A DNA stretch of 64,000 bases from Halarcobacter sp. (lineage in GTDB: Bacteria > Campylobacterota > Campylobacteria > Campylobacterales > Arcobacteraceae): positions 124,001 through 188,000 of the forward strand of contig JAQYVX010000007.1 of the NCBI GenBank assembly GCA_030145305.1, given 5' to 3'. How positions within the stretch are numbered: the stretch's first letter is position 1; every line of letters begins with the position of its first letter. Shown here piece after piece: positions 1 to 64,000 of the stretch. The notes under the pieces are model-generated. The model did not search any database. It saw only the letters and a program-made list of their open reading frames with translations, and was not told where the DNA came from. A program made the position numbers and the translations under genes.

Positions 1-58
1 ATATTAATAAATTTTCTATTATCTTATGTAGTTTTTGTACCTCAAAGTAATTATACAT
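1..58 (-). CDS. Start of a further gene, cut by the window edge
   Basis: An ATG at 58-56 opens 19 sense codons without a stop and runs off the window. It begins 12 bases after the stop of the histidine kinase gene and has a short purine-rich stretch (TAGG) just upstream. It would be the third gene of the cobalamin-protein/kinase operon. The visible residues look helical, but no domain can be named. A response regulator would be expected at this place, yet nothing visible shows one. Confidence 0.4.
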   Translation of the reverse strand, partial: MYNYFEVQKLHKIIENLLI

Positions 59-70
59 TAAGCCTATTTT

Positions 71-1309
71 TTAATTTTTAAAAGTTATTTTAAAACAAGC
101 CCCATCTTTTTTATTGCAGACTTCTATTTTTGCACCTAATTTTTCGACTATTTGCTTTGTCATATAAAGTCCAACACCAGTTCCTTTAGACTCTTTTGTA
201 GTAAAATTTGATTCAAAAACTCTTTCTAAAATTGAAGGAGGAATTCCTTTTGCATTATCACTTATTCTCAAAATAGTAAGCTTACCTTCTATAGAAGCGG
301 TTACTGTAATTCTTCTATTTTTAATATTATTGCTAATAAAAGCATCTTTGCTATTGTTTATCAAATTTATAAGAACATGCTTGAATTCATTTAAAACAAC
401 AGTAACTTTTTCTTCTAATCTTCCCTCTTTTTTTATTTCTATTTGATTTTTAATTAATTCATCTTTCATTAGTATTGTTACTGAATCAAGTAATATTTGT
501 ATTGAAACTTTCCTTATCTCTGATTTTGGTCTAAAAAAAGATCTAAATTCATCCAAGGTTTCAACTAAATGTTTTACTTGTTTTTCACTTTTATTAACAA
601 ACTTACTTATTTCTTCTTTATTTAAAGTATCAGAAAGTAAACATTGAATCTGAATTTGTTGATTTATTAAACTAACTACTCCTAGCGGGTTTTTCCATTG
701 ATGAGCTATGGCATCAATCATTGCTCCCATTGAGGCATCTTTTGCTTGTTTTAATAGAATTTTATCTTTTTCACGAAGTTCATTTACAGATTCTTCTACT
801 TTAGTTTCTAAATTTTTATTTAAGATTTTTAGTTTTTCTGAGACTTCATTTAATTCAAAATTTTTCTTTTCTAAACTATTCTTTGTTTTTGCTAATTCTC
901 TTGAAGCTGTAGAAAATTCATTTATCATAGATAAATATTCTCTTGCATCAGTATGGGATAAAGTTGGCTTTTCTTCTGCTACAACAAGTATTTTATCATT
1001 TTCATTAAGGTATAAAACTAAATCATAACTACTTGGAATATCTTCTACACTTCTACATTCCAAACTAAAATTCGTATTTACTTTTTTTATTTTATTTTCA
1101 CAATTTAATTCGTCTATACTTTTAAATAAACTTTTATGATGAGTGTAAGTAGTAAAATCTTTTAAATATTTAAACTTATCTTTGTATTCTTCAAAGTTTT
1201 TATTAAAATCTAATATTTTTGTATCTTTTTCAATTAAGAAAATAAATTTATTTTTATTATCAAATAGTTTTTCAATTATTTCTGTATTTAATATATTTAA
1301 ATCTATCAC
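71..1309 (-). CDS. Soluble PAS-like histidine kinase paired with a cobalamin protein
   Basis: This 412-residue cytoplasmic sensor kinase would autophosphorylate on a histidine and pass the phosphate to an unseen response regulator. Residues about 20-115 look like a PAS-type sensing fold, 130-190 form a coiled coil, the H-box is HQWKNP with His203, and the ATPase domain follows with an N-box (NNSKD), a G1 box (DNAKG) and a GTGVGL box. No transmembrane segment is visible, so the signal should be internal. The ATG overlaps the TGA of the upstream cobalamin-binding gene by four bases, implying translational coupling. The kinase call is secure. A partnership with the B12 protein is inferred from the overlap. 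Confidence 0.9.
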   Translation of the reverse strand: MIDLNILNTEIIEKLFDNKNKFIFLIEKDTKILDFNKNFEEYKDKFKYLKDFTTYTHHKSLFKSIDELNCENKIKKVNTNFSLECRSVEDIPSSYDLVLYLNENDKILVVAEEKPTLSHTDAREYLSMINEFSTASRELAKTKNSLEKKNFELNEVSEKLKILNKNLETKVEESVNELREKDKILLKQAKDASMGAMIDAIAHQWKNPLGVVSLINQQIQIQCLLSDTLNKEEISKFVNKSEKQVKHLVETLDEFRSFFRPKSEIRKVSIQILLDSVTILMKDELIKNQIEIKKEGRLEEKVTVVLNEFKHVLINLINNSKDAFISNNIKNRRITVTASIEGKLTILRISDNAKGIPPSILERVFESNFTTKESKGTGVGLYMTKQIVEKLGAKIEVCNKKDGACFKITFKN

Positions 1310-1953
1310 TTATTCTCTTTTTCTAATTCTTTTAATAAAGAGTCCATATCTTTTATATAAAAATCAGCTTTTGTTTTTATCTCACTATTAGCTTTGTAAG
1401 CTTGTCCCCCAACATAAAACTTGATTCTCTCTTTTAGTGCTAGTTTCAATTCTGAAATTAGATTTTCTGTTGAATCTAAGTTTGAGATAAGTGTAGTTGA
1501 AATTATTATTTCTTTTATATTTTCTTTCTTGATTAAATTTAAAAGTTCTTCATAAGTACTATTTGAATCAAGGAAATGCACATTGTAACCGTTTAATTCA
1601 AGTAAATCGGCTACAATTCTAGCTCCTAAAACATGTAATTCATTAGGAGAAAGTGTAACAATTATTTTTCTTCTATTAACAGCACTATTACTTAATATTT
1701 TTTCATAATGTTCAACCATAACTCGTTGACATATGGAAGTAGCTGTATGTTCTTCACCAACTGTAATTTCATTATCAGCCCATTTTTTACCTATTTCATG
1801 CATACTTGGAACAATTATTTGCTCCCAGAAAGATTTAATATCTTCGTTATTTTTTATATATTCTTTTGAAATTGATATTGCTTTTGTCATACTAGGTTCT
1901 AATAAAGCATCGATAAAAATATTTATTTCTAAGCTATGATTTTTACCTTGCAT
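1306..1953 (-). CDS. Cobalamin-binding protein with CarH-like photoreceptor motif
   Basis: This 215-residue protein has the two-part B12 module. Residues about 10-90 form the helical cap (B12-binding_2 type), and about 95-210 form the Rossmann-like B12-binding domain with E105-x-H107-x-x-G110, where His107 is the expected lower axial ligand of cobalt. The cap contains W58-x9-E68-H69. This Wx9EH signature caps adenosylcobalamin in the light sensor CarH and is absent from methyltransferase corrinoid proteins. The CarH MerR-type DNA-binding domain is missing, and a histidine kinase follows with a 4-base overlap. Ala59 stands where Thermus CarH has His132, so photochemistry may differ. A strong ribosome site (GGGAGAGGG) precedes the ATG. 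B12 binding is well supported; light sensing is inferred. Confidence 0.85.
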   Translation of the reverse strand: MQGKNHSLEINIFIDALLEPSMTKAISISKEYIKNNEDIKSFWEQIIVPSMHEIGKKWADNEITVGEEHTATSICQRVMVEHYEKILSNSAVNRRKIIVTLSPNELHVLGARIVADLLELNGYNVHFLDSNSTYEELLNLIKKENIKEIIISTTLISNLDSTENLISELKLALKERIKFYVGGQAYKANSEIKTKADFYIKDMDSLLKELEKENK

Positions 1954-2331
1954 TCCCTCTCCCTAGTATTAATATATAAATATTTTATCTTATTTTTCTT
2001 TTATATACAATTCAATTTTGTTTTTTTTCTCTAATTAAAAAAGTATGATTAAGAAAAGGTTAAAATAATAAAATAATTATTTGCATTCTTATATTTTATC
2101 GTATTATAAGTTTTTGTTTGTTTATTTTAATAATAAATAATTATAAAGATATTTAACAAAATTTTGAGAAAACAGCATTAAATTAAGACTTTTATTGCAC
2201 TTAAAAAAATAATTTTATTTTAAATAAAAAAGCTACAAATAAATATACTTGTAGCTTAGTGATTTAATTTTATTTATTTTTTTAATAATTTATTTTATCT
2301 ATTATATTAGATAAACCTTATACTTGTGAAA
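1954..2331. other. Intergenic region, very AT-rich, with one terminator
   Basis: These 378 bases hold no convincing gene. The part next to 1953 must carry the promoter of the cobalamin-protein operon; a TATATAA-like box near 2007-2013 on the minus strand is one candidate. The only clear structure is the terminator at 2230-2257 belonging to the cytochrome gene. The rest, about 2030-2220, is T- and A-rich without repeats that I can recognise. Confidence 0.6.
2220..2257 (-). terminator. Rho-independent terminator of the cytochrome c gene
   Basis: The arms AAGCTACAA (2230-2238) and TTGTAGCTT (2249-2257) form a perfect 9-bp stem with a 10-base loop. Read on the minus strand, the stem is followed directly by a T-run (TTTTTTATTT). 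It lies about 75 bases after the stop of the cytochrome gene. Confidence 0.8.
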
Positions 2332-2610
2332 TTACTTTCCAATTCTATTAGCAATAGCCTCTATATCACTATTAGATAAAGACATTGATTGGCCTTTCAT
2401 CATACCTTTCATCTCTCTACCATATGTTCCATCTTTATATCCTAGCATAGCAGCTTTGATTTCTGCTTTTGTCATATCTTTGATAATCTTTGACTTTCCA
2501 TTTATTGCAGATTTCTCTCCATTTACTCCATGACATCCTACGCATCTTGCATATGGATCGGCATATACAATACATGATGCAAGAAGACAAATTGAAACAA
2601 GTTTCTTCAT
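2332..2610 (-). CDS. Periplasmic class I cytochrome c, c553-like
   Basis: This 92-residue protein has a Sec signal peptide (about 1-17) and one haem-attachment motif, C23-V-G-C26-H27. A methionine in the C-terminal half (MKGMMKGQSM region) can supply the sixth ligand. Size and layout match the small c553-type cytochromes that carry electrons in the periplasm of Campylobacterota. It is monocistronic, with its own terminator at 2220-2257. The electron partners cannot be read from sequence; the nearby periplasmic respiratory enzymes are possible ones. Confidence 0.88.
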   Translation of the reverse strand: MKKLVSICLLASCIVYADPYARCVGCHGVNGEKSAINGKSKIIKDMTKAEIKAAMLGYKDGTYGREMKGMMKGQSMSLSNSDIEAIANRIGK

Positions 2611-2734
2611 AATTACTCCTTTGATTTATTAAGCCTTATTAAGCACTTATAAAAAAGTATAATGAATAAAAATGTGAAATTAATTGCAATTAAATTAAAA
2701 ATTAAAAGTTCTAATTTAGATAATTTGATTTATA

Positions 2735-4402
2735 TTATTTAGGTATTTTTATTGTGAAACAAGCTCCGATTTTAGTATTTTTGACATTTATAAAGCCTTT
2801 CATTTCCCTTTCAATAATATTTTTTGACATATAAAGACCTATTCCTGTACCTTGTGTTTTATGATGTGTTGTAAAGTATGGTTCAAAAATCTTATCTAAT
2901 ATATCTTCTTTTATTCCTCCTGCATTATCTTCAATCTTGAGAATATTATATCCCTCACCACTTTTTATTATTATTTCAATTTTTGGATTTTGGATTTTTC
3001 TTTCTAATAAAATATCTTTTGCATTACTTAATATATTTAATACTACTTGGGAATATTCATTTTTATAACCATTCACTTCTTCATCATCAACTACATTAAA
3101 AGTAACTTCAATACTATGATATATCAATGCACTTTTAACAATAAAATATGCTTTTTCACAAGCTTCTTTTACACTAAAAAGTTCTTTTTCTCCTTTTGGA
3201 TTAAAAAAGTTCTGGAAATCGGAAATTGTTTGGCTCATATAAGAAGTAAGAAGATCTGCTTCATCTATTTTCTCATTTAGATACTCTTCTGTGAACTCAT
3301 TAAATTCGTAAGTTGCTAACATATTCATATGTATTGCGGATATTTGAGATAAGGGTTGTCTCCATTGGTGAGCAATATTCCCTATCATTTCTCCCATTGA
3401 TGCTAATTTTGATTGTTGTATTAATATTTGTTCTTGTTCTAATCTTTTACTAATCTCATTTTGTATTTTAAACTCTAAATTGTCAATCATATTATTCATC
3501 ATAATTTTCAATTCATTTAGAGCTTTGCTGTTTGTACTAGTAGTTAATCTCATTCCTAAATTACCACTTTTAATATGTTGTAAAACTTTAGTTGCATTTT
3601 TAATTAAATCTTCATTTTTCTTAATATTAAGTTCTACATTTTCAAAATTTTGATTAATTGATTCTGCCATTTGAGAGAATTCATCATTTGAATGAATAAG
3701 AATTCTTTGTGCTTTATCTTTTTTATAATTTAAATATTCAAAAAATTCATTTAATCCTCTTTGAACAATATTCATAGAAGTAATAATACTATTTGAAATA
3801 AGCCAACCTATAACTATTGAGAAAAATAAAATAATCAATAAATATATAATAATCTCAACAATTAATACTTTTGATTCTTCCACCGCATTTGAATATGAAG
3901 TTTTTGCTTTATTTAAAAGTTCGCTTTGTAAAGTAAGTAAATTGTTCAATAAAAATTCAAATTGATTTTTGCCTCGTGTAGTAACATTTATATAAGCACC
4001 TTCTTCAAAGCCTCTTTCTAAATAATAGTTTGTTTTTTGTATGACTTTCTTATATTTATTCCATAAATTAAAAATAAGCTCATTTTTTATATAAGAACTT
4101 GAAAAAGATTTATCTAAATTCCTTATTAATATATTTAAATCGCTTTGAATTTTAATTCTTAATTTTTTATTTGGTGCCATTACCAAAGATTGTGTTTTTT
4201 CTCTTAACTTATATAAAGGGGCAATTATATTTTCTTGTAAAACTGATACGCTTTGAGATTGGAGATATACCGCTTTTAATCTAGCTTTTGAATTCTCACT
4301 AATATCAATAATAATATAACCAAAGATAAAAACCGAACAACATAAAACCACAAATAGAATACTTAGTTTTGATTTAATATTAAATCTATCAATTATTTTC
4401 AT
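2735..4402 (-). CDS. Membrane histidine kinase with large periplasmic domain
   Basis: This 555-residue sensor kinase has transmembrane helix 1 at about 12-32, a helical periplasmic domain at about 33-180, helix 2 at about 182-203, a HAMP-like linker plus a second helical linker to about 310, and a coiled coil. The H-box is HQWRQP with His345, and the C-terminal ATPase domain shows NNSKD-like (LSNAKD), DNAGG and GTGIGL boxes. The ATG shares one base (TAATG) with the stop of the binding-protein gene upstream, so the two are translated together. It probably reads the state of that periplasmic protein and phosphorylates the response regulator encoded at 6038. The ligand is unknown. Confidence 0.9.
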   Translation of the reverse strand: MKIIDRFNIKSKLSILFVVLCCSVFIFGYIIIDISENSKARLKAVYLQSQSVSVLQENIIAPLYKLREKTQSLVMAPNKKLRIKIQSDLNILIRNLDKSFSSSYIKNELIFNLWNKYKKVIQKTNYYLERGFEEGAYINVTTRGKNQFEFLLNNLLTLQSELLNKAKTSYSNAVEESKVLIVEIIIYLLIILFFSIVIGWLISNSIITSMNIVQRGLNEFFEYLNYKKDKAQRILIHSNDEFSQMAESINQNFENVELNIKKNEDLIKNATKVLQHIKSGNLGMRLTTSTNSKALNELKIMMNNMIDNLEFKIQNEISKRLEQEQILIQQSKLASMGEMIGNIAHQWRQPLSQISAIHMNMLATYEFNEFTEEYLNEKIDEADLLTSYMSQTISDFQNFFNPKGEKELFSVKEACEKAYFIVKSALIYHSIEVTFNVVDDEEVNGYKNEYSQVVLNILSNAKDILLERKIQNPKIEIIIKSGEGYNILKIEDNAGGIKEDILDKIFEPYFTTHHKTQGTGIGLYMSKNIIEREMKGFINVKNTKIGACFTIKIPK

Positions 4403-6045
4403 TATTTAACCCTTAATGGTATTATTGGTTGATATAGTTTTTTAGGATATTTTCCTTTTTCTCTAACAGACCAATGTCTCTTGGTAATTCTTGTTTTCCA
4501 CAAAGGAACTATTCCTCCTGCAAATGGTTCAAAAATAACCTCTTTATTTACTGCAATTACTTTATTAATAGAGGGTACTCTTAAAGTATATGCCATATCT
4601 CTTGCTCTATATAAAATTTTTGAAACAATATCTTCATACTCAGTACCTCCAATTTTAGTTTCAAAAAAATCATCTATATAACTTTTCATAAAACGATCAT
4701 TTGGAATTGTTGACCATGGAGAATCATTTTCATAAATAAAAAGTGTTGTCCAAGGATTTTGATAATACCAATCATCATCTCCCCAAGCTAGCATATCCCA
4801 AGACTTAGTATTTTTTGAAGCTCTTGTATTAAGCAACTGTTCATAAATATCTTTCTCACTGCTTGTTATTTCATAATTCAATTTTACACCGTATCGTTCA
4901 AGTTGATACTCAATACCTCTCCATAAAAACATAAAACGATCTTGTGTAAAGACATTAAGAACTAGACCATTTAATAATTTATGTTTTTTTTCCTCTGACA
5001 TTTTATAAGTTTTATACTCTTTTTTACTAGCAATTTTTTTAACTACTTTAAAATGAATAGAGGTAGAAAAAGGGGAAAGTGTTCCTTCTTTTTTATATAC
5101 AAAATTTAGAATATTCTCTTGATCTAAAGCTTCATTTAAAGCTAATCTAACTTCTGTATTTTTCAATTTCTCATCTCCATTAATAAGATTGAAAAATATA
5201 ATAATATTATTTGTAGATTCTTTTACAACAAGCTTCGAATATTTTGACATAACAGCTTCTATCTTTTTATTAAAAGGAATAGGAGAAAGATCTAAAAGTC
5301 CCTCATAATTAACTATACTATCAAAAGCTTCTTGGGCATCTAACTGAGTAAAGATTGTTACTTTTTTAATTTTAGGGTATCTTTTATCCCAATAATAAGG
5401 ATTAGCTTCAAGTATGATTTTATTAGTTTGTTTTTTCCCTATTGCATAACCACTTTTTAAAATATATGGTCCCATTCCAAAAGCCCCTGGAGTTTTTGTT
5501 CCTGTTTCAGTCTCTTCACCTTTTGGCTTGTATTTTTTTAAATAATCATCCGTAAAAAAAAACACTCTTGCTAAATCTAAAAAAAACATTTCATACTTTT
5601 GTTTTAATTCAATTTTAACTTTATACTCATCAACTTTACTTATCTCAAAATCTATCTTATCAACGTTTGTAAATAAAAAAGGTTTTTTCTTAAAATGATT
5701 TAAATTATTAATTACTGATTCTATTGTAAAAGGAGTACCATCTTGAAACTTTAAGTTTTTTTTGATTTCAAAGATATATGTATAATCATCAATTCGTTCA
5801 TGACCTTTTGCTAAATCATAGACCCAGCCTTGCTCATTATCATCAGAACGAATAAGACCTGCATTTGTATTTTTAGATACATAAATATAAGGAATACTAG
5901 GAAGAAAAACTTTTATATGAGATTTTGGATGTAAGTAATTTATTGCATCTTTTGAAGACATATCTTCTTTAAACATATCTTCTTCTATATCCAAAGCAAA
6001 AGAATATAATATTAGTATTAATAATAAGAAAAAACTTTTAAACAA
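4402..6045 (-). CDS. Family-5 periplasmic solute-binding protein, sensor-associated
   Basis: This 547-residue exported protein has a signal peptide at about 1-17 and the SBP_bac_5 fold of oligopeptide and nickel binding proteins, including the typical early segment around residues 80-115 (FQDGTPFT). No permease or ATPase gene is nearby. It is instead sandwiched between a response regulator (8-base overlap) and a histidine kinase (1-base overlap). The arrangement suggests a ligand-capturing co-sensor for the kinase rather than a transporter component. Family assignment is firm. The sensor role is inference, and the ligand (peptide, metal chelate or other) cannot be told. Confidence 0.85.
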   Translation of the reverse strand: MFKSFFLLLILILYSFALDIEEDMFKEDMSSKDAINYLHPKSHIKVFLPSIPYIYVSKNTNAGLIRSDDNEQGWVYDLAKGHERIDDYTYIFEIKKNLKFQDGTPFTIESVINNLNHFKKKPFLFTNVDKIDFEISKVDEYKVKIELKQKYEMFFLDLARVFFFTDDYLKKYKPKGEETETGTKTPGAFGMGPYILKSGYAIGKKQTNKIILEANPYYWDKRYPKIKKVTIFTQLDAQEAFDSIVNYEGLLDLSPIPFNKKIEAVMSKYSKLVVKESTNNIIIFFNLINGDEKLKNTEVRLALNEALDQENILNFVYKKEGTLSPFSTSIHFKVVKKIASKKEYKTYKMSEEKKHKLLNGLVLNVFTQDRFMFLWRGIEYQLERYGVKLNYEITSSEKDIYEQLLNTRASKNTKSWDMLAWGDDDWYYQNPWTTLFIYENDSPWSTIPNDRFMKSYIDDFFETKIGGTEYEDIVSKILYRARDMAYTLRVPSINKVIAVNKEVIFEPFAGGIVPLWKTRITKRHWSVREKGKYPKKLYQPIIPLRVK

Positions 6046-6721
6046 AATTGTATCCTATCCCTGACAAATTATTAATAATATTAGTAGGTAATTTTTTTCT
6101 TAAATGTAAAACAACAGATCTTAAAGCATTATCAGTCATAACATTGTCTTGCCAAACTTTATCTTGTATCTCTTCATATTTCACAACTCTATTTTGATTA
6201 TTTACAAGCAATTCAATAAAAAGAACTTCTTTCTTATTTAATGGAATAATTTCATCTTTATAAATTAACTTTTTATTCTCAAAATTGTAACTATAGTTTT
6301 TATCACAAAGTAATATTTCAATACGACTTATATTTAAAGAATCTATACATTTTCCAAGAACTTCAAAAAGCATTCTTGTATTAATAGGTTTAACAATATA
6401 TTTTTCCATATGCAACTCTACAGCTTCTAATAAATACTTTTTATCTGTATGAGCTGTTATCATTACAACTGGTGTATTTTTATCTTTTTTTCTTACTTTT
6501 TTTATAAATTCTATTCCATCCATTATAGGCATATGAATATCACTTAGTATAATATCTGGTTTTTTTTCTTCATATAAATCAAGGGCTTCTTTACCATTAG
6601 AAGCTTCATACACGTCTTTTGCATAATAACTCAAAGTTTTCATAATGTTTTTTCTAATTCCGATTTCATCTTCTGCATAAAGTATAGTCAATGATTTTAG
6701 TTTAAGTTTAATACTTTTCAA
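6038..6721 (-). CDS. OmpR-type response regulator
   Basis: The 227-residue protein has an N-terminal receiver domain with the acidic pocket E17-D18, phospho-acceptor D61, a T/K switch region (ITAH and KPI) and a C-terminal winged-helix DNA-binding domain (about 135-227). It is the first gene of the operon regulator, binding protein, kinase, and it diverges from the Mo-enzyme operon starting at 6875. The 153-bp shared promoter region suggests it controls that operon, its own, or both. A TATAAT box lies at 6753-6758 on the minus strand. Confidence 0.92.
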   Translation of the reverse strand: MKSIKLKLKSLTILYAEDEIGIRKNIMKTLSYYAKDVYEASNGKEALDLYEEKKPDIILSDIHMPIMDGIEFIKKVRKKDKNTPVVMITAHTDKKYLLEAVELHMEKYIVKPINTRMLFEVLGKCIDSLNISRIEILLCDKNYSYNFENKKLIYKDEIIPLNKKEVLFIELLVNNQNRVVKYEEIQDKVWQDNVMTDNALRSVVLHLRKKLPTNIINNLSGIGYNFV

Positions 6722-6752
6722 AATAGCTCCTTAATTTAAAAAAATTACCTTT

Positions 6753-6758
6753 ATTATA
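6753..6758 (-). promoter_or_regulatory. Candidate -10 box of the response regulator operon
   Basis: A TATAAT hexamer on the minus strand sits 32 bases upstream of the ATG at 6721. No -35 box is obvious, which is usual for the main sigma factor in this phylum. The position is plausible; nothing else supports it. Confidence 0.45.
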
Positions 6759-6874
6759 GCTAAGAAAATTTAAATTTGAAAATTAAGATAAATTTAAAAA
6801 TTTGATTTTTTTGATATTTTTTTGCAATTTTTTTTTGTTAGCATTCCTTTACGAGTCAAAACAAAGAGGTTGAA

Positions 6875-7423
6875 ATGAACGCAAATTCTGAAAGATTAAA
6901 AACAGCGAAAAACTTAAGAGATATCTTCTTAAGTAATAATTCAAAAGAGTTGTTTGAAGCTTTTTCAAGTCTACTTGAAGAGACAAATATCTCCGAGATA
7001 GAACTTGAAACTGACTTTAATTATTATTTTGTAGGACCTGATACTCCTATTGCTCCACCTTATGCATCTATTTATTTAGATGAAGAAGATTCACTAATGA
7101 CAAAGACCACTATGCAGATACGAGATTTATATGAAATCATGGGATTTAAAAACTCTTTAAAAGATAAAGTTCCAGAAGATTTTATAGGATTAGAATTAGA
7201 TGCATATTATCAATTACTATTTATTGAAATTGAGAAAGAAATTCCTTATCTAAAAGATTTGAGAACTTATTTCTTATGTGAACATATAGATACCTGGATA
7301 TTTAAATTTATTAATCGAGTTTTAGAACATCAAGATAAAAATTCAAATGCAATAATTTTGATAATAAAAAAACTAGATAATTTTTTTAAAAATGAACTCA
7401 AAATTAAAGGAGAAATATTATGA
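6875..7423 (+). CDS. TorD/DmsD-family redox enzyme chaperone
   Basis: This 182-residue cytoplasmic protein resembles the all-helical TorD family, which binds the Tat signal and apo-form of molybdoenzymes before export. Visible family features are the PPYASIYLDEE segment near residue 66, the YEIMGF segment near 88 and the EHIDTWI segment near 140. Its TGA overlaps the ATG of the molybdoenzyme by four bases, the expected coupling of chaperone and client. An AGAGG ribosome site precedes the ATG. Confidence 0.85.
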   Translation: MNANSERLKTAKNLRDIFLSNNSKELFEAFSSLLEETNISEIELETDFNYYFVGPDTPIAPPYASIYLDEEDSLMTKTTMQIRDLYEIMGFKNSLKDKVPEDFIGLELDAYYQLLFIEIEKEIPYLKDLRTYFLCEHIDTWIFKFINRVLEHQDKNSNAIILIIKKLDNFFKNELKIKGEIL

Positions 7424-9696
7424 GTTACTCAAAAGAAAAAGTAGAAAGTATATTAAACGATGGCCTTCAAAGAAGAGGTTTTTTAAAAGGCTTAGTTGCT
7501 TGTGGTGTTTTATCAGTTTTACCAGGAGGAAGATTATTAGCAAATGAATCTTTAAACACAAAGATTCCATATTTAGGGAAAAAAAGTTATGAAACTTTTA
7601 GAAATGCCTGTCCTAGGAATTGTTATGATACTTGTAGTATAAAAACTTTTGTAAAAGATGGAGTAATGCAATTTATAGAAGGAGCAACAGAATCTACTTT
7701 TACAAGAGGTGGCTGTTGTGTAAAAGGGAATACTTATTCAAGAAGAGTATATTCTCCAAAAAGAATTAAATATCCAATGATGCAAATAGGAGGAAAAGGC
7801 TCAGGTTCTTGGAAAAGAATTTCTTGGGACGAAGCTATTAGTCATATTGGTGATAATCTTTTAAATATGAAAAAAGAAGATGGGCATTTATTAGGTGCTG
7901 CTCTTACAAAATATTCTGGAAATTTTGGTATTACACATTATGGGGTTGAAGGTATGTTTAGTTCAATTGGTTATACAACAAGATTTGGTGGAACTCCATG
8001 TTGGCCAGCTGGAATTGATGCCCAAAATTTTGATACAGGAAATATGTGGTGTAATGACCCAGAAGAAATAAAAGATAGTAAATATATTATTCTTTGGGGT
8101 GTTAATCCAGCTTCTAATTCTATTCATACTATGAAATATATTTATGAAGCAAAAAGAAAAGGCGCAAAAGTTATTGTAATAGATCCTTTATTTACAGAAA
8201 CAGCATCTAAAGCTAATGAATATTTTCAAGTAAAAGCAGGTAGTGATGGATTATTAGCTCTAGCAATGGCAAAGATTATTGTTGAAAATAATTTACATGA
8301 TAAAAAATGGCTTAAGAAAAATTCACATGGATATAAAGAATATGAAAAATATTTAAAAACTATATCTGTGAAAAAAGCAGCTGAAGTAAGTGGCTTATCA
8401 GAAGAATTAATAAAAGAAATTGCTTTAGGATTTGCAAAAGCTGACCCTGCAACTATTTGGATAGGGTATGGACTTCAAAGACATACAAATGGTGGGGCTA
8501 TGGTTAGAGCAATTGATGCTCTAGTTGCACTTACTGGAAACGTTGGTAAATATGCTGGTGGTGCAAGATATGGACACCTAAATACTTGGGGATTTAATTA
8601 CAATGCAATGACAAATCCTAAACCAGAAGGAAGTATTGGATATACAGCATCTGGCGCAGTTATGGGTGATGTACATGGAGCAGGTAGTGCTGAAAAAGTT
8701 AAATATTCAGATAGATACCTTAATATCAATAAAACAGCAGATGGAATATTAACAGCAGCTGATCCTAAAATAAAACTTTTATGGGTAGCTTGTAAAAATC
8801 CAATGGCTCAAGATTTTGATAGAAATAAACTTATAAAGGCATTTAGTACTATTGAGACTATTGTTGTTGCTGACCAATTTTTTAATGAAACAACAAAATG
8901 GGCAGATATAGTTTTACCTGTTACAACTCAATTTGAAGAGTATGATGTAAATGTTTCATATTGGCATTATTGGTTAAGTTTAAATGAACAAGCAATAAAA
9001 CCTCTTCATGAAGCAAAATCTGATTTAGAAATTGCCTCATTATTATCAACTTATATGAATAAAAAAGAGAAAGGTTCATGTACTTTCCCTCAAAAATATA
9101 ATAGTAAAAAAACAACAATCAAAGAGTTTAATAATGGAATTTATGAACAATTTGGAATAAAATCTTGGAAAGACCTAAGAGATGGACCTGTAAAAGCAAA
9201 AGCTGTTATTCCTTTTGCAGATGGGAAATTTAGTACACCAAGTGGAAAATTTGAGTTTTACTCTGAAAAAGCAGTTGAGTTTGGACATACAGCATTACCT
9301 GAATACTTAGAAGTAAGAAAACCTTATGACAAATATAGATTAACAACATTACACTCTAGATTTTCACTTCATTCACAATTCCAAAATCTTGATTGGATGG
9401 AAGATGTTAATCCTGAACCATTTGTATATATCAATCCTGAAGATGCAACATTTAAAAGAATTAAAACAGGAGATATGGTAGCAGTTTTCAATAAACAAGG
9501 GCTATTAAGAGTAAAAGCAAAGGTTACAGATAATACTCCCGTTGGTACATTTATGATGTATGAACAATGGTTTAATAATAGTATTTACAATGTAAATGAG
9601 TTAGTAGATGATACTTCTTCAGATATGGGTTCATTTAAAACAGGCGCACCAGGTATCGCATTACAAGATACTTATGTAAACGTTAGAAAAATATAA
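7420..9696 (+). CDS. Tat-exported DMSO-reductase-family molybdopterin oxidoreductase
   Basis: The 758-residue catalytic subunit has a twin-arginine signal (RRGFLKG at about 18-24, hydrophobic to 41), then C64-x3-C68-x3-C72 and C99/C100 for the N-terminal 4Fe-4S cluster, then the bis-MGD domains and a C-terminal dinucleotide-binding domain. At the place where DmsA has its Ser Mo ligand I align Cys194 (GGTPCWPAG). Cysteine ligation is typical of the polysulfide, thiosulfate and arsenate branches rather than of DMSO/TMAO reductases. The substrate is therefore open; DMSO reductase subunit A would be the default annotation. Chaperone, Fe-S subunit and divergent regulators flank it. No NrfD/DmsC-type membrane anchor is present. 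Confidence 0.88.
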   Translation: MSYSKEKVESILNDGLQRRGFLKGLVACGVLSVLPGGRLLANESLNTKIPYLGKKSYETFRNACPRNCYDTCSIKTFVKDGVMQFIEGATESTFTRGGCCVKGNTYSRRVYSPKRIKYPMMQIGGKGSGSWKRISWDEAISHIGDNLLNMKKEDGHLLGAALTKYSGNFGITHYGVEGMFSSIGYTTRFGGTPCWPAGIDAQNFDTGNMWCNDPEEIKDSKYIILWGVNPASNSIHTMKYIYEAKRKGAKVIVIDPLFTETASKANEYFQVKAGSDGLLALAMAKIIVENNLHDKKWLKKNSHGYKEYEKYLKTISVKKAAEVSGLSEELIKEIALGFAKADPATIWIGYGLQRHTNGGAMVRAIDALVALTGNVGKYAGGARYGHLNTWGFNYNAMTNPKPEGSIGYTASGAVMGDVHGAGSAEKVKYSDRYLNINKTADGILTAADPKIKLLWVACKNPMAQDFDRNKLIKAFSTIETIVVADQFFNETTKWADIVLPVTTQFEEYDVNVSYWHYWLSLNEQAIKPLHEAKSDLEIASLLSTYMNKKEKGSCTFPQKYNSKKTTIKEFNNGIYEQFGIKSWKDLRDGPVKAKAVIPFADGKFSTPSGKFEFYSEKAVEFGHTALPEYLEVRKPYDKYRLTTLHSRFSLHSQFQNLDWMEDVNPEPFVYINPEDATFKRIKTGDMVAVFNKQGLLRVKAKVTDNTPVGTFMMYEQWFNNSIYNVNELVDDTSSDMGSFKTGAPGIALQDTYVNVRKI

Positions 9697-9706
9697 GGAG
9701 GAAATT

Positions 9707-10336
9707 ATGCAAAAAGCTTTTTTAGTAGATAGTGATAAATGTTTAGGTTGTAATACTTGTGCAATGGCTTGTAAAAATCAATATCATCAAGATAAAGGTA
9801 TTTTATGGAGACAAGTTAGAGAAATAGGTCATGAAGAGTATAGAACAGACCAAAATAATATTTTACCAAGCCTTGTATGGTATGCAAAACCTCCAAAAGT
9901 AGATGTTCCAGCTGAGAGATATTATGCTTCAATTGCATGTAATCACTGTGAAGAACCAGCGTGTGTGGCAATTTGTCCAGTACAAGCACATACAAAAGAT
10001 CCAAAAACTGGTATTTGTAAACATGACCAGAGTTTATGTATTGGATGTGGGGGATGTGTTAAAGCCTGTCCTTTTGGAGCATCAAAATTTAATGAAAGAT
10101 TAGGAAAAGCTGAGAAGTGTAGTATGTGTTGGGAAAGACAAGAAGATGGGAAATTACCAGCTTGTGTACAATCATGTCCAGTTGAAGCTATTAAAATTAT
10201 TGATATACATGATCCAAAATATGCAAATATAGGAGAGAAAAATCCTTTAGGACTTGATTATGCAGTTGAAGCACCAACAAAACCAAGTACACGATTTTTA
10301 AATTTAAGTATGCCTGGGAAAACACATAGATTATAA
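9707..10336 (+). CDS. DmsB-like four-cluster ferredoxin subunit
   Basis: This 209-residue iron-sulfur subunit carries four cysteine groups: CLGCNTCAMAC near residue 13, CNHCEEPACVAIC near 70, CIGCGGCVKAC near 105 and CSMCW...CVQSC near 130. They fit four 4Fe-4S clusters that wire electrons to the molybdopterin subunit encoded 10 bases upstream. It has no signal peptide and would be carried out by the Tat partner. A GGAGG ribosome site is visible at about 9696. With no anchor subunit, the electron donor must be another quinol oxidase or a periplasmic carrier. Confidence 0.92.
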   Translation: MQKAFLVDSDKCLGCNTCAMACKNQYHQDKGILWRQVREIGHEEYRTDQNNILPSLVWYAKPPKVDVPAERYYASIACNHCEEPACVAICPVQAHTKDPKTGICKHDQSLCIGCGGCVKACPFGASKFNERLGKAEKCSMCWERQEDGKLPACVQSCPVEAIKIIDIHDPKYANIGEKNPLGLDYAVEAPTKPSTRFLNLSMPGKTHRL

Positions 10337-10345
10337 GGATATATA

Positions 10346-10699
10346 ATGAAAGTTGTTTTTACGCTTCTTTTTATCTCTTTGACATTACTTTTTGGCGAAA
10401 AAAATTCGCCAGAAGTATGTCCTATAGTCAAAAAAGATTTTAATTATTATGCAGAACAAAAAGTTGATTTAATTATTCCCTCTGTTTTTTCTTTAGGTAA
10501 AAATCTCATAGAAATAAAATTAAGTGATGCAGTCCTACCTTCTGGATATAACATTGTCGCATTTATTGATGTTGAAGAGTTTTCTTCAAAAAAAGAACCT
10601 GAAGTTGAAAATGCAATTCCTTTCTCTTCTGTAGAATTTTATGAAAAAGGAAAATATGAATTATTATTAAATGTTAATCTAATTTATAGAAGTAGTTGA
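10346..10699 (+). CDS. Small exported protein; terminal TGA is a candidate Sec codon
   Basis: As read here it is a 117-residue protein with a Sec signal (about 1-17), one Cys near residue 25 and a beta-rich body, ending ...YRSS before TGA at 10697-10699. I do not recognise the family. It is the last gene of the Mo-enzyme operon, 9 bases after the Fe-S subunit. The frame stays open past the TGA for 18 codons (10700-10753) with normal codon use, ending at TAA 10754-10756. A 6-bp hairpin with a G-starting loop sits 19 bases after the TGA, within the range of bacterial SECIS elements. The product could be a 136-residue selenoprotein. A nonsense mutation or a genuine stop are the alternatives. Confidence 0.7.
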   Translation: MKVVFTLLFISLTLLFGEKNSPEVCPIVKKDFNYYAEQKVDLIIPSVFSLGKNLIEIKLSDAVLPSGYNIVAFIDVEEFSSKKEPEVENAIPFSSVEFYEKGKYELLLNVNLIYRSS

Positions 10700-10727
10700 G
10701 CAGGGGTACAAGTTGCTAGTTTAGCAA
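10700..10727 (+). promoter_or_regulatory. Candidate bacterial SECIS hairpin after in-frame TGA
   Basis: TTGCTA (10713-10718) and TAGCAA (10722-10727) pair perfectly around the loop GTT (10719-10721), whose first base is G. The loop G lies 20 bases beyond the TGA. Bacterial SECIS elements need a hairpin with a G among the first two loop bases about 16-37 bases downstream. No T-run follows, so it is not a terminator. The stem is short, so this is suggestive only. Confidence 0.4.
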
Positions 10728-10850
10728 GACAAATAATACACACCACTGTGAAATAAAATAACATAAAATCATATTAAACCCTCGATTTTACCTTACTTAA
10801 GAGCCAAAATTGGATTTAGCTTTTTTAACTTATTTTTATATTACAAGAGA

Positions 10851-10856
10851 TATAAT
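10851..10856 (+). promoter_or_regulatory. Candidate -10 box of the pst operon
   Basis: TATAAT is preceded by alternating T-rich stretches from about 10818, the upstream pattern typical of Campylobacterota sigma-70 promoters. Transcription would begin near 10863, giving a leader of about 84 bases before the TTG start of pstS. Confidence 0.5.
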
Positions 10857-10872
10857 AAAAACTTAAATTTAG

Positions 10873-10887
10873 GCTTAAGGTTTAAGC
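10873..10887. promoter_or_regulatory. Perfect inverted repeat before pstS, likely operator
   Basis: GCTTAA (10873-10878), spacer GGT, TTAAGC (10882-10887). A related half, CTTAAAT, occurs 12 bases upstream at 10862. It lies just downstream of the predicted -10 box and could bind a phosphate-response regulator. It does not match a PhoB box that I can name with certainty. Confidence 0.4.
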
Positions 10888-10946
10888 TGAACATAAGAAA
10901 TCCACAACTTATGCTTCGTAATTAAAATAAATTACAGGAGAGAGTT

Positions 10947-11759
10947 TTGAAAAAACTACTACTTATACTAACACTACTTACAGGTTCTGCATTTTCTTCA
11001 GATTTAGATGCTTTTAAAAATATTAAAGATTCATTGAATATTGCAGGTGGAACAGCTCACATAAAATGTGAAAAAGAAGCTATTAAAAATATCATGAGAA
11101 CATATCCTGACATTTCTATTACAATTGCCGGTGGAGGTTCTGGTCTTGGAATCAAACAAGTTAGTTCAAAAATGATTGATTTGGCAAATTCAGGAAGAAC
11201 ACCAAGTGATGCAGAAATCAAAAAAGGTGATTTAAAACTTTATAGATTTGCAATTGATGGAATAGGAATTGTTGTAAATAAAAACAATCCACTATCAAAT
11301 TTAACTACAAAACAACTTCAAGATGTTTTTTCTGGAAAAATCACAAACTTTAAAGAATTAGGATTTAAAGATTCTCAAATTAATCTTTATACAAGAGATG
11401 AATCTAGTGCTACACGAAAAGTATTTTGGAAAAAAGCACTTAATAAATCTAAAATTATTTCAAGTGCTAGAGTAGTAGCATCAAATGCTGCTATGAAAAC
11501 TATTATCTCGAAAGATAAAAATGCAATAGGAATTATTTCATTAGGATTAGTTAATGAGCAAATTAAACTATTAAATTTAAATGGAGTAAAACCTAGTGTT
11601 GATTCTATTAACGATAAATCATATAAAGTAGCACGTGGATTATATCTTCTAAGTAGTGGAGAACCAAAACCACTAGCAAAAGCTTTTATTGATTATATGA
11701 GAAGTAATACAGGGGCTAAAATTGTAAAAAAATATGGATTTATTGCGGTAAATGAATAA
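10947..11759 (+). CDS. pstS: Phosphate-type ABC transporter substrate-binding protein
   Basis: The 270-residue periplasmic protein has a signal peptide (about 1-17) and the PstS-like fold: GGTAHI near residue 34, the phosphate loop GGGSGLGI near 62 and SSATR near 153. The start is TTG, chosen because a good ribosome site (CAGGAGAG) ends 5 bases upstream and the signal peptide begins there. The stop overlaps pstC by 8 bases. It captures phosphate or a related oxyanion for the permease that follows. Confidence 0.85.
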   Translation: MKKLLLILTLLTGSAFSSDLDAFKNIKDSLNIAGGTAHIKCEKEAIKNIMRTYPDISITIAGGGSGLGIKQVSSKMIDLANSGRTPSDAEIKKGDLKLYRFAIDGIGIVVNKNNPLSNLTTKQLQDVFSGKITNFKELGFKDSQINLYTRDESSATRKVFWKKALNKSKIISSARVVASNAAMKTIISKDKNAIGIISLGLVNEQIKLLNLNGVKPSVDSINDKSYKVARGLYLLSSGEPKPLAKAFIDYMRSNTGAKIVKKYGFIAVNE

Positions 11760-12597
11760 TATTTTTCCAAGAGTTCTACTTATAATAACTTTTATAAGTA
11801 GTGCTTTTGTTTTTTGTATCTTTTTATTATTAGCTATTTTGTGTTTTGATCTTTTTGATTCAAATATAATCAATAACTTTTTTGGAATGGTTTGGAGCGT
11901 TGAAGAAGAAAAATATGGAATAATCTTACCTTTTTTAGGAACTTTAATAATAAGTATCCTAAGTTTGATAATAGCTTTTATCTTCTCTTTTTGTATCTGT
12001 TCATATATTTTTCTAAATAAATACAAAACTATAAATATTTTTTTAGAAAAAAGTATGCTTTTAATGGCTTCAGTTCCAACAGTCATTTATGCTTTTGCAG
12101 CACTTTTTACTTTTGTTCCTTTTATAAGTACTTACATAAATGGAAGTTCAACTCTATCTATTCTTGTAGCTTCAATTACTTTAAGTCTACTTTTAATTCC
12201 AACAATGAGCTTACTTTTTTTGAACTCTTTTAGAACCTTAAGTTCAAAATATGAAAATACTTGTTTGCATTTAGGCCTAAGTAGAGAGCAGTTTTTTTAT
12301 CAGTTTATTTTAAAAAACTCTATTCCTCATATGCTAAGTGCTGTAATACTTGCAATGGCAAGAGCAGTTGGAGATACGATGATTGTACTTATGCTAGCAG
12401 GAAATGCTTTATCTATGCCAAACTCAATTCTTGATTCTGCAAGAAGTTTGACTTCACATATAGCACTTATTTTTGCAAATGATTATTCTTCCTTATCATT
12501 TAAAGCAATTTTTCTTTGTGCTTTCTTGCTTTTATGTTCAAACTTTATTTTAATTTTATCAATAAAATATGTGCAAAGAAGATGTAATGCCATATAA
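11752..12597 (+). CDS. pstC: Phosphate-type ABC transporter permease
   Basis: This 281-residue inner-membrane protein has six predicted helices and the permease coupling region (about 190-220, with ARAVGDT) that contacts the ATPase. It overlaps pstS by 8 bases and pstA by 29, so the operon is tightly packed. It forms the translocation channel with the next permease. Confidence 0.85.
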   Translation: MNNIFPRVLLIITFISSAFVFCIFLLLAILCFDLFDSNIINNFFGMVWSVEEEKYGIILPFLGTLIISILSLIIAFIFSFCICSYIFLNKYKTINIFLEKSMLLMASVPTVIYAFAALFTFVPFISTYINGSSTLSILVASITLSLLLIPTMSLLFLNSFRTLSSKYENTCLHLGLSREQFFYQFILKNSIPHMLSAVILAMARAVGDTMIVLMLAGNALSMPNSILDSARSLTSHIALIFANDYSSLSFKAIFLCAFLLLCSNFILILSIKYVQRRCNAI

Positions 12598-13462
12598 ATA
12601 CAAAGTATATAAACTAATTTTTGCTTTTTTCTCTTTTATTGCTATGTCTTTAGTATATATTTTATTAGGATTTATTTTGTATAAAGGCTTCTCTTTTATA
12701 TCTTTTGAATTAATATTTTCAGACACAAAAGCAATAGATGCCCTACTCTTAAAACAAAGAGTTTTTGATGGAATTTTTCCTGCTATTATAGGAACTTTTA
12801 TGCTAATTATTTTAGCTTTGAGCTTCTCATTAATTTTTGGTTTTGCTTCAGGTATTTATCTTAGTATTTATGCAAAAAATAGTACAAAAAGAATAGTTAA
12901 TCTTTGTTTTGAATTACTAGCTTCTGTGCCATCAATTTTAATTGGATTATTCTTTTTACTTTTAAGTATCTATTTACATGACAAATTTCAAGCTAATTTT
13001 ATGCCTTCTTTATTATTAGCTAGTTTGGCATTAGGAATTTTAATTATGCCTTATTTAGTTCAAAATAGCAGATTAAGTTTAGATAATATTCCAAAAGATA
13101 TTAAACAAATAGGTATAAATCTTGGTTTAAGTCCTACTCAAAATTTATTTAAAGTTTTACTTCCATATTGTTCAAAAGAGTTATTAAGTGGAATTTTTCT
13201 AAGTCTTGGACGTGCTTGTGAAGACACCGCTGTAATTATGTTAACAGGAGCAGTTGCAAGTGCAGGAATAGCAGCTTCAGTTTTCGATAGATTTGAAGCT
13301 TTACCTTTTTATATTTATTATCTTTCTACAAATTATGCAGATGAGAAAGAACTTTCACAAGCTTTTGCAGCATCATTGATACTTTTATTTATAGCACTTT
13401 TTCTATTTTTACTTACAAAAATCATACAAAAAAAATTTAGGAACTATTATGGTTACAATTAA
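12569..13462 (+). CDS. pstA: Phosphate-type ABC transporter permease
   Basis: The 297-residue integral membrane protein has about six helices and the coupling motif SLGRACEDTAVIMLTG near residue 213. It is paralogous to the gene before it and overlaps it by 29 bases, and it overlaps pstB by 14. It is the second half of the permease. The in-frame ATG at 12587 is a possible later start; the upstream one is kept because no better ribosome site separates them. Confidence 0.82.
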   Translation: MCKEDVMPYKYKVYKLIFAFFSFIAMSLVYILLGFILYKGFSFISFELIFSDTKAIDALLLKQRVFDGIFPAIIGTFMLIILALSFSLIFGFASGIYLSIYAKNSTKRIVNLCFELLASVPSILIGLFFLLLSIYLHDKFQANFMPSLLLASLALGILIMPYLVQNSRLSLDNIPKDIKQIGINLGLSPTQNLFKVLLPYCSKELLSGIFLSLGRACEDTAVIMLTGAVASAGIAASVFDRFEALPFYIYYLSTNYADEKELSQAFAASLILLFIALFLFLLTKIIQKKFRNYYGYN

Positions 13463-14099
13463 TAACTTATCATTAAGTTTTGAAGATAAAAAAATCTTTG
13501 AAAATATAAATTTGCATATAGAAAAAAATAAAATTACAGTAATAATAGGCCCTAGTGGTGTTGGAAAAACTTCACTTCTTTTATGCTTAAATCAAATGAT
13601 AAAACATGATGCAAAGCCTATAATAAAAGGTCAAATTTTATATACCTTCAAAGGTATTAAAACAGATTTAAATAGCTTAAAAGAGAATGAACTTTATGAA
13701 CTAAGAAAAGAGATTATATACGTTTCACAACATCCTGACTTATTGCCTTTATCTATTTATGAAAACTTAGCTTTTTTTGCAAAAGCACATAATATTCCAA
13801 ACTATGAAGAAAAAATAAAAGAGGTTTTAAAAAAAGTATATCTTTATGAAGAAGTAAAAGACAATCTTTATATGGATGCTTCAAAATTATCAGGAGGACA
13901 ACAACAAAGACTTATATTAGCAAGAGCCTTCTTACTTAATCCAAAAGTGCTTCTTCTTGATGAACCAACAGCTTCATTAAATGAAGAACTAGCCTTAAAA
14001 ATAGAAAAAATGCTTCAAAATCAAAAAATGACAATAGTAATAATAAGTCATTTTAAATCTCAAGTTAAAAATTTAGCAGATAAGATATATAGATTCTAA
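13449..14099 (+). CDS. pstB: Phosphate-type ABC transporter ATPase
   Basis: The 216-residue ATPase shows Walker A (GPSGVGKTS near residue 32), the Q-loop (VSQHP), signature LSGGQQQR near 145, Walker B (VLLLDEP) and the H-loop (ISHF). It is somewhat shorter than the 250-260 residues usual for PstB. It closes the pstSCAB set; phoU is not present. Substrate specificity follows from the operon rather than from this sequence. Confidence 0.85.
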   Translation: MVTINNLSLSFEDKKIFENINLHIEKNKITVIIGPSGVGKTSLLLCLNQMIKHDAKPIIKGQILYTFKGIKTDLNSLKENELYELRKEIIYVSQHPDLLPLSIYENLAFFAKAHNIPNYEEKIKEVLKKVYLYEEVKDNLYMDASKLSGGQQQRLILARAFLLNPKVLLLDEPTASLNEELALKIEKMLQNQKMTIVIISHFKSQVKNLADKIYRF

Positions 14100-14142
14100 T
14101 TAGAAATTATATTCTTTTCCTTAATATAATCTTTATGTTTGT

Positions 14143-14168
14143 TTAAATATAATTATTAAATATAATTA
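14143..14168. repeat. Tandem pair of 13-bp AT-rich repeats
   Basis: TTAAATATAATTA occurs twice end to end (14143-14155 and 14156-14168) in the 167-bp spacer between pstB and the next binding protein gene. With two copies and only A and T, the function is unknown; it may bend DNA or be chance. Confidence 0.5.
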
Positions 14169-14266
14169 TATTGTTTTTTATAAGTTTTTAGATTAACTCA
14201 GTCCTAAAAATTTATTAGAAATTATTTTAAAACGTTGATCTACAATCTTAAAAATAAAGGGAGATC

Positions 14267-15016
14267 ATGAAATATATATTATATTTATTCCTCAGCCTAA
14301 GTTATCTTTTTTCAAACCAAACTATTACTCTTTTTGCAAATGAATATAAGCCACCAAAAATTTGGACAGAAGATGGCATTCACAAAGGTATCTTAATAGA
14401 AATAGCAAGAGAAGTTCAAAAAGAATTAAAAATAAAATTAGATATACAAACTTATCCTTGGGCAAGAACATACAAAATGTCAATAAATAATAAAGGCGGT
14501 ATTTTAGGTCTTTCAAAAACTAAAGAAAGAGAAAAAATATTTGATTATAATAAAATACCTCTTTTCCTTGATACCATGCTTTTAATAACAAAAAAAGGAA
14601 AAGAATTTAAATTTGATAAAATAGAAGACTTAAAAGGCAAAAGAATAGGATATTGCAGAGGATGCAGTTTTGGAAAAGTTTTTGAAGAAGCAAAAAAATA
14701 TTTTATTCCAGTAGAAACAGATGATAATAAAGTACAAAGACTAATGCTTCTTTTACGTGGGAAAATAGATGCAACTCTTTTAGGGCCAGGAGAAATTGCA
14801 TTAAAAACTATGTGTGGAACTAGTAAGCTAATAAATTATAAGCAATTTTCTATTTTAAAAAAACCATTAACTATAGATCCAAATTATATTGCATTTCCAA
14901 AAAAACTAAAAAGAAAAGAGTTCCTAGAAAAATTTGATATAATATTACAAGAAAAAATTAATGAGAAAGTCATTGATAAAATTATCCACAAATGGACTAA
15001 TAAAAATCGATTATGA
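14267..15016 (+). CDS. Periplasmic binding protein, amino-acid (family 3) type
   Basis: This 249-residue protein has a signal peptide (about 1-16) and an SBP_bac_3 domain across the rest (YKPPKIW start, GGILGLSKTKER near 80, LKGKRIGYCRGCSFG near 125). An AGGGAGA ribosome site precedes the ATG. Its stop overlaps the following binding-protein/GGDEF gene by 4 bases and no permease is nearby. It more likely feeds ligand information to that membrane cyclase than to a transporter. The ligand is unknown. Confidence 0.8.
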   Translation: MKYILYLFLSLSYLFSNQTITLFANEYKPPKIWTEDGIHKGILIEIAREVQKELKIKLDIQTYPWARTYKMSINNKGGILGLSKTKEREKIFDYNKIPLFLDTMLLITKKGKEFKFDKIEDLKGKRIGYCRGCSFGKVFEEAKKYFIPVETDDNKVQRLMLLLRGKIDATLLGPGEIALKTMCGTSKLINYKQFSILKKPLTIDPNYIAFPKKLKRKEFLEKFDIILQEKINEKVIDKIIHKWTNKNRL

Positions 15017-16710
15017 ACCTACTTAAAATATTATTTTATCTTTTTTTATCACTACAAAGTATTCTAGCCCAAGATAAGCTAGAAAATTTAGCTTCTACTA
15101 TAGCAACACCCTTTTATAATGCCTATGATACAAATGTTATTGAAATTCTTGAACAGTATATGAATAACAATAAATATGTGGAAGCTATAAAAGTATATGA
15201 CAATTTAATTAATAAACCCTCAATAATTTTGTATAAAAAAGATGGCAATTTTATATTTGAGCTTGGAAAAGATTTTCCTAAGTCTTTACAACTACCAAAT
15301 AGATTAGACTCTGTAAGGATTTTCAAAAATGAGAAGAGAATAGGAGTAATTACTATTTTCTATAAACAAGAATTAGGCGAAGATTCCTTATCTATAGAAG
15401 AAAATAATTATCTAAATAAGAAAAAGATTATTCGTATGTGTATAGATCCAAACTGGCTTCCATTTCAAAAAATTGAAAATGGTAAGCATATAGGAATAGT
15501 AGCAGAATTTATGAAAATATTTAGCCAAAACTTGAATATTCCAATAAAACTTATAAAAACAAAAAGTTGGCAAGAATCTTTAGATTTTGCGAAAAATAGA
15601 AAGTGTGATATCATATCTATAGCTTCAAAAACGCCTCAAAGAAAGAAGTATATGGATTTCACTTCCTCTTATATAGATTCATCAATTGTATTAAGTACAA
15701 GAATAGGAGTTCCATTTTTAGAAAATATAGAACAAGTTATAAATAAAAAAATTGGTGTTGTAAAAGGTTATTCCTTTTATGAAGAACTAAAAAACAGATA
15801 TCCAAGTATAAATTTAATTGAAATAAATTCAATCCAAGATGGTTTAGATAAAGTTGAAAGTGGTGATATATTTGGCTATTTAGATAACTCTATAGTGCTT
15901 AATTATCACATACAAAGAAATCATATAGGAACCTTAGCAATTTCTGGAAAATTTGAAGATCATTATAATTTAAGTGTTGCAACAAGAAATGATGAACCTC
16001 TACTTTTAAGTATTTTTCAAAAAGCAATTAATTCAATTACCCAAAATGAAAAAGACCAAATTTACAAAAAATGGATTTCTGTAAAAATTGAAAAAATAAA
16101 AGTTGTAAATTATTTCCTTGTATATAGTATTGTTATTGTTACAATCTTATTATTACTTTTTGGATTTTGGAATAGAAAAATTACTAGAATAAACAAAAAA
16201 CTAGAACTTGCTCAAAAAGAGATAGTAAAATTAGCTCATATTGATAAGCTTACAGGACTTTATAATAGAGCAAGATTAGATGAATTATTTGAACAAGAAA
16301 TACAAAGATGTAAAAGATTTAATCATCAAATGATAATTAGCATATTAGATATAGACCACTTTAAAAAGGTTAATGATACTTATGGTCATCAAGTAGGAGA
16401 TAAAATACTTATAGAAATAGCAAAACTTCTTCAAGAAAATACACGAAAAACTGATTATGTAGGAAGATGGGGAGGAGAAGAGTTTGTAATTATCTATCCA
16501 GAAATCAATAAAAGTCAAGGTTTAATTTTGATTGAAAACTTAAGAATTAAAATTGCATCACACAATTTTACTGAAGTAGGTTATAAAACTGCAAGCTTTG
16601 GTGTAACAGAATTCTTCGAAGATGACACTATGGGGTCAATAATAAAAAGAGCAGATAAAGCTTTATATGAAGCTAAAAAATCAGGTAGAAATAAAGTTAT
16701 TTATAATTAA
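15013..16710 (+). CDS. Membrane diguanylate cyclase with periplasmic binding domain
   Basis: The 565-residue protein is laid out as a signal peptide, an N-terminal region (about 22-120) that may be Cache-like, a family-3 solute-binding domain (about 135-360), a transmembrane helix (about 372-390) and a C-terminal GGDEF domain. The active motif is GGEEF, preceded at the correct 5-residue distance by the inhibitory-site motif RKTD (RxxD). The enzyme should make cyclic di-GMP in response to a periplasmic ligand and be product-inhibited. It is coupled by a 4-base overlap to a stand-alone binding protein of the same family. Confidence 0.9.
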   Translation: MNLLKILFYLFLSLQSILAQDKLENLASTIATPFYNAYDTNVIEILEQYMNNNKYVEAIKVYDNLINKPSIILYKKDGNFIFELGKDFPKSLQLPNRLDSVRIFKNEKRIGVITIFYKQELGEDSLSIEENNYLNKKKIIRMCIDPNWLPFQKIENGKHIGIVAEFMKIFSQNLNIPIKLIKTKSWQESLDFAKNRKCDIISIASKTPQRKKYMDFTSSYIDSSIVLSTRIGVPFLENIEQVINKKIGVVKGYSFYEELKNRYPSINLIEINSIQDGLDKVESGDIFGYLDNSIVLNYHIQRNHIGTLAISGKFEDHYNLSVATRNDEPLLLSIFQKAINSITQNEKDQIYKKWISVKIEKIKVVNYFLVYSIVIVTILLLLFGFWNRKITRINKKLELAQKEIVKLAHIDKLTGLYNRARLDELFEQEIQRCKRFNHQMIISILDIDHFKKVNDTYGHQVGDKILIEIAKLLQENTRKTDYVGRWGGEEFVIIYPEINKSQGLILIENLRIKIASHNFTEVGYKTASFGVTEFFEDDTMGSIIKRADKALYEAKKSGRNKVIYN

Positions 16711-16881
16711 TAAAAGTTCTAAGCTATAAAAATCATCTTCAAAATTTTCTTCACATCCAACATTTATAATAGCATCAGATTTTTTTGTTACAATAGTAAA
16801 ATATTACACCTGTTGATATGAAATTTGAAGAAGCTATGCGTTTTGTTTTAACAGCAGGAATTTCAAAAAAGAAGAAAGAAA
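16711..16881. other. Spacer with two short gene-remnant-like stretches
   Basis: On the plus strand, 16800-16892 reads about 30 codons without a stop; their end (ITPVDMKFEEAMRF then LTAGISKK) resembles the C-terminal tail of DUF502-type membrane proteins. On the minus strand, about 16797-16711 is open for roughly 28 codons and has protein-like composition, but no start codon. Both could be remnants of lost genes. The resemblance is weak and judged by eye. Confidence 0.3.
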
Positions 16882-17883
16882 ATGATGAATAACTTTATAG
16901 AACCAGAAATAAAAAATAATTATAAAAATGAATTAAGACATGTGGGATTTGAGTTAGAATTTTCAAATATTGATATAAAAGAAATAGTAAGTATCATGGA
17001 AAAAGAGTTTAATCTTCAAGCAAATAAAATAAATAACTATCTTTATGAATTACATTCTGAATACGGAGATTTTATACTTGAACTTGATTTTGAACTTTTA
17101 ACAAAACAAAAACTTCAAAAAAAAGCAAAGGAATTATGCCAAAAAATAGGTATTGATATTTCAAAAGAAGAGATAAATTCTATAGAAAATTTTATTGCAG
17201 AACTTTCAAGAGATATAGTTCCATATGAGATTAGTACCCCACCTTTGCCTTTAGATAAAATAGAACTAGTTGAAAATATAGTAGAAAAACTAAAGCAAAA
17301 TAATGCAAGAGGAACAAAGCATAAAATATATTATGCTTTTGGACTTCATATAAATATTGAAGTAATATCAGTAGAAGTGAAAAGTTTATTAGCTTACTTA
17401 CGAGCCTATGTTATTTTGCAAGATTTTATAAACAAAGATGCAAAAATAGATTTAGCTAGAAAAATAACACCCTTTATTGATAATTTCAAAAATGACTATA
17501 TAAAATATATTTTAGATGAAAATTATAATCCTTCAAGAGATAAATTTATAGAAGATTATCTAAATTTTAATCCAAGCAGAAATAGATCTTTAGATATGCT
17601 ACCTATTTTAACTTTTTTAGATGAAAAAAGAGTTAGAAAAGTACTTCCTAATGAAAAAATAAAACCAAGGCCTGCTTTCCATTATCGCCTATCAAACTCA
17701 GATATAGGAGAGAAAAACTGGAAAGTTTCAAATGAATGGAATAGATGGATTTTAATTGAAAATTTGGCAAATAATGAGGAATCACTTAAACAACTATCAA
17801 AAGAGTATCTTAAATATTTAGATAAATTTATAAACTTAGAGAGTTGGGAAAAAAAGGTTGCAAAATGGCTACAAAACCCTTAG
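16882..17883 (+). CDS. Putative amidoligase enzyme
   Basis: The 333-residue protein fits the amidoligase family (PF12224), relatives of glutamate-cysteine ligase and glutamine synthetase that form amide bonds on amino or carboxyl groups. Seen features are the N-terminal HVGFELEFSN strand with acidic metal-binding residues, PYEISTPPLP near residue 114 and FGLHINIE near 155, the usual GxH region. It overlaps a class I glutamine amidotransferase gene; the pairing of these families is known from comparative genomics as a likely small-molecule or peptide modification module. The substrate is unknown. Confidence 0.8.
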   Translation: MMNNFIEPEIKNNYKNELRHVGFELEFSNIDIKEIVSIMEKEFNLQANKINNYLYELHSEYGDFILELDFELLTKQKLQKKAKELCQKIGIDISKEEINSIENFIAELSRDIVPYEISTPPLPLDKIELVENIVEKLKQNNARGTKHKIYYAFGLHINIEVISVEVKSLLAYLRAYVILQDFINKDAKIDLARKITPFIDNFKNDYIKYILDENYNPSRDKFIEDYLNFNPSRNRSLDMLPILTFLDEKRVRKVLPNEKIKPRPAFHYRLSNSDIGEKNWKVSNEWNRWILIENLANNEESLKQLSKEYLKYLDKFINLESWEKKVAKWLQNP

Positions 17884-18551
17884 TAGGGATATGTTTACCA
17901 AATAAAGGCAATTTCTTTGCATATGCATTTATAAAACTTAACCTAAGACTTCAAGGAGCTTACTGCGTAAGATTAAGGCCATCAAAAAATAATGTAAAAC
18001 TTAAAAGATTAGATGGACTTATTTTAAGTGGAGGAAGTGACATAAATCCAGTTCTTTATGGAGCTAATAAAGATGCCCATAATACTCCTTTGGATAAAAA
18101 AAGAGATGCCTTTGAACTTAAGATGATAGATAAAGCATATAAAGATAGAATTCCCATATTAGGTATTTGTAGAGGAGCTCAACTTATAAATATATATTTT
18201 GATGGTACTCTTTACCCTACAATTTTGGAGCTAGATGAATATATAATTCATAAAAATTCTATTTTTCCAATTAAAATTGCATTTATCAAAAAAATATCTA
18301 AACTTTTTTCTATAACCAATAAAAAAGAAATTGTAGTAAATAGTATCCATAATCAAGCTATCAATAAAGTTGGGGAAAAGTTAAAAGTATCCGCATGTCA
18401 TGATAAAATAATAGAATCAATAGAAAAAGAAGATTATCCTTTTCTTTTAGGGGTTCAGTGGCATCCTGAATATTTAATATACTTAAAAGACCATAGGCTT
18501 ATCTTTAAAAAATTTATTTACTTTTGTAAAAAATACAAAAAAACAACTTAA
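17865..18551 (+). CDS. Class I glutamine amidotransferase (peptidase C26, PuuD-like)
   Basis: The protein is about 228 residues from the ATG at 17865 (an upstream in-frame ATG at 17844 would add seven). It has the PuuD-like triad: nucleophile Cys in GICRGAQ, and His and Glu in WHPEY near the C-terminus, plus the LSGGSDINP oxyanion loop. This family hydrolyses gamma-glutamyl amides or supplies ammonia. It overlaps the amidoligase, suggesting the ligase makes and this enzyme cleaves or amidates one shared compound. The start is uncertain because no strong ribosome site favours either ATG. Confidence 0.85.
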   Translation: MATKPLVGICLPNKGNFFAYAFIKLNLRLQGAYCVRLRPSKNNVKLKRLDGLILSGGSDINPVLYGANKDAHNTPLDKKRDAFELKMIDKAYKDRIPILGICRGAQLINIYFDGTLYPTILELDEYIIHKNSIFPIKIAFIKKISKLFSITNKKEIVVNSIHNQAINKVGEKLKVSACHDKIIESIEKEDYPFLLGVQWHPEYLIYLKDHRLIFKKFIYFCKKYKKTT

Positions 18552-18552
18552 T

Positions 18553-18600
18553 CTAAAAAAGACAAAAGACTCTAAATAGCGATTAAATATCGCCATTTAG
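18553..18600 (-). terminator. Terminator closing the nos cluster
   Basis: CTAAATAGCGAT (18572-18583) pairs with ATCGCCATTTAG (18589-18600), 12 bp with one G-U. Read on the minus strand, it overlaps the last codons of the final nosL-like gene and is followed by a T-rich tract (TCTTTTGTCTTTTTT). Confidence 0.75.
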
Positions 18601-19074
18601 AAGTTGGATTAAACCTTTAGATAATTCATTGAAGTTAAGAACTCTTCTTCCATTATTCATCTCTAAAAACTTTTTTGCATCATTGATATTTTCAAAAGCT
18701 GGTAAATCATCACCTGCAAAAGAAATTTTGTGACTTCCATATACATAAAAAGCATATTTTGCATCAATAGGTTTTAAAGTTTTGTAATCAGTAACAATAA
18801 TATCTTTGATTTCTTCAGAGCTTGAAACCTTTGTACTTGGTCTTTTTTCTGGATTGTAATAAAATTCCATCAAAGATTTTGGACTTGTAAAGAAAAATTC
18901 TTTTGAATCTTTTGTTACAATTTTACAAACCCAAGCTGGGTCTTTATAAACTGGAAGTTTTCTCATTAAACCTCTTGTTTCTTTATCAAAATTCATTGTG
19001 TAAGTTTCATTTGCACTTAAGTTAAGTGTAGAAAATAAACAAGCTGATATTACTAATAGTGATATTTTTTTCAT
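18583..19074 (-). CDS. NosL-like protein lacking the metal-binding Cys motif
   Basis: The 163-residue exported protein has a signal peptide (about 1-22) and a NosL-like domain (segments FFFTSPKSLMEFYY near 63 and AKYAFYVYGSHK near 108). NosL delivers copper to nitrous oxide reductase. This copy lacks the CxxCxM motif seen in the other NosL in this cluster; its only Cys after the signal is in WVCKIV. It is the last gene of the nos operon, 14 bases after nosY. It may bind copper through methionines or have another task. Confidence 0.75.
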   Translation of the reverse strand: MKKISLLVISACLFSTLNLSANETYTMNFDKETRGLMRKLPVYKDPAWVCKIVTKDSKEFFFTSPKSLMEFYYNPEKRPSTKVSSSEEIKDIIVTDYKTLKPIDAKYAFYVYGSHKISFAGDDLPAFENINDAKKFLEMNNGRRVLNFNELSKGLIQLLNGDI

Positions 19075-19088
19075 ATAAAATTCCTTTT

Positions 19089-19916
19089 TTAAACTAAATC
19101 TTTTTTAGAAAATATTGCATAACCTAAAAAGGCAAAAACAATTCCTAAAACTAGTGGATATAAAATTGAAAACATAACAAAAGTTGTCTGTTTAAACGTA
19201 TCTAAAATATAAAAGGCAACTGGTCCCATAACTGTTAGAGAGGGATCAAATAATGATATTGCTGCGACTCTAAATATCTCCATTGGGTTTAAAAGCGCAA
19301 TTGTAATTATTAGACCTTCTTCAAATCTATTTTGCATCATCAAAGAAATAAGTGCTATATCAATAAAAGCTAAAAGAAATATCCAAATGAAAAATGAAAT
19401 TCCAAGAGCAACTTCACTTGTTTTTACAAAAGAGGATATAAAAAAAGCAATTCCTAAAAAGGCTGAAGAAAGAGAAAATAATAAGCCCGTGTATAAAAAG
19501 AAAATAGACCAAGGAATAGCAGATCCAATAGAAAAACCATATACAATAGCTATAAACATTGCAAAAAATACAGGTAAGAATACAGTAATAAATCTTCCTA
19601 AAATTTTACCCCAATAATACTGTTTAAGTGAGATGGGAAAAGAGAGCATATATTCTAAAATATGAGTATCTCTATCTCCTGAAATCGATCTAACCGTTGT
19701 TATTAGTATAAATATTGGCAAAATTACAATAGTAACTTGAATATACATAAGAAGAAGCCTACTTAATCCACTAAATCCCATAACTTGAGATTGAGTAACT
19801 CCTGCAATAAAAAACAAGGCAATCATTCCTCCAAAAACAAGAGAATAAACTAAAAACCACTTTGCTCTAAGTGATTCTTTTAAATCTAAGTAAGCAATTA
19901 GTGCTAGATTTTTCAT
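19089..19916 (-). CDS. nosY: NosY, ABC permease for NosZ maturation
   Basis: The 275-residue inner-membrane protein has six predicted helices. With NosF it forms the NosFY transporter that hands material needed for the copper-sulfide centre to NosD. The position between the nosL-like genes and the length (near 276 residues in characterised NosY) fit. The nosF ATPase gene is 510 bases upstream, separated by nosL. Confidence 0.88.
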   Translation of the reverse strand: MKNLALIAYLDLKESLRAKWFLVYSLVFGGMIALFFIAGVTQSQVMGFSGLSRLLLMYIQVTIVILPIFILITTVRSISGDRDTHILEYMLSFPISLKQYYWGKILGRFITVFLPVFFAMFIAIVYGFSIGSAIPWSIFFLYTGLLFSLSSAFLGIAFFISSFVKTSEVALGISFFIWIFLLAFIDIALISLMMQNRFEEGLIITIALLNPMEIFRVAAISLFDPSLTVMGPVAFYILDTFKQTTFVMFSILYPLVLGIVFAFLGYAIFSKKDLV

Positions 19917-19967
19917 CTTTTATATCCCAACTCTTTTTGTTTTAATTTTGAATTTCTCATATTTTTA

Positions 19968-20417
19968 TTATCTTCCTCCCTCTAATATTCTTTTTGACAT
20001 TTCATTAAAATCAACAATTTCAAAACCTTTTTGAATTGATTCTTTCTTTTCATGTCCACCAAATCCATATGACATTGGCGTAATATTCATCGTATCGTAG
20101 TATGCAGTTCTTGCATCTATCCATTTTGAAGTTTTTATATCAGTAATCCATATTTTAGCTTGATTTTTCCAATCAATTGATTCTTCTTTAAACCATAGAA
20201 TCGCACAACCTATATCATCAAATTTATATGTTCGTCCAGTTTTCTGATTTATTACTTGAACGGCATGTTTCCTCTCACTTATAACCATTTTACATCTATC
20301 GCACATATCTCTATCCCAATGCATTTCTTGACGCTCACCAACTATCTTTTTTTCACAAGCTATAAGCATAAATGCAAAAAACAATAATGCTAATAGTTTA
20401 AACAATGTATTTACCAT
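19968..20417 (-). CDS. nosL: NosL copper chaperone, outer-membrane lipoprotein
   Basis: The 149-residue lipoprotein has a lipobox Cys near residue 21 (LIAC), followed by the NosL metal site C-D-R-C-K-M near 39-44, which resembles the Cu(I)-binding CxxCxM site of known NosL. It delivers copper to apo-NosZ in the periplasm. It lies between nosF and nosY, and a second, Cys-less NosL-like gene ends the operon. Confidence 0.9.
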   Translation of the reverse strand: MVNTLFKLLALLFFAFMLIACEKKIVGERQEMHWDRDMCDRCKMVISERKHAVQVINQKTGRTYKFDDIGCAILWFKEESIDWKNQAKIWITDIKTSKWIDARTAYYDTMNITPMSYGFGGHEKKESIQKGFEIVDFNEMSKRILEGGR

Positions 20418-20426
20418 CTTCTCCTC

Positions 20427-21065
20427 CTACACTCTAGTATCAGACTCAATTTTTCCAAGATCCATATAAATCTGTCTATTTACAATATCTTTTACCTCAT
20501 CTAATCTATGAGTAACAAAAAGTGAAATTTTCTCTTTTTCATTTTCTTTTAATAATCTATAAAAATCATCTCTAGCTTTTGGATCTAAGTTTGCAGTTGG
20601 TTCATCATATATTATAATTTCACTCTTTTTTGCTAAAGAAATTGCAATAAGCATTTTTTGTTTCATTCCTCCTGATAGCTTAAAAAATGATTTATTTAGA
20701 TTATTTTTAATATCTAATTTCATTTCATTTGCATAATGCATAATCAGTTTTTTATCAACATTTGAAGAGACCTGAACATATTTCATTAACTCATCTAAAC
20801 TTAATTTAATAGGAGGAGGAAGCTGAGGAACAAAGGAAATAGAATCTAAAACCTTTGTTCTTTCTTTAATTGGATTAAGCCCATTAATTAATACTTTCCC
20901 AAAATCTGGATGATAATATCCCATTATAGACCTAATTAAAGTAGTTTTACCTGCCCCATTTGGACCCATTAAAGCAACATAATCATTTTTTTTAAATTCT
21001 ACACTAATATTATCTAGTGAAATATGTGAAGCGAATTTTTTTGTTAAGTTTGATACTTGTATCAT
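20427..21065 (-). CDS. nosF: NosF, ABC ATPase for NosZ maturation
   Basis: The 212-residue ATPase has Walker A GPNGAGKTT (near 34), signature LSGGMKQK (near 127), Walker B IIIYDEP and the H-loop THR. It energises NosY. The length is shorter than Pseudomonas NosF (about 308 residues), as in other Campylobacterota. It abuts nosH by one base. Confidence 0.9.
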   Translation of the reverse strand: MIQVSNLTKKFASHISLDNISVEFKKNDYVALMGPNGAGKTTLIRSIMGYYHPDFGKVLINGLNPIKERTKVLDSISFVPQLPPPIKLSLDELMKYVQVSSNVDKKLIMHYANEMKLDIKNNLNKSFFKLSGGMKQKMLIAISLAKKSEIIIYDEPTANLDPKARDDFYRLLKENEKEKISLFVTHRLDEVKDIVNRQIYMDLGKIESDTRV

Positions 21066-21066
21066 T

Positions 21067-21972
21067 TTATATCAATCCTTTTAATCTAAAATCAAATTTC
21101 AAGGCATCTGAATGACAAACATCTATACATCTTCCACATAAAGTACAATCAGCACCAGTTACATATTGTTCTTTAATTCCTTTTTCTTCTCTTTGTTTAT
21201 CATATTTTGCTTTTGTTAATTCTAATACTTGACTTTCAAAACATACATCATGACAAACCATACAATGGTCACAATTGTCATTCCATTGAATTCTAAGACC
21301 ACCAACTTTTCCTAAATATCCATATGTTGTTCCTATAGGACAAAGGTATGTACACCAAGCACGACGAGAGTAAAATACTTCTATTAAAAATACTATTAAT
21401 ACCCAAACTAAAGCTAAACTCCAACCATAAGCAATAAATCTACTTAAAATTCCAACTATATTAAAGGTTTCAAAAACCAAATAACCACTTGTAAATGCCA
21501 TTACTACAAACATAACCCAAAAGATATGTCTAACTCTAGGGTCAAACTTTCTATCTTTTATGATTTTTTTATTAACTAAAGTATTATGAAGTTTTTCACC
21601 AACTTCACTTAATATTCCATAAGGACACACCCAAGAACAGTATGTTCTTCCTCCTATTAAAAGGTAAAAAATTACAATAGTAGCAGTACCAATTACAATA
21701 TTAATTGGCATATGATATGTTGCTAAATACATTTGAATTGTAGTAAAAGGATCAATTAAGTGAAATCCTAAAAACCTAGAACCATTTAAAGTTCCTTCTA
21801 ATGTTTGAATATCTATTGCAAATGATAAGAAAAAAAGCAAATGAATTGATATTACTACTATCCATCTTTTCATTCTGTATGAAAAGTATGTTTTCCCTTC
21901 TTTTGTTTTATCAAAAAAAGTTGAAAGAAAAGATGTTTTTTTTATTGTTTCTCTATTATTCCATTTATCCAT
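21067..21972 (-). CDS. nosH: NosH, membrane ferredoxin of NapH type
   Basis: The 301-residue protein has about four to five membrane helices, two CxxxCP motifs in polytopic context (SWVCPYG and TYLCPIG) and two C-terminal 4Fe-4S motifs (CDHCMVCHDVC and CTLCGRCIDVC). With NosG it is proposed to take electrons from menaquinol and pass them to periplasmic cytochromes for N2O reduction. Its place between nosC2 and nosF is the Wolinella order. Confidence 0.9.
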   Translation of the reverse strand: MDKWNNRETIKKTSFLSTFFDKTKEGKTYFSYRMKRWIVVISIHLLFFLSFAIDIQTLEGTLNGSRFLGFHLIDPFTTIQMYLATYHMPINIVIGTATIVIFYLLIGGRTYCSWVCPYGILSEVGEKLHNTLVNKKIIKDRKFDPRVRHIFWVMFVVMAFTSGYLVFETFNIVGILSRFIAYGWSLALVWVLIVFLIEVFYSRRAWCTYLCPIGTTYGYLGKVGGLRIQWNDNCDHCMVCHDVCFESQVLELTKAKYDKQREEKGIKEQYVTGADCTLCGRCIDVCHSDALKFDFRLKGLI

Positions 21973-22004
21973 TTTAAATTCCTAAAAGCTAAATTTTAAC
22001 TATT

Positions 22005-22517
22005 TTATAAAGCATCTTGTTTAGCTTTAAATTGTCCAATTTCTTTAGCAAAGTTTTTTAAATCTTCTTGCGATAGATTTATTAAAAGACCTTTCATAAT
22101 AAGGTTTTCTTTTCTTCCTGCTTTAAAATCAACTAAGTCTTTATATAAGACTTCTTCTGATTGTCCAATAAGTTTTGGTCCCATCAGTTTTCTACCATTT
22201 TGCATTCCTGAACCATCAACACCATGACATGAAGCACATTTACTTTTATAGGCATTACTTACTTCAAAAGAGCCTGTATTTCCAGCTTTATCCCTTAATG
22301 CTTTAAGTTTATCGCCTTCAATATCTTTTTCTTTGATTACTTTAGCACTAACTTTATTTTCTAGATTTTTCATATCTTCAATGATATTTCCAGCTTCTCC
22401 ACCTTGAAAGGCTCTACCGTTACTTAGAGTAAATATCATTAAGCCAATTACAACAATAGTGGAGATTATTGCAACTATTCTTTTACCTTTGAATAGGACT
22501 CCTCTTTGTTCCATCAT
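22005..22517 (-). CDS. nosC2: Membrane-anchored monohaem cytochrome c (NosC2)
   Basis: The 170-residue protein has an N-terminal uncleaved helix (about 12-32) and one haem site, C94-A-S-C97-H98, in a class I fold; a downstream Met in the MKG region is the likely ligand. It is a presumed link in the menaquinol to NosG/NosH to NosZ chain. Its ATG overlaps the stop of the other cytochrome gene by 4 bases. Confidence 0.88.
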   Translation of the reverse strand: MMEQRGVLFKGKRIVAIISTIVVIGLMIFTLSNGRAFQGGEAGNIIEDMKNLENKVSAKVIKEKDIEGDKLKALRDKAGNTGSFEVSNAYKSKCASCHGVDGSGMQNGRKLMGPKLIGQSEEVLYKDLVDFKAGRKENLIMKGLLINLSQEDLKNFAKEIGQFKAKQDAL

Positions 22518-23113
22518 TTTGCTTTCCTAATTTCTTTATTAAATTCATAGATTTCATTTGCTAATTTTTTAATCTCTTTTTCTTCCATTTGATTAACTAA
22601 ACCTGTCATTAGAACATTTGCATCTTTGTCATCTTTGAATTTCATAATACTATTAAAAATAAAATCTGAATCTTTATCAAGTAAAGAAGGACCAATAATC
22701 CCATTTGCATAATCATTATGACAAGCCGAACATTTAACAATAAATTCTTTACTCAATCTTTTAACCATCATAGAGATTTTAACTTCCTCATATGGACTTC
22801 TTACATGTAAATTTGCATCTACTTCAGTTCTAGGAATAACCCTAACAGAAGCATCTTTATTAGCAGGTTCTGAATTTGGATCATATTCACTTTTAACACC
22901 GTTATAACTAAAGTAATATGTATCATTTTCTTTCTTTTTTGTATCTTTTTCTATTACTTTAATTTCATTTGCATTTTTATTCTCTACTACTTCAATTTTT
23001 AAAGGAGCTTGTGCTTCTACTTTTGTAGTATCTGCTTTTTTTTCTTCTTCTTTTTTAGAACATGAAGAAAGTAAAACAACTATAGAAATACCTATTAATA
23101 TTTTTTTAATCAT
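22514..23113 (-). CDS. nosC1: Lipoprotein monohaem cytochrome c (NosC1)
   Basis: The 199-residue protein has a lipoprotein signal (LLSSC, Cys18), a charged low-complexity linker to about residue 65 and a haem domain with C128-S-A-C131-H132. It probably relays electrons to NosZ from the NosGH quinol side. It overlaps nosG and nosC2 by 4 bases each. Confidence 0.88.
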   Translation of the reverse strand: MIKKILIGISIVVLLSSCSKKEEEKKADTTKVEAQAPLKIEVVENKNANEIKVIEKDTKKKENDTYYFSYNGVKSEYDPNSEPANKDASVRVIPRTEVDANLHVRSPYEEVKISMMVKRLSKEFIVKCSACHNDYANGIIGPSLLDKDSDFIFNSIMKFKDDKDANVLMTGLVNQMEEKEIKKLANEIYEFNKEIRKAK

Positions 23114-23853
23114 GATTTAATTCCTTTAACATAATAATCATCATAAGATAATCTAGGTTTTATAACAATAGCAGCTTCATTAGCAGGGCACAATTCTTCA
23201 CAAGCCCCACAACCAATACATCCTGCATAAACTTCAGGTTTATTTCCAATTCCATCTTTTATCATAGCAATTGCATTTAAAGGATTTGGTATTGGGCACA
23301 TATCTGCACAAATAGTACATTGTTTACCTTCAAATTCATCTAGTTTTTCTAACATATCACGTTCTAATTGTGTAACATTATTTTGAGCATTTGTAAAATC
23401 ATGAATTCTTTTACTATGACCCTTTGGAACAAGTGTATTTGTTAGAGCCAAACATTTATTTGGAAATTCTAAAACAGCAACTCCCATTTTTATATCTGCT
23501 GGTTTTTCACATGAGTGATCCAACGCACCACTAGGACAGGCTAAGACACAAGGTACTGCTGTACATGAATAACATCCTCGTTCTCTTGCATCAATATAAG
23601 GAGTTCCCGCACCATGACCTTTTGCCATATCAGCAAGACTTATAGAATGATATGGACAGACTTGTAAACATTGTCCACATTTAATACAAAGTGCCAAGAA
23701 TTCTTTTTCTGAAACTGCGCCAGGTGGTCTAAGTCTTGTTTCTGCATTTAAGGCATAAGGACTTATAATTATTCCTGCCCCAATTGTCAATCCTAGGATT
23801 CCTAGTGTTGAAAACTTGATAAAACTTCGTCTATCTTCTTTAATATTTGCCAT
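23110..23853 (-). CDS. nosG: NosG, periplasmic ferredoxin of NapG type
   Basis: The 247-residue protein has a twin-arginine signal (RRSFIKF at about 8-14) and four cysteine clusters (CIKCGQCLQVC, CYSCTAVPCVLAC, CTICADMC and CIGCGACEELC), fitting four 4Fe-4S centres. It is the periplasmic partner of NosH in electron supply to the cytochromes. It sits 10 bases after nosD. Confidence 0.9.
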   Translation of the reverse strand: MANIKEDRRSFIKFSTLGILGLTIGAGIIISPYALNAETRLRPPGAVSEKEFLALCIKCGQCLQVCPYHSISLADMAKGHGAGTPYIDARERGCYSCTAVPCVLACPSGALDHSCEKPADIKMGVAVLEFPNKCLALTNTLVPKGHSKRIHDFTNAQNNVTQLERDMLEKLDEFEGKQCTICADMCPIPNPLNAIAMIKDGIGNKPEVYAGCIGCGACEELCPANEAAIVIKPRLSYDDYYVKGIKS

Positions 23854-23863
23854 TATAAAATCC

Positions 23864-25075
23864 TCAAATCTTTAACTTTGGTTTTTTATCTTGCATTAAA
23901 AAAACAGGCTCACTAAAAGGAGCTAGTTTTGCAAGAAAGTTCAACAATGTAATAACAGGTGAGCCATAAAAAAACTTTACATTTGGGTTATATGCCCATA
24001 ATTGATCTGCATATTGATAAACTTTATGTGGAGTATCACCAATATTATCTCCATCTTTATCAAAACCTTCGTAATTATCCCAATAATTACCTACAATTTC
24101 ATTTTCATCAGTTTTTGCACCTCTACTATCATTTATAATATCTTCAATATTTCCTAAGATATTATTGCCTTTAATTACATTATTCTCACTAAGAGAATGA
24201 AAATGTAATGCTTCAGCATTATATAAGATTTTATTATCTTCAATCCAATTTTTTGTATCAGGTTCAAAAGGAGATCTATCTATATAAATTCCTTGAGCAC
24301 AGTAAATTACCGTATTATCTTTAAGTGTAAAATTCGAAACGTCTTTTAAGCCAATTCCCATTCCTGTAGCACCTAAAGAACTTTTAATTGTATTTCCTAT
24401 TGCAATAGTATCTTTGCTATACATGAAAAATATTCCAACTGAGTTAAACTGATATGTATTATTTGTTACATAATTCTTTCCCGCATACATAAAATGTAAC
24501 GAGTATCTATTATGTTCCCCAAAATTCTCAGAAATCACATTTCCATGAGAATACCAAACTACCATATCTCTTGATTTTACAAGTTTATTTTTTTTAATAA
24601 TATTTTCATTTGAATACCAAAGTCTTAAACCATCACCTCTTAGACCTAAATCTACATCTTTTGATGTTATATAATTATTTGAAATTATTGAATTATTTGT
24701 CATTGATACATCAATTCCAAATAAGGAATCTTTGATTATACAATCTGAAATTTCTGATTGCTTAGAATTTGATAACTTTACAGCTGCATCTAATTTATCA
24801 TGTCTATCTCCACTACCTGTAATAGTTAAGTTTTTTAATGTTACATATGCAGAATCAATTTCAATTACTGTTCCTGTTCCTTCTCCATCAATAATTACAC
24901 CATCTTCTTTACCTATAATGGAAATAGGCTTTTTAATAACTATCGAACCTTTATAGACTCCTTTAGGGAGTTTTAAAATAGAACCCGCAGGAGCATTATC
25001 AATTGCTTCTTGCAATATATTTGCAAATGAGAAATTAAAAAATAAAATAAAATAAACAATAGCTATTCGTAACAT
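23864..25075 (-). CDS. nosD: NosD, periplasmic copper-site maturation protein
   Basis: The 403-residue exported protein has a signal peptide (about 1-18) and a repeated right-handed beta-helix of the carbohydrate-binding/sugar hydrolase (CASH) type, with many N-x-I and G-N-x turns between about 60 and 310. NosD works with NosFY and NosL to build the CuZ cluster of NosZ. It sits 11 bases after nosB. Confidence 0.92.
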   Translation of the reverse strand: MLRIAIVYFILFFNFSFANILQEAIDNAPAGSILKLPKGVYKGSIVIKKPISIIGKEDGVIIDGEGTGTVIEIDSAYVTLKNLTITGSGDRHDKLDAAVKLSNSKQSEISDCIIKDSLFGIDVSMTNNSIISNNYITSKDVDLGLRGDGLRLWYSNENIIKKNKLVKSRDMVVWYSHGNVISENFGEHNRYSLHFMYAGKNYVTNNTYQFNSVGIFFMYSKDTIAIGNTIKSSLGATGMGIGLKDVSNFTLKDNTVIYCAQGIYIDRSPFEPDTKNWIEDNKILYNAEALHFHSLSENNVIKGNNILGNIEDIINDSRGAKTDENEIVGNYWDNYEGFDKDGDNIGDTPHKVYQYADQLWAYNPNVKFFYGSPVITLLNFLAKLAPFSEPVFLMQDKKPKLKI

Positions 25076-25086
25076 TTTAATACCTT

Positions 25087-25881
25087 CTAATCTTTATAAT
25101 TTATTTTAGTTTCTCTCATAGCTTTATTCTTAGAAAGAATAGATAAAAAGCTAAATAAGCCAATTGCTAAAAGACAATAAAATCCAATAGTTGGATATGA
25201 ATGTGTTGTAAACTGTGCAATTTTTCCATCACCAAAAACTGTTGGCATAAAGGGTTTAATTTTGAATGCTCCCCAATCATGTAAATTATGTCCAAACCAA
25301 TATAACCAATATGAATAATCAGCTATAAAAAGTAGCGGTAAAGCTGCTGGAATATACATAAAATATGTTAATATTTTTTTATGAAAAAGTAAAAAATAAA
25401 TCATAAAAAGAGATAATCCTAAAAGTGCATAAATCCCAATCTCTCTTTCAAGCGTTCCACCTCTCCACATAGGATCCATTCCTACATAGTGATTAATCGT
25501 ATTCATTTCATGAACTTCACCTGAAAATCCATCAAAATGGAAAAATACAGGTATTCCTTCAGGGAAAGCTTTTTTAGGATAATTTGGAGCTTCTAAAGAA
25601 CAAGACCAAATAGGTAATGATGCTACACCAATTTCAGAAGAGGTATCTATCATTTTTTCTAAATTATTATGAGCTTCTTTTGGAGTTGTTGTACTTTTAT
25701 ATCTACCTTGATTATAAAAATTCCATACTTTTATAGCTAAAGGAGAAATTTCTTCAATCTTTTCTTCGTGTATTTTATTTAGTGTTCCATGAAAAGTAAT
25801 CATAGGAAAAGTAAATGCTACTGTCATAATAATTAGTGCTAAAAAAGCATAAATTCTTGATTTTATAAAACTTGAGTGCAT
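25087..25881 (-). CDS. nosB: NosB, membrane protein of clade II nos clusters
   Basis: The 264-residue membrane protein has an N-terminal helix (about 10-30), a periplasmic segment of about 110 residues and three to four C-terminal helices. Its place directly after nosZ, and its size, match nosB, found in Campylobacterota and other clade II N2O reducers. Its role is still unsettled, though it is needed for N2O respiration. The call rests mainly on position. Confidence 0.8.
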   Translation of the reverse strand: MHSSFIKSRIYAFLALIIMTVAFTFPMITFHGTLNKIHEEKIEEISPLAIKVWNFYNQGRYKSTTTPKEAHNNLEKMIDTSSEIGVASLPIWSCSLEAPNYPKKAFPEGIPVFFHFDGFSGEVHEMNTINHYVGMDPMWRGGTLEREIGIYALLGLSLFMIYFLLFHKKILTYFMYIPAALPLLFIADYSYWLYWFGHNLHDWGAFKIKPFMPTVFGDGKIAQFTTHSYPTIGFYCLLAIGLFSFLSILSKNKAMRETKINYKD

Positions 25882-25950
25882 TTTTGTCCTTCGTTTAAAG
25901 TCTTAAAAAGGAAGATTATACATCTTCCTTTTTACTTTTAGATTTAGATT

Positions 25951-28548
25951 TTAGAAAAGATTAGCGTTTTCATCAATCCATTTAAGATATTCAATAATAT
26001 CTTTTGTTTCTTCTTCATTCATATGTTGATTAGGCATTTTTAAATTGAAATAATCAATCATACCTTTTACATATGGATCATCATACATAGTTTCAGGAGA
26101 TAAGATAAATTTACTTACCCAATCTACACCATTTTCATGTCTTAATAATACACCAGTTAAATCAGGACCTGATGAAACTTTTCCAATTACGTGACAACCA
26201 TTACATCCACCTTCTGCAAACGCTGTAGCTCCACGTGCAGCAGCAGCACTTTGTTTAGAAGATATTTTTGTAACCAATGTATCTTTTGCTCTAATTCCAA
26301 CATCTGCTGTTTTAACCATTAGTTGCCAAATCATATTTTCAAAAAGAATTGCTTTTTCTACTTCTCCAGCAGCCATTGCTTCATCAGATTTTTTCTTTTG
26401 AGCAGGGATTTGTCCATATTGATCAAAAGCATCTGTTACTAAATCTGCAACAACTTTGTGCTCTGCAAATTTATTGTCTTTTAAGAATTTAACAACTGAT
26501 TGAATAACGGCATCAGTTGCAGTGTTAACAGCAACAGTTTTTTCATATTCAGCTTTTAACTCTTCAGGAGACATAGTTTTCATTTTAAGTTTTTGTGCAC
26601 TTACATATTTTTTACTAGGGTCTTTAACCATTAAATAACCCATCATTTCTAAGTGAAGTGCTGAACAAAATTCTGTACAGTAATAAGGGAATACCCCTTC
26701 AATGTCAGCAACAAACTCTAAAGTTGTTGTCTCACCTGGTTCTAATGAACCATGAATATCATAATTATCAATTGTAAATCCATGTGTTTCATCTTGAGCT
26801 CTCTCAAGGTTTGTTAGATGGAAAGTTACTTTATCACCTTTATTAACTGTAATTCGTTCAGGATTTATATGAGATCTAACTAATGTAGCGTATATTGTTA
26901 CATTTTTCCCATCTCTTACAATTTTTTCTTGTCCTGCAAGTGTTTTACCAATATGTTGTTTACCAGTTTTACTATTTGTTCCCATTTTGTATCTTACATG
27001 TGGGTGAAGTTTAGAAGCTCTAATAGCAACTGCTTGATGTGGTTCACCTAAAGGTAAAGGCATATCAACTAATAAATCCATAGTTTTACCAGAAATATCA
27101 ATTAATTGGTGATTTTGTGGATGTAAAGGACCAACATTTTGAAATCTATCAATAGATAATTTATTTAATGCAATAATGTACTTACCTTGAGGATCAGCAC
27201 TTTTCCCTTCCATTCCAGCTAAGTGACCAATGTTATAATGAACATTTTCTTTATCAATAACTTTTAAGTCTTTAAAGTTCCATTTTACAACTTGTGAATC
27301 AACATATAATGAAGTATAAATTTCCCCATCAACTGGCGAAAATTGGTTATGTAATGGGCCAAGGCCTAATTCAAGTTGTCCATGTAAAGATTTTTTCATA
27401 TCTAAAATTGGAATACCATATGGATCTTTTCCAATATATTCTTTGTTGTCAATTAATTTTTTGATTTTTTTGAAATCATAAACTGAAGCATGAGTATCTA
27501 ATTTTCCACAAACAACTAAATATTGACCAGTTGGATCAACATCAACACCATGAGGTGATTTTGGTTCTGGAATTAAGAACAATGCATTATTTTTAACTGC
27601 AACATCCATCATAATAACTTTATGATCATTAATAATTTTTACATTTTTTGGGTCTTTTGATAATTCATACAGCTTTTCCCAGTTATATACATGTAAAAAG
27701 TCAGTATCATTTCTTGACATACCAGCTTCATTAGGTGGCATACCAACTTCAATTCCACCTGTATACATTTCACTATTAAATGAGTTTGTAAATCCCCATC
27801 CAAAACTTATACCTTTACCTGAATCAGATAAATCTTGCATATAAGGAGGCATTTCAATTGTATATGAATCTTTTGGAATAATTCTCCCAATTTCTGGATT
27901 AAATTTCCAAACAGTAACTCCACCTCTATATGTTTCTTTATATTCTTCTATAGGGTGATAATTATTGTCAAAAGGCGCTGCGTATTGAGCCGCTTCTAAA
28001 ATATGTTCAGAATTTGGTGTAAAGAAAGCTCCACCATGATCTGATTTAAAAACTGGATTTGGAACAATTTGTTTTGTTTCAAAATCTGCTAAATCAATAA
28101 TTGCAATACGTGGATTTGCTTTATCATTAATTGCCAACCATTTACCATCATATTTACCATCTTTTTCAGAAAGTCCAGGGTGATGAGTATCTCCCCAATT
28201 TATTTCTCTTCCTCTAATATTTCCTTGTCTTAAAACAGATAATGAATCTTTATCAAAACCATATCCTTGCCAAGGTTCTGGAGTAAAAACACCAATATAT
28301 TTTAAAATTCTCATTGATGGAACACCATAAACAATTATTTGTCCTGATTGTCCACCTGATGAAAATACAACATATTCATCTTTTACACCAGTTGGGTTAT
28401 ATGTCTTTGCTGCTCTAACAACATCAATTTCAGAAAGACCTCTTTCTTTCATAACTTTTGACAGTTCACCTGTTGCACCTGACGCTATTGTTGACGTCAA
28501 AGCGGTACCTAAAATAAATGAAGAAAATATCCTACTACTTCTTTTCAT
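25951..28548 (-). CDS. nosZ: Nitrous oxide reductase with fused cytochrome c (clade II)
   Basis: The 865-residue periplasmic enzyme reduces N2O to N2. The signal is Sec-type (no twin arginine), as in clade II. A seven-bladed propeller with the CuZ histidines is followed by a cupredoxin domain carrying the CuA motif CxxxCxxxHxxM (CTEFCSALHLEM, about 622-633). A C-terminal cytochrome c domain follows with CNGCH at about 783. This cNosZ form accepts electrons through its own haem and is characteristic of Campylobacterota. It is the first gene of the nos cluster. Confidence 0.97.
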   Translation of the reverse strand: MKRSSRIFSSFILGTALTSTIASGATGELSKVMKERGLSEIDVVRAAKTYNPTGVKDEYVVFSSGGQSGQIIVYGVPSMRILKYIGVFTPEPWQGYGFDKDSLSVLRQGNIRGREINWGDTHHPGLSEKDGKYDGKWLAINDKANPRIAIIDLADFETKQIVPNPVFKSDHGGAFFTPNSEHILEAAQYAAPFDNNYHPIEEYKETYRGGVTVWKFNPEIGRIIPKDSYTIEMPPYMQDLSDSGKGISFGWGFTNSFNSEMYTGGIEVGMPPNEAGMSRNDTDFLHVYNWEKLYELSKDPKNVKIINDHKVIMMDVAVKNNALFLIPEPKSPHGVDVDPTGQYLVVCGKLDTHASVYDFKKIKKLIDNKEYIGKDPYGIPILDMKKSLHGQLELGLGPLHNQFSPVDGEIYTSLYVDSQVVKWNFKDLKVIDKENVHYNIGHLAGMEGKSADPQGKYIIALNKLSIDRFQNVGPLHPQNHQLIDISGKTMDLLVDMPLPLGEPHQAVAIRASKLHPHVRYKMGTNSKTGKQHIGKTLAGQEKIVRDGKNVTIYATLVRSHINPERITVNKGDKVTFHLTNLERAQDETHGFTIDNYDIHGSLEPGETTTLEFVADIEGVFPYYCTEFCSALHLEMMGYLMVKDPSKKYVSAQKLKMKTMSPEELKAEYEKTVAVNTATDAVIQSVVKFLKDNKFAEHKVVADLVTDAFDQYGQIPAQKKKSDEAMAAGEVEKAILFENMIWQLMVKTADVGIRAKDTLVTKISSKQSAAAARGATAFAEGGCNGCHVIGKVSSGPDLTGVLLRHENGVDWVSKFILSPETMYDDPYVKGMIDYFNLKMPNQHMNEEETKDIIEYLKWIDENANLF

Positions 28549-28577
28549 TTGAACTTCTCCTTTTTTGTATCTATCCT

Positions 28578-28591
28578 ATTATAGTATTATA
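28578..28591 (-). promoter_or_regulatory. Overlapping candidate -10 boxes of nosZ
   Basis: Two TATAAT hexamers occur on the minus strand at 28583-28578 and 28591-28586, 30-38 bases ahead of the ATG. Upstream lies the inverted repeat ACTAGTT-N7-AACTAGT (28615-28635), centred roughly 46-54 bases before the predicted start, a normal distance for an activator. Confidence 0.45.
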
Positions 28592-28614
28592 TATAACTAC
28601 AACATCCAACACAG

Positions 28615-28674
28615 ACTAGTTAAAAATCAACTAGTTTAATTAAAACTTAAAAACTATTATTAAAATAAATAGTT
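28615..28674. promoter_or_regulatory. Two inverted repeats upstream of nosZ
   Basis: ACTAGTT (28615-28621) pairs with AACTAGT (28629-28635), and AACTATT (28652-28658) with AATAGTT (28668-28674). Both fit binding by a dimeric regulator such as the response regulator encoded just upstream. Neither has a T-run, so a terminator is unlikely. The sites do not match an FNR or NssR consensus. Confidence 0.4.
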
Positions 28675-28749
28675 AATAGAATTCTATAATAGCTTGGGTT
28701 TCTTTTGGGTCGCGATGAGTTAAAATTGAAAGAAAATTAAGAATTTTGC

Positions 28750-29436
28750 TTATTCTATCATATATCCTAATCTTGAAACTGTTTTAATAATATCAACTTT
28801 AAGTTTTTTTCTTAGCTTAAAAACTAGGTTTTTTAGGGCACTTGGAGGGGCTTCTTCATAAATATACAGTTTATCTTCAATTGCATTTTTTGTTACTAAA
28901 CTGCCTTTATGGGCTAAAAGAAGTTCAAATAAGTCAACTTCTTTACTAGTTAAAATTAAATTATAATCTTTATTTGTAAAGATTTTATTATCATAATCAT
29001 AAGAATACTGATTCTGTATTTGAATAACTGTCTTAGAATTCTTCAATAAAATATTTGCACATGATTCTAAAAGTTCAGATAAATTTGCTTCTCTAATTGG
29101 TTTTACTACATATTCAACTAAGGATAATTTAATGGATTCTAATAAAAAATTTTTGTCTGTATAAGCACTTGTAACAATAATAGGAATAAGCTGATTTTCT
29201 TTTCTAATTATTTTAATTAAATCTAAACCATTTAATTTAGGCATCTTAAGATCTGTAATGATAATATCTGGGTTAAATTTAGAATAAAGTTCTAAAGCTT
29301 CCTCTCCATCCTTTGCTAGATAAACTTTTTCCACATATAATAATAAAACTTTTTTAAAACTTTCTCTTAATTTTTCTTCATCTTCAGCTAGAAGAATAGA
29401 ACATTTATTTAGTTTTATTTCACATTTTTCTGTCAT
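28750..29436 (-). CDS. OmpR-type response regulator upstream of nosZ
   Basis: The 228-residue regulator has a receiver with acidic residues E18-D19-E20 and phospho-acceptor D62, and a C-terminal winged helix (about 135-228). It is on the same strand as nosZ with a 201-bp gap and diverges from a histidine kinase, forming an evident two-component pair. Its position points to control of the nos genes, perhaps by nitrogen oxides or oxygen; this is inference. Confidence 0.9.
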   Translation of the reverse strand: MTEKCEIKLNKCSILLAEDEEKLRESFKKVLLLYVEKVYLAKDGEEALELYSKFNPDIIITDLKMPKLNGLDLIKIIRKENQLIPIIVTSAYTDKNFLLESIKLSLVEYVVKPIREANLSELLESCANILLKNSKTVIQIQNQYSYDYDNKIFTNKDYNLILTSKEVDLFELLLAHKGSLVTKNAIEDKLYIYEEAPPSALKNLVFKLRKKLKVDIIKTVSRLGYMIE

Positions 29437-29502
29437 TAAAATTTCCTATGAGTGATCTTTGGTAAAATATGATAGCATTATTAAATTAAAGAGATATTTA
29501 GG

Positions 29503-31107
29503 ATGGACATGTTTGAAAGATTAAGTTTTACTAAAAAATACATTTTGGCCCTTACTATAATTGCGTGTTTATCTATTTTGGCTTATTTTAATCTTACTAA
29601 ATTACTAAGTTTACAAGAAAATGATACAAAATTAGTAAATATTAGTGGTGTTCAAAAAATTGTAGCTAGAGAAATTGCTTTTTTTGCAATATATTATAAA
29701 ATTAGTAAATTAAAATTAAAAATAAAGGAAATAGAAGATAATCACAATAAATTAACATCTTTAGATATGTCAGAAGAGTTACATAATTTATATTATGGCA
29801 AAGATATTAATTTAGATCAAGAAGTAAAAAAATATATAAAAAATGCAAAAATATTCTATGATCATAGAGATGGGCAAGCTCAAAATTATGTATTAAAGAA
29901 TTCAGAAAAACTATTAGAAGATTTACAAAAAGCCGTTAATCTTTACTTAAGTGAAGCACAAGCAAATACAAATAAATTAAAACGTGTAGAATTATACATT
30001 TTAATATTAACTTTAACAACTTTACTTTTTGAGGCACTTTTTATTTTTATGCCTGCAAATAAAAAAATAAATAAACGTACTAGTGATTTAATAAGAGAAA
30101 AAGAATTTTCAAATGCAGTAATAGAATCTAGTACAAATGCTATTATTACCCTCAATAGTAATTTAAAGATCCGAACTTTTAATAAAGAAGCCGAAGAAAT
30201 ATTTAAATATACAAAAGATGAGATGCTAAACAAATCATTATTTAAAAAGTTGATCCCTAGTCAACAAAATATATTAAATTCTAAAAATATAAAAGAAGTA
30301 AAAGAAGTAGAAGCTGTAAATAAAAATGGAGATAGATTCCCTGTGAGAATATCCTTTGGAACTAGTGGAGAGAACAAAGAGATTGCAATTGTAGCAAATA
30401 TTCAAGATATTTCTAAAGAAAAATTAAATGATAAAATACTTGAACAACAATCAAAGTTTGCTGCTTTAGGAGAAATGATTGCAATTATAGCCCATCAATG
30501 GAGGCAACCTTTAGCTCAATTGAGTTTTAACTGTATGTACATCAAAAAGAAAACAAAAGATCCAGAAATAGCTAAGGAAGCTTTAGATAATGAAGAAATT
30601 ATTCAATTTATGTCTAAAACAATTACCAACTTTCAAGATTTTTATAAACAAACCGGTAATATCACTTTTAATCCAATTATATCAATCGAACAAGCCTTAA
30701 AAATTGTAGATTCAATTTTAGAATTAAATCAAGTTGAACTTAAAAAAGAAATTGATTCTAAAATTGAAATATACGGTAATTCAAATAGTTTAGCTCATAT
30801 TGTTTTATCTATTATCCAAAATAGTATTGAGATTATAAAACTAAATAAAATAAAAAAACCCTCTATTACTATTATTTTAAAAGACTCAAAAGAGTATATT
30901 TATTTGAGTATTCTTGATAATGCCGGAGGAATAAAAATTCAACCTATTGAAGATATATTTGAATTATTTAATAGCAAAAAAGAAAAGTCTTCTACAGGAA
31001 TTGGACTTTATATGTCTAAAATGATTATAAAAAAACAATTTAAAGGTACTATAAAAGTAGATAATATAAATGACGGAGCACAATTTACAATACTTTTACC
31101 ACATTAG
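29503..31107 (+). CDS. PAS-containing membrane histidine kinase near nos
   Basis: This 534-residue kinase has helix 1 (about 12-32), a periplasmic helical region (about 33-160), helix 2 (about 163-183), a PAS domain (about 200-305), H-box HQWRQP with His331 and the ATPase domain (DNAGG, TGIGL). The start of the periplasmic region (SGVQKIVAREIAFFA, 48-62) resembles the helix-1 segment of PilJ/NarX-type sensors, which in NarX binds nitrate. It is divergent from its probable partner regulator at 28750. A nitrate- or NO-related signal is a reasonable but untested guess. Confidence 0.88.
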   Translation: MDMFERLSFTKKYILALTIIACLSILAYFNLTKLLSLQENDTKLVNISGVQKIVAREIAFFAIYYKISKLKLKIKEIEDNHNKLTSLDMSEELHNLYYGKDINLDQEVKKYIKNAKIFYDHRDGQAQNYVLKNSEKLLEDLQKAVNLYLSEAQANTNKLKRVELYILILTLTTLLFEALFIFMPANKKINKRTSDLIREKEFSNAVIESSTNAIITLNSNLKIRTFNKEAEEIFKYTKDEMLNKSLFKKLIPSQQNILNSKNIKEVKEVEAVNKNGDRFPVRISFGTSGENKEIAIVANIQDISKEKLNDKILEQQSKFAALGEMIAIIAHQWRQPLAQLSFNCMYIKKKTKDPEIAKEALDNEEIIQFMSKTITNFQDFYKQTGNITFNPIISIEQALKIVDSILELNQVELKKEIDSKIEIYGNSNSLAHIVLSIIQNSIEIIKLNKIKKPSITIILKDSKEYIYLSILDNAGGIKIQPIEDIFELFNSKKEKSSTGIGLYMSKMIIKKQFKGTIKVDNINDGAQFTILLPH

Positions 31108-31286
31108 TTTTTGGATATATTTAAATATTTAATTCTTTTGGATTACTTTATAAACAATTTATACCTTTTTATCTCATATAACAATAAATAATATTATAAA
31201 TATTCACTATAAATTAAATGTACTAAATTTTATGATTTTTTATGCATACTAAGTATAAAATGCTAAATTTTAATGAAGTAGGAAAA

Positions 31287-31901
31287 ATGGATATAATATT
31301 ATTTATTGAATATATTGGAATTGCATCGGCTACTCTTAGTGGTTTTTTATTTGCTGTAAAAAAAGGCTGTGACTGGCTTGGATTGTTTATTGCCTCTTTT
31401 TTAACAGCACTAGGTGGAGGAATAATAAGAGACTTGCTTGTTGGTAGAGAAATATATTCTTTCACTCATTATATGCCTGTAATTATCGTAATTGCTGTTT
31501 TGTTTATTTCTAGATTTTTTAAAGTCTATAAAAAGCATGAGCAATTAGAAAAAAAATTTATCTTTATTTTTGCTGATGCAATAGATTTTGTCTGCTTTTC
31601 TATTGTTGGAGCTATGATAGCTATTGAGTTTGGTTTTAATATCTTTGGAGTTGCTTTTGTAGCATTTTTCAACGGCGTTGGTGGTGGAATTTTAAGAGAT
31701 ATACTATTAAACGAAGTACCATGGTTTATGAGAACTGGCTTATATGGAACTATAAGCTTTGGTGTAGGAATAATATATTATATTTTGTATCTTATAGGCC
31801 TAAATACAATTTTTTATATTATAGCTTTACTTTCTCTTGGAATTTCAATAAGAATGCTCGCTTATTATAGAAAGTGGCAACTACCTCCACTTAAAGACTA
31901 A
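31287..31901 (+). CDS. UPF0126/TRIC-type membrane protein
   Basis: This membrane protein of about 204 residues is made of two repeats of three helices. Each repeat carries a glycine-rich GGGI-(I/L)-RD(L/I) motif (near residues 47 and 132), the signature of the YicG/YadS (UPF0126) family, for which glycine transport or cation-channel roles have been reported. The start at 31287 is preferred over 31242 because AGGAAAA lies just before it and the membrane segment begins there. It stands alone, with no obvious partner. Confidence 0.85.
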   Translation: MDIILFIEYIGIASATLSGFLFAVKKGCDWLGLFIASFLTALGGGIIRDLLVGREIYSFTHYMPVIIVIAVLFISRFFKVYKKHEQLEKKFIFIFADAIDFVCFSIVGAMIAIEFGFNIFGVAFVAFFNGVGGGILRDILLNEVPWFMRTGLYGTISFGVGIIYYILYLIGLNTIFYIIALLSLGISIRMLAYYRKWQLPPLKD

Positions 31902-32192
31902 AATCATCACTTGACGGACTAAATCACCTACTATTTGCTACAAAAGTATAAGAATTATACTCATAGGGAGCATTTAGAACAATAAGTAAGTACCTTAGAT
32001 ATGAATATAATTTAGAGATTATAGTATCTAACATTACAAAAAATTGTAGGTTTTATTTTTATAGAAAAATTATCTAAATTCATTATTGAACCTTTTATAA
32101 ACTTAATTATAAAAATTAACTTTTTTACCAACTATGCTAGAATCAAACATATAATATCTTATTAAGAAATAGACAAAAAAAAGTTATTCTTC

Positions 32193-34556
32193 TTAAAAGT
32201 TATACTTTATATTAATCCCTAAAGATACTTCTTTCCCATGTTCACTATGACTACTAACTATTCCACCTGAAATATCAAGATTATTATAGGCTTTAGACTC
32301 CAGTCCAATACCAAAATGCAAACTATCTGCTCCTCTATTTTGTCCAATAAAACTTTCTTTATAGTTTGGATTAATAGCTAATGCTGCATCAATAGTACGT
32401 TCTTTGTTTTTATTTGCATACCAATCATGTTCATACTTCACAAACATTGTTGGGAAAAGATTTTCAAAATTTTTAATTGAATTAAACTTGGCATTTATTC
32501 CTAATGATGAAACTATCATATGAGCATCTGCTTTATCAACAATTAACCTACTATCATTACCTTTTTCCTTAATTTCTTCTTGCTGATAATAAGCATAATT
32601 TAATCCTATATTTGGAGATATTTTTACATTCTCAAAGCTATTTATATCATATGCAAATTCAAGTGATGAATATATTGAATGAGAATTAAATTCAGCTTTA
32701 TTTTTATTTGAAAGTGTTGCTAAAACAACATCTCTTTCTGTGCTATTTCTACCATAAGTGTATCCAATCATCCCAGTTAAATGACTGTTGCTATCTACCT
32801 TGTTATAGGCATATAATCCTAAATGAAAATTATTAGAACTAAATGATTGACTTGCCAAATCATGCTCAGACATATTATGATACCCATAACCTGTAAAGAA
32901 GCCTACATTAAAATCTTCATCTTTAATAATATCACTTCCAAGTAAGAAAGTATTTAGTTTATATTTAAAGTCACCTAAATTATTCTTACCATTTACATTT
33001 CCTTTTACATAAGACATGTCTAACCAAAAATTCTTATTATTAGAAAAATGTTTTTCTGTTTTATCTTGTACAGAAGATATTACTAAATCTATTTGTTCTA
33101 ATCCTACTGTTATAAATGAAGAATAAGGTTCTGCATGAATTGAGTCTACACTCGAAGATGCTTGTGAATTTGTTAAACTATTTAATGCAGAGGTAATGCT
33201 TGAACTAGAATTTGTATTTATTGCATTTACAAGAAGAGCTGCACCTGCAGTTTTATTTACAGTATTTATAGCATTGTGTGTTTTAAATGAAGATACAGGA
33301 AGAGTAGCTCCTGTAAGAACAACATCGTAACTATTATCAGTACCTAAGGTTAAATCCGTAAGTACAGGTAAATTTCCACCAGCTACAAATTCATACATAC
33401 TATCTATTTGAGTATTTGTATATGTTGTCCCTGAATCCTGATTATCTATTACTTTAAAAACTTTTCCATCATAATCAGAAGGTACAGTTCCGGTATTCAT
33501 TGGATTTACTTCTATCTTGACTTTATTATTTGATAGTATTTGTTGATTTGAATGAGATGAAACATCAAAAAAAGTTAATTTATCTGAAGAACTAGGTGTT
33601 GTTGTGTTAACCCTAAAATCAAATCCTAATATATCAAAACTACTTGTATTATCAATATCAAAGATTGGAGTTGTTCCTCTTGCCTTAACATTACCATCAA
33701 TCTCTACATTTGTATTATTTTCTAATGTTAAAGTTCCTCCATCGTAAATATTAACACCTGTACTATTTGGAGTGATAATTAAACCTGAAGTACTAAGTGT
33801 AAAGTTTCCATATATATTAGCTGCACCACTATTGAATTTTAAATTACCTCCATTTGTATTCAATGTGAAATCAGAACCTGTATTAATATTAAATAAAAAG
33901 GATGCATCAATTGGGTTATTTGCAATCCAATTATTAATAGAACTTGTACCATAACTATGTAAAATCACTTGATAAGGGTTATCTATAGTAAAAAAGTCTC
34001 CACCTGATTCTATATCCAGATGTCCATTATTTAGGATAATATAACTAGTACTATTGTCAGAGACACTTCCTACTCGTAATAACCATCTAACAAGGGTGTC
34101 ACCCCATCCACTTTTATCATATAATTTTAAGGTAGCATTATTCACTTCAAGATTTTTTATATGAATTTTCCTTCCCGCAGGAGAAAAACTAGTAAGTTCT
34201 AGAGTTGATGTCTCTAGCACTGGATTAGTTAATCCAGTACCATCTATTACTAAATTTTCTAGATAGCTATCTTGTTGGAAAGTATATGTAAAAGTTGTGT
34301 TGCTACTTAACGATTGTAAATAATCATTAGTTGTCGTTAGATTTAAAGTTAAAGCTTTTAGAGGATTTCCATTATTAATTGAGGTGATATTTTGAACAGC
34401 AGCTAGGTTAATACAATTTGTTCCAGCAGCACTTGTTGTACAATTATAAGAATTTGTATTATTATAGAAATTTAAATCTTCTAAAGTAACATCTGCATAA
34501 CATAATGTTGAAGAAGCAACAATTGATAATTTTAGTAATATTGATTTTTTTGACAT
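32193..34556 (-). CDS. Autotransporter (type Va) adhesin-like protein
   Basis: The 787-residue protein has a signal peptide (about 1-21), a Ser/Thr/Asn-rich beta-helical passenger (about 22-500) and a C-terminal autotransporter beta-barrel of about 280 residues ending in Phe (KYNF), the usual outer-membrane signature. The passenger has no protease or lipase motif that I can see, so adhesion or surface display is likeliest. The gene lies 34 bases after a small secreted-protein gene, probably in one operon. Confidence 0.88.
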   Translation of the reverse strand: MSKKSILLKLSIVASSTLCYADVTLEDLNFYNNTNSYNCTTSAAGTNCINLAAVQNITSINNGNPLKALTLNLTTTNDYLQSLSSNTTFTYTFQQDSYLENLVIDGTGLTNPVLETSTLELTSFSPAGRKIHIKNLEVNNATLKLYDKSGWGDTLVRWLLRVGSVSDNSTSYIILNNGHLDIESGGDFFTIDNPYQVILHSYGTSSINNWIANNPIDASFLFNINTGSDFTLNTNGGNLKFNSGAANIYGNFTLSTSGLIITPNSTGVNIYDGGTLTLENNTNVEIDGNVKARGTTPIFDIDNTSSFDILGFDFRVNTTTPSSSDKLTFFDVSSHSNQQILSNNKVKIEVNPMNTGTVPSDYDGKVFKVIDNQDSGTTYTNTQIDSMYEFVAGGNLPVLTDLTLGTDNSYDVVLTGATLPVSSFKTHNAINTVNKTAGAALLVNAINTNSSSSITSALNSLTNSQASSSVDSIHAEPYSSFITVGLEQIDLVISSVQDKTEKHFSNNKNFWLDMSYVKGNVNGKNNLGDFKYKLNTFLLGSDIIKDEDFNVGFFTGYGYHNMSEHDLASQSFSSNNFHLGLYAYNKVDSNSHLTGMIGYTYGRNSTERDVVLATLSNKNKAEFNSHSIYSSLEFAYDINSFENVKISPNIGLNYAYYQQEEIKEKGNDSRLIVDKADAHMIVSSLGINAKFNSIKNFENLFPTMFVKYEHDWYANKNKERTIDAALAINPNYKESFIGQNRGADSLHFGIGLESKAYNNLDISGGIVSSHSEHGKEVSLGINIKYNF

Positions 34557-34590
34557 TTTAACTATCCTTTTATAATATTATCTTTGCCAT

Positions 34591-34980
34591 TTATATCAAA
34601 TATGGTTTTTTTCTAAAACTTATTAAAGAACCTATACCATAATTATTATCCAATAATAAATGCACATTATTTAAATTTATTCTTGCGTAATCTTGCGAAT
34701 TTTCGAGAACTAAATCCTCAATCCAATCGTATCTAGTTGCACTTGCATCTACATCTGGGGATTTTAATTTTATAAATTCTAAAGCTGAATTATTTAATGT
34801 AAGTGATTTTGTAGAAACAAAAATATGGTTTTCAGTATTTGAATTTACTGGTTTAGTTAGATAATTTATTAATCCATATAATAAATCATTTTGTAATCTA
34901 TATTTTGAGGTATCAAAACTTTGTGAAAAAAGTGTTGAAGATATAAGTATTAATAAAACAATAATATTGCTTATTTTCAT
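34591..34980 (-). CDS. Small secreted protein upstream of the autotransporter
   Basis: The 129-residue protein has a signal peptide (about 1-19) and no further membrane segment. The mature part has no Cys, is mixed alpha/beta by composition, and ends in a YGIGSLISFR region. I do not recognise it. It is 34 bases from the autotransporter gene on the same strand and may assist or modify it. Confidence 0.65.
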   Translation of the reverse strand: MKISNIIVLLILISSTLFSQSFDTSKYRLQNDLLYGLINYLTKPVNSNTENHIFVSTKSLTLNNSALEFIKLKSPDVDASATRYDWIEDLVLENSQDYARINLNNVHLLLDNNYGIGSLISFRKKPYLI

Positions 34981-35172
34981 AATGCTATTTCCCTCATAAT
35001 ATATATTTTTATAATGTATTTTTTAATATTAAGATATAAATTCTTATAAAATTATTTATATCTAGATAAATGATTTTTTATCATTAATTCTTAATAAAAT
35101 GTTACTTTTCTGCTTTTATCCTCTTATAAAACTTGATAAAAATAAAAATCATATTTCTTTTGGAAAAATAAT

Positions 35173-35376
35173 TTGATAACAATAGTTGATACAAGTAGTG
35201 GAATGAACAAAGAAGAATTAAATAATTATGTACAAAAGTACTCTTTATTAAAAATCCAAAAAGTTTTAGAAGGAGAAAATTTAATTGAAGAGAAGGTTGA
35301 TTTATATTTTATTTTTGCATTGTCAAAGGAATCAGTATTATTTCAAAAATATATAAATAAATTTTTGAAAAATTGA
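35173..35376 (+). CDS. Short hypothetical ORF, possibly a gene remnant
   Basis: The open frame of 67 codons begins with TTG and has no good ribosome site. Its start (ITIVDTSSGMNKEEL) could be a worn GHKL-ATPase G1 box or a vWA metal site, but neither motif is intact. It stands at the head of the degraded accessory island. It may not be expressed. Confidence 0.3.
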   Translation: MITIVDTSSGMNKEELNNYVQKYSLLKIQKVLEGENLIEEKVDLYFIFALSKESVLFQKYINKFLKN

Positions 35377-35462
35377 CTTTTTAATGTATGTTATAATTTA
35401 AAAAACTATTAAAAAGTTTATTAGTAGTAGGAAAACTAAATAAAATATATAAGGTATCAATT

Positions 35463-36122
35463 ATGAAAAATGAAAATGAAATAAAAAATAATCTTGAAAA
35501 TCCAGTATTTACCAACTTAGATGTACTTTTGGATAAATCACGAGCAAAACTTATTTCATTTAGTTTATTAGGTTTTTTTATTTGGCATTATGATATAGAT
35601 ATAAAAAAAGGCTTATCCTTTTTAGGAATTATAATAAAAAATATCACTATACATGATATTTCAATAATGCTAACAATAATATTGATATATTTGCTTATAA
35701 ATTTTATTTGGATGTCATGGAATCGATTTGTTGAATGGAAGATAAGACGAACTGGGACAAGTAAAAAATTAATTAATAATACGAAAAGTTTTGCTTTTTC
35801 AGAATATGATTATCCCGAAGATGAAAAGCAAGCTAGTTTATATCACTATTGGTCTAAAAAACAAAAATATATCCAACAACTTGAAGACAAATTAAAAGCT
35901 ACAAATTTGAATGAAGGTGATTGTAAAGATTTAAATAAAAGTTTACAAGAATTAAAATCAATCTTATCTGATGAGAGAATAAAAGCTTCTTTGAAAAAAT
36001 TTGATGAAACTTTTTGGCATAAAATAAAAAGTGAAAACCGACGTTGGTTTATTTTTGATTTCTTATTACCTGCTTTAATAGCTGCTTTATCAATCATATT
36101 ATTAATTTTTATAGGAGTATAA
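35463..36122 (+). CDS. Membrane protein paired with FRG-domain gene
   Basis: The 219-residue protein has one or two helices in the N-terminal part (about 30-48 and 65-88), a charged, helical cytoplasmic stretch (about 95-190) and a C-terminal helix (about 196-218). I recognise no named domain. Its stop abuts the ATG of the FRG gene with no gap (TAA-ATG), so the two are certainly one unit. Its coding sequence is intact although its partner is frameshifted. Membrane-plus-effector pairs of this build occur in defence islands, but that role is inferred here. Confidence 0.7.
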   Translation: MKNENEIKNNLENPVFTNLDVLLDKSRAKLISFSLLGFFIWHYDIDIKKGLSFLGIIIKNITIHDISIMLTIILIYLLINFIWMSWNRFVEWKIRRTGTSKKLINNTKSFAFSEYDYPEDEKQASLYHYWSKKQKYIQQLEDKLKATNLNEGDCKDLNKSLQELKSILSDERIKASLKKFDETFWHKIKSENRRWFIFDFLLPALIAALSIILLIFIGV

Positions 36123-37018
36123 ATGGAATATGAATGCTTTAAAGAAAAAAATTGTGAAACAGCAAATGAACTTTGGGAGTTACTAAGTCCTACTAATGAA
36201 TTATTTAAAAAGCCTTGTAAGTTAATATACCGAGGACAAGCTAATGAAATTTGGAAACTTATTCCTTCACTTCTAAGGGATAAAAAAAATAATCAATTGA
36301 TACGTTTGTTTAAAAACAAAGTAAATGCATCAGAGCAGGTTTTCAATGAAGTAACAGTTTTAAATAAATTTGTAGAGTATTGTGATAATATCGGATTAAA
36401 AATACCAAATGATTCACTTAAATTTAGAGAAGAAAATCTAGATGATAATAAATTAGATAAATTTTATCAAAACCCAAAGCTTTGGCCAAATGAAGAACTT
36501 TTTGAACTTATGGCAATGGCTCAACATCATGGAGTTCCTACAAGACTATTAGACTGGATGGAGTCTCCTTATGTAGCACTCTATTTTGCTAGTTCTTCAG
36601 CTATGAAAGAATATATAAAGTTACTAGAAGAAAAAAAAAGTGTAGATGATAAGAAAATTGCCATTTGGGTCTTAAATACAGAATCAAAAAATTTATATGA
36701 TTTAAAAATTATAACTCCTCCTAGAAGTTTAAGTCAACACCTTTCTGCACAAAAAGGTTTATTTACAGTTCATCCACATATTAAGAGGACAAAGAAGGAT
36801 ATCCTGTAATCAAAAGTTTAGAAGAAGAGTTTGCTAAATTACCATATACCCCTTTATTAAAAATAACATTACCATTAAGTGAATCTATAAATTTATATAA
36901 TTTATGTGAAAAAATTGGAATGACTGCAACTACAGTATTTCCTAATACACAAGGTATTGATGTTGGGATCAAAGATACATTAAATAGATGGTACTTAGAA
37001 GATAATCTTCTTAGATAA
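36123..37018 (+). pseudogene. FRG-domain protein, frameshifted
   Basis: The intact frame gives 228 residues (36123-36809) with an FRG domain (PF08867): IYRGQANEIW near residue 35 and the hallmark QHHGVPTRLLDW near 140. Around 36783-36786 the coding continues in another frame from GAG (36785-36787) to TAA at 37016-37018, with 77 sense codons of normal composition, so the ancestral product was about 297 residues. One missing base explains it; no slippery site is visible. FRG proteins are of unknown biochemical role and turn up in defence and toxin contexts. A sequencing error is possible. Confidence 0.75.
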
Positions 37019-37053
37019 AATTAAAAAAATATACTATGATAAATCATCCATAA

Positions 37054-37260
37054 TCAACTTTTCAAATAAGCAGATTTACTCAATTCTAATTCAATAATTT
37101 TTTTTTCAAATTTTTCATAATCTTCCAAACTTAGGGTTTTAGATACATTTTTAAACTTTGATTGTGCTCTTTTAAGACTTTCTCTTCTTCTTTTGTCTTT
37201 TTTTACAATCTTCCATTTTTTCTTCAAATAATGATTATTTATAATATTATAGATAATCAC
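37054..37260 (-). CDS. Small basic protein, possible ribbon-helix-helix type
   Basis: The 68-residue, lysine-rich protein has a second half (LSLEDYEKFEKK then LSKSAYLKS) that resembles the strand-helix-helix pattern of small RHH antitoxins and relaxosome proteins. No toxin partner is next to it. It lies in the degraded island between the FRG gene and a broken membrane protein gene. Assignment is by pattern only. Confidence 0.45.
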   Translation of the reverse strand: MIIYNIINNHYLKKKWKIVKKDKRRRESLKRAQSKFKNVSKTLSLEDYEKFEKKIIELELSKSAYLKS

Positions 37261-37299
37261 TACTTAATAAATATAATCGTAAAGTTTCTATATTCAAAT

Positions 37300-37600
37300 T
37301 TAAAAAGGTATACTCATTAAGGCAAGAACACAATAATAATACAGAAGTTCTTCATATATTGCATTTAAACTAAATATCTTTTTTATAAAATATACATAGA
37401 TAATTCTTACCGTAAGTAAATCAAAAGTTATGAGTAATAACCATAAAAATCTTAAATACAATTTCATTTTCCAACTCAATATTAATTATTGAAATAATAG
37501 CAATGGTGAGAATAATTATTCCAATATACATTAGAAATAAATTTAAATAATCTTTTTTTGTAATATCCTTTTTTATTAAATAATTATATTTAAACGACAT
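37300..37600 (-). pseudogene. Small membrane protein gene, frameshifted
   Basis: An ATG at 37600 opens a frame with a charged N-terminus and a hydrophobic helix (YIGIIILTIAIISII). It stops early at TGA, but near the A5 run at 37445-37449 the coding continues in another frame through a second and third hydrophobic stretch to TAA at 37302-37300. The restored product would be about 100 residues with two or three helices. One extra base (or two lost) explains the break. The family is not recognised. Confidence 0.5.
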
Positions 37601-37634
37601 GTCTAGATCCTTTTATATTTTTAGTAACATTAAT

Positions 37635-37870
37635 CTATCTTTTTAATAAACTATCCAACCAATCAGCATACCATTGAATAAGCTCTTTCTTTTCTTCAAA
37701 ATATTTAAATTTTGATTCTCTATTATATGAAGCTTTTACTCTGTTTCTTTCTTTATGAGCTAAGCAACCTTCTATAATATCAGAATGAAAAACATGTTCT
37801 TTATAAAGATTATGTGCAGTTGTTGAAACATACATCTAAAACCATGTAGGGTAAGGAGTTTAATTATTTT
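37635..37870 (-). pseudogene. C-terminal remnant of a P4-type tyrosine integrase
   Basis: The frame from 37835 to 37635 keeps the end of a phage/island integrase, LAHKERNRVKASYNR then ELIQWYADWLDSL, including the likely catalytic Tyr in SYNR. Just upstream (37858-37835), in a frame shifted by one base, is TLHGFR, the arginine box that should precede it. The rest of the gene is gone. This shows that 35100-37900 was once, or lies beside, an integrated element. Confidence 0.8.
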
Positions 37871-37975
37871 TGTCGTTTTATTACAGTACTCACTTTCTAA
37901 AAGTTTCTAAGTAGCGTAAAAAAACAGTAATAAAACTAAAAAAGTTTGTACTTGATTGTTATTGATTTGCAGTTT

Positions 37976-38012
37976 AAAAGCCCTACAAGATAGTGATTTC
38001 ATAGGGCTTTTT
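37976..38012. terminator. Bidirectional terminator
   Basis: AAAAGCCCTA (37976-37985) and TAGGGCTTTT (38002-38011) form a 10-bp stem with T-runs on both strands. On the minus strand it ends the YciI-like gene, whose stop is 12 bases before it. Confidence 0.75.
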
Positions 38013-38023
38013 ATTATTGTTTA

Positions 38024-38311
38024 TTAATCTTTTGGCAGTAGTTTTAAAGGCACGATTTGGAATTCATCCATATTCCAAACACCATTTACAACATAGGGTT
38101 CAGTTTCAAGCCATTGATTGATTTCATCATCATTTTCAAAATTAATAAAAAGTGTAGAACCAACCATTTTATCTTCTTCTATAAGAGCCCCTGCTTCTAT
38201 TATTTTACCTTCGTCCATCATTTTTCTTGTACTTTCAACATGAGCATCTCTTACCTCAAGTCTTTTTTCTAAAGCACCTTCGTTATCATATGCGATTACT
38301 AAATATTGCAT
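38024..38311 (-). CDS. YciI-like protein
   Basis: The 95-residue protein has the ferredoxin-like YciI fold, with the conserved His in RDAHVES near residue 24 and a conserved acidic residue in the LETEPYV segment near 70. The family includes small enzymes and proteins of unknown role. It is monocistronic, with a terminator right after it. Confidence 0.82.
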   Translation of the reverse strand: MQYLVIAYDNEGALEKRLEVRDAHVESTRKMMDEGKIIEAGALIEEDKMVGSTLFINFENDDEINQWLETEPYVVNGVWNMDEFQIVPLKLLPKD

Positions 38312-38386
38312 GGAATCTCCTATTTTTTTATTGAAATAAGTATAACATTTTTATATGAAAAGTTTATAAAGGATAATTTGAAATAA

Positions 38387-38776
38387 TTAGAAAATTATAT
38401 ATTCAACAGCGTAGAGAAAAGTTAATGGGTAAATTAAAACATTCATATATCTAAATAGAGGAGTCATTTTTATATTTGGTAATATTTCTTCTAAAGGAAT
38501 TTGATTTTTCATTTTTGTCATTAAATTAAGTTTAAAAGAAATATCAAAAAATTTTATAACAACAATACTTAAAAGCCAAAAAGATTTATTATCTAAATAA
38601 ATTACTAAAAAAATTGAATAAATAAATGAAAGATTTAATAAAAAATATACGAAGATATTAGAGGTAAAAATTTTGTAGTTATTTGCTAATAAGCCATAAA
38701 GCGTAGTTGATTTTTGCCAGTTTGATTCAAAAAGTTCAACAGCAATAAATATAAAGAAAAGTGAAATAATATCCAT
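38387..38776 (-). CDS. Small four-helix membrane protein, unrecognised
   Basis: The 129-residue, very hydrophobic protein has predicted helices at about 1-18, 38-60, 65-82 and 108-128. No motif is recognised. It begins 33 bases downstream of rpoC on the same strand, separated by a hairpin (38783-38807), so it may receive some read-through. Confidence 0.6.
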   Translation of the reverse strand: MDIISLFFIFIAVELFESNWQKSTTLYGLLANNYKIFTSNIFVYFLLNLSFIYSIFLVIYLDNKSFWLLSIVVIKFFDISFKLNLMTKMKNQIPLEEILPNIKMTPLFRYMNVLIYPLTFLYAVEYIIF

Positions 38777-38782
38777 AATATT

Positions 38783-38807
38783 ACATTAGGGTTAAAAACC
38801 CTAATGT
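38783..38807. terminator. Hairpin directly after rpoC
   Basis: ACATTAGGGTT (38783-38793) and AACCCTAATGT (38797-38807) form an 11-bp stem with a 3-base loop, starting one base after the rpoC stop. On the minus strand the following bases are AT-rich but not a clean T-run; on the plus strand TTTT follows. It probably ends or trims the rpoBC transcript. Confidence 0.55.
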
Positions 38808-38808
38808 T

Positions 38809-47503
<8,695 letters not shown>

Positions 47504-47532
47504 TTACTTTTAGCTTTGTATATAAAGCGCAA

Positions 47533-47625
47533 AAGCATCCTTAAAGGATAGGGTTAAAATTTGTCCAAATTCTAACCTTAGCCTTCAAAGATGCTAATCT
47601 TTATACAAGGCGAAATGCCTTGTAT
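47533..47625 (-). promoter_or_regulatory. Structured rplL-rpoB spacer, likely processing or attenuation site
   Basis: Two stems are visible. ATACAAGGC (47603-47611) pairs with GCCTTGTAT (47617-47625). A long imperfect hairpin is built from AGCATC (47534-47539) with GATGCT (47590-47595) and inner AGGGTTA/TAACCT arms. Neither is followed by a T-run on the minus strand. In E. coli the same spacer holds an attenuator and an RNase III site; a similar task is inferred. Confidence 0.5.
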
Positions 47626-47649
47626 ACAGGGATAATTACAGTTGAGTAA

Positions 47650-48018
47650 TTATTTTAATTCTACAGATGCTCCAGCAGCTTCTAATTCAGCTTTTGCAGC
47701 TTCAGCATCATCTTTAGAGATACCTTCTTTAACTACTGCACCAGCTTCTTCAGCCATAGATTTAGCTTCTTTTAATCCAAGACCAGTTAATGCTCTAATT
47801 GCTTTAATTACATTAATTTTCTTAGCTCCAGCGTCTTTTAATATAACGTTGAATTCAGTTTGCTCTTCTACAGCCTCAGCTGCAACAGCAGCACCAGCAA
47901 CAGCAACAGGCTGAGCAGATACTCCAAATTTTTCTTCAAATTCTTTAACTAATTCTGATAATTCAAGAACTGATAAACCAGAGATATATTCTAATACGTC
48001 TTCTTTAGAAATTGCCAT
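47650..48018 (-). CDS. rplL: Ribosomal protein L7/L12
   Basis: The 122-residue acidic, Ala/Glu-rich protein has an N-terminal dimerisation helix pair, an Ala-rich hinge (about 40-52) and the C-terminal factor-binding domain (KTxx-like GLGLKEAK near 80). It is the stalk protein that recruits elongation factors such as the EF-Tu encoded nearby. It follows rplJ by 56 bases. Confidence 0.98.
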
Positions 48019-48074
48019 TCAATTTTCCTTATTATTTTTTATTTTATTTTTATAAATATTAATTGCTTAAGTTA

Positions 48075-48563
48075 TTAAGCAGCCTCTTCTTCTTTTTTCT
48101 TTCTAAGAGCATCAAGCCCAATTGTAAAGTTTGTAAGTGGAGCCATCCAAGTAGCAGCAAGCATACCAAGAAGTTCTTCTCTTGATGGTAATTTAGCAAA
48201 TGCGTTAACTCTTGCAAGATCAGCAATCTCACCTTCAATAATACCTGATTTAATTTCGAACTTATCTTTCATAGAAGATGCGAATTTATCAGCAACTTTA
48301 CAAGCAGAAATTTGATCTTCTGACCATAAGAAAATATTTGTTCCAATTAATTCAACATCACCTAATTCAGCATTTTTTACAGCAACTGTAACTAATGTAT
48401 TTTTAGCAACTTGAACTTTTGTTCCATTTTCTCTAGCAGCATTTCTTAAAGTTTCTAATTCTTTATGAGAAAGACCACTATAGTCACAAACTACGATAGC
48501 TTGAGATTCTTTAAATTCAGAAGTTAAAAAATCAATAACTTTTGCTTTTTGTTGTTTATTCAT
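48075..48563 (-). CDS. rplJ: Ribosomal protein L10
   Basis: The product is 162 residues from the ATG at 48563. That start is chosen over the upstream in-frame ATG at 48590 because AAAGGAG lies 8 bases before it, inside the longer frame. L10 anchors the L7/L12 dimers on the ribosome and autoregulates by binding its own leader; an L10-leader-like structure precedes it. Confidence 0.95.
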   Translation of the reverse strand: MNKQQKAKVIDFLTSEFKESQAIVVCDYSGLSHKELETLRNAARENGTKVQVAKNTLVTVAVKNAELGDVELIGTNIFLWSEDQISACKVADKFASSMKDKFEIKSGIIEGEIADLARVNAFAKLPSREELLGMLAATWMAPLTNFTIGLDALRKKKEEEAA

Positions 48564-48595
48564 TAATAATTCTCCTTTCAAAACATCCAACTTCA

Positions 48596-48655
48596 GCAGG
48601 TTTTATAAAATACAGGAGTTGTATTTTACCGGCTATCTTCAGTTTTAATGTAGTG
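48596..48655 (-). ncRNA. L10-leader-like autoregulatory element
   Basis: On the minus strand the leader contains CTGAAGATAGCCGG, then a stem from AAATACA/TGTATTT, then CCTGCTGAAG. This is the order of conserved boxes (GAAGA..GCAGG ... CCTGC.GAGG) in the L10 leader bound by the L10(L12)4 complex. It lies 33-92 bases upstream of the rplJ start. Assigned by eye. Confidence 0.6.
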
Positions 48656-48674
48656 CTTTGAATAACACTCAAAC

Positions 48675-48695
48675 GTGAGGATTTAAAATCCTCAC
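48675..48695. promoter_or_regulatory. Perfect inverted repeat in the rplA-rplJ spacer
   Basis: GTGAGGATTT (48675-48684) and AAATCCTCAC (48686-48695) are 10-bp arms separated by one base, starting 10 bases after the rplA stop. No clear T-run follows on the minus strand, so partial termination or RNA processing is more likely than a full stop. Confidence 0.5.
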
Positions 48696-48704
48696 TATTG
48701 AATA

Positions 48705-49409
48705 TTATAATTGTTTAATATCCATTAACTCTAAAGTATCCATTTTAATAGATGGAGACATAGTTAATGATAATGCTGCATTAGTAAAATATCTACCTTT
48801 TGCAGTTGAAGGTTTTGCTTTATTAATTGCACCAACAAATGCTTCAATATTTTCTTTTAAAGCTTCTTCAGAAAAAGAAATTTTTCCAACTGCTGCTTGC
48901 ATATTACCTTTTTTATCAACTCGATAAGCTACTTGACCGCCTTTTGCATCAGTAACAGCTTTAGTTACATCCATTGTTACAGTTCCAACTTTAGGATTTG
49001 GCATTAAACCTTTTGGTCCCAAAATTCTACCTAGTTTACCAACTAGTCCCATACAATCAGGAGTTGCAATTAAAACATCGAAATCAATATTTCCAGCTTG
49101 TACTGTTTCAACTAAATCATCATTTCCAACAATATCAGCACCAGCTGCCTTTGCTTCATCAACTTTAGCACCTTTTGCAAATACTGCAACTCTAACAGTT
49201 TTACCAGTACCATGAGGAAGTACAACAGCACCTCTAATCATTTGGTCTGCATGTCTTGGATCAACATTTAAGTTAAGTGCAACTTCAACACTTTCATCAA
49301 ATTTTGCTGATTTTAATTCTTTAAGAGTTGCGCAAGCTTCTGCTAAACTATAGTTTTTATCTTCAATTTTTTCTGATAACGTTTTATATCTTTTTGAAAT
49401 TTTTGCCAT
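48705..49409 (-). CDS. rplA: Ribosomal protein L1
   Basis: The 234-residue protein is of typical length. The L1 signature is seen in the [20 protein letters not shown] region near 125-145. It binds 23S rRNA in the L1 stalk and commonly represses the L11-L1 mRNA. A small TACC-rich hairpin lies in the spacer to rplK. Confidence 0.98.
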
Positions 49410-49506
49410 TTTTTTCCCCGCAATTTTATTTTTTTAAGAAATCATTGTTTCTTATTTGCTACCGCCTTTTAAAGCCTGGTGGTAAGGCTAGATATTTATT
49501 AGAATC

Positions 49507-49932
49507 TTATAATTCTGTTTCAATTCCCATTGATCTTGCACTTCCTGCAACAATTTTTGAAGCTTGATCTCTATCATTAGTATTTAAATCTGCGATTTTC
49601 ATATCAACAATTTCTAATATTTGCTCTTTTGTTAACTTACCAATTTTATTTTTAAGTGGATTGTCTGAACCTTTTTTGATTCCTGCAGTTCTCTTAATTA
49701 AATCTGTCATTGGTGGTTGTTTTAATATAAATGTAAAACTTTTATCTGAATATACTGTGATTTCAACTGGAATTGTAAATCCAGATTTATCTTTTGTTTT
49801 TTCATTAAATGCTTTACAGAATTCCATAATATTGATACCTCTTTGTCCAAGCGCTGGACCAACAGGTGGTGATGGGTTTGCTGCACCAGCAGGTATTTGA
49901 AGTTTTAATATACCAGTAATTTTTTTAGCCAT
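49507..49932 (-). CDS. rplK: Ribosomal protein L11
   Basis: The 141-residue protein has the L11 N-terminal domain ([22 protein letters not shown] near 10-30) and the rRNA-binding C-terminal domain ending [13 protein letters not shown]. It forms part of the GTPase-associated centre. The first gene of the rplKA pair, it is preceded by a very stable hairpin at 49970-50023. Confidence 0.98.
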
Positions 49933-49969
49933 CGTACTTCCTTTTAAATTTTTTTATTGTTTAATGATT

Positions 49970-50023
49970 TAGGCATTAGGCAAGAAAACTCTATGGAAGC
50001 GAAGTTTTATTGCCTAATGCCTA
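49970..50023. promoter_or_regulatory. Long hairpin in the nusG-rplK spacer
   Basis: TAGGCATTAGGCAA (49970-49983) and TTGCCTAATGCCTA (50010-50023) form a perfect 14-bp stem, extended inside by AAAACT (49985-49990) and AGTTTT (50003-50008). No T-run follows on the minus strand until a looser AT stretch. It probably marks RNase processing or controls rplK translation. Confidence 0.55.
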
Positions 50024-50040
50024 GTTATATTATATTATTT

Positions 50041-50568
50041 TTATACTACTCGTTCAACTTGAGTATATGCTATTTCAACTGGAGTATTTCTTCCGAAAAT
50101 TGAAACATTAAGTTTTAATTGTCCTGATGCCATGTCAAAGTCTTCAACAATACCATTAAAGTTTGAAAAGGGACCTTCATTAATTCTAACCATTTCACCT
50201 TCATCAAATGAAATTTTAGGTTTTGCAGCCGCTCTATTTTCAACTTTATCTAAAATAGAATCAATATCTTTTTTTGATAAAGGAGTTGGTTTTTTTGATT
50301 CACCAATAAATCGCCCTACTTTTGGCATTGATTGAATTCTATGCCATAATGCAGTATCTAAGTCAATTTCAGCAAAGGCATAAGCTGGATACAATGGTCT
50401 TTCAACTATTGTTTTACTACCTTTTTTTACTTCAATTAAATCTTCAGTAGGAACTAAAACTTGAGATATTTTTCCATCAGCCATTTCATCAGCTAATCTT
50501 TGTAAAGCTCTTTTTACTGTTAATTCACTTCCTGAGTGAGTTTGAATTGCATACCATTGTTGTGACAT
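50041..50568 (-). CDS. nusG: Transcription elongation/antitermination factor NusG
   Basis: The 175-residue protein has the NGN domain (WYAIQTHSGSE start, IGESKKPTPLS near 90) and the C-terminal KOW domain (EGEMVRINEGPFSNFNG near 125). It binds RNA polymerase and couples transcription to translation. It lies 11 bases after secE, in the standard order. Confidence 0.97.
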   Translation of the reverse strand: MSQQWYAIQTHSGSELTVKRALQRLADEMADGKISQVLVPTEDLIEVKKGSKTIVERPLYPAYAFAEIDLDTALWHRIQSMPKVGRFIGESKKPTPLSKKDIDSILDKVENRAAAKPKISFDEGEMVRINEGPFSNFNGIVEDFDMASGQLKLNVSIFGRNTPVEIAYTQVERVV

Positions 50569-50579
50569 TAATTATTTCC

Positions 50580-50762
50580 TTAGTTTATTACAGCTGATAA
50601 GCTTAGAGACATAATTGCATCGATTAATGCTAAGAATAATGAGATTACAGTTACTACAACAAATACAGATAAATAAGCAGATCTAATTTGTTCTTTGATA
50701 GGGAAAATTACTTTTAATAACTCTTCTTTTGCATTTTTATAATATATTTTAAATTTGTTCAC
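50580..50762 (-). CDS. secE: Preprotein translocase subunit SecE
   Basis: The 60-residue protein has an amphipathic N-terminus with the conserved KEELLKVIFP segment and a single C-terminal membrane helix (about 33-55). This is the minimal SecE form usual outside the enterobacteria. It sits between tRNA-Trp and nusG. Confidence 0.95.
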   Translation of the reverse strand: MNKFKIYYKNAKEELLKVIFPIKEQIRSAYLSVFVVVTVISLFLALIDAIMSLSLSAVIN

Positions 50763-50837
50763 AATCGACTCCGAATAGTTTAAGCTTATGTATAAATTCT
50801 TTTAAAAAAAGTCGAAACTCTTTTTAAAAAAATTCAG

Positions 50838-50913
50838 TGGCAGGCCAGGAGGGACTCGAACCCACAACCATCGGATTTGGAATCCGGCGCTCTACCATTG
50901 GAGCTACTGACCT
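50838..50913 (-). tRNA. tRNA-Trp (CCA)
   Basis: The gene is 76 nt with encoded 3' CCA. The acceptor AGGTCAG pairs with CTGGCCT through one G-U, the anticodon stem is CGGAT/ATCCG and the loop TCCAAA reads UGG. The T-loop GGTTCGAGTCC is normal. It lies between rpmG and secE, the conserved place. Confidence 0.95.
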
Positions 50914-50940
50914 AAGTTTTCTAAAGATTAAACTAAAGTC

Positions 50941-51111
50941 TTACGACTTTAGTTTAATTTCTTTATGAATTGTATGTTTTTTTAATCTTGGACTATATTT
51001 TTTAATCGCCATTTTCTCAGTATGAGTTTTTGGGTTTTTGTAAGTTGTGTAGTTAATATCACCACACTCTTCACATTTTAGTCCGATTTTAATGCTTGAT
51101 CCGTTACCCAT
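50941..51111 (-). CDS. rpmG: Ribosomal protein L33
   Basis: The 56-residue protein reads [18 protein letters not shown], then [14 protein letters not shown], ending [15 protein letters not shown]. The first zinc pair (CEEC) is kept, but the second site has Ser (KYSPR) where related proteins have Cys, so zinc binding may be lost or weaker. It sits 9 bases after tuf, on the same strand. Confidence 0.95.
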
Positions 51112-51120
51112 CAGTTATCC

Positions 51121-52329
51121 TTATACAAGAACTTCTGCAACAACACCCGCACCAACTGTTCTACCACCTTCTCGAATAGCGAACTTAGTTCCCTTTTCAA
51201 GAGCAATAGGAGCAACTAGTTTAACAGTCATTTCAACATTATCACCAGGCATAACCATTTCAGTTCCCTCTGGTAATGTACAAGAACCAGTAACATCTGT
51301 AGTTCTTACATAAAATTGTGGTCTATACCCTGAGAAGAATGGAGTGTGTCTACCACCTTCCTCTTTAGAAAGGATATACACTTCACATCTGAATTCAGTA
51401 TGTGGAGTAATTGTTCCTGGCTTAATAAGAACTTGACCTCTTTCAACGTCTTCTTTTTTGATACCTCTTAAAAGAATACCTGCATTATCACCAGCTTCTG
51501 CATATTCCATCTCTTTTCTAAACATCTCAATACCTGTTACAGTAGTTGTTTGAGTGTCTTTAAGACCAACGATTTCAATTTGCTCACCTAATTTAATAGT
51601 ACCTTTAGAAATAGCACCAGTTACAACTGTTCCTCTTCCTGAGATTGAGAAAACATCTTCAACAGGCATTAAGAAATCTTTGTCAGTATCTCTTACTGGA
51701 GTTGGAATATATTCATCTACTGCATTCATTAAAGTATAAATTTTTTCTGACCATTCACCAGCAGTTCCAGATTTAGCTTCTTCTAATGCTTGGAATGCAG
51801 AACCTGGAATAATTGGAGTATCATCACCTGGGAATTCATACTCAGAAAGTAATTCTCTTACTTCCATTTCAACTAATTCTAACATTTCTTCTTTATCTTC
51901 GTCGTCTAATTGATCTTCTTTATTTAAGAATACAACGATGTATGGAACACCAACTTGTTTAGATAATAAGATATGCTCTCTAGTTTGAGCCATAGGACCA
52001 TCTGTTGAAGCAATAACTAAAATAGCACCATCCATTTGAGCAGCACCAGTAATCATGTTTTTAACGTAATCCGCGTGACCTGGACAATCTACGTGAGCGT
52101 AGTGTCTAGTATCTGTTTCATACTCAACGTGAGAAGTAGCAATTGTAATTCCTCTTTCTCTTTCTTCTGGAGCATTATCAATTTGATCATAATCCATAGT
52201 AGCTTGACCATTTTTAAGCCCTAAACACATAGTGATTGCAGCTGTTAATGTAGTTTTACCGTGGTCAACGTGACCAATAGTACCAATATTTACGTGCGGT
52301 TTACTTCGCGCGAATTTTTCTTTTGCCAT
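51121..52329 (-). CDS. tuf: Elongation factor Tu
   Basis: The 402-residue GTPase has G1 GHVDHGKT (near 18), G3 DCPGH (near 81), G4 NKED (near 136) and G5 GSA (near 175), followed by the two beta-barrel domains. It delivers aminoacyl-tRNA to the ribosome. It lies between tRNA-Gly and rpmG; the 257-bp leader contains a long hairpin. Confidence 0.98.
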
Positions 52330-52365
52330 AAAATTCCCCTTAAAAAAATTTTGTTTCGGTTATTG

Positions 52366-52407
52366 CCCTCTGAGTAGATAAGCCCAGTAGCTTCTCTATT
52401 CAGAGGG
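52366..52407. promoter_or_regulatory. Hairpin in the tuf leader
   Basis: CCCTCTGAGTAGA (52366-52378) pairs with TCTATTCAGAGGG (52395-52407), 13 bp with one G-U. It sits 37-78 bases before the tuf ATG on the minus strand. A weaker inverted repeat, GAGTTATAA (52521-52529) with TTATAACTC (52551-52559), lies nearer tRNA-Gly and overlaps a TATAAT-like box, so tuf probably has its own promoter there. Confidence 0.5.
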
Positions 52408-52586
52408 GGATTTGTTTTATAAATTACACAATGAAATATTACATATTTATTTGTGGATTGGTATTTTACTAAAAAAATACTAAAAAAAACTTTAATGGGA
52501 GGTATTTTGAATAAAATTAGGAGTTATAATATATATTTTACATATTTGCGTTATAACTCAGCTCCCAGTAATCAATAAATAAAAAA

Positions 52587-52663
<77 letters not shown>

Positions 52664-52675
52664 ACACATTTAAAA

Positions 52676-52760
52676 TGGTGGTGAGAGAAGGATTCGAACC
52701 TTCGAAGCCTAAGGCGGCGGATTTACAATCCGCAGGATTTGACCACTCTCCAACCTCACC
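52676..52760 (-). tRNA. tRNA-Tyr (GTA)
   Basis: The gene is 85 nt with encoded CCA and the long variable arm expected for bacterial tRNA-Tyr (around CGCCTTAGGC). The acceptor GGTGAGG pairs with TCTCACC and the anticodon is GUA. It lies 12 bases from tRNA-Gly. Confidence 0.95.
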
Positions 52761-52825
52761 GTTGAAAAATTATTGTTCTGGTCAAGCGCTGATCTTTTAA
52801 AGATTACGCACGACATAAATAAAAA

Positions 52826-52902
52826 TGGAGCTGGTGATAGGAGTTGAACCTACGACCTGCTGATTACAAATCAGCTGCTCTAGCCAACTGAGCTACACCA
52901 GC
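52826..52902 (-). tRNA. tRNA-Thr (TGT)
   Basis: The gene is 77 nt with encoded CCA. The acceptor GCTGGTG pairs with CACCAGC and the anticodon loop reads UGU. It is second in the cluster. Confidence 0.95.
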
Positions 52903-52918
52903 GTCCGTCCAAAATAAA

Positions 52919-52994
52919 TGGTGGCGCGAGGCAGAATCGAACTGCCGACACAAGGATTTTCAGTCCTTTGCTCTACCAACTGAGCTATCGAGCC
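52919..52994 (-). tRNA. tRNA-Phe (GAA)
   Basis: The gene is 76 nt with encoded CCA. The anticodon stem AAGGA/TCCTT flanks the loop CTGAAAA, giving GAA. The acceptor stem GGCTCGA with TCGCGCC has one mismatch, U4 opposite C69; the other six pairs are Watson-Crick. It is the first gene of the cluster. Confidence 0.93.
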
Positions 52995-53033
52995 ATTACG
53001 TTTTAACACGTACCCGTCTTAAATTGGACTGAA

Positions 53034-53039
53034 ATTATA
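53034..53039 (-). promoter_or_regulatory. Candidate -10 box of the tRNA-tuf cluster
   Basis: TATAAT on the minus strand is preceded by TGTA and sits 40 bases upstream of tRNA-Phe. The TSS would leave a leader of roughly 30 bases. There is no other promoter-like sequence before murD on that side. Confidence 0.5.
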
Positions 53040-53051
53040 TACAGATAATCA

Positions 53052-54212
53052 TTAATTTAAGCTTAAGCCATATACCAATTCTTTAAATTCTTTTCCACGA
53101 GCAATATAAGAAGAGTATTGATCTAAAGATGAAGCAGCAGGAGAGAGTATTGCAAGGCTGTTTTTATCGTGCTTTATAGCGATTTCTTCCACTGCATTTT
53201 TTAGTATATTTGATTTGTTAAATTTTATATTAAATTTTTCACAGTATGAATTTATTCTTTCGATATTACTACCAATTGCAAAAACTTCTATATTTAAATC
53301 TTTTATATAAATAAATAAAGGCTCCAAATTCACGCCTTTATCATCTCCACCAAGTATTAAATATATTTTTTTATGTGAATATGGATTTAAAGCATTTATT
53401 GTTGCATCTACATTTGTAGCCTTTGAATCATTTATCCATAATCTATTGTTTCTATCTTTAAACTCTTCAATTTTATGTTCATCTATTGTAAAAGTATTTA
53501 TCTTTTGATAATCTACCTCATCAAAGATAATTTTTTTTGAAGCAAGAGCTAATAAAGAATCCAATAAAAATGGTTCTTTAAATTTTATATCTTCTTTTTT
53601 AATATCAAAGAATTCACATAAATCATCAGAGCTTTTATAAGTAATTTTATATGCATTTGTTTCATAATCTTTAAACTCTTCTGGAATAATTGCAATTTCA
53701 CCTTCAGTCATCACATCCAAAGGTTTTAATTTTGCTTTCTTATACTCTTCATATGAACCATGCCAAGATATATGATCTTCACTTATAGGAAGAAGTATGT
53801 ATAAATTTGGTTTAGCCTTGTTTGTATAATGAAAAGTAAAAGATGATGTTTCTAATATCCATATGGGTGCCTTTTTATCCATTAAAGAAATAGGTATACC
53901 AATATTACCCCCACAAACGCTTTTCTTCTCTTCTAAAAGGTGTTGTATCATTTGAACAGTAGTTGTTTTGCCATTTGTTCCTGATACCCAAATTGAAAAA
54001 GGCATCTCATTGGCATATAAGTCATAATCGCTTTGAATATTCTTTGCTTTTTTTACCATTTCATTAAAAGGAGGAATCCCTGGGCTAACTACAGTTATAT
54101 CATTAGACTCTAAATCATAGTTTTTAAAATCACTATCATCATATAGTATTACATCATCAAAGCTATCTTTAATAGCTTGAGCAGTTTTACCTTTTCCTAG
54201 AACTCGTATCAT
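53052..54212 (-). CDS. murD: UDP-MurNAc-L-alanine:D-glutamate ligase
   Basis: The 386-residue cytoplasmic enzyme of peptidoglycan synthesis has an N-terminal Rossmann domain starting RVLGKGKTA, ATP loop GTNGKTT near 93 and the C-terminal domain with NDSKATN near 265. It adds D-Glu to UDP-MurNAc-Ala. It is shorter than E. coli MurD (438) but similar to Campylobacterota forms. It follows mraY by 10 bases. Confidence 0.95.
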   Translation of the reverse strand: MIRVLGKGKTAQAIKDSFDDVILYDDSDFKNYDLESNDITVVSPGIPPFNEMVKKAKNIQSDYDLYANEMPFSIWVSGTNGKTTTVQMIQHLLEEKKSVCGGNIGIPISLMDKKAPIWILETSSFTFHYTNKAKPNLYILLPISEDHISWHGSYEEYKKAKLKPLDVMTEGEIAIIPEEFKDYETNAYKITYKSSDDLCEFFDIKKEDIKFKEPFLLDSLLALASKKIIFDEVDYQKINTFTIDEHKIEEFKDRNNRLWINDSKATNVDATINALNPYSHKKIYLILGGDDKGVNLEPLFIYIKDLNIEVFAIGSNIERINSYCEKFNIKFNKSNILKNAVEEIAIKHDKNSLAILSPAASSLDQYSSYIARGKEFKELVYGLSLN

Positions 54213-54222
54213 CTTTACTTTC

Positions 54223-55284
54223 CTATCTAATTTTAAGACTTAACAATGCTACTAAATTTGACATAAAAGAGATTATCCAGAATCTAACAATAATCTTATT
54301 CTCTTTCCAGCCTTTTTCTTCAAAATGATGATGAATTGGTGCCATTAAAAAAACTCTTTTTTGTCTAAGCTTGTAAGAACCCACTTGTAATATTACAGAA
54401 ACTGTTTCAATAACAAAAATTAAACCTATTAAAATTAAAAGAATTTCTGACTTTCCAACAATTGCCATATAACCCATAAATGCTCCAATTGGTAAGGAAC
54501 CACTATCTCCCATAAAAACTTGTGCAGGATGACAGTTATACCATAGAAAAGCAATCAAAGAGCCAATCATAGCAGTTCCAATTATGGCTAATTCTCCTGA
54601 GGTTTTAATATTTGGCAATAATAAATAAGAAGAGAATATGGCATGACCTGAAACATAAACTATTGCGGAGAGTGAAATAAAAGCCATAATAGAAGGAACA
54701 GTTGCTAGTCCATCTAATCCATCAGTTAGATTAACTGCATTTGAAGAAGCAACCATTACCAAAATCCAGAAAACTAGTGCTATTAAGCCCATATCAAATA
54801 AAGGGTATTTATAAAAAGGTGTATATAAGGTAGTTGTGTGATTGTATACTATTAGTATTAAAGCAATTACAAATGAAACAAAAAATTGTAAAATTAATTT
54901 GGCTCTTGGCGATAAACCTGCTGAATTTTCCTTTTTTGCTATTTTTGAATAATCATCTTTTAATCCAATAAGTGAAAAACAAATTAAGGTTAGTATTGCA
55001 CCAACAACATAAAAATTATTAAGCTTTATTGTTATAAGTGTCGCAATGATAGTTGAAACAACAAATACAACTCCACCCATAGTAGGAGTTCCTGCCTTTT
55101 CTTTATGGGAATCAGGGGCATATTCATAAATAGGTTGAGAGGCTTTTTTTGATTTTGCCCACCTTACAAATTTAGGAAGTAAAAACATAGTTAAAAAAAA
55201 TGCTATGAAAAATGCTATTCCTGCTCTAATAGAAATGTACTGAAAAATATTAATATCTAAGTGTCTGTATAACCAATAAAACAA
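54223..55284 (-). CDS. mraY: Phospho-MurNAc-pentapeptide transferase
   Basis: The 353-residue membrane enzyme has ten helices. The signatures are GTPTMGG near 66, [10 protein letters not shown] near 190, and GDSGS with HHHFE (APIHHHFE near 325). It links UDP-MurNAc-pentapeptide to the lipid carrier, making lipid I. It is transcribed with murD and diverges from gpmI. Confidence 0.97.
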
Positions 55285-55382
55285 ATTTAAACCTTCAATT
55301 TCAGGAAACTATACTCCTGAGTTTTTTAAAACTCCCTGTCTTTGGTAAAAATATTTTCAGCAAATATAGGAGTTAGTTTTGC

Positions 55383-55388
55383 TATAAT
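55383..55388 (+). promoter_or_regulatory. Candidate promoter of gpmI
   Basis: TTTTGCTATAAT ends at 55388, an extended -10 (TG-n-TATAAT) with a T-rich lead, 44 bases before the ATG. An AAAAGG ribosome site lies at 55419-55424. Confidence 0.6.
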
Positions 55389-55431
55389 CGCGTAGATTAT
55401 AATATAATATATGTTTTAAAAGGTTTAAACA

Positions 55432-56907
55432 ATGAGTAAAAAAGCAATCTTAATCATCACAGATGGTATTGGACACAATGAATCAGATAGTTTTAATGCA
55501 TTTACAAATGCTACTACCCCAACTTATGATTATTTATTTAAAAATGTTCCCTATTCTTTAATACATACCTATGGAAAACATGTAGGACTTCCAGATGGAC
55601 AAATGGGAAATAGTGAAGTAGGACACATGACTATTGGCTCAGGAAGAGTTTTATACCAAGATTTAGTAAAAATTAATATTGCAATTAAAAACAATACTTT
55701 AAAAGATAATGAAATTATAAAAAATACAATTGAAAATTCTAATAATATACATTTAATAGGTTTAATCAGTGATGGAGGAGTTCATTCTCATATAGATCAT
55801 ATAATTGCTATTGCAAAAATTGCAAAAGCTAAATCCAAAAAAGTTTTTTTTCATATTATTACTGATGGAAGAGATGTAGCTCCAGATAGTGCTTCAAAAT
55901 ATGTACAAAGCTTAGTTGATATTTGTGATGAAGATATTAAAATTGCAACAATTGCAGGAAGATATTATGCAATGGACAGAGATAATAGATGGGATAGAGT
56001 CCAAAAAGCTTATGAAACAATGGCTTTTTCAAACCCTAAAACTTCAAGTGATGCTATTTCTTATATAAAAGACTCATACAAAGAAGAGATTTTTGATGAG
56101 TTTTTACTTCCTTGTGCATTTGAAGGATATAATGGATTTTTAAAAAATGATGGGATAATCTTTTGTAATTTTAGATCTGATAGAATGAGAGAAATGTCAA
56201 ATGCTATTGCAAATAGTGAATTTAATGAATTCCCTAAGTTTAATGAACAATTAAATATTGCAACAATGACACAATATGATAAAAATCTTCCCTTACCAAT
56301 AATTTTTCCAAAAGAAGCTCCTAAAAATACCTTAGCAGAAGTTATTTCAAATGCAGGATTAAATCAATTACACACAGCAGAAACTGAAAAGTATGCACAT
56401 GTAACTTTTTTCTTTAACGGGGGAATTGAAGAACCTTTATTAAATGAGAGTAGAGTTTTAATTCCTTCACCAAAAGTTGCAACTTATGATTTGAAACCCG
56501 AAATGTCTGCACCAGAAGTTGGACTTGCAGTTCAAGCTGCTATGGATTCAAATACAGATTTCATTGTAGTGAACTTTGCAAATGGTGATATGGTAGGACA
56601 TACAGGTGTTTTTGAAGCAGCTATAAAAGCTGTTGAAGCTGTTGATAAAGAACTTGGATTAATTATTCAAAAAGCTAAAGAAGAAGATTATGCTTTAGTT
56701 TTAACAAGTGATCATGGAAATTGTGAAATGATGAAAGATGAAAATGGTAAAGTTTTAACAAATCATACAGTAGGAGATGTTTACTGCTTTGTATTAGCAC
56801 CTGAGATTAAAGAAGTTAAAACAGGAAGTTTAAATAATCTAGCTCCAACAATTTTAAAACTAATGGAAGTAGAAAAACCTCTTGAAATGGATGAGGCTTT
56901 AATATAG
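55432..56907 (+). CDS. gpmI: Cofactor-independent (Mn) phosphoglycerate mutase
   Basis: The 491-residue enzyme interconverts 3- and 2-phosphoglycerate. The N-terminal metal residue is in ITDGIGHNES, the catalytic Ser in GNSEVGHMTIGSGR near 62, metal ligands are in DGRDVAPDS, and TSDHGNCEMM lies near 425. It is the first gene of a plus-strand run followed by an ABC ATPase and PBP1A. Confidence 0.97.
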   Translation: MSKKAILIITDGIGHNESDSFNAFTNATTPTYDYLFKNVPYSLIHTYGKHVGLPDGQMGNSEVGHMTIGSGRVLYQDLVKINIAIKNNTLKDNEIIKNTIENSNNIHLIGLISDGGVHSHIDHIIAIAKIAKAKSKKVFFHIITDGRDVAPDSASKYVQSLVDICDEDIKIATIAGRYYAMDRDNRWDRVQKAYETMAFSNPKTSSDAISYIKDSYKEEIFDEFLLPCAFEGYNGFLKNDGIIFCNFRSDRMREMSNAIANSEFNEFPKFNEQLNIATMTQYDKNLPLPIIFPKEAPKNTLAEVISNAGLNQLHTAETEKYAHVTFFFNGGIEEPLLNESRVLIPSPKVATYDLKPEMSAPEVGLAVQAAMDSNTDFIVVNFANGDMVGHTGVFEAAIKAVEAVDKELGLIIQKAKEEDYALVLTSDHGNCEMMKDENGKVLTNHTVGDVYCFVLAPEIKEVKTGSLNNLAPTILKLMEVEKPLEMDEALI

Positions 56908-56908
56908 T

Positions 56909-57607
56909 ATGTCAAAAAGCGTAGATATAAAAAAACTAGAAATTTCTTTTAATAATGAGAAACTTGTGAATATTAGTTTTACTATAAAAAGTTCTACTGC
57001 TTTAATTGGACAAAGTGGAAGTGGAAAATCTTTAACTTTAAAATCCATATTAAATCTTCTTCCTTCTAATTTAGATTTAATATTTGATGTTAAATCTGAT
57101 TTTAAATTAGATAGTAAGAATATAGGATTTATTCCACAAAATCCATTTACCTCTTTATCTCCAATGACAAAAATAAAAAAACAATTTTTTTGTGATGAAA
57201 ATAAAAAGATTAAACTTTTAAATCTTGTGGGATTAGAAGAGTTTGTATTAGAAAGATTTCCCAGCGAATTAAGTGGAGGACAATTACAAAGAGTTGTAAT
57301 TGCTATTGCATTAAGTAATGATATAAAACTCTTACTTCTTGATGAACCTACAACCGCTTTAGATGAAACATCAAAAAAATTAATACTTGATTTAATTAAT
57401 GACTTAAGTAAGAAACTCGATATTTTAATTTTATTTGTAACACATGACATAAACTCTATTAAAAATATTTGTAATGAAATTGTTATAATAAAAAATGGTA
57501 ACATTATTGAGAGTGGTAACACTTTAGAAATTTTACAAAATCCACAAGAGAAATATACACAAGAACTTATTAATTCAACTTTTGAAAAAAAAGAATTTAG
57601 GAAATAG
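56909..57607 (+). CDS. Orphan ABC ATPase, peptide-transporter (DppD/OppD) type
   Basis: The 232-residue ATPase has Walker A GQSGSGKS (near 35), signature LSGGQLQR (near 129), Walker B LLLLDEPTTALDE and a C-terminal NPQEKYTQELI tail like that of oligopeptide/nickel ATPases. It is shorter than the 300-plus residues usual for that group, and no permease lies nearby. It is 1 base from gpmI and 2 from PBP1A, so it is co-transcribed with both. Its partner must be elsewhere. Confidence 0.85.
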   Translation: MSKSVDIKKLEISFNNEKLVNISFTIKSSTALIGQSGSGKSLTLKSILNLLPSNLDLIFDVKSDFKLDSKNIGFIPQNPFTSLSPMTKIKKQFFCDENKKIKLLNLVGLEEFVLERFPSELSGGQLQRVVIAIALSNDIKLLLLDEPTTALDETSKKLILDLINDLSKKLDILILFVTHDINSIKNICNEIVIIKNGNIIESGNTLEILQNPQEKYTQELINSTFEKKEFRK

Positions 57608-57609
57608 AT

Positions 57610-59607
57610 ATGATGAAATATATTTTTACTTTTTTAATACTAATTGCAGTAGGTACTGCTGGATGGTTATTGCAACTTTATACAGATATTAGACATGATA
57701 TTGACAAAGTAGTAAATTATAATCCGCCAAAGACTACTCAGTTTTATGATAAAGATGGAAAACTTATTGCTAATATTTTTGATAAAGAACATAGATTATA
57801 TGTTAAATATGAAGATATACCAGCTAGAATTGTTGAAGCTTTAGTAGCTATTGAAGATACTCAATTTTTTGAACACAATGGAGTAAATCCAGATGCTATA
57901 AGTAGAGCAATTATAAAAGATGTAAAAGCTATGAAATTGGTTGAAGGTGCTAGTACTTTAACACAACAGTTAGTAAAGACCTTAGTTTTAAGTAGAGAGA
58001 AAAAACTTCTTAGGAAAATAAAAGAAGCTCTTCTTGCTATTAGACTTGAAACTATATTAACAAAAGAAGAGATTTTAGAAAGATACTTAAACCAAGTATA
58101 TTTTGGTCACAGTTATTATGGTATTAAAACAGCTGCACAAGGATATTTTAGAAAAGATTTATATGAATTAAATATAAAAGAGGTAGCAATTTTAGTAGGT
58201 CTACCCAAAGCTCCTAGTTTTTATGATCCAACAAGAAATTTGAAGTTTACTCTAACAAGAGCAAATCAAGTTGTTAAAAGAATGCACACCTTAGGATGGA
58301 TAAATAAAAACGAATATGACACCGCGATTAATTATATTCCAACTATTTATGATGATACTTTAACAAAAAACAAAGCACCTTATATTATTGATTATGCACT
58401 AAAAACTTTACAAAAAGATTTGCCAGATATTAAAACTGGTGGATATACAGTAAATTTAACTATTGATTTAGATGCACAAGAAATAGCAAAAGAATCACTA
58501 AGAGTTGGATATGAAGGCATTTTAGCAAGAGATAAAAAATTACAAAAAAATCCTAGAAATAATGTTGATTCAAATGGAAATCCAACAAAAGAAGACTATT
58601 TTGTTGAAAATTTAAATGGAGCAATTATTTCAATAGAAAATAATACAGGTAAAATTTTAGCACTTGTTGGTGGTATAGATTATAAAGAATCAACTTTTAA
58701 TAGAGCTGTTCAAAGTAAAAGACAACCAGGCTCTGCTGCTAAACCTTTTATATATCAAACAGCTTTAGACTTAGGATTTTCTCCTGCATCACAACTAATT
58801 GATATTGGTAGAACATATGATTATGAAGTTAATGGTGAAGAAAAAAAATGGCAACCAAAAAATTATGGAGGGAAATTTAAAGGTATTGTTACCTTAAGAG
58901 AATCTCTAATTAAATCTAGAAACTTAGCAACAATAAATCTTGTTACTGACGTCGGAATTGCAGATATGTATAAAGGTTTACTATCTTATGGTATTACCGA
59001 TATTCCTAGGGATTTATCAATAGCTCTTGGTTCTTTTTCTATTTCTCCAATAGATTTAAGTAAAGCCTATAGTGTTTTTTCAAATGATGGAATTCAAGTT
59101 ACGCCATATATGATTAATAGTATTATCAATAATGAAGGTGAAATTACAAATTTTGAAAAAATTGAACATTATGTAAATTCTCCTGAGCAAATATTTTTAA
59201 TGAAATCTATTCTAAGTGATGCAGTAAAAAGAGGAACAGGAAGAAGAGCTAGGGTAAAAGGAATTGAACTAGCAGGAAAAACAGGAACAACAAACGATAA
59301 CATCGATGCATGGTTTTGCGGTTTTTCTGCCACTATACAAACAATAGTATGGTATGGAAATGATAATAATACTCCAATGAGAAGAAGTGAAGGTGGTGGG
59401 TCAACAGCAGCTCCAGCATTTTCTCATTTTTATAAAAAATACTTAGAGATTCATCCTGAAATTGAAAGAAATTTTCAAATACCTAATAATGTTAAAACAT
59501 CAATTATTAATGGTAGAAAAGAATACTATACAGATTTATCTCCTTTACCTGAAATTCAAATTCCTATTAGGAATAAAAATCCAGATGGAGAAGTTATAGA
59601 ATTTTAA
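57610..59607 (+). CDS. Penicillin-binding protein 1A
   Basis: The 665-residue class A enzyme has a membrane anchor (about 3-22), a glycosyltransferase domain with catalytic Glu in EDTQFFEHNG (near 88) and the ALLxI... region, and a transpeptidase domain with SAAK (near 375), SRN (near 437) and KTGT (near 556). It polymerises and cross-links peptidoglycan. It is of usual length for this phylum. It probably corresponds to pbpA/mrcA. Confidence 0.95.
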   Translation: MMKYIFTFLILIAVGTAGWLLQLYTDIRHDIDKVVNYNPPKTTQFYDKDGKLIANIFDKEHRLYVKYEDIPARIVEALVAIEDTQFFEHNGVNPDAISRAIIKDVKAMKLVEGASTLTQQLVKTLVLSREKKLLRKIKEALLAIRLETILTKEEILERYLNQVYFGHSYYGIKTAAQGYFRKDLYELNIKEVAILVGLPKAPSFYDPTRNLKFTLTRANQVVKRMHTLGWINKNEYDTAINYIPTIYDDTLTKNKAPYIIDYALKTLQKDLPDIKTGGYTVNLTIDLDAQEIAKESLRVGYEGILARDKKLQKNPRNNVDSNGNPTKEDYFVENLNGAIISIENNTGKILALVGGIDYKESTFNRAVQSKRQPGSAAKPFIYQTALDLGFSPASQLIDIGRTYDYEVNGEEKKWQPKNYGGKFKGIVTLRESLIKSRNLATINLVTDVGIADMYKGLLSYGITDIPRDLSIALGSFSISPIDLSKAYSVFSNDGIQVTPYMINSIINNEGEITNFEKIEHYVNSPEQIFLMKSILSDAVKRGTGRRARVKGIELAGKTGTTNDNIDAWFCGFSATIQTIVWYGNDNNTPMRRSEGGGSTAAPAFSHFYKKYLEIHPEIERNFQIPNNVKTSIINGRKEYYTDLSPLPEIQIPIRNKNPDGEVIEF

Positions 59608-59640
59608 AATAAAAAGAATATTATTTTAACTTTACATAAA

Positions 59641-59673
59641 AAAAGGCTAGTCTAAAGAAGACTAGCCTTTTTT
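59641..59673. terminator. Bidirectional terminator between PBP1A and glnA
   Basis: AGGCTAGTCT (59644-59653) and AGACTAGCCT (59659-59668) form a 10-bp stem with a 5-base loop, flanked by an A-run and TTTTT. It serves the converging genes on both sides. Confidence 0.88.
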
Positions 59674-59690
59674 ATTATTTGTAAAAACTC

Positions 59691-61118
59691 TTAACAAGAA
59701 TAAGTTGTTAAGAACTCAAACGCTGTTGGTCTAGATTCATCAGGAATAACTTGAGAATCAAATTTATAATGTTGATATGTATCAACCATATCTTTTGTAA
59801 ATACAGGTTGTAAAAATTCATTATCTCTTATTAACGCTTCTAATGAACCTCGTAAAGTATGAGGCATTTGAGGAATATTTTTCTCTCTAATCTCATCTAA
59901 AGGCATTTCATATAAATCTGCATCCATTGGACCAATTGGTTCAATTTTGTTAGCAATCCCATCAAGACCAGCCATTAACATTGCAGCAAATCCTAAATAA
60001 GGACAAGATGATGAATCAGGAAATCTCATTTCAATTCTAGTAGCTTTTTCTCCTGCTCCATAAGGAACTCTGCAAGAAGCTGATCTATTTTGAGAAGAAT
60101 AAGTTAAGATTGAAGGTGCTTCAAATCCAGGAACTAATCTTTTGTAAGAGTTTGTTGTTGGATTTGTGAATGCAGCAACTGCACGTGCATGTCTAAATAT
60201 CCCACCAACATAATGTCTTGCCATTTCAGAAAGGTTTCCATATTCACCCTCTTTGTAGAATAAATTTCTTCCATTTTTCCAAATTGATTGATGTACATGC
60301 ATCCCATTTCCATTGTCCCCATGAAGTGGTTTAGGCATAAAAGTACAAGACTTACCATTTAAATGTGCAACCATTTTACAAACATATTTATATTTTTGTA
60401 CATTATCAGCAGCTTCAATTAAATCTCCAAATACTATACCAATTTCACCTTGACCTTGTGCAACTTCATGGTGTCCTAAGATTACTTCTAAACCAACTTG
60501 TTCAAGAACTAACATCATTTCAGCTCTTAAATCTACCATAGAATCTGTAGGTTGAACAGGGAAATATCCACCTTTAGTTCCAGGTCTATGACCCATATTT
60601 CCACCTTCATAATCTGTACTTGAAGACCACGCACCCTCTTCTGAATCAACTCTATAATATGACTCATTTATGTTATCAATGATTTTTACATCATCAAAAA
60701 CGAAGAATTCATTTTCTGGACCAAAATATGCAACATCACCAACACCTGATTCAGTTAAGTGAGTTAATGCTTTTTTAGCAATAGATCTTGGACATTTTTC
60801 ATACATTTCACCTTTATAAATATCATAAACATCACAAATTACAATTATTGTAGAATCTGCTGTAAAAGGATCTAAGAAAGCTGTATCAACATCTGGTCTT
60901 AAAATCATATCTGACTTATTAATTGGTTGCCAAGCATCAACTGATGAACCATCAAAAGGCATACCAAAAAGTAATTGATCTTTAGTAACTGCACTCATCA
61001 TGTATGAAATATGATGCCACATTCCTTTCATATCTGTAAATCTAAAATCTACAAATTGTACTTCATTTTCTTCACAATATTTGAAAAATTCTTCTGTATT
61101 GTTAACAAACTTACCCAT
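59691..61118 (-). CDS. glnA: Glutamine synthetase type I
   Basis: The 475-residue enzyme makes glutamine from glutamate and ammonia. Seen features are FDGSSVDAW near 55, the ATP loop [16 protein letters not shown] near 263, and Tyr403 in DLYEMP, matching the adenylylation site of the GSI-beta group. It is monocistronic, with its own terminator. A substrate site RxxxGxxAxxR is consistent with an active enzyme. Confidence 0.98.
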
Positions 61119-61238
61119 GTAAAAACTCCTTAAAATTATTATAAATATTGTATCAAAATAAAAAAAATATAAGATAAATGAATTGTATAAAAAATATACA
61201 ATACATTATTTTTTATGAGGTATTAGCTGAAAAAGTGT

Positions 61239-62039
61239 TTAAAAACTAACTAGGTGTTTATCTCTATTCCTAAATGTGATACATTTTGAATAACCGATTT
61301 CTTTTACCAGTTGAATAATTTCCTCGTATTTAAAACCTATTTGTTCAACAGCGTGCGCATCGGAACTAAAAGTAATTGGGATATTCATTTCATATGCCAT
61401 TTCTAATAAATTTCTAGATGGGTAAGGCTCAGAAATAGGTTTTCTTAATCCTGCGGCATTAACTTCTAAAACCATCCCTGATTTTTTAATTGCTAAAAGT
61501 GCATCTTTTGCAATTAATCTTATATCTTTATTGGGTAAATATTTAAATACTTTTATTAAATCAAAATGCCCAACAATATCAAAATAATTTGACTTTGCCA
61601 TCTCTTCTATTGCAGTAAAATAATCAGTCCAAATATCATCTATGTTTTTTTCTTTATATTTACCAATAAATTCTGGATTATCAAATCCCCACAAATCGTT
61701 ATTTTTTTCTTGTATAAAATGTACAGAACCTATTAAGTAATCTACCTTTGAATTTAAAATCTCATCTAAGATTAAAGTTCTATTTTGCATAAAATCAACT
61801 TCATATGCTAATAAAATCTCAATATCATTTTTATATTTTTCTTTTAAATCTTTAACTTCATTCTCATAAAAATCTTTTAAGGCAAGAGTCATGCGATATT
61901 TAGGATCAAAATCCATTGGGGCATGTTCTGAAAATCCAAATACATCAATTTTCATTTCAATTGCTTTTTTAACATATTCTTCCATAGTACCCTCTGCATG
62001 ATTGCAAAGAGTTGTATGATTATGTAAATCAACTCTCAT
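61239..62039 (-). CDS. PHP-family histidinol-phosphatase-like phosphoesterase
   Basis: The product is about 266 residues from the ATG at 62039. That start is chosen because AAGGTG precedes it and the PHP fold begins right there (RVDLHNHTTLCNHAEG). An upstream in-frame ATG lies inside the neighbour gene. Metal ligands are HNH near 7, SEHAP near 38, the acidic residue in YEVDFM, and SDAH near 230. It could be the HisJ-type histidinol phosphatase. The start overlaps the response-regulator cyclase gene by 11 bases. Confidence 0.85.
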   Translation of the reverse strand: MRVDLHNHTTLCNHAEGTMEEYVKKAIEMKIDVFGFSEHAPMDFDPKYRMTLALKDFYENEVKDLKEKYKNDIEILLAYEVDFMQNRTLILDEILNSKVDYLIGSVHFIQEKNNDLWGFDNPEFIGKYKEKNIDDIWTDYFTAIEEMAKSNYFDIVGHFDLIKVFKYLPNKDIRLIAKDALLAIKKSGMVLEVNAAGLRKPISEPYPSRNLLEMAYEMNIPITFSSDAHAVEQIGFKYEEIIQLVKEIGYSKCITFRNRDKHLVSF

Positions 62040-63282
62040 AATAAAACACCTTATTTCTACCAGTTTTTTTTGCTTTGTACAATGCCTCATCTGCATGATT
62101 AATCATTTTTGTTAAACTATCTTCTAAGATAGTACAAATTCCAATTGATACAGTAAAAGATAAATCACATTTTTTTGTTTTTATTATATTATTTTCAAAA
62201 GCACATTTAACTTCTTCAAATATTTTTTTTATCTCTTCTTTTTTCCTATCTTTTAAAAGGATACAAAACTCTTCTCCCCCAAGTCTGGCCATTAAAGAGT
62301 TATCTCCTACATATTTTGATAATACAAGAGGAACCTCTTTTATTGCAATATCTCCAACATCATGACCCCAGGTGTCATTGATATATTTAAATTTATCAAT
62401 ATCAATGATGGCAACACAAAAAGAATCATTTTTTTTATGTTTAACTCGTTGGAATAACTCCTCTCCATAATCAAATAAATATCTTCGATTATACATGCCT
62501 GTTAAGTAATCTTTATTTGCTTTATTTTTTACATCCTTAAATAATTCAAGAATTTCTAAATTAGAATTTAACCTTGTGTAAAATTCTTCTGTAGTAAATG
62601 TTTTATATATATAATCATTTGCACCATACTTTAAAAATTTTGAAGCAACCTTGTTATTACTATCTGAAGAAGCAACAATAATAGCTAATTCATCTTTATT
62701 ATATTTCTTTCTAATTTTTTTCGTAAGTTCCAAGCCATCCATTTTAGGCATATAATAATCTGTTAATACTAATTTTATATTTGGATTAGCTTCCAAAATA
62801 GAGAGTGCTTCTTCCCCATTATAAGCAAGATGTGTATTTAATTTATATCTTTTTAGTAATTCATCTACTTTAAGTAAAAATGACTTAGAATCATCTACAA
62901 CTAATATATCTATTTTATCATTAGAAATAATTCTTTTAACCAAAGAGACTGCATACCGAATGGAAAAGTTACCCTCTTTAATAACATAATCTACAATATT
63001 TTTGTTTCTAAATCTTTCTTCATGCTCTTCAATTTTAGAACCAGTTAGAACTATTGAAGGAATATTAAATTTTGTTACAAAATCAACTACTTCACCATTA
63101 GGCGCATCAGGTAAACCCAAATCAAGTAGAGCAACTTTGAAATTTCCTTTAAATTCTAAAAGTTTTTCTGCACATTCTTTATAGCTTTTAGCAACAATAC
63201 AATTATGTCCTAACTCTTCAATATTGCTTTGTAATGATTTTATAATAGATTTGCTATCTTCAACAATTAAAATATTATCCAT
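62029..63282 (-). CDS. REC-REC-GGDEF response regulator (PleD-like)
   Basis: The 417-residue cytoplasmic protein has receiver 1 (about 1-120, acidic pair E8-D9, acceptor D54), receiver 2 (about 125-245, DD pair near 129, acceptor in LTDYYMP) and a GGDEF domain (about 255-417) with GGEEF. The inhibitory RxxD motif is absent at the expected place. Phosphorylation by a separate kinase should activate diguanylate cyclase activity. It abuts moaE. Confidence 0.93.
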   Translation of the reverse strand: MDNILIVEDSKSIIKSLQSNIEELGHNCIVAKSYKECAEKLLEFKGNFKVALLDLGLPDAPNGEVVDFVTKFNIPSIVLTGSKIEEHEERFRNKNIVDYVIKEGNFSIRYAVSLVKRIISNDKIDILVVDDSKSFLLKVDELLKRYKLNTHLAYNGEEALSILEANPNIKLVLTDYYMPKMDGLELTKKIRKKYNKDELAIIVASSDSNNKVASKFLKYGANDYIYKTFTTEEFYTRLNSNLEILELFKDVKNKANKDYLTGMYNRRYLFDYGEELFQRVKHKKNDSFCVAIIDIDKFKYINDTWGHDVGDIAIKEVPLVLSKYVGDNSLMARLGGEEFCILLKDRKKEEIKKIFEEVKCAFENNIIKTKKCDLSFTVSIGICTILEDSLTKMINHADEALYKAKKTGRNKVFYYES

Positions 63283-63725
63283 TACTTAAGTATACCTGCA
63301 CCTTTTATAGCTGTACTTCTATCCTCTGCATAAATTCTTTTACCATCAATAATATCATATTTCCAAATTGGAGCTGCTGCTTTAAAATCTTCAACAAATT
63401 CATCAATCATTTCTAAAGCAACTCTTCTTTTTGGAGAACATACAGCTGCAATATAAGAGCTTTCATGATTTAACACATCGCCACGACTGTGAGCCATTAA
63501 AACAATTGCATTTTTTTCTTTTGCTTTTTTTTCCCATGAAGAGAACCAAGCATTTAAGATAGGTTCATAGATATCAAAGCTTAAACCATCTATTCCATTT
63601 TCGTCCCGAACTACTCCATTAAAAGTAATAATTGCACCATAATTAGAAAGTTTAAACTCATTAAACCATTTTGAATTTATTGAATTAACATCTAATGGTC
63701 CATCGCACAATATTAAGTTTTTCAT
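63282..63725 (-). CDS. moaE: Molybdopterin synthase catalytic subunit
   Basis: The product is 147 residues from the ATG at 63725, one base after the moaD stop; a longer frame to 63770 would overlap moaD. MoaE motifs are GAIITFNGVVRDEN near 35, HSRGDVL near 85 and KR(R)VALEM near 105. With MoaD it converts precursor Z to molybdopterin, needed by the Mo enzyme at 7420. Confidence 0.94.
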   Translation of the reverse strand: MKNLILCDGPLDVNSINSKWFNEFKLSNYGAIITFNGVVRDENGIDGLSFDIYEPILNAWFSSWEKKAKEKNAIVLMAHSRGDVLNHESSYIAAVCSPKRRVALEMIDEFVEDFKAAAPIWKYDIIDGKRIYAEDRSTAIKGAGILK

Positions 63726-63726
63726 A

Positions 63727-63948
63727 TCATCCACCACATACAGGAGGAAGTAAAGAAACTCTATCTCCATCTTTTAGTTCAACATCTCTTGAAGATATTA
63801 AATTATCATTAATAGCAACAGCACAAGTATCTAACCAAGTAGCTACTAAAGTATCATTTTTTAATATTTCACTTAAATCATTTAAGTTACTAATTTCAAC
63901 CTCTATTGTCTCTTTATTGATTGGGCCCAAGAATTCAACTTTAACCAT
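63727..63948 (-). CDS. moaD: Molybdopterin synthase sulfur carrier subunit
   Basis: The 73-residue ubiquitin-like protein ends in Cys-Gly-Gly, the C-terminal Gly-Gly that is thiocarboxylated. The segment DGDRVSLLPPVCGG is typical. An AAGGGG ribosome site precedes the ATG, and a TATAAT box lies at 63978-63983. It is the first gene of the moaDE pair. Confidence 0.95.
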   Translation of the reverse strand: MVKVEFLGPINKETIEVEISNLNDLSEILKNDTLVATWLDTCAVAINDNLISSRDVELKDGDRVSLLPPVCGG

Positions 63949-63977
63949 TTTAACCCCTTATTTACATATTTTTTAGT

Positions 63978-63983
63978 ATTATA
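63978..63983 (-). promoter_or_regulatory. Candidate -10 box of moaD
   Basis: TATAAT on the minus strand (context CGATATAATAC) lies 30 bases before the moaD start. The window ends 17 bases further up, so the upstream part is not visible. Confidence 0.5.
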
Positions 63984-64000
63984 TCGAATTTAATTTAATG

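Follow-up and report, generated by a model that had tools for sequence, protein, structure and literature searches.

A stand-alone cobalamin (B12) sensor protein and a histidine kinase are encoded by adjacent genes in the window, by which is meant the whole stretch of 64,000 nucleotides of Halarcobacter sp. DNA that was analysed. The pair is real and conserved, and it is a variation on the photocobilin and AerR-type sensors. The two genes probably form a cobalamin-sensing module, in which the sensor docks on a PAS domain and the following helix of the kinase, and in which the state of the cobalamin gates the kinase, with light as the likeliest trigger. A more far-reaching reading can be offered tentatively. 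According to this, a detachable B12 photosensor would sit on a dedicated PAS-helix platform with an exchangeable output, resulting in a B12-gated two-component system in non-phototrophic Campylobacterota, and the window lineage, which has no bilin-type domain, would represent a pure cobalamin/green-light version.

The targets of the B12 photoreceptors known so far are DNA, a repressor, or a diguanylate cyclase that is either fused to them or added. If the reading is true, a histidine kinase gated by a B12 sensor would extend light sensing by cobalamin to two-component systems. In addition, the naturally occurring exchange of outputs downstream of a single PAS domain would provide a test of B12-domain signalling, as well as ready-made parts for green-light control. 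No description of a B12 sensor/kinase pair was found in the open-access literature, the photoglobin paper mentioned below lying outside that scope.

The gene pair and its features

Both genes lie on the minus strand and overlap by 4 nt, the B12 protein running from 1953 to 1306 and the kinase from 1309 to 71. They correspond exactly, in position and in the 4-base overlap, to those of an earlier note made from the sequence alone. Direct reading of the B12 protein gave G55, W58, A59, E68, H69, E105, H107 and G110, and thus confirmed the E105/H107/G110 and W58/E68/H69 sets named in that note; its soluble histidine kinase is borne out by the HATPase_c match, H203 and the located boxes. The earlier account did not include the conserved PAS platform, the longer relatives, or the content of the genome beyond position 1. 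The features are the following.

1306..1953, minus strand: stand-alone B12-binding sensor protein, 215 aa, ATG start (Pfam PF02607 and PF02310; AlphaFold2 model; PDB fold matches)
1747..1782, minus strand: W58-x9-E68-H69 upper-ligand signature (direct reading and ungapped CarH alignment)
1780-1782, 1777-1779, 1750-1752 and 1747-1749, minus strand: codons of W58, A59, E68 and H69, respectively
1717..1740, minus strand: cap helix 4 face T72-S-I-C-Q76-R77-V-M79, the proposed docking face, conserved only in the PAS-partner family
1624..1641, minus strand: E105-x-H107-x-x-G110, with the predicted lower axial cobalt ligand H107 at 1633-1635
71..1309, minus strand: soluble PAS-histidine kinase, 412 aa, GTG start (catalytic boxes located)
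956..1255, minus strand: N-terminal PAS domain of the kinase, residues 19-118 (AlphaFold2 PAS topology; PDB PAS matches)
842..955, minus strand: post-PAS helix, residues 119-156, with Y125, R137, L139, K141 and L146 conserved; a proposed Q-linker-like docking and signalling helix
524..730, minus strand: HisKA dimerisation/phosphoacceptor domain (Pfam PF00512, below cut-off), with H203 at 701-703
77..388, minus strand: HATPase_c catalytic domain (Pfam PF02518, E 2.4e-18)

The 215-aa protein comprises a helical cap (residues 13-79) and a Rossmann domain (residues 96-191). They are recognized by Pfam as B12-binding_2 (E 1.6e-11) and B12-binding (E 1.1e-14), both above the cut-off, and the Pfam scan returned no domain besides these two. 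Only three PF02310 (B12-binding) proteins are encoded in the genome: the window sensor, MetH, and glutamate mutase S. In the 412-aa protein the H, N, G1, F, and G2 boxes of histidine kinases were located. H203, in HQWKNPL, is the likely phosphoacceptor, and it is accompanied by NLINNSKD, DNAKGIP, and GTGVGL. Pfam recognized nothing in the kinase beyond HATPase_c and the weak HisKA.

The predicted cobalamin pocket

The segment EIGKKWADNEITVGEEHTATS of the window protein aligns without gaps to CarH, and Wx9EH stands at the matching position. The signature is above chance, because it occurs anywhere in 0.6% of composition shuffles of the window protein and its position agrees with that in CarH. 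An alignment of 59 B12 domains was used to follow these residues, the MetH and methyltransferase counts referring to proteins readable at the signature columns. W, E, and H are complete in 12 of 12 pair proteins and 2 of 2 CarH-like proteins; in the other photocobilin-type proteins, W and H are found in 13/13 and E in 12/13. None of the 14 methyltransferase and 16 MetH proteins has the full set; at these columns they show Phe in most cases and Val/Leu/Met in all. The earlier suggestion that Wx9EH marks a CarH-type pocket is upheld by these counts (0/30 for the enzyme-type proteins). H107 is conserved in every aligned sequence, and E105 in all sensor-type proteins, being replaced by Asp in all MetH and methyltransferase proteins. 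We infer that the 215-aa protein binds cobalamin, and, judging from the ungapped alignment with CarH, W58, E68, and H69 would enclose the upper ligand as they do in CarH and photocobilins. Ala59 was correctly assigned in the earlier note to the place of CarH His132, as the ungapped alignment confirms; Ala occupies this position in 11 of the 12 pair proteins.

The light-signature set of SignatureFinder consists of four published motifs: GxxW, EH, GxxH, and GxxxP. The light-responsive motifs GxxW and EH are present in the window protein (G55-x-x-W58 and E68-H69), and GxxH and GxxxP are degenerate (N104-E-L-H107 and D129-S-N-S-T133). The Chloroflexota relatives show G-E-L-H at the GxxH site, and most of them also G-A-N-T-P. 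The score against the NCBIfam CarH equivalog is 59 bits and does not reach the cut-off of 400.

Fold, phylogeny, and known B12 sensors

The AlphaFold2 model of the B12 protein (pLDDT 88, pTM 0.84) matches photocobilins in the PDB with Z scores of 24.7 (8j2w) and 24.6 over 206 residues. Further matches are CtMerR (22.3), AerR (21.5), CarH (20.5), and AppA SCHIC (20.4); MetH and corrinoid proteins also reach a Z of about 20, and therefore the fold alone is no guide to function. The best sequence match in the PDB is CtMerR (E 3.8e-11). In the maximum-likelihood tree, sensor-type and enzyme-type B12 domains are split with 100/100 support, and the grouping with methyltransferase corrinoid proteins that the earlier note had considered is not seen. 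The window protein and its congener form a group (100/87) within a branch of Campylobacterota (100/99), to which Chloroflexota is sister; the tree carries a long-branch warning, so fine placements among distant sensor types are to be read loosely.

The window protein is best described as a sister branch to CarH. It had previously been regarded as a CarH-like protein without the DNA-binding domain. The absence of that domain is correct according to Pfam; the CarH ancestry is not, because the fold is nearer to photocobilins (Z 24.7 vs 20.5) and the tree places the protein among relatives with an extra N-terminal domain.

The photocobilins SasPcob and AbDPcob (8J2W/8J2X/8J2Y; PMC10979010) have the closest predicted fold, and the upper-ligand signature is common to both groups. 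They carry a biliverdin-binding globin-like domain, which is lacking in the window protein and in place of which its full-length relatives have an N-terminal helical domain. Stand-alone photocobilins affect a diguanylate cyclase in trans when tested in vitro, and a kinase partner is not described there (PMC10979010). With CarH/LitR of Thermus (5C8D, 8C31, 8C35) the window protein shares Wx9EH, the lower His, and the fold (Z about 20). Unlike these, it has no MerR DNA-binding domain, carries Ala for His132, has lost GxxxP, and is proposed to act through its partner kinase. CtMerR of Chloracidobacterium (8JBS/8JBT; PMC11796333) resembles the window protein in having a residue other than His at the 132 position and is still light-responsive, but it is a MerR-type regulator with a DNA-binding domain.

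Relatives and the lost N-terminal domain

Relatives were found by a collection scan and by genome searches. Two congeners have the same gene, one of them in a version that is 60% identical and likewise short; it also occurs in a Sulfurimonas MAG and in members of Chloroflexales, most of which are Oscillochloris. A search of genomes for the same pair, as proposed in the earlier note, recovered it in all these groups. The pairing is not peculiar to Campylobacterota, since the same pair, with other outputs, is found in Chloroflexota. In Sulfurimonas, one congener, and Chloroflexales the proteins have about 365 aa, with about 150 extra N-terminal residues that form a helical domain; the window protein and its nearest congener are the only short forms among these relatives. 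The extra domain is probably of the photoglobin type, its PDB profile match to the photocobilin globin being weak (E 0.46). The ~365-aa relatives are probably members of the photoglobin-B12 proteins (Schneider et al. 2022, cited in PMC10151467), whose globin part the window protein does not have. The sister position of the two short forms in the tree suggests a single domain loss. A broken remnant upstream of the window gene was ruled out, as tblastn found no trace of a photoglobin-like domain in that region.

Another B12 sensor without the N-terminal domain, of 227 aa, is encoded at locus L043 (8745-9428). Its close relatives (L050, L051) keep the domain and come after a GGDEF-EAL-like gene, and the L043 sensor possibly represents an independent loss.

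The PAS-helix platform and its outputs

The first 155 residues of the kinase form a PAS domain and a long following helix (AlphaFold2 pLDDT 81). The PDB matches of the PAS region are PAS domains with Z of 12-14, such fold matches being generic. Within the N-terminal region of the partner, conservation is highest in the post-PAS helix. All of these B12 proteins but the one of Cloacimonadota have a partner in which PAS and helix are kept. The output behind them is a histidine kinase in Campylobacterota, a hybrid kinase-receiver-Hpt protein in one Chloroflexaceae MAG, and GGDEF in Oscillochloris. Within the genus, the PAS model matches 3 of 16 genomes, exactly the three with a close B12 orthologue. 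Among 301 Chloroflexota genomes, all six full-length PAS matches (E<1e-40) adjoin a B12 gene; weaker matches do not. Of the 11 pairs measured, 6 have their two genes no more than 4 nt apart or overlapping by 4 nt. The distances of sensor and partner proteins are congruent (r 0.98), which is no proof of contact, because shared descent or co-inheritance alone predicts as much. As the relatives stand beside kinases or cyclic-di-GMP enzymes that share a docking-type domain, the protein looks like a plug-in B12 sensor, probably for light, that can serve interchangeable outputs.

Other arrangements were met during the searches. At the Cloacimonadota locus L065 (3474-5428), a B12 sensor that does have His where CarH has His132 is encoded next to a kinase without the conserved PAS. 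At locus L044 (2344-9120), a CheB-CheR-PAS gene comes first, a PAS-GGDEF-EAL gene second, and a photocobilin-type gene third. The gene order is similar in L046, L047, L048, and L049, the domains having been checked in L044 only, and this order constitutes a second B12-sensor signalling cassette in Campylobacterota. The gene of ~790 aa that adjoins other Campylobacterota photocobilin-type genes was considered as a kinase and rejected, being PAS-GGDEF-EAL in the one tested.

Docking and the proposed mechanism

The AerR/PpaA-CrtJ/PpsR and AppA SCHIC-PpsR systems (7TE2, 4HH3; PMC9144470) consist of a stand-alone B12 (or heme) domain that docks on a PAS-helix partner. The window pair shows the AerR/PpsR-type arrangement, with a stand-alone B12 domain and a PAS-helix partner. 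The partner of AerR and SCHIC is a DNA-binding repressor, whereas the window-type partner is a histidine kinase, a hybrid kinase, or a diguanylate cyclase. In the AppA-PpsR crystal structure and in AerR-CrtJ models, cap helix 4 is turned towards the Q-linker helix that follows the PAS domain; AppA-SCHIC contacts the helix after the N-terminal PAS of PpsR/CrtJ, and AerR has been modelled there (PMC9144470). In the 59-domain alignment, T72, Q76, and R77 of this cap helix are present in 12/12 pair proteins; other photocobilin-type proteins have Gln at 76 in 1/13 and Arg at 77 in 0/13. In vitro, a photocobilin domain on its own controls a diguanylate cyclase in trans (PMC10979010). By analogy, the sensor most likely docks on the PAS-helix. 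This is the best-supported mechanism, because the helix 4 face is partner-specific and both the AerR/SCHIC and the photocobilin in-trans systems serve as precedents.

In the proposed mechanism, H107 would serve as the lower axial ligand of cobalamin, with W58, E68, and H69 around the upper ligand. The sensor, having no output of its own, would dock on the kinase PAS and following helix, probably through T72/Q76/R77 of cap helix 4. Kinase activity would change with the condition of the cobalamin (intact AdoCbl, or photolysed or absent), and with it the phosphorylation of an unlinked response regulator. The likeliest trigger would be light that cleaves the Co-C bond, without the CarH-style His132 ligand switch. 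In Chloroflexota, the output coupled to the same sensor and PAS platform is a diguanylate cyclase or else a hybrid kinase, and the window lineage appears to have lost an ancestral N-terminal helical (photoglobin-like) domain. The gene pair, its signature and fold, the conserved PAS partner, their joint occurrence, and the exchange of outputs are results of the computation; the docking, the gating by light, and the direction of the effect are what we infer from these comparisons.

Light or cobalamin as the input

Light is a plausible natural input. The H132A variant of CarH, with Ala as in the window protein, still photolyses AdoCbl, without tetramer dissociation and with minimal structural change on light (PMC10442372); photocobilins and CtMerR, without that His, are nevertheless light-responsive (PMC10442372, PMC11796333). 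Because of this, Ala59 is no argument against photochemistry; if the protein is light-driven, Ala59 implies a switch unlike that of Thermus CarH.

Sensing of the form or supply of cobalamin is the main rival to light. Here the module would be the same, but its input would be cobalamin availability or form (AdoCbl/MeCbl/OHCbl levels or redox state), and photochemistry would be a side effect. Such an input is rather unlikely, though it deserves serious consideration. It is favoured by the loss of the photoglobin-like domain and the degenerate GxxxP and GxxH motifs in the window lineage, and Ala59 weakens a CarH-type light switch. A genome search for adenosyltransferases of the CobA/CobO/BtuR and PduO-type families found none. 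AdoCbl may therefore need to be imported, and hence be worth sensing; the supply of AdoCbl accordingly counts against the main reading, despite an encoded glutamate mutase. The genes at locus L006 (2837-5831) are read as glutamate mutase S, E, and L, which are AdoCbl-dependent. Also counted against light is that we know of no light response in the source organism. On the other hand, all 12 pair proteins keep W58, E68, and H69, which in the known photoreceptors surround the light-labile adenosyl group. Many of the relatives belong to Oscillochloris, which is phototrophic, so that light is a natural cue there. Moreover, the neighbourhood of the pair contains no cobalamin-synthesis gene, and no cobalamin riboswitch was found near it at Rfam thresholds.

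Genomic neighbourhood and rejected readings

The earlier note had proposed to look for a regulator in the gene beyond position 1. A nickel-transport operon is located there instead: nikK, nikM, nikL, nikQ, and nikO follow on the same strand just outside the window, about 120 nt downstream of the kinase gene. These identities were assigned from sequence, nikK being DUF4198 by Pfam. Neither in the window genome nor in two congeners does a gene for a response regulator stand next to the pair. In the Sulfurimonas MAG, an HD-GYP-like protein, as read from its sequence, comes after the pair.

The proximity and common strand of the operon could suggest that the pair controls the ECF transporter nikKMLQO as a nickel/cobalt and B12 homeostasis system, which is very improbable. 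nikKML occurs in all 16 genomes of the genus, but the genes upstream of it are different and unrelated in each (once urease accessory genes, related to nickel), and the pair orthologues of two congeners lie away from the nik operon. Since nik is a core element with changing neighbours and the congeners' pairs are elsewhere, its position is considered incidental and the homeostasis role was rejected. That the B12 protein is a corrinoid methyltransferase or mutase subunit standing beside a kinase by chance is hardly credible and was ruled out, since, although its Pfam domains and overall fold are shared with MetH and methyltransferase corrinoid proteins, it has the Wx9EH signature, E105 in place of Asp, a sensor-side position in the tree, no methyltransferase gene nearby, and a kinase adjacency conserved across phyla.

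Upstream in the genome, outside the window, locus L004 (470-4131) contains genes for an iron/corrinoid-type ABC importer, followed by a DUF4213-DUF364 heavy-metal-chelation protein. Within the window, a HAMP histidine kinase, a family-5 periplasmic solute-binding protein, and an OmpR-type regulator are encoded in overlapping order at 2735-6721 on the minus strand. This histidine kinase and OmpR-type regulator were considered as a source of the regulator for the pair and rejected, as they belong to another system. They adjoin a molybdopterin oxidoreductase and its chaperone (6875-9696, plus strand), and the arrangement suggests a three-component sensor of some respiratory substrate.
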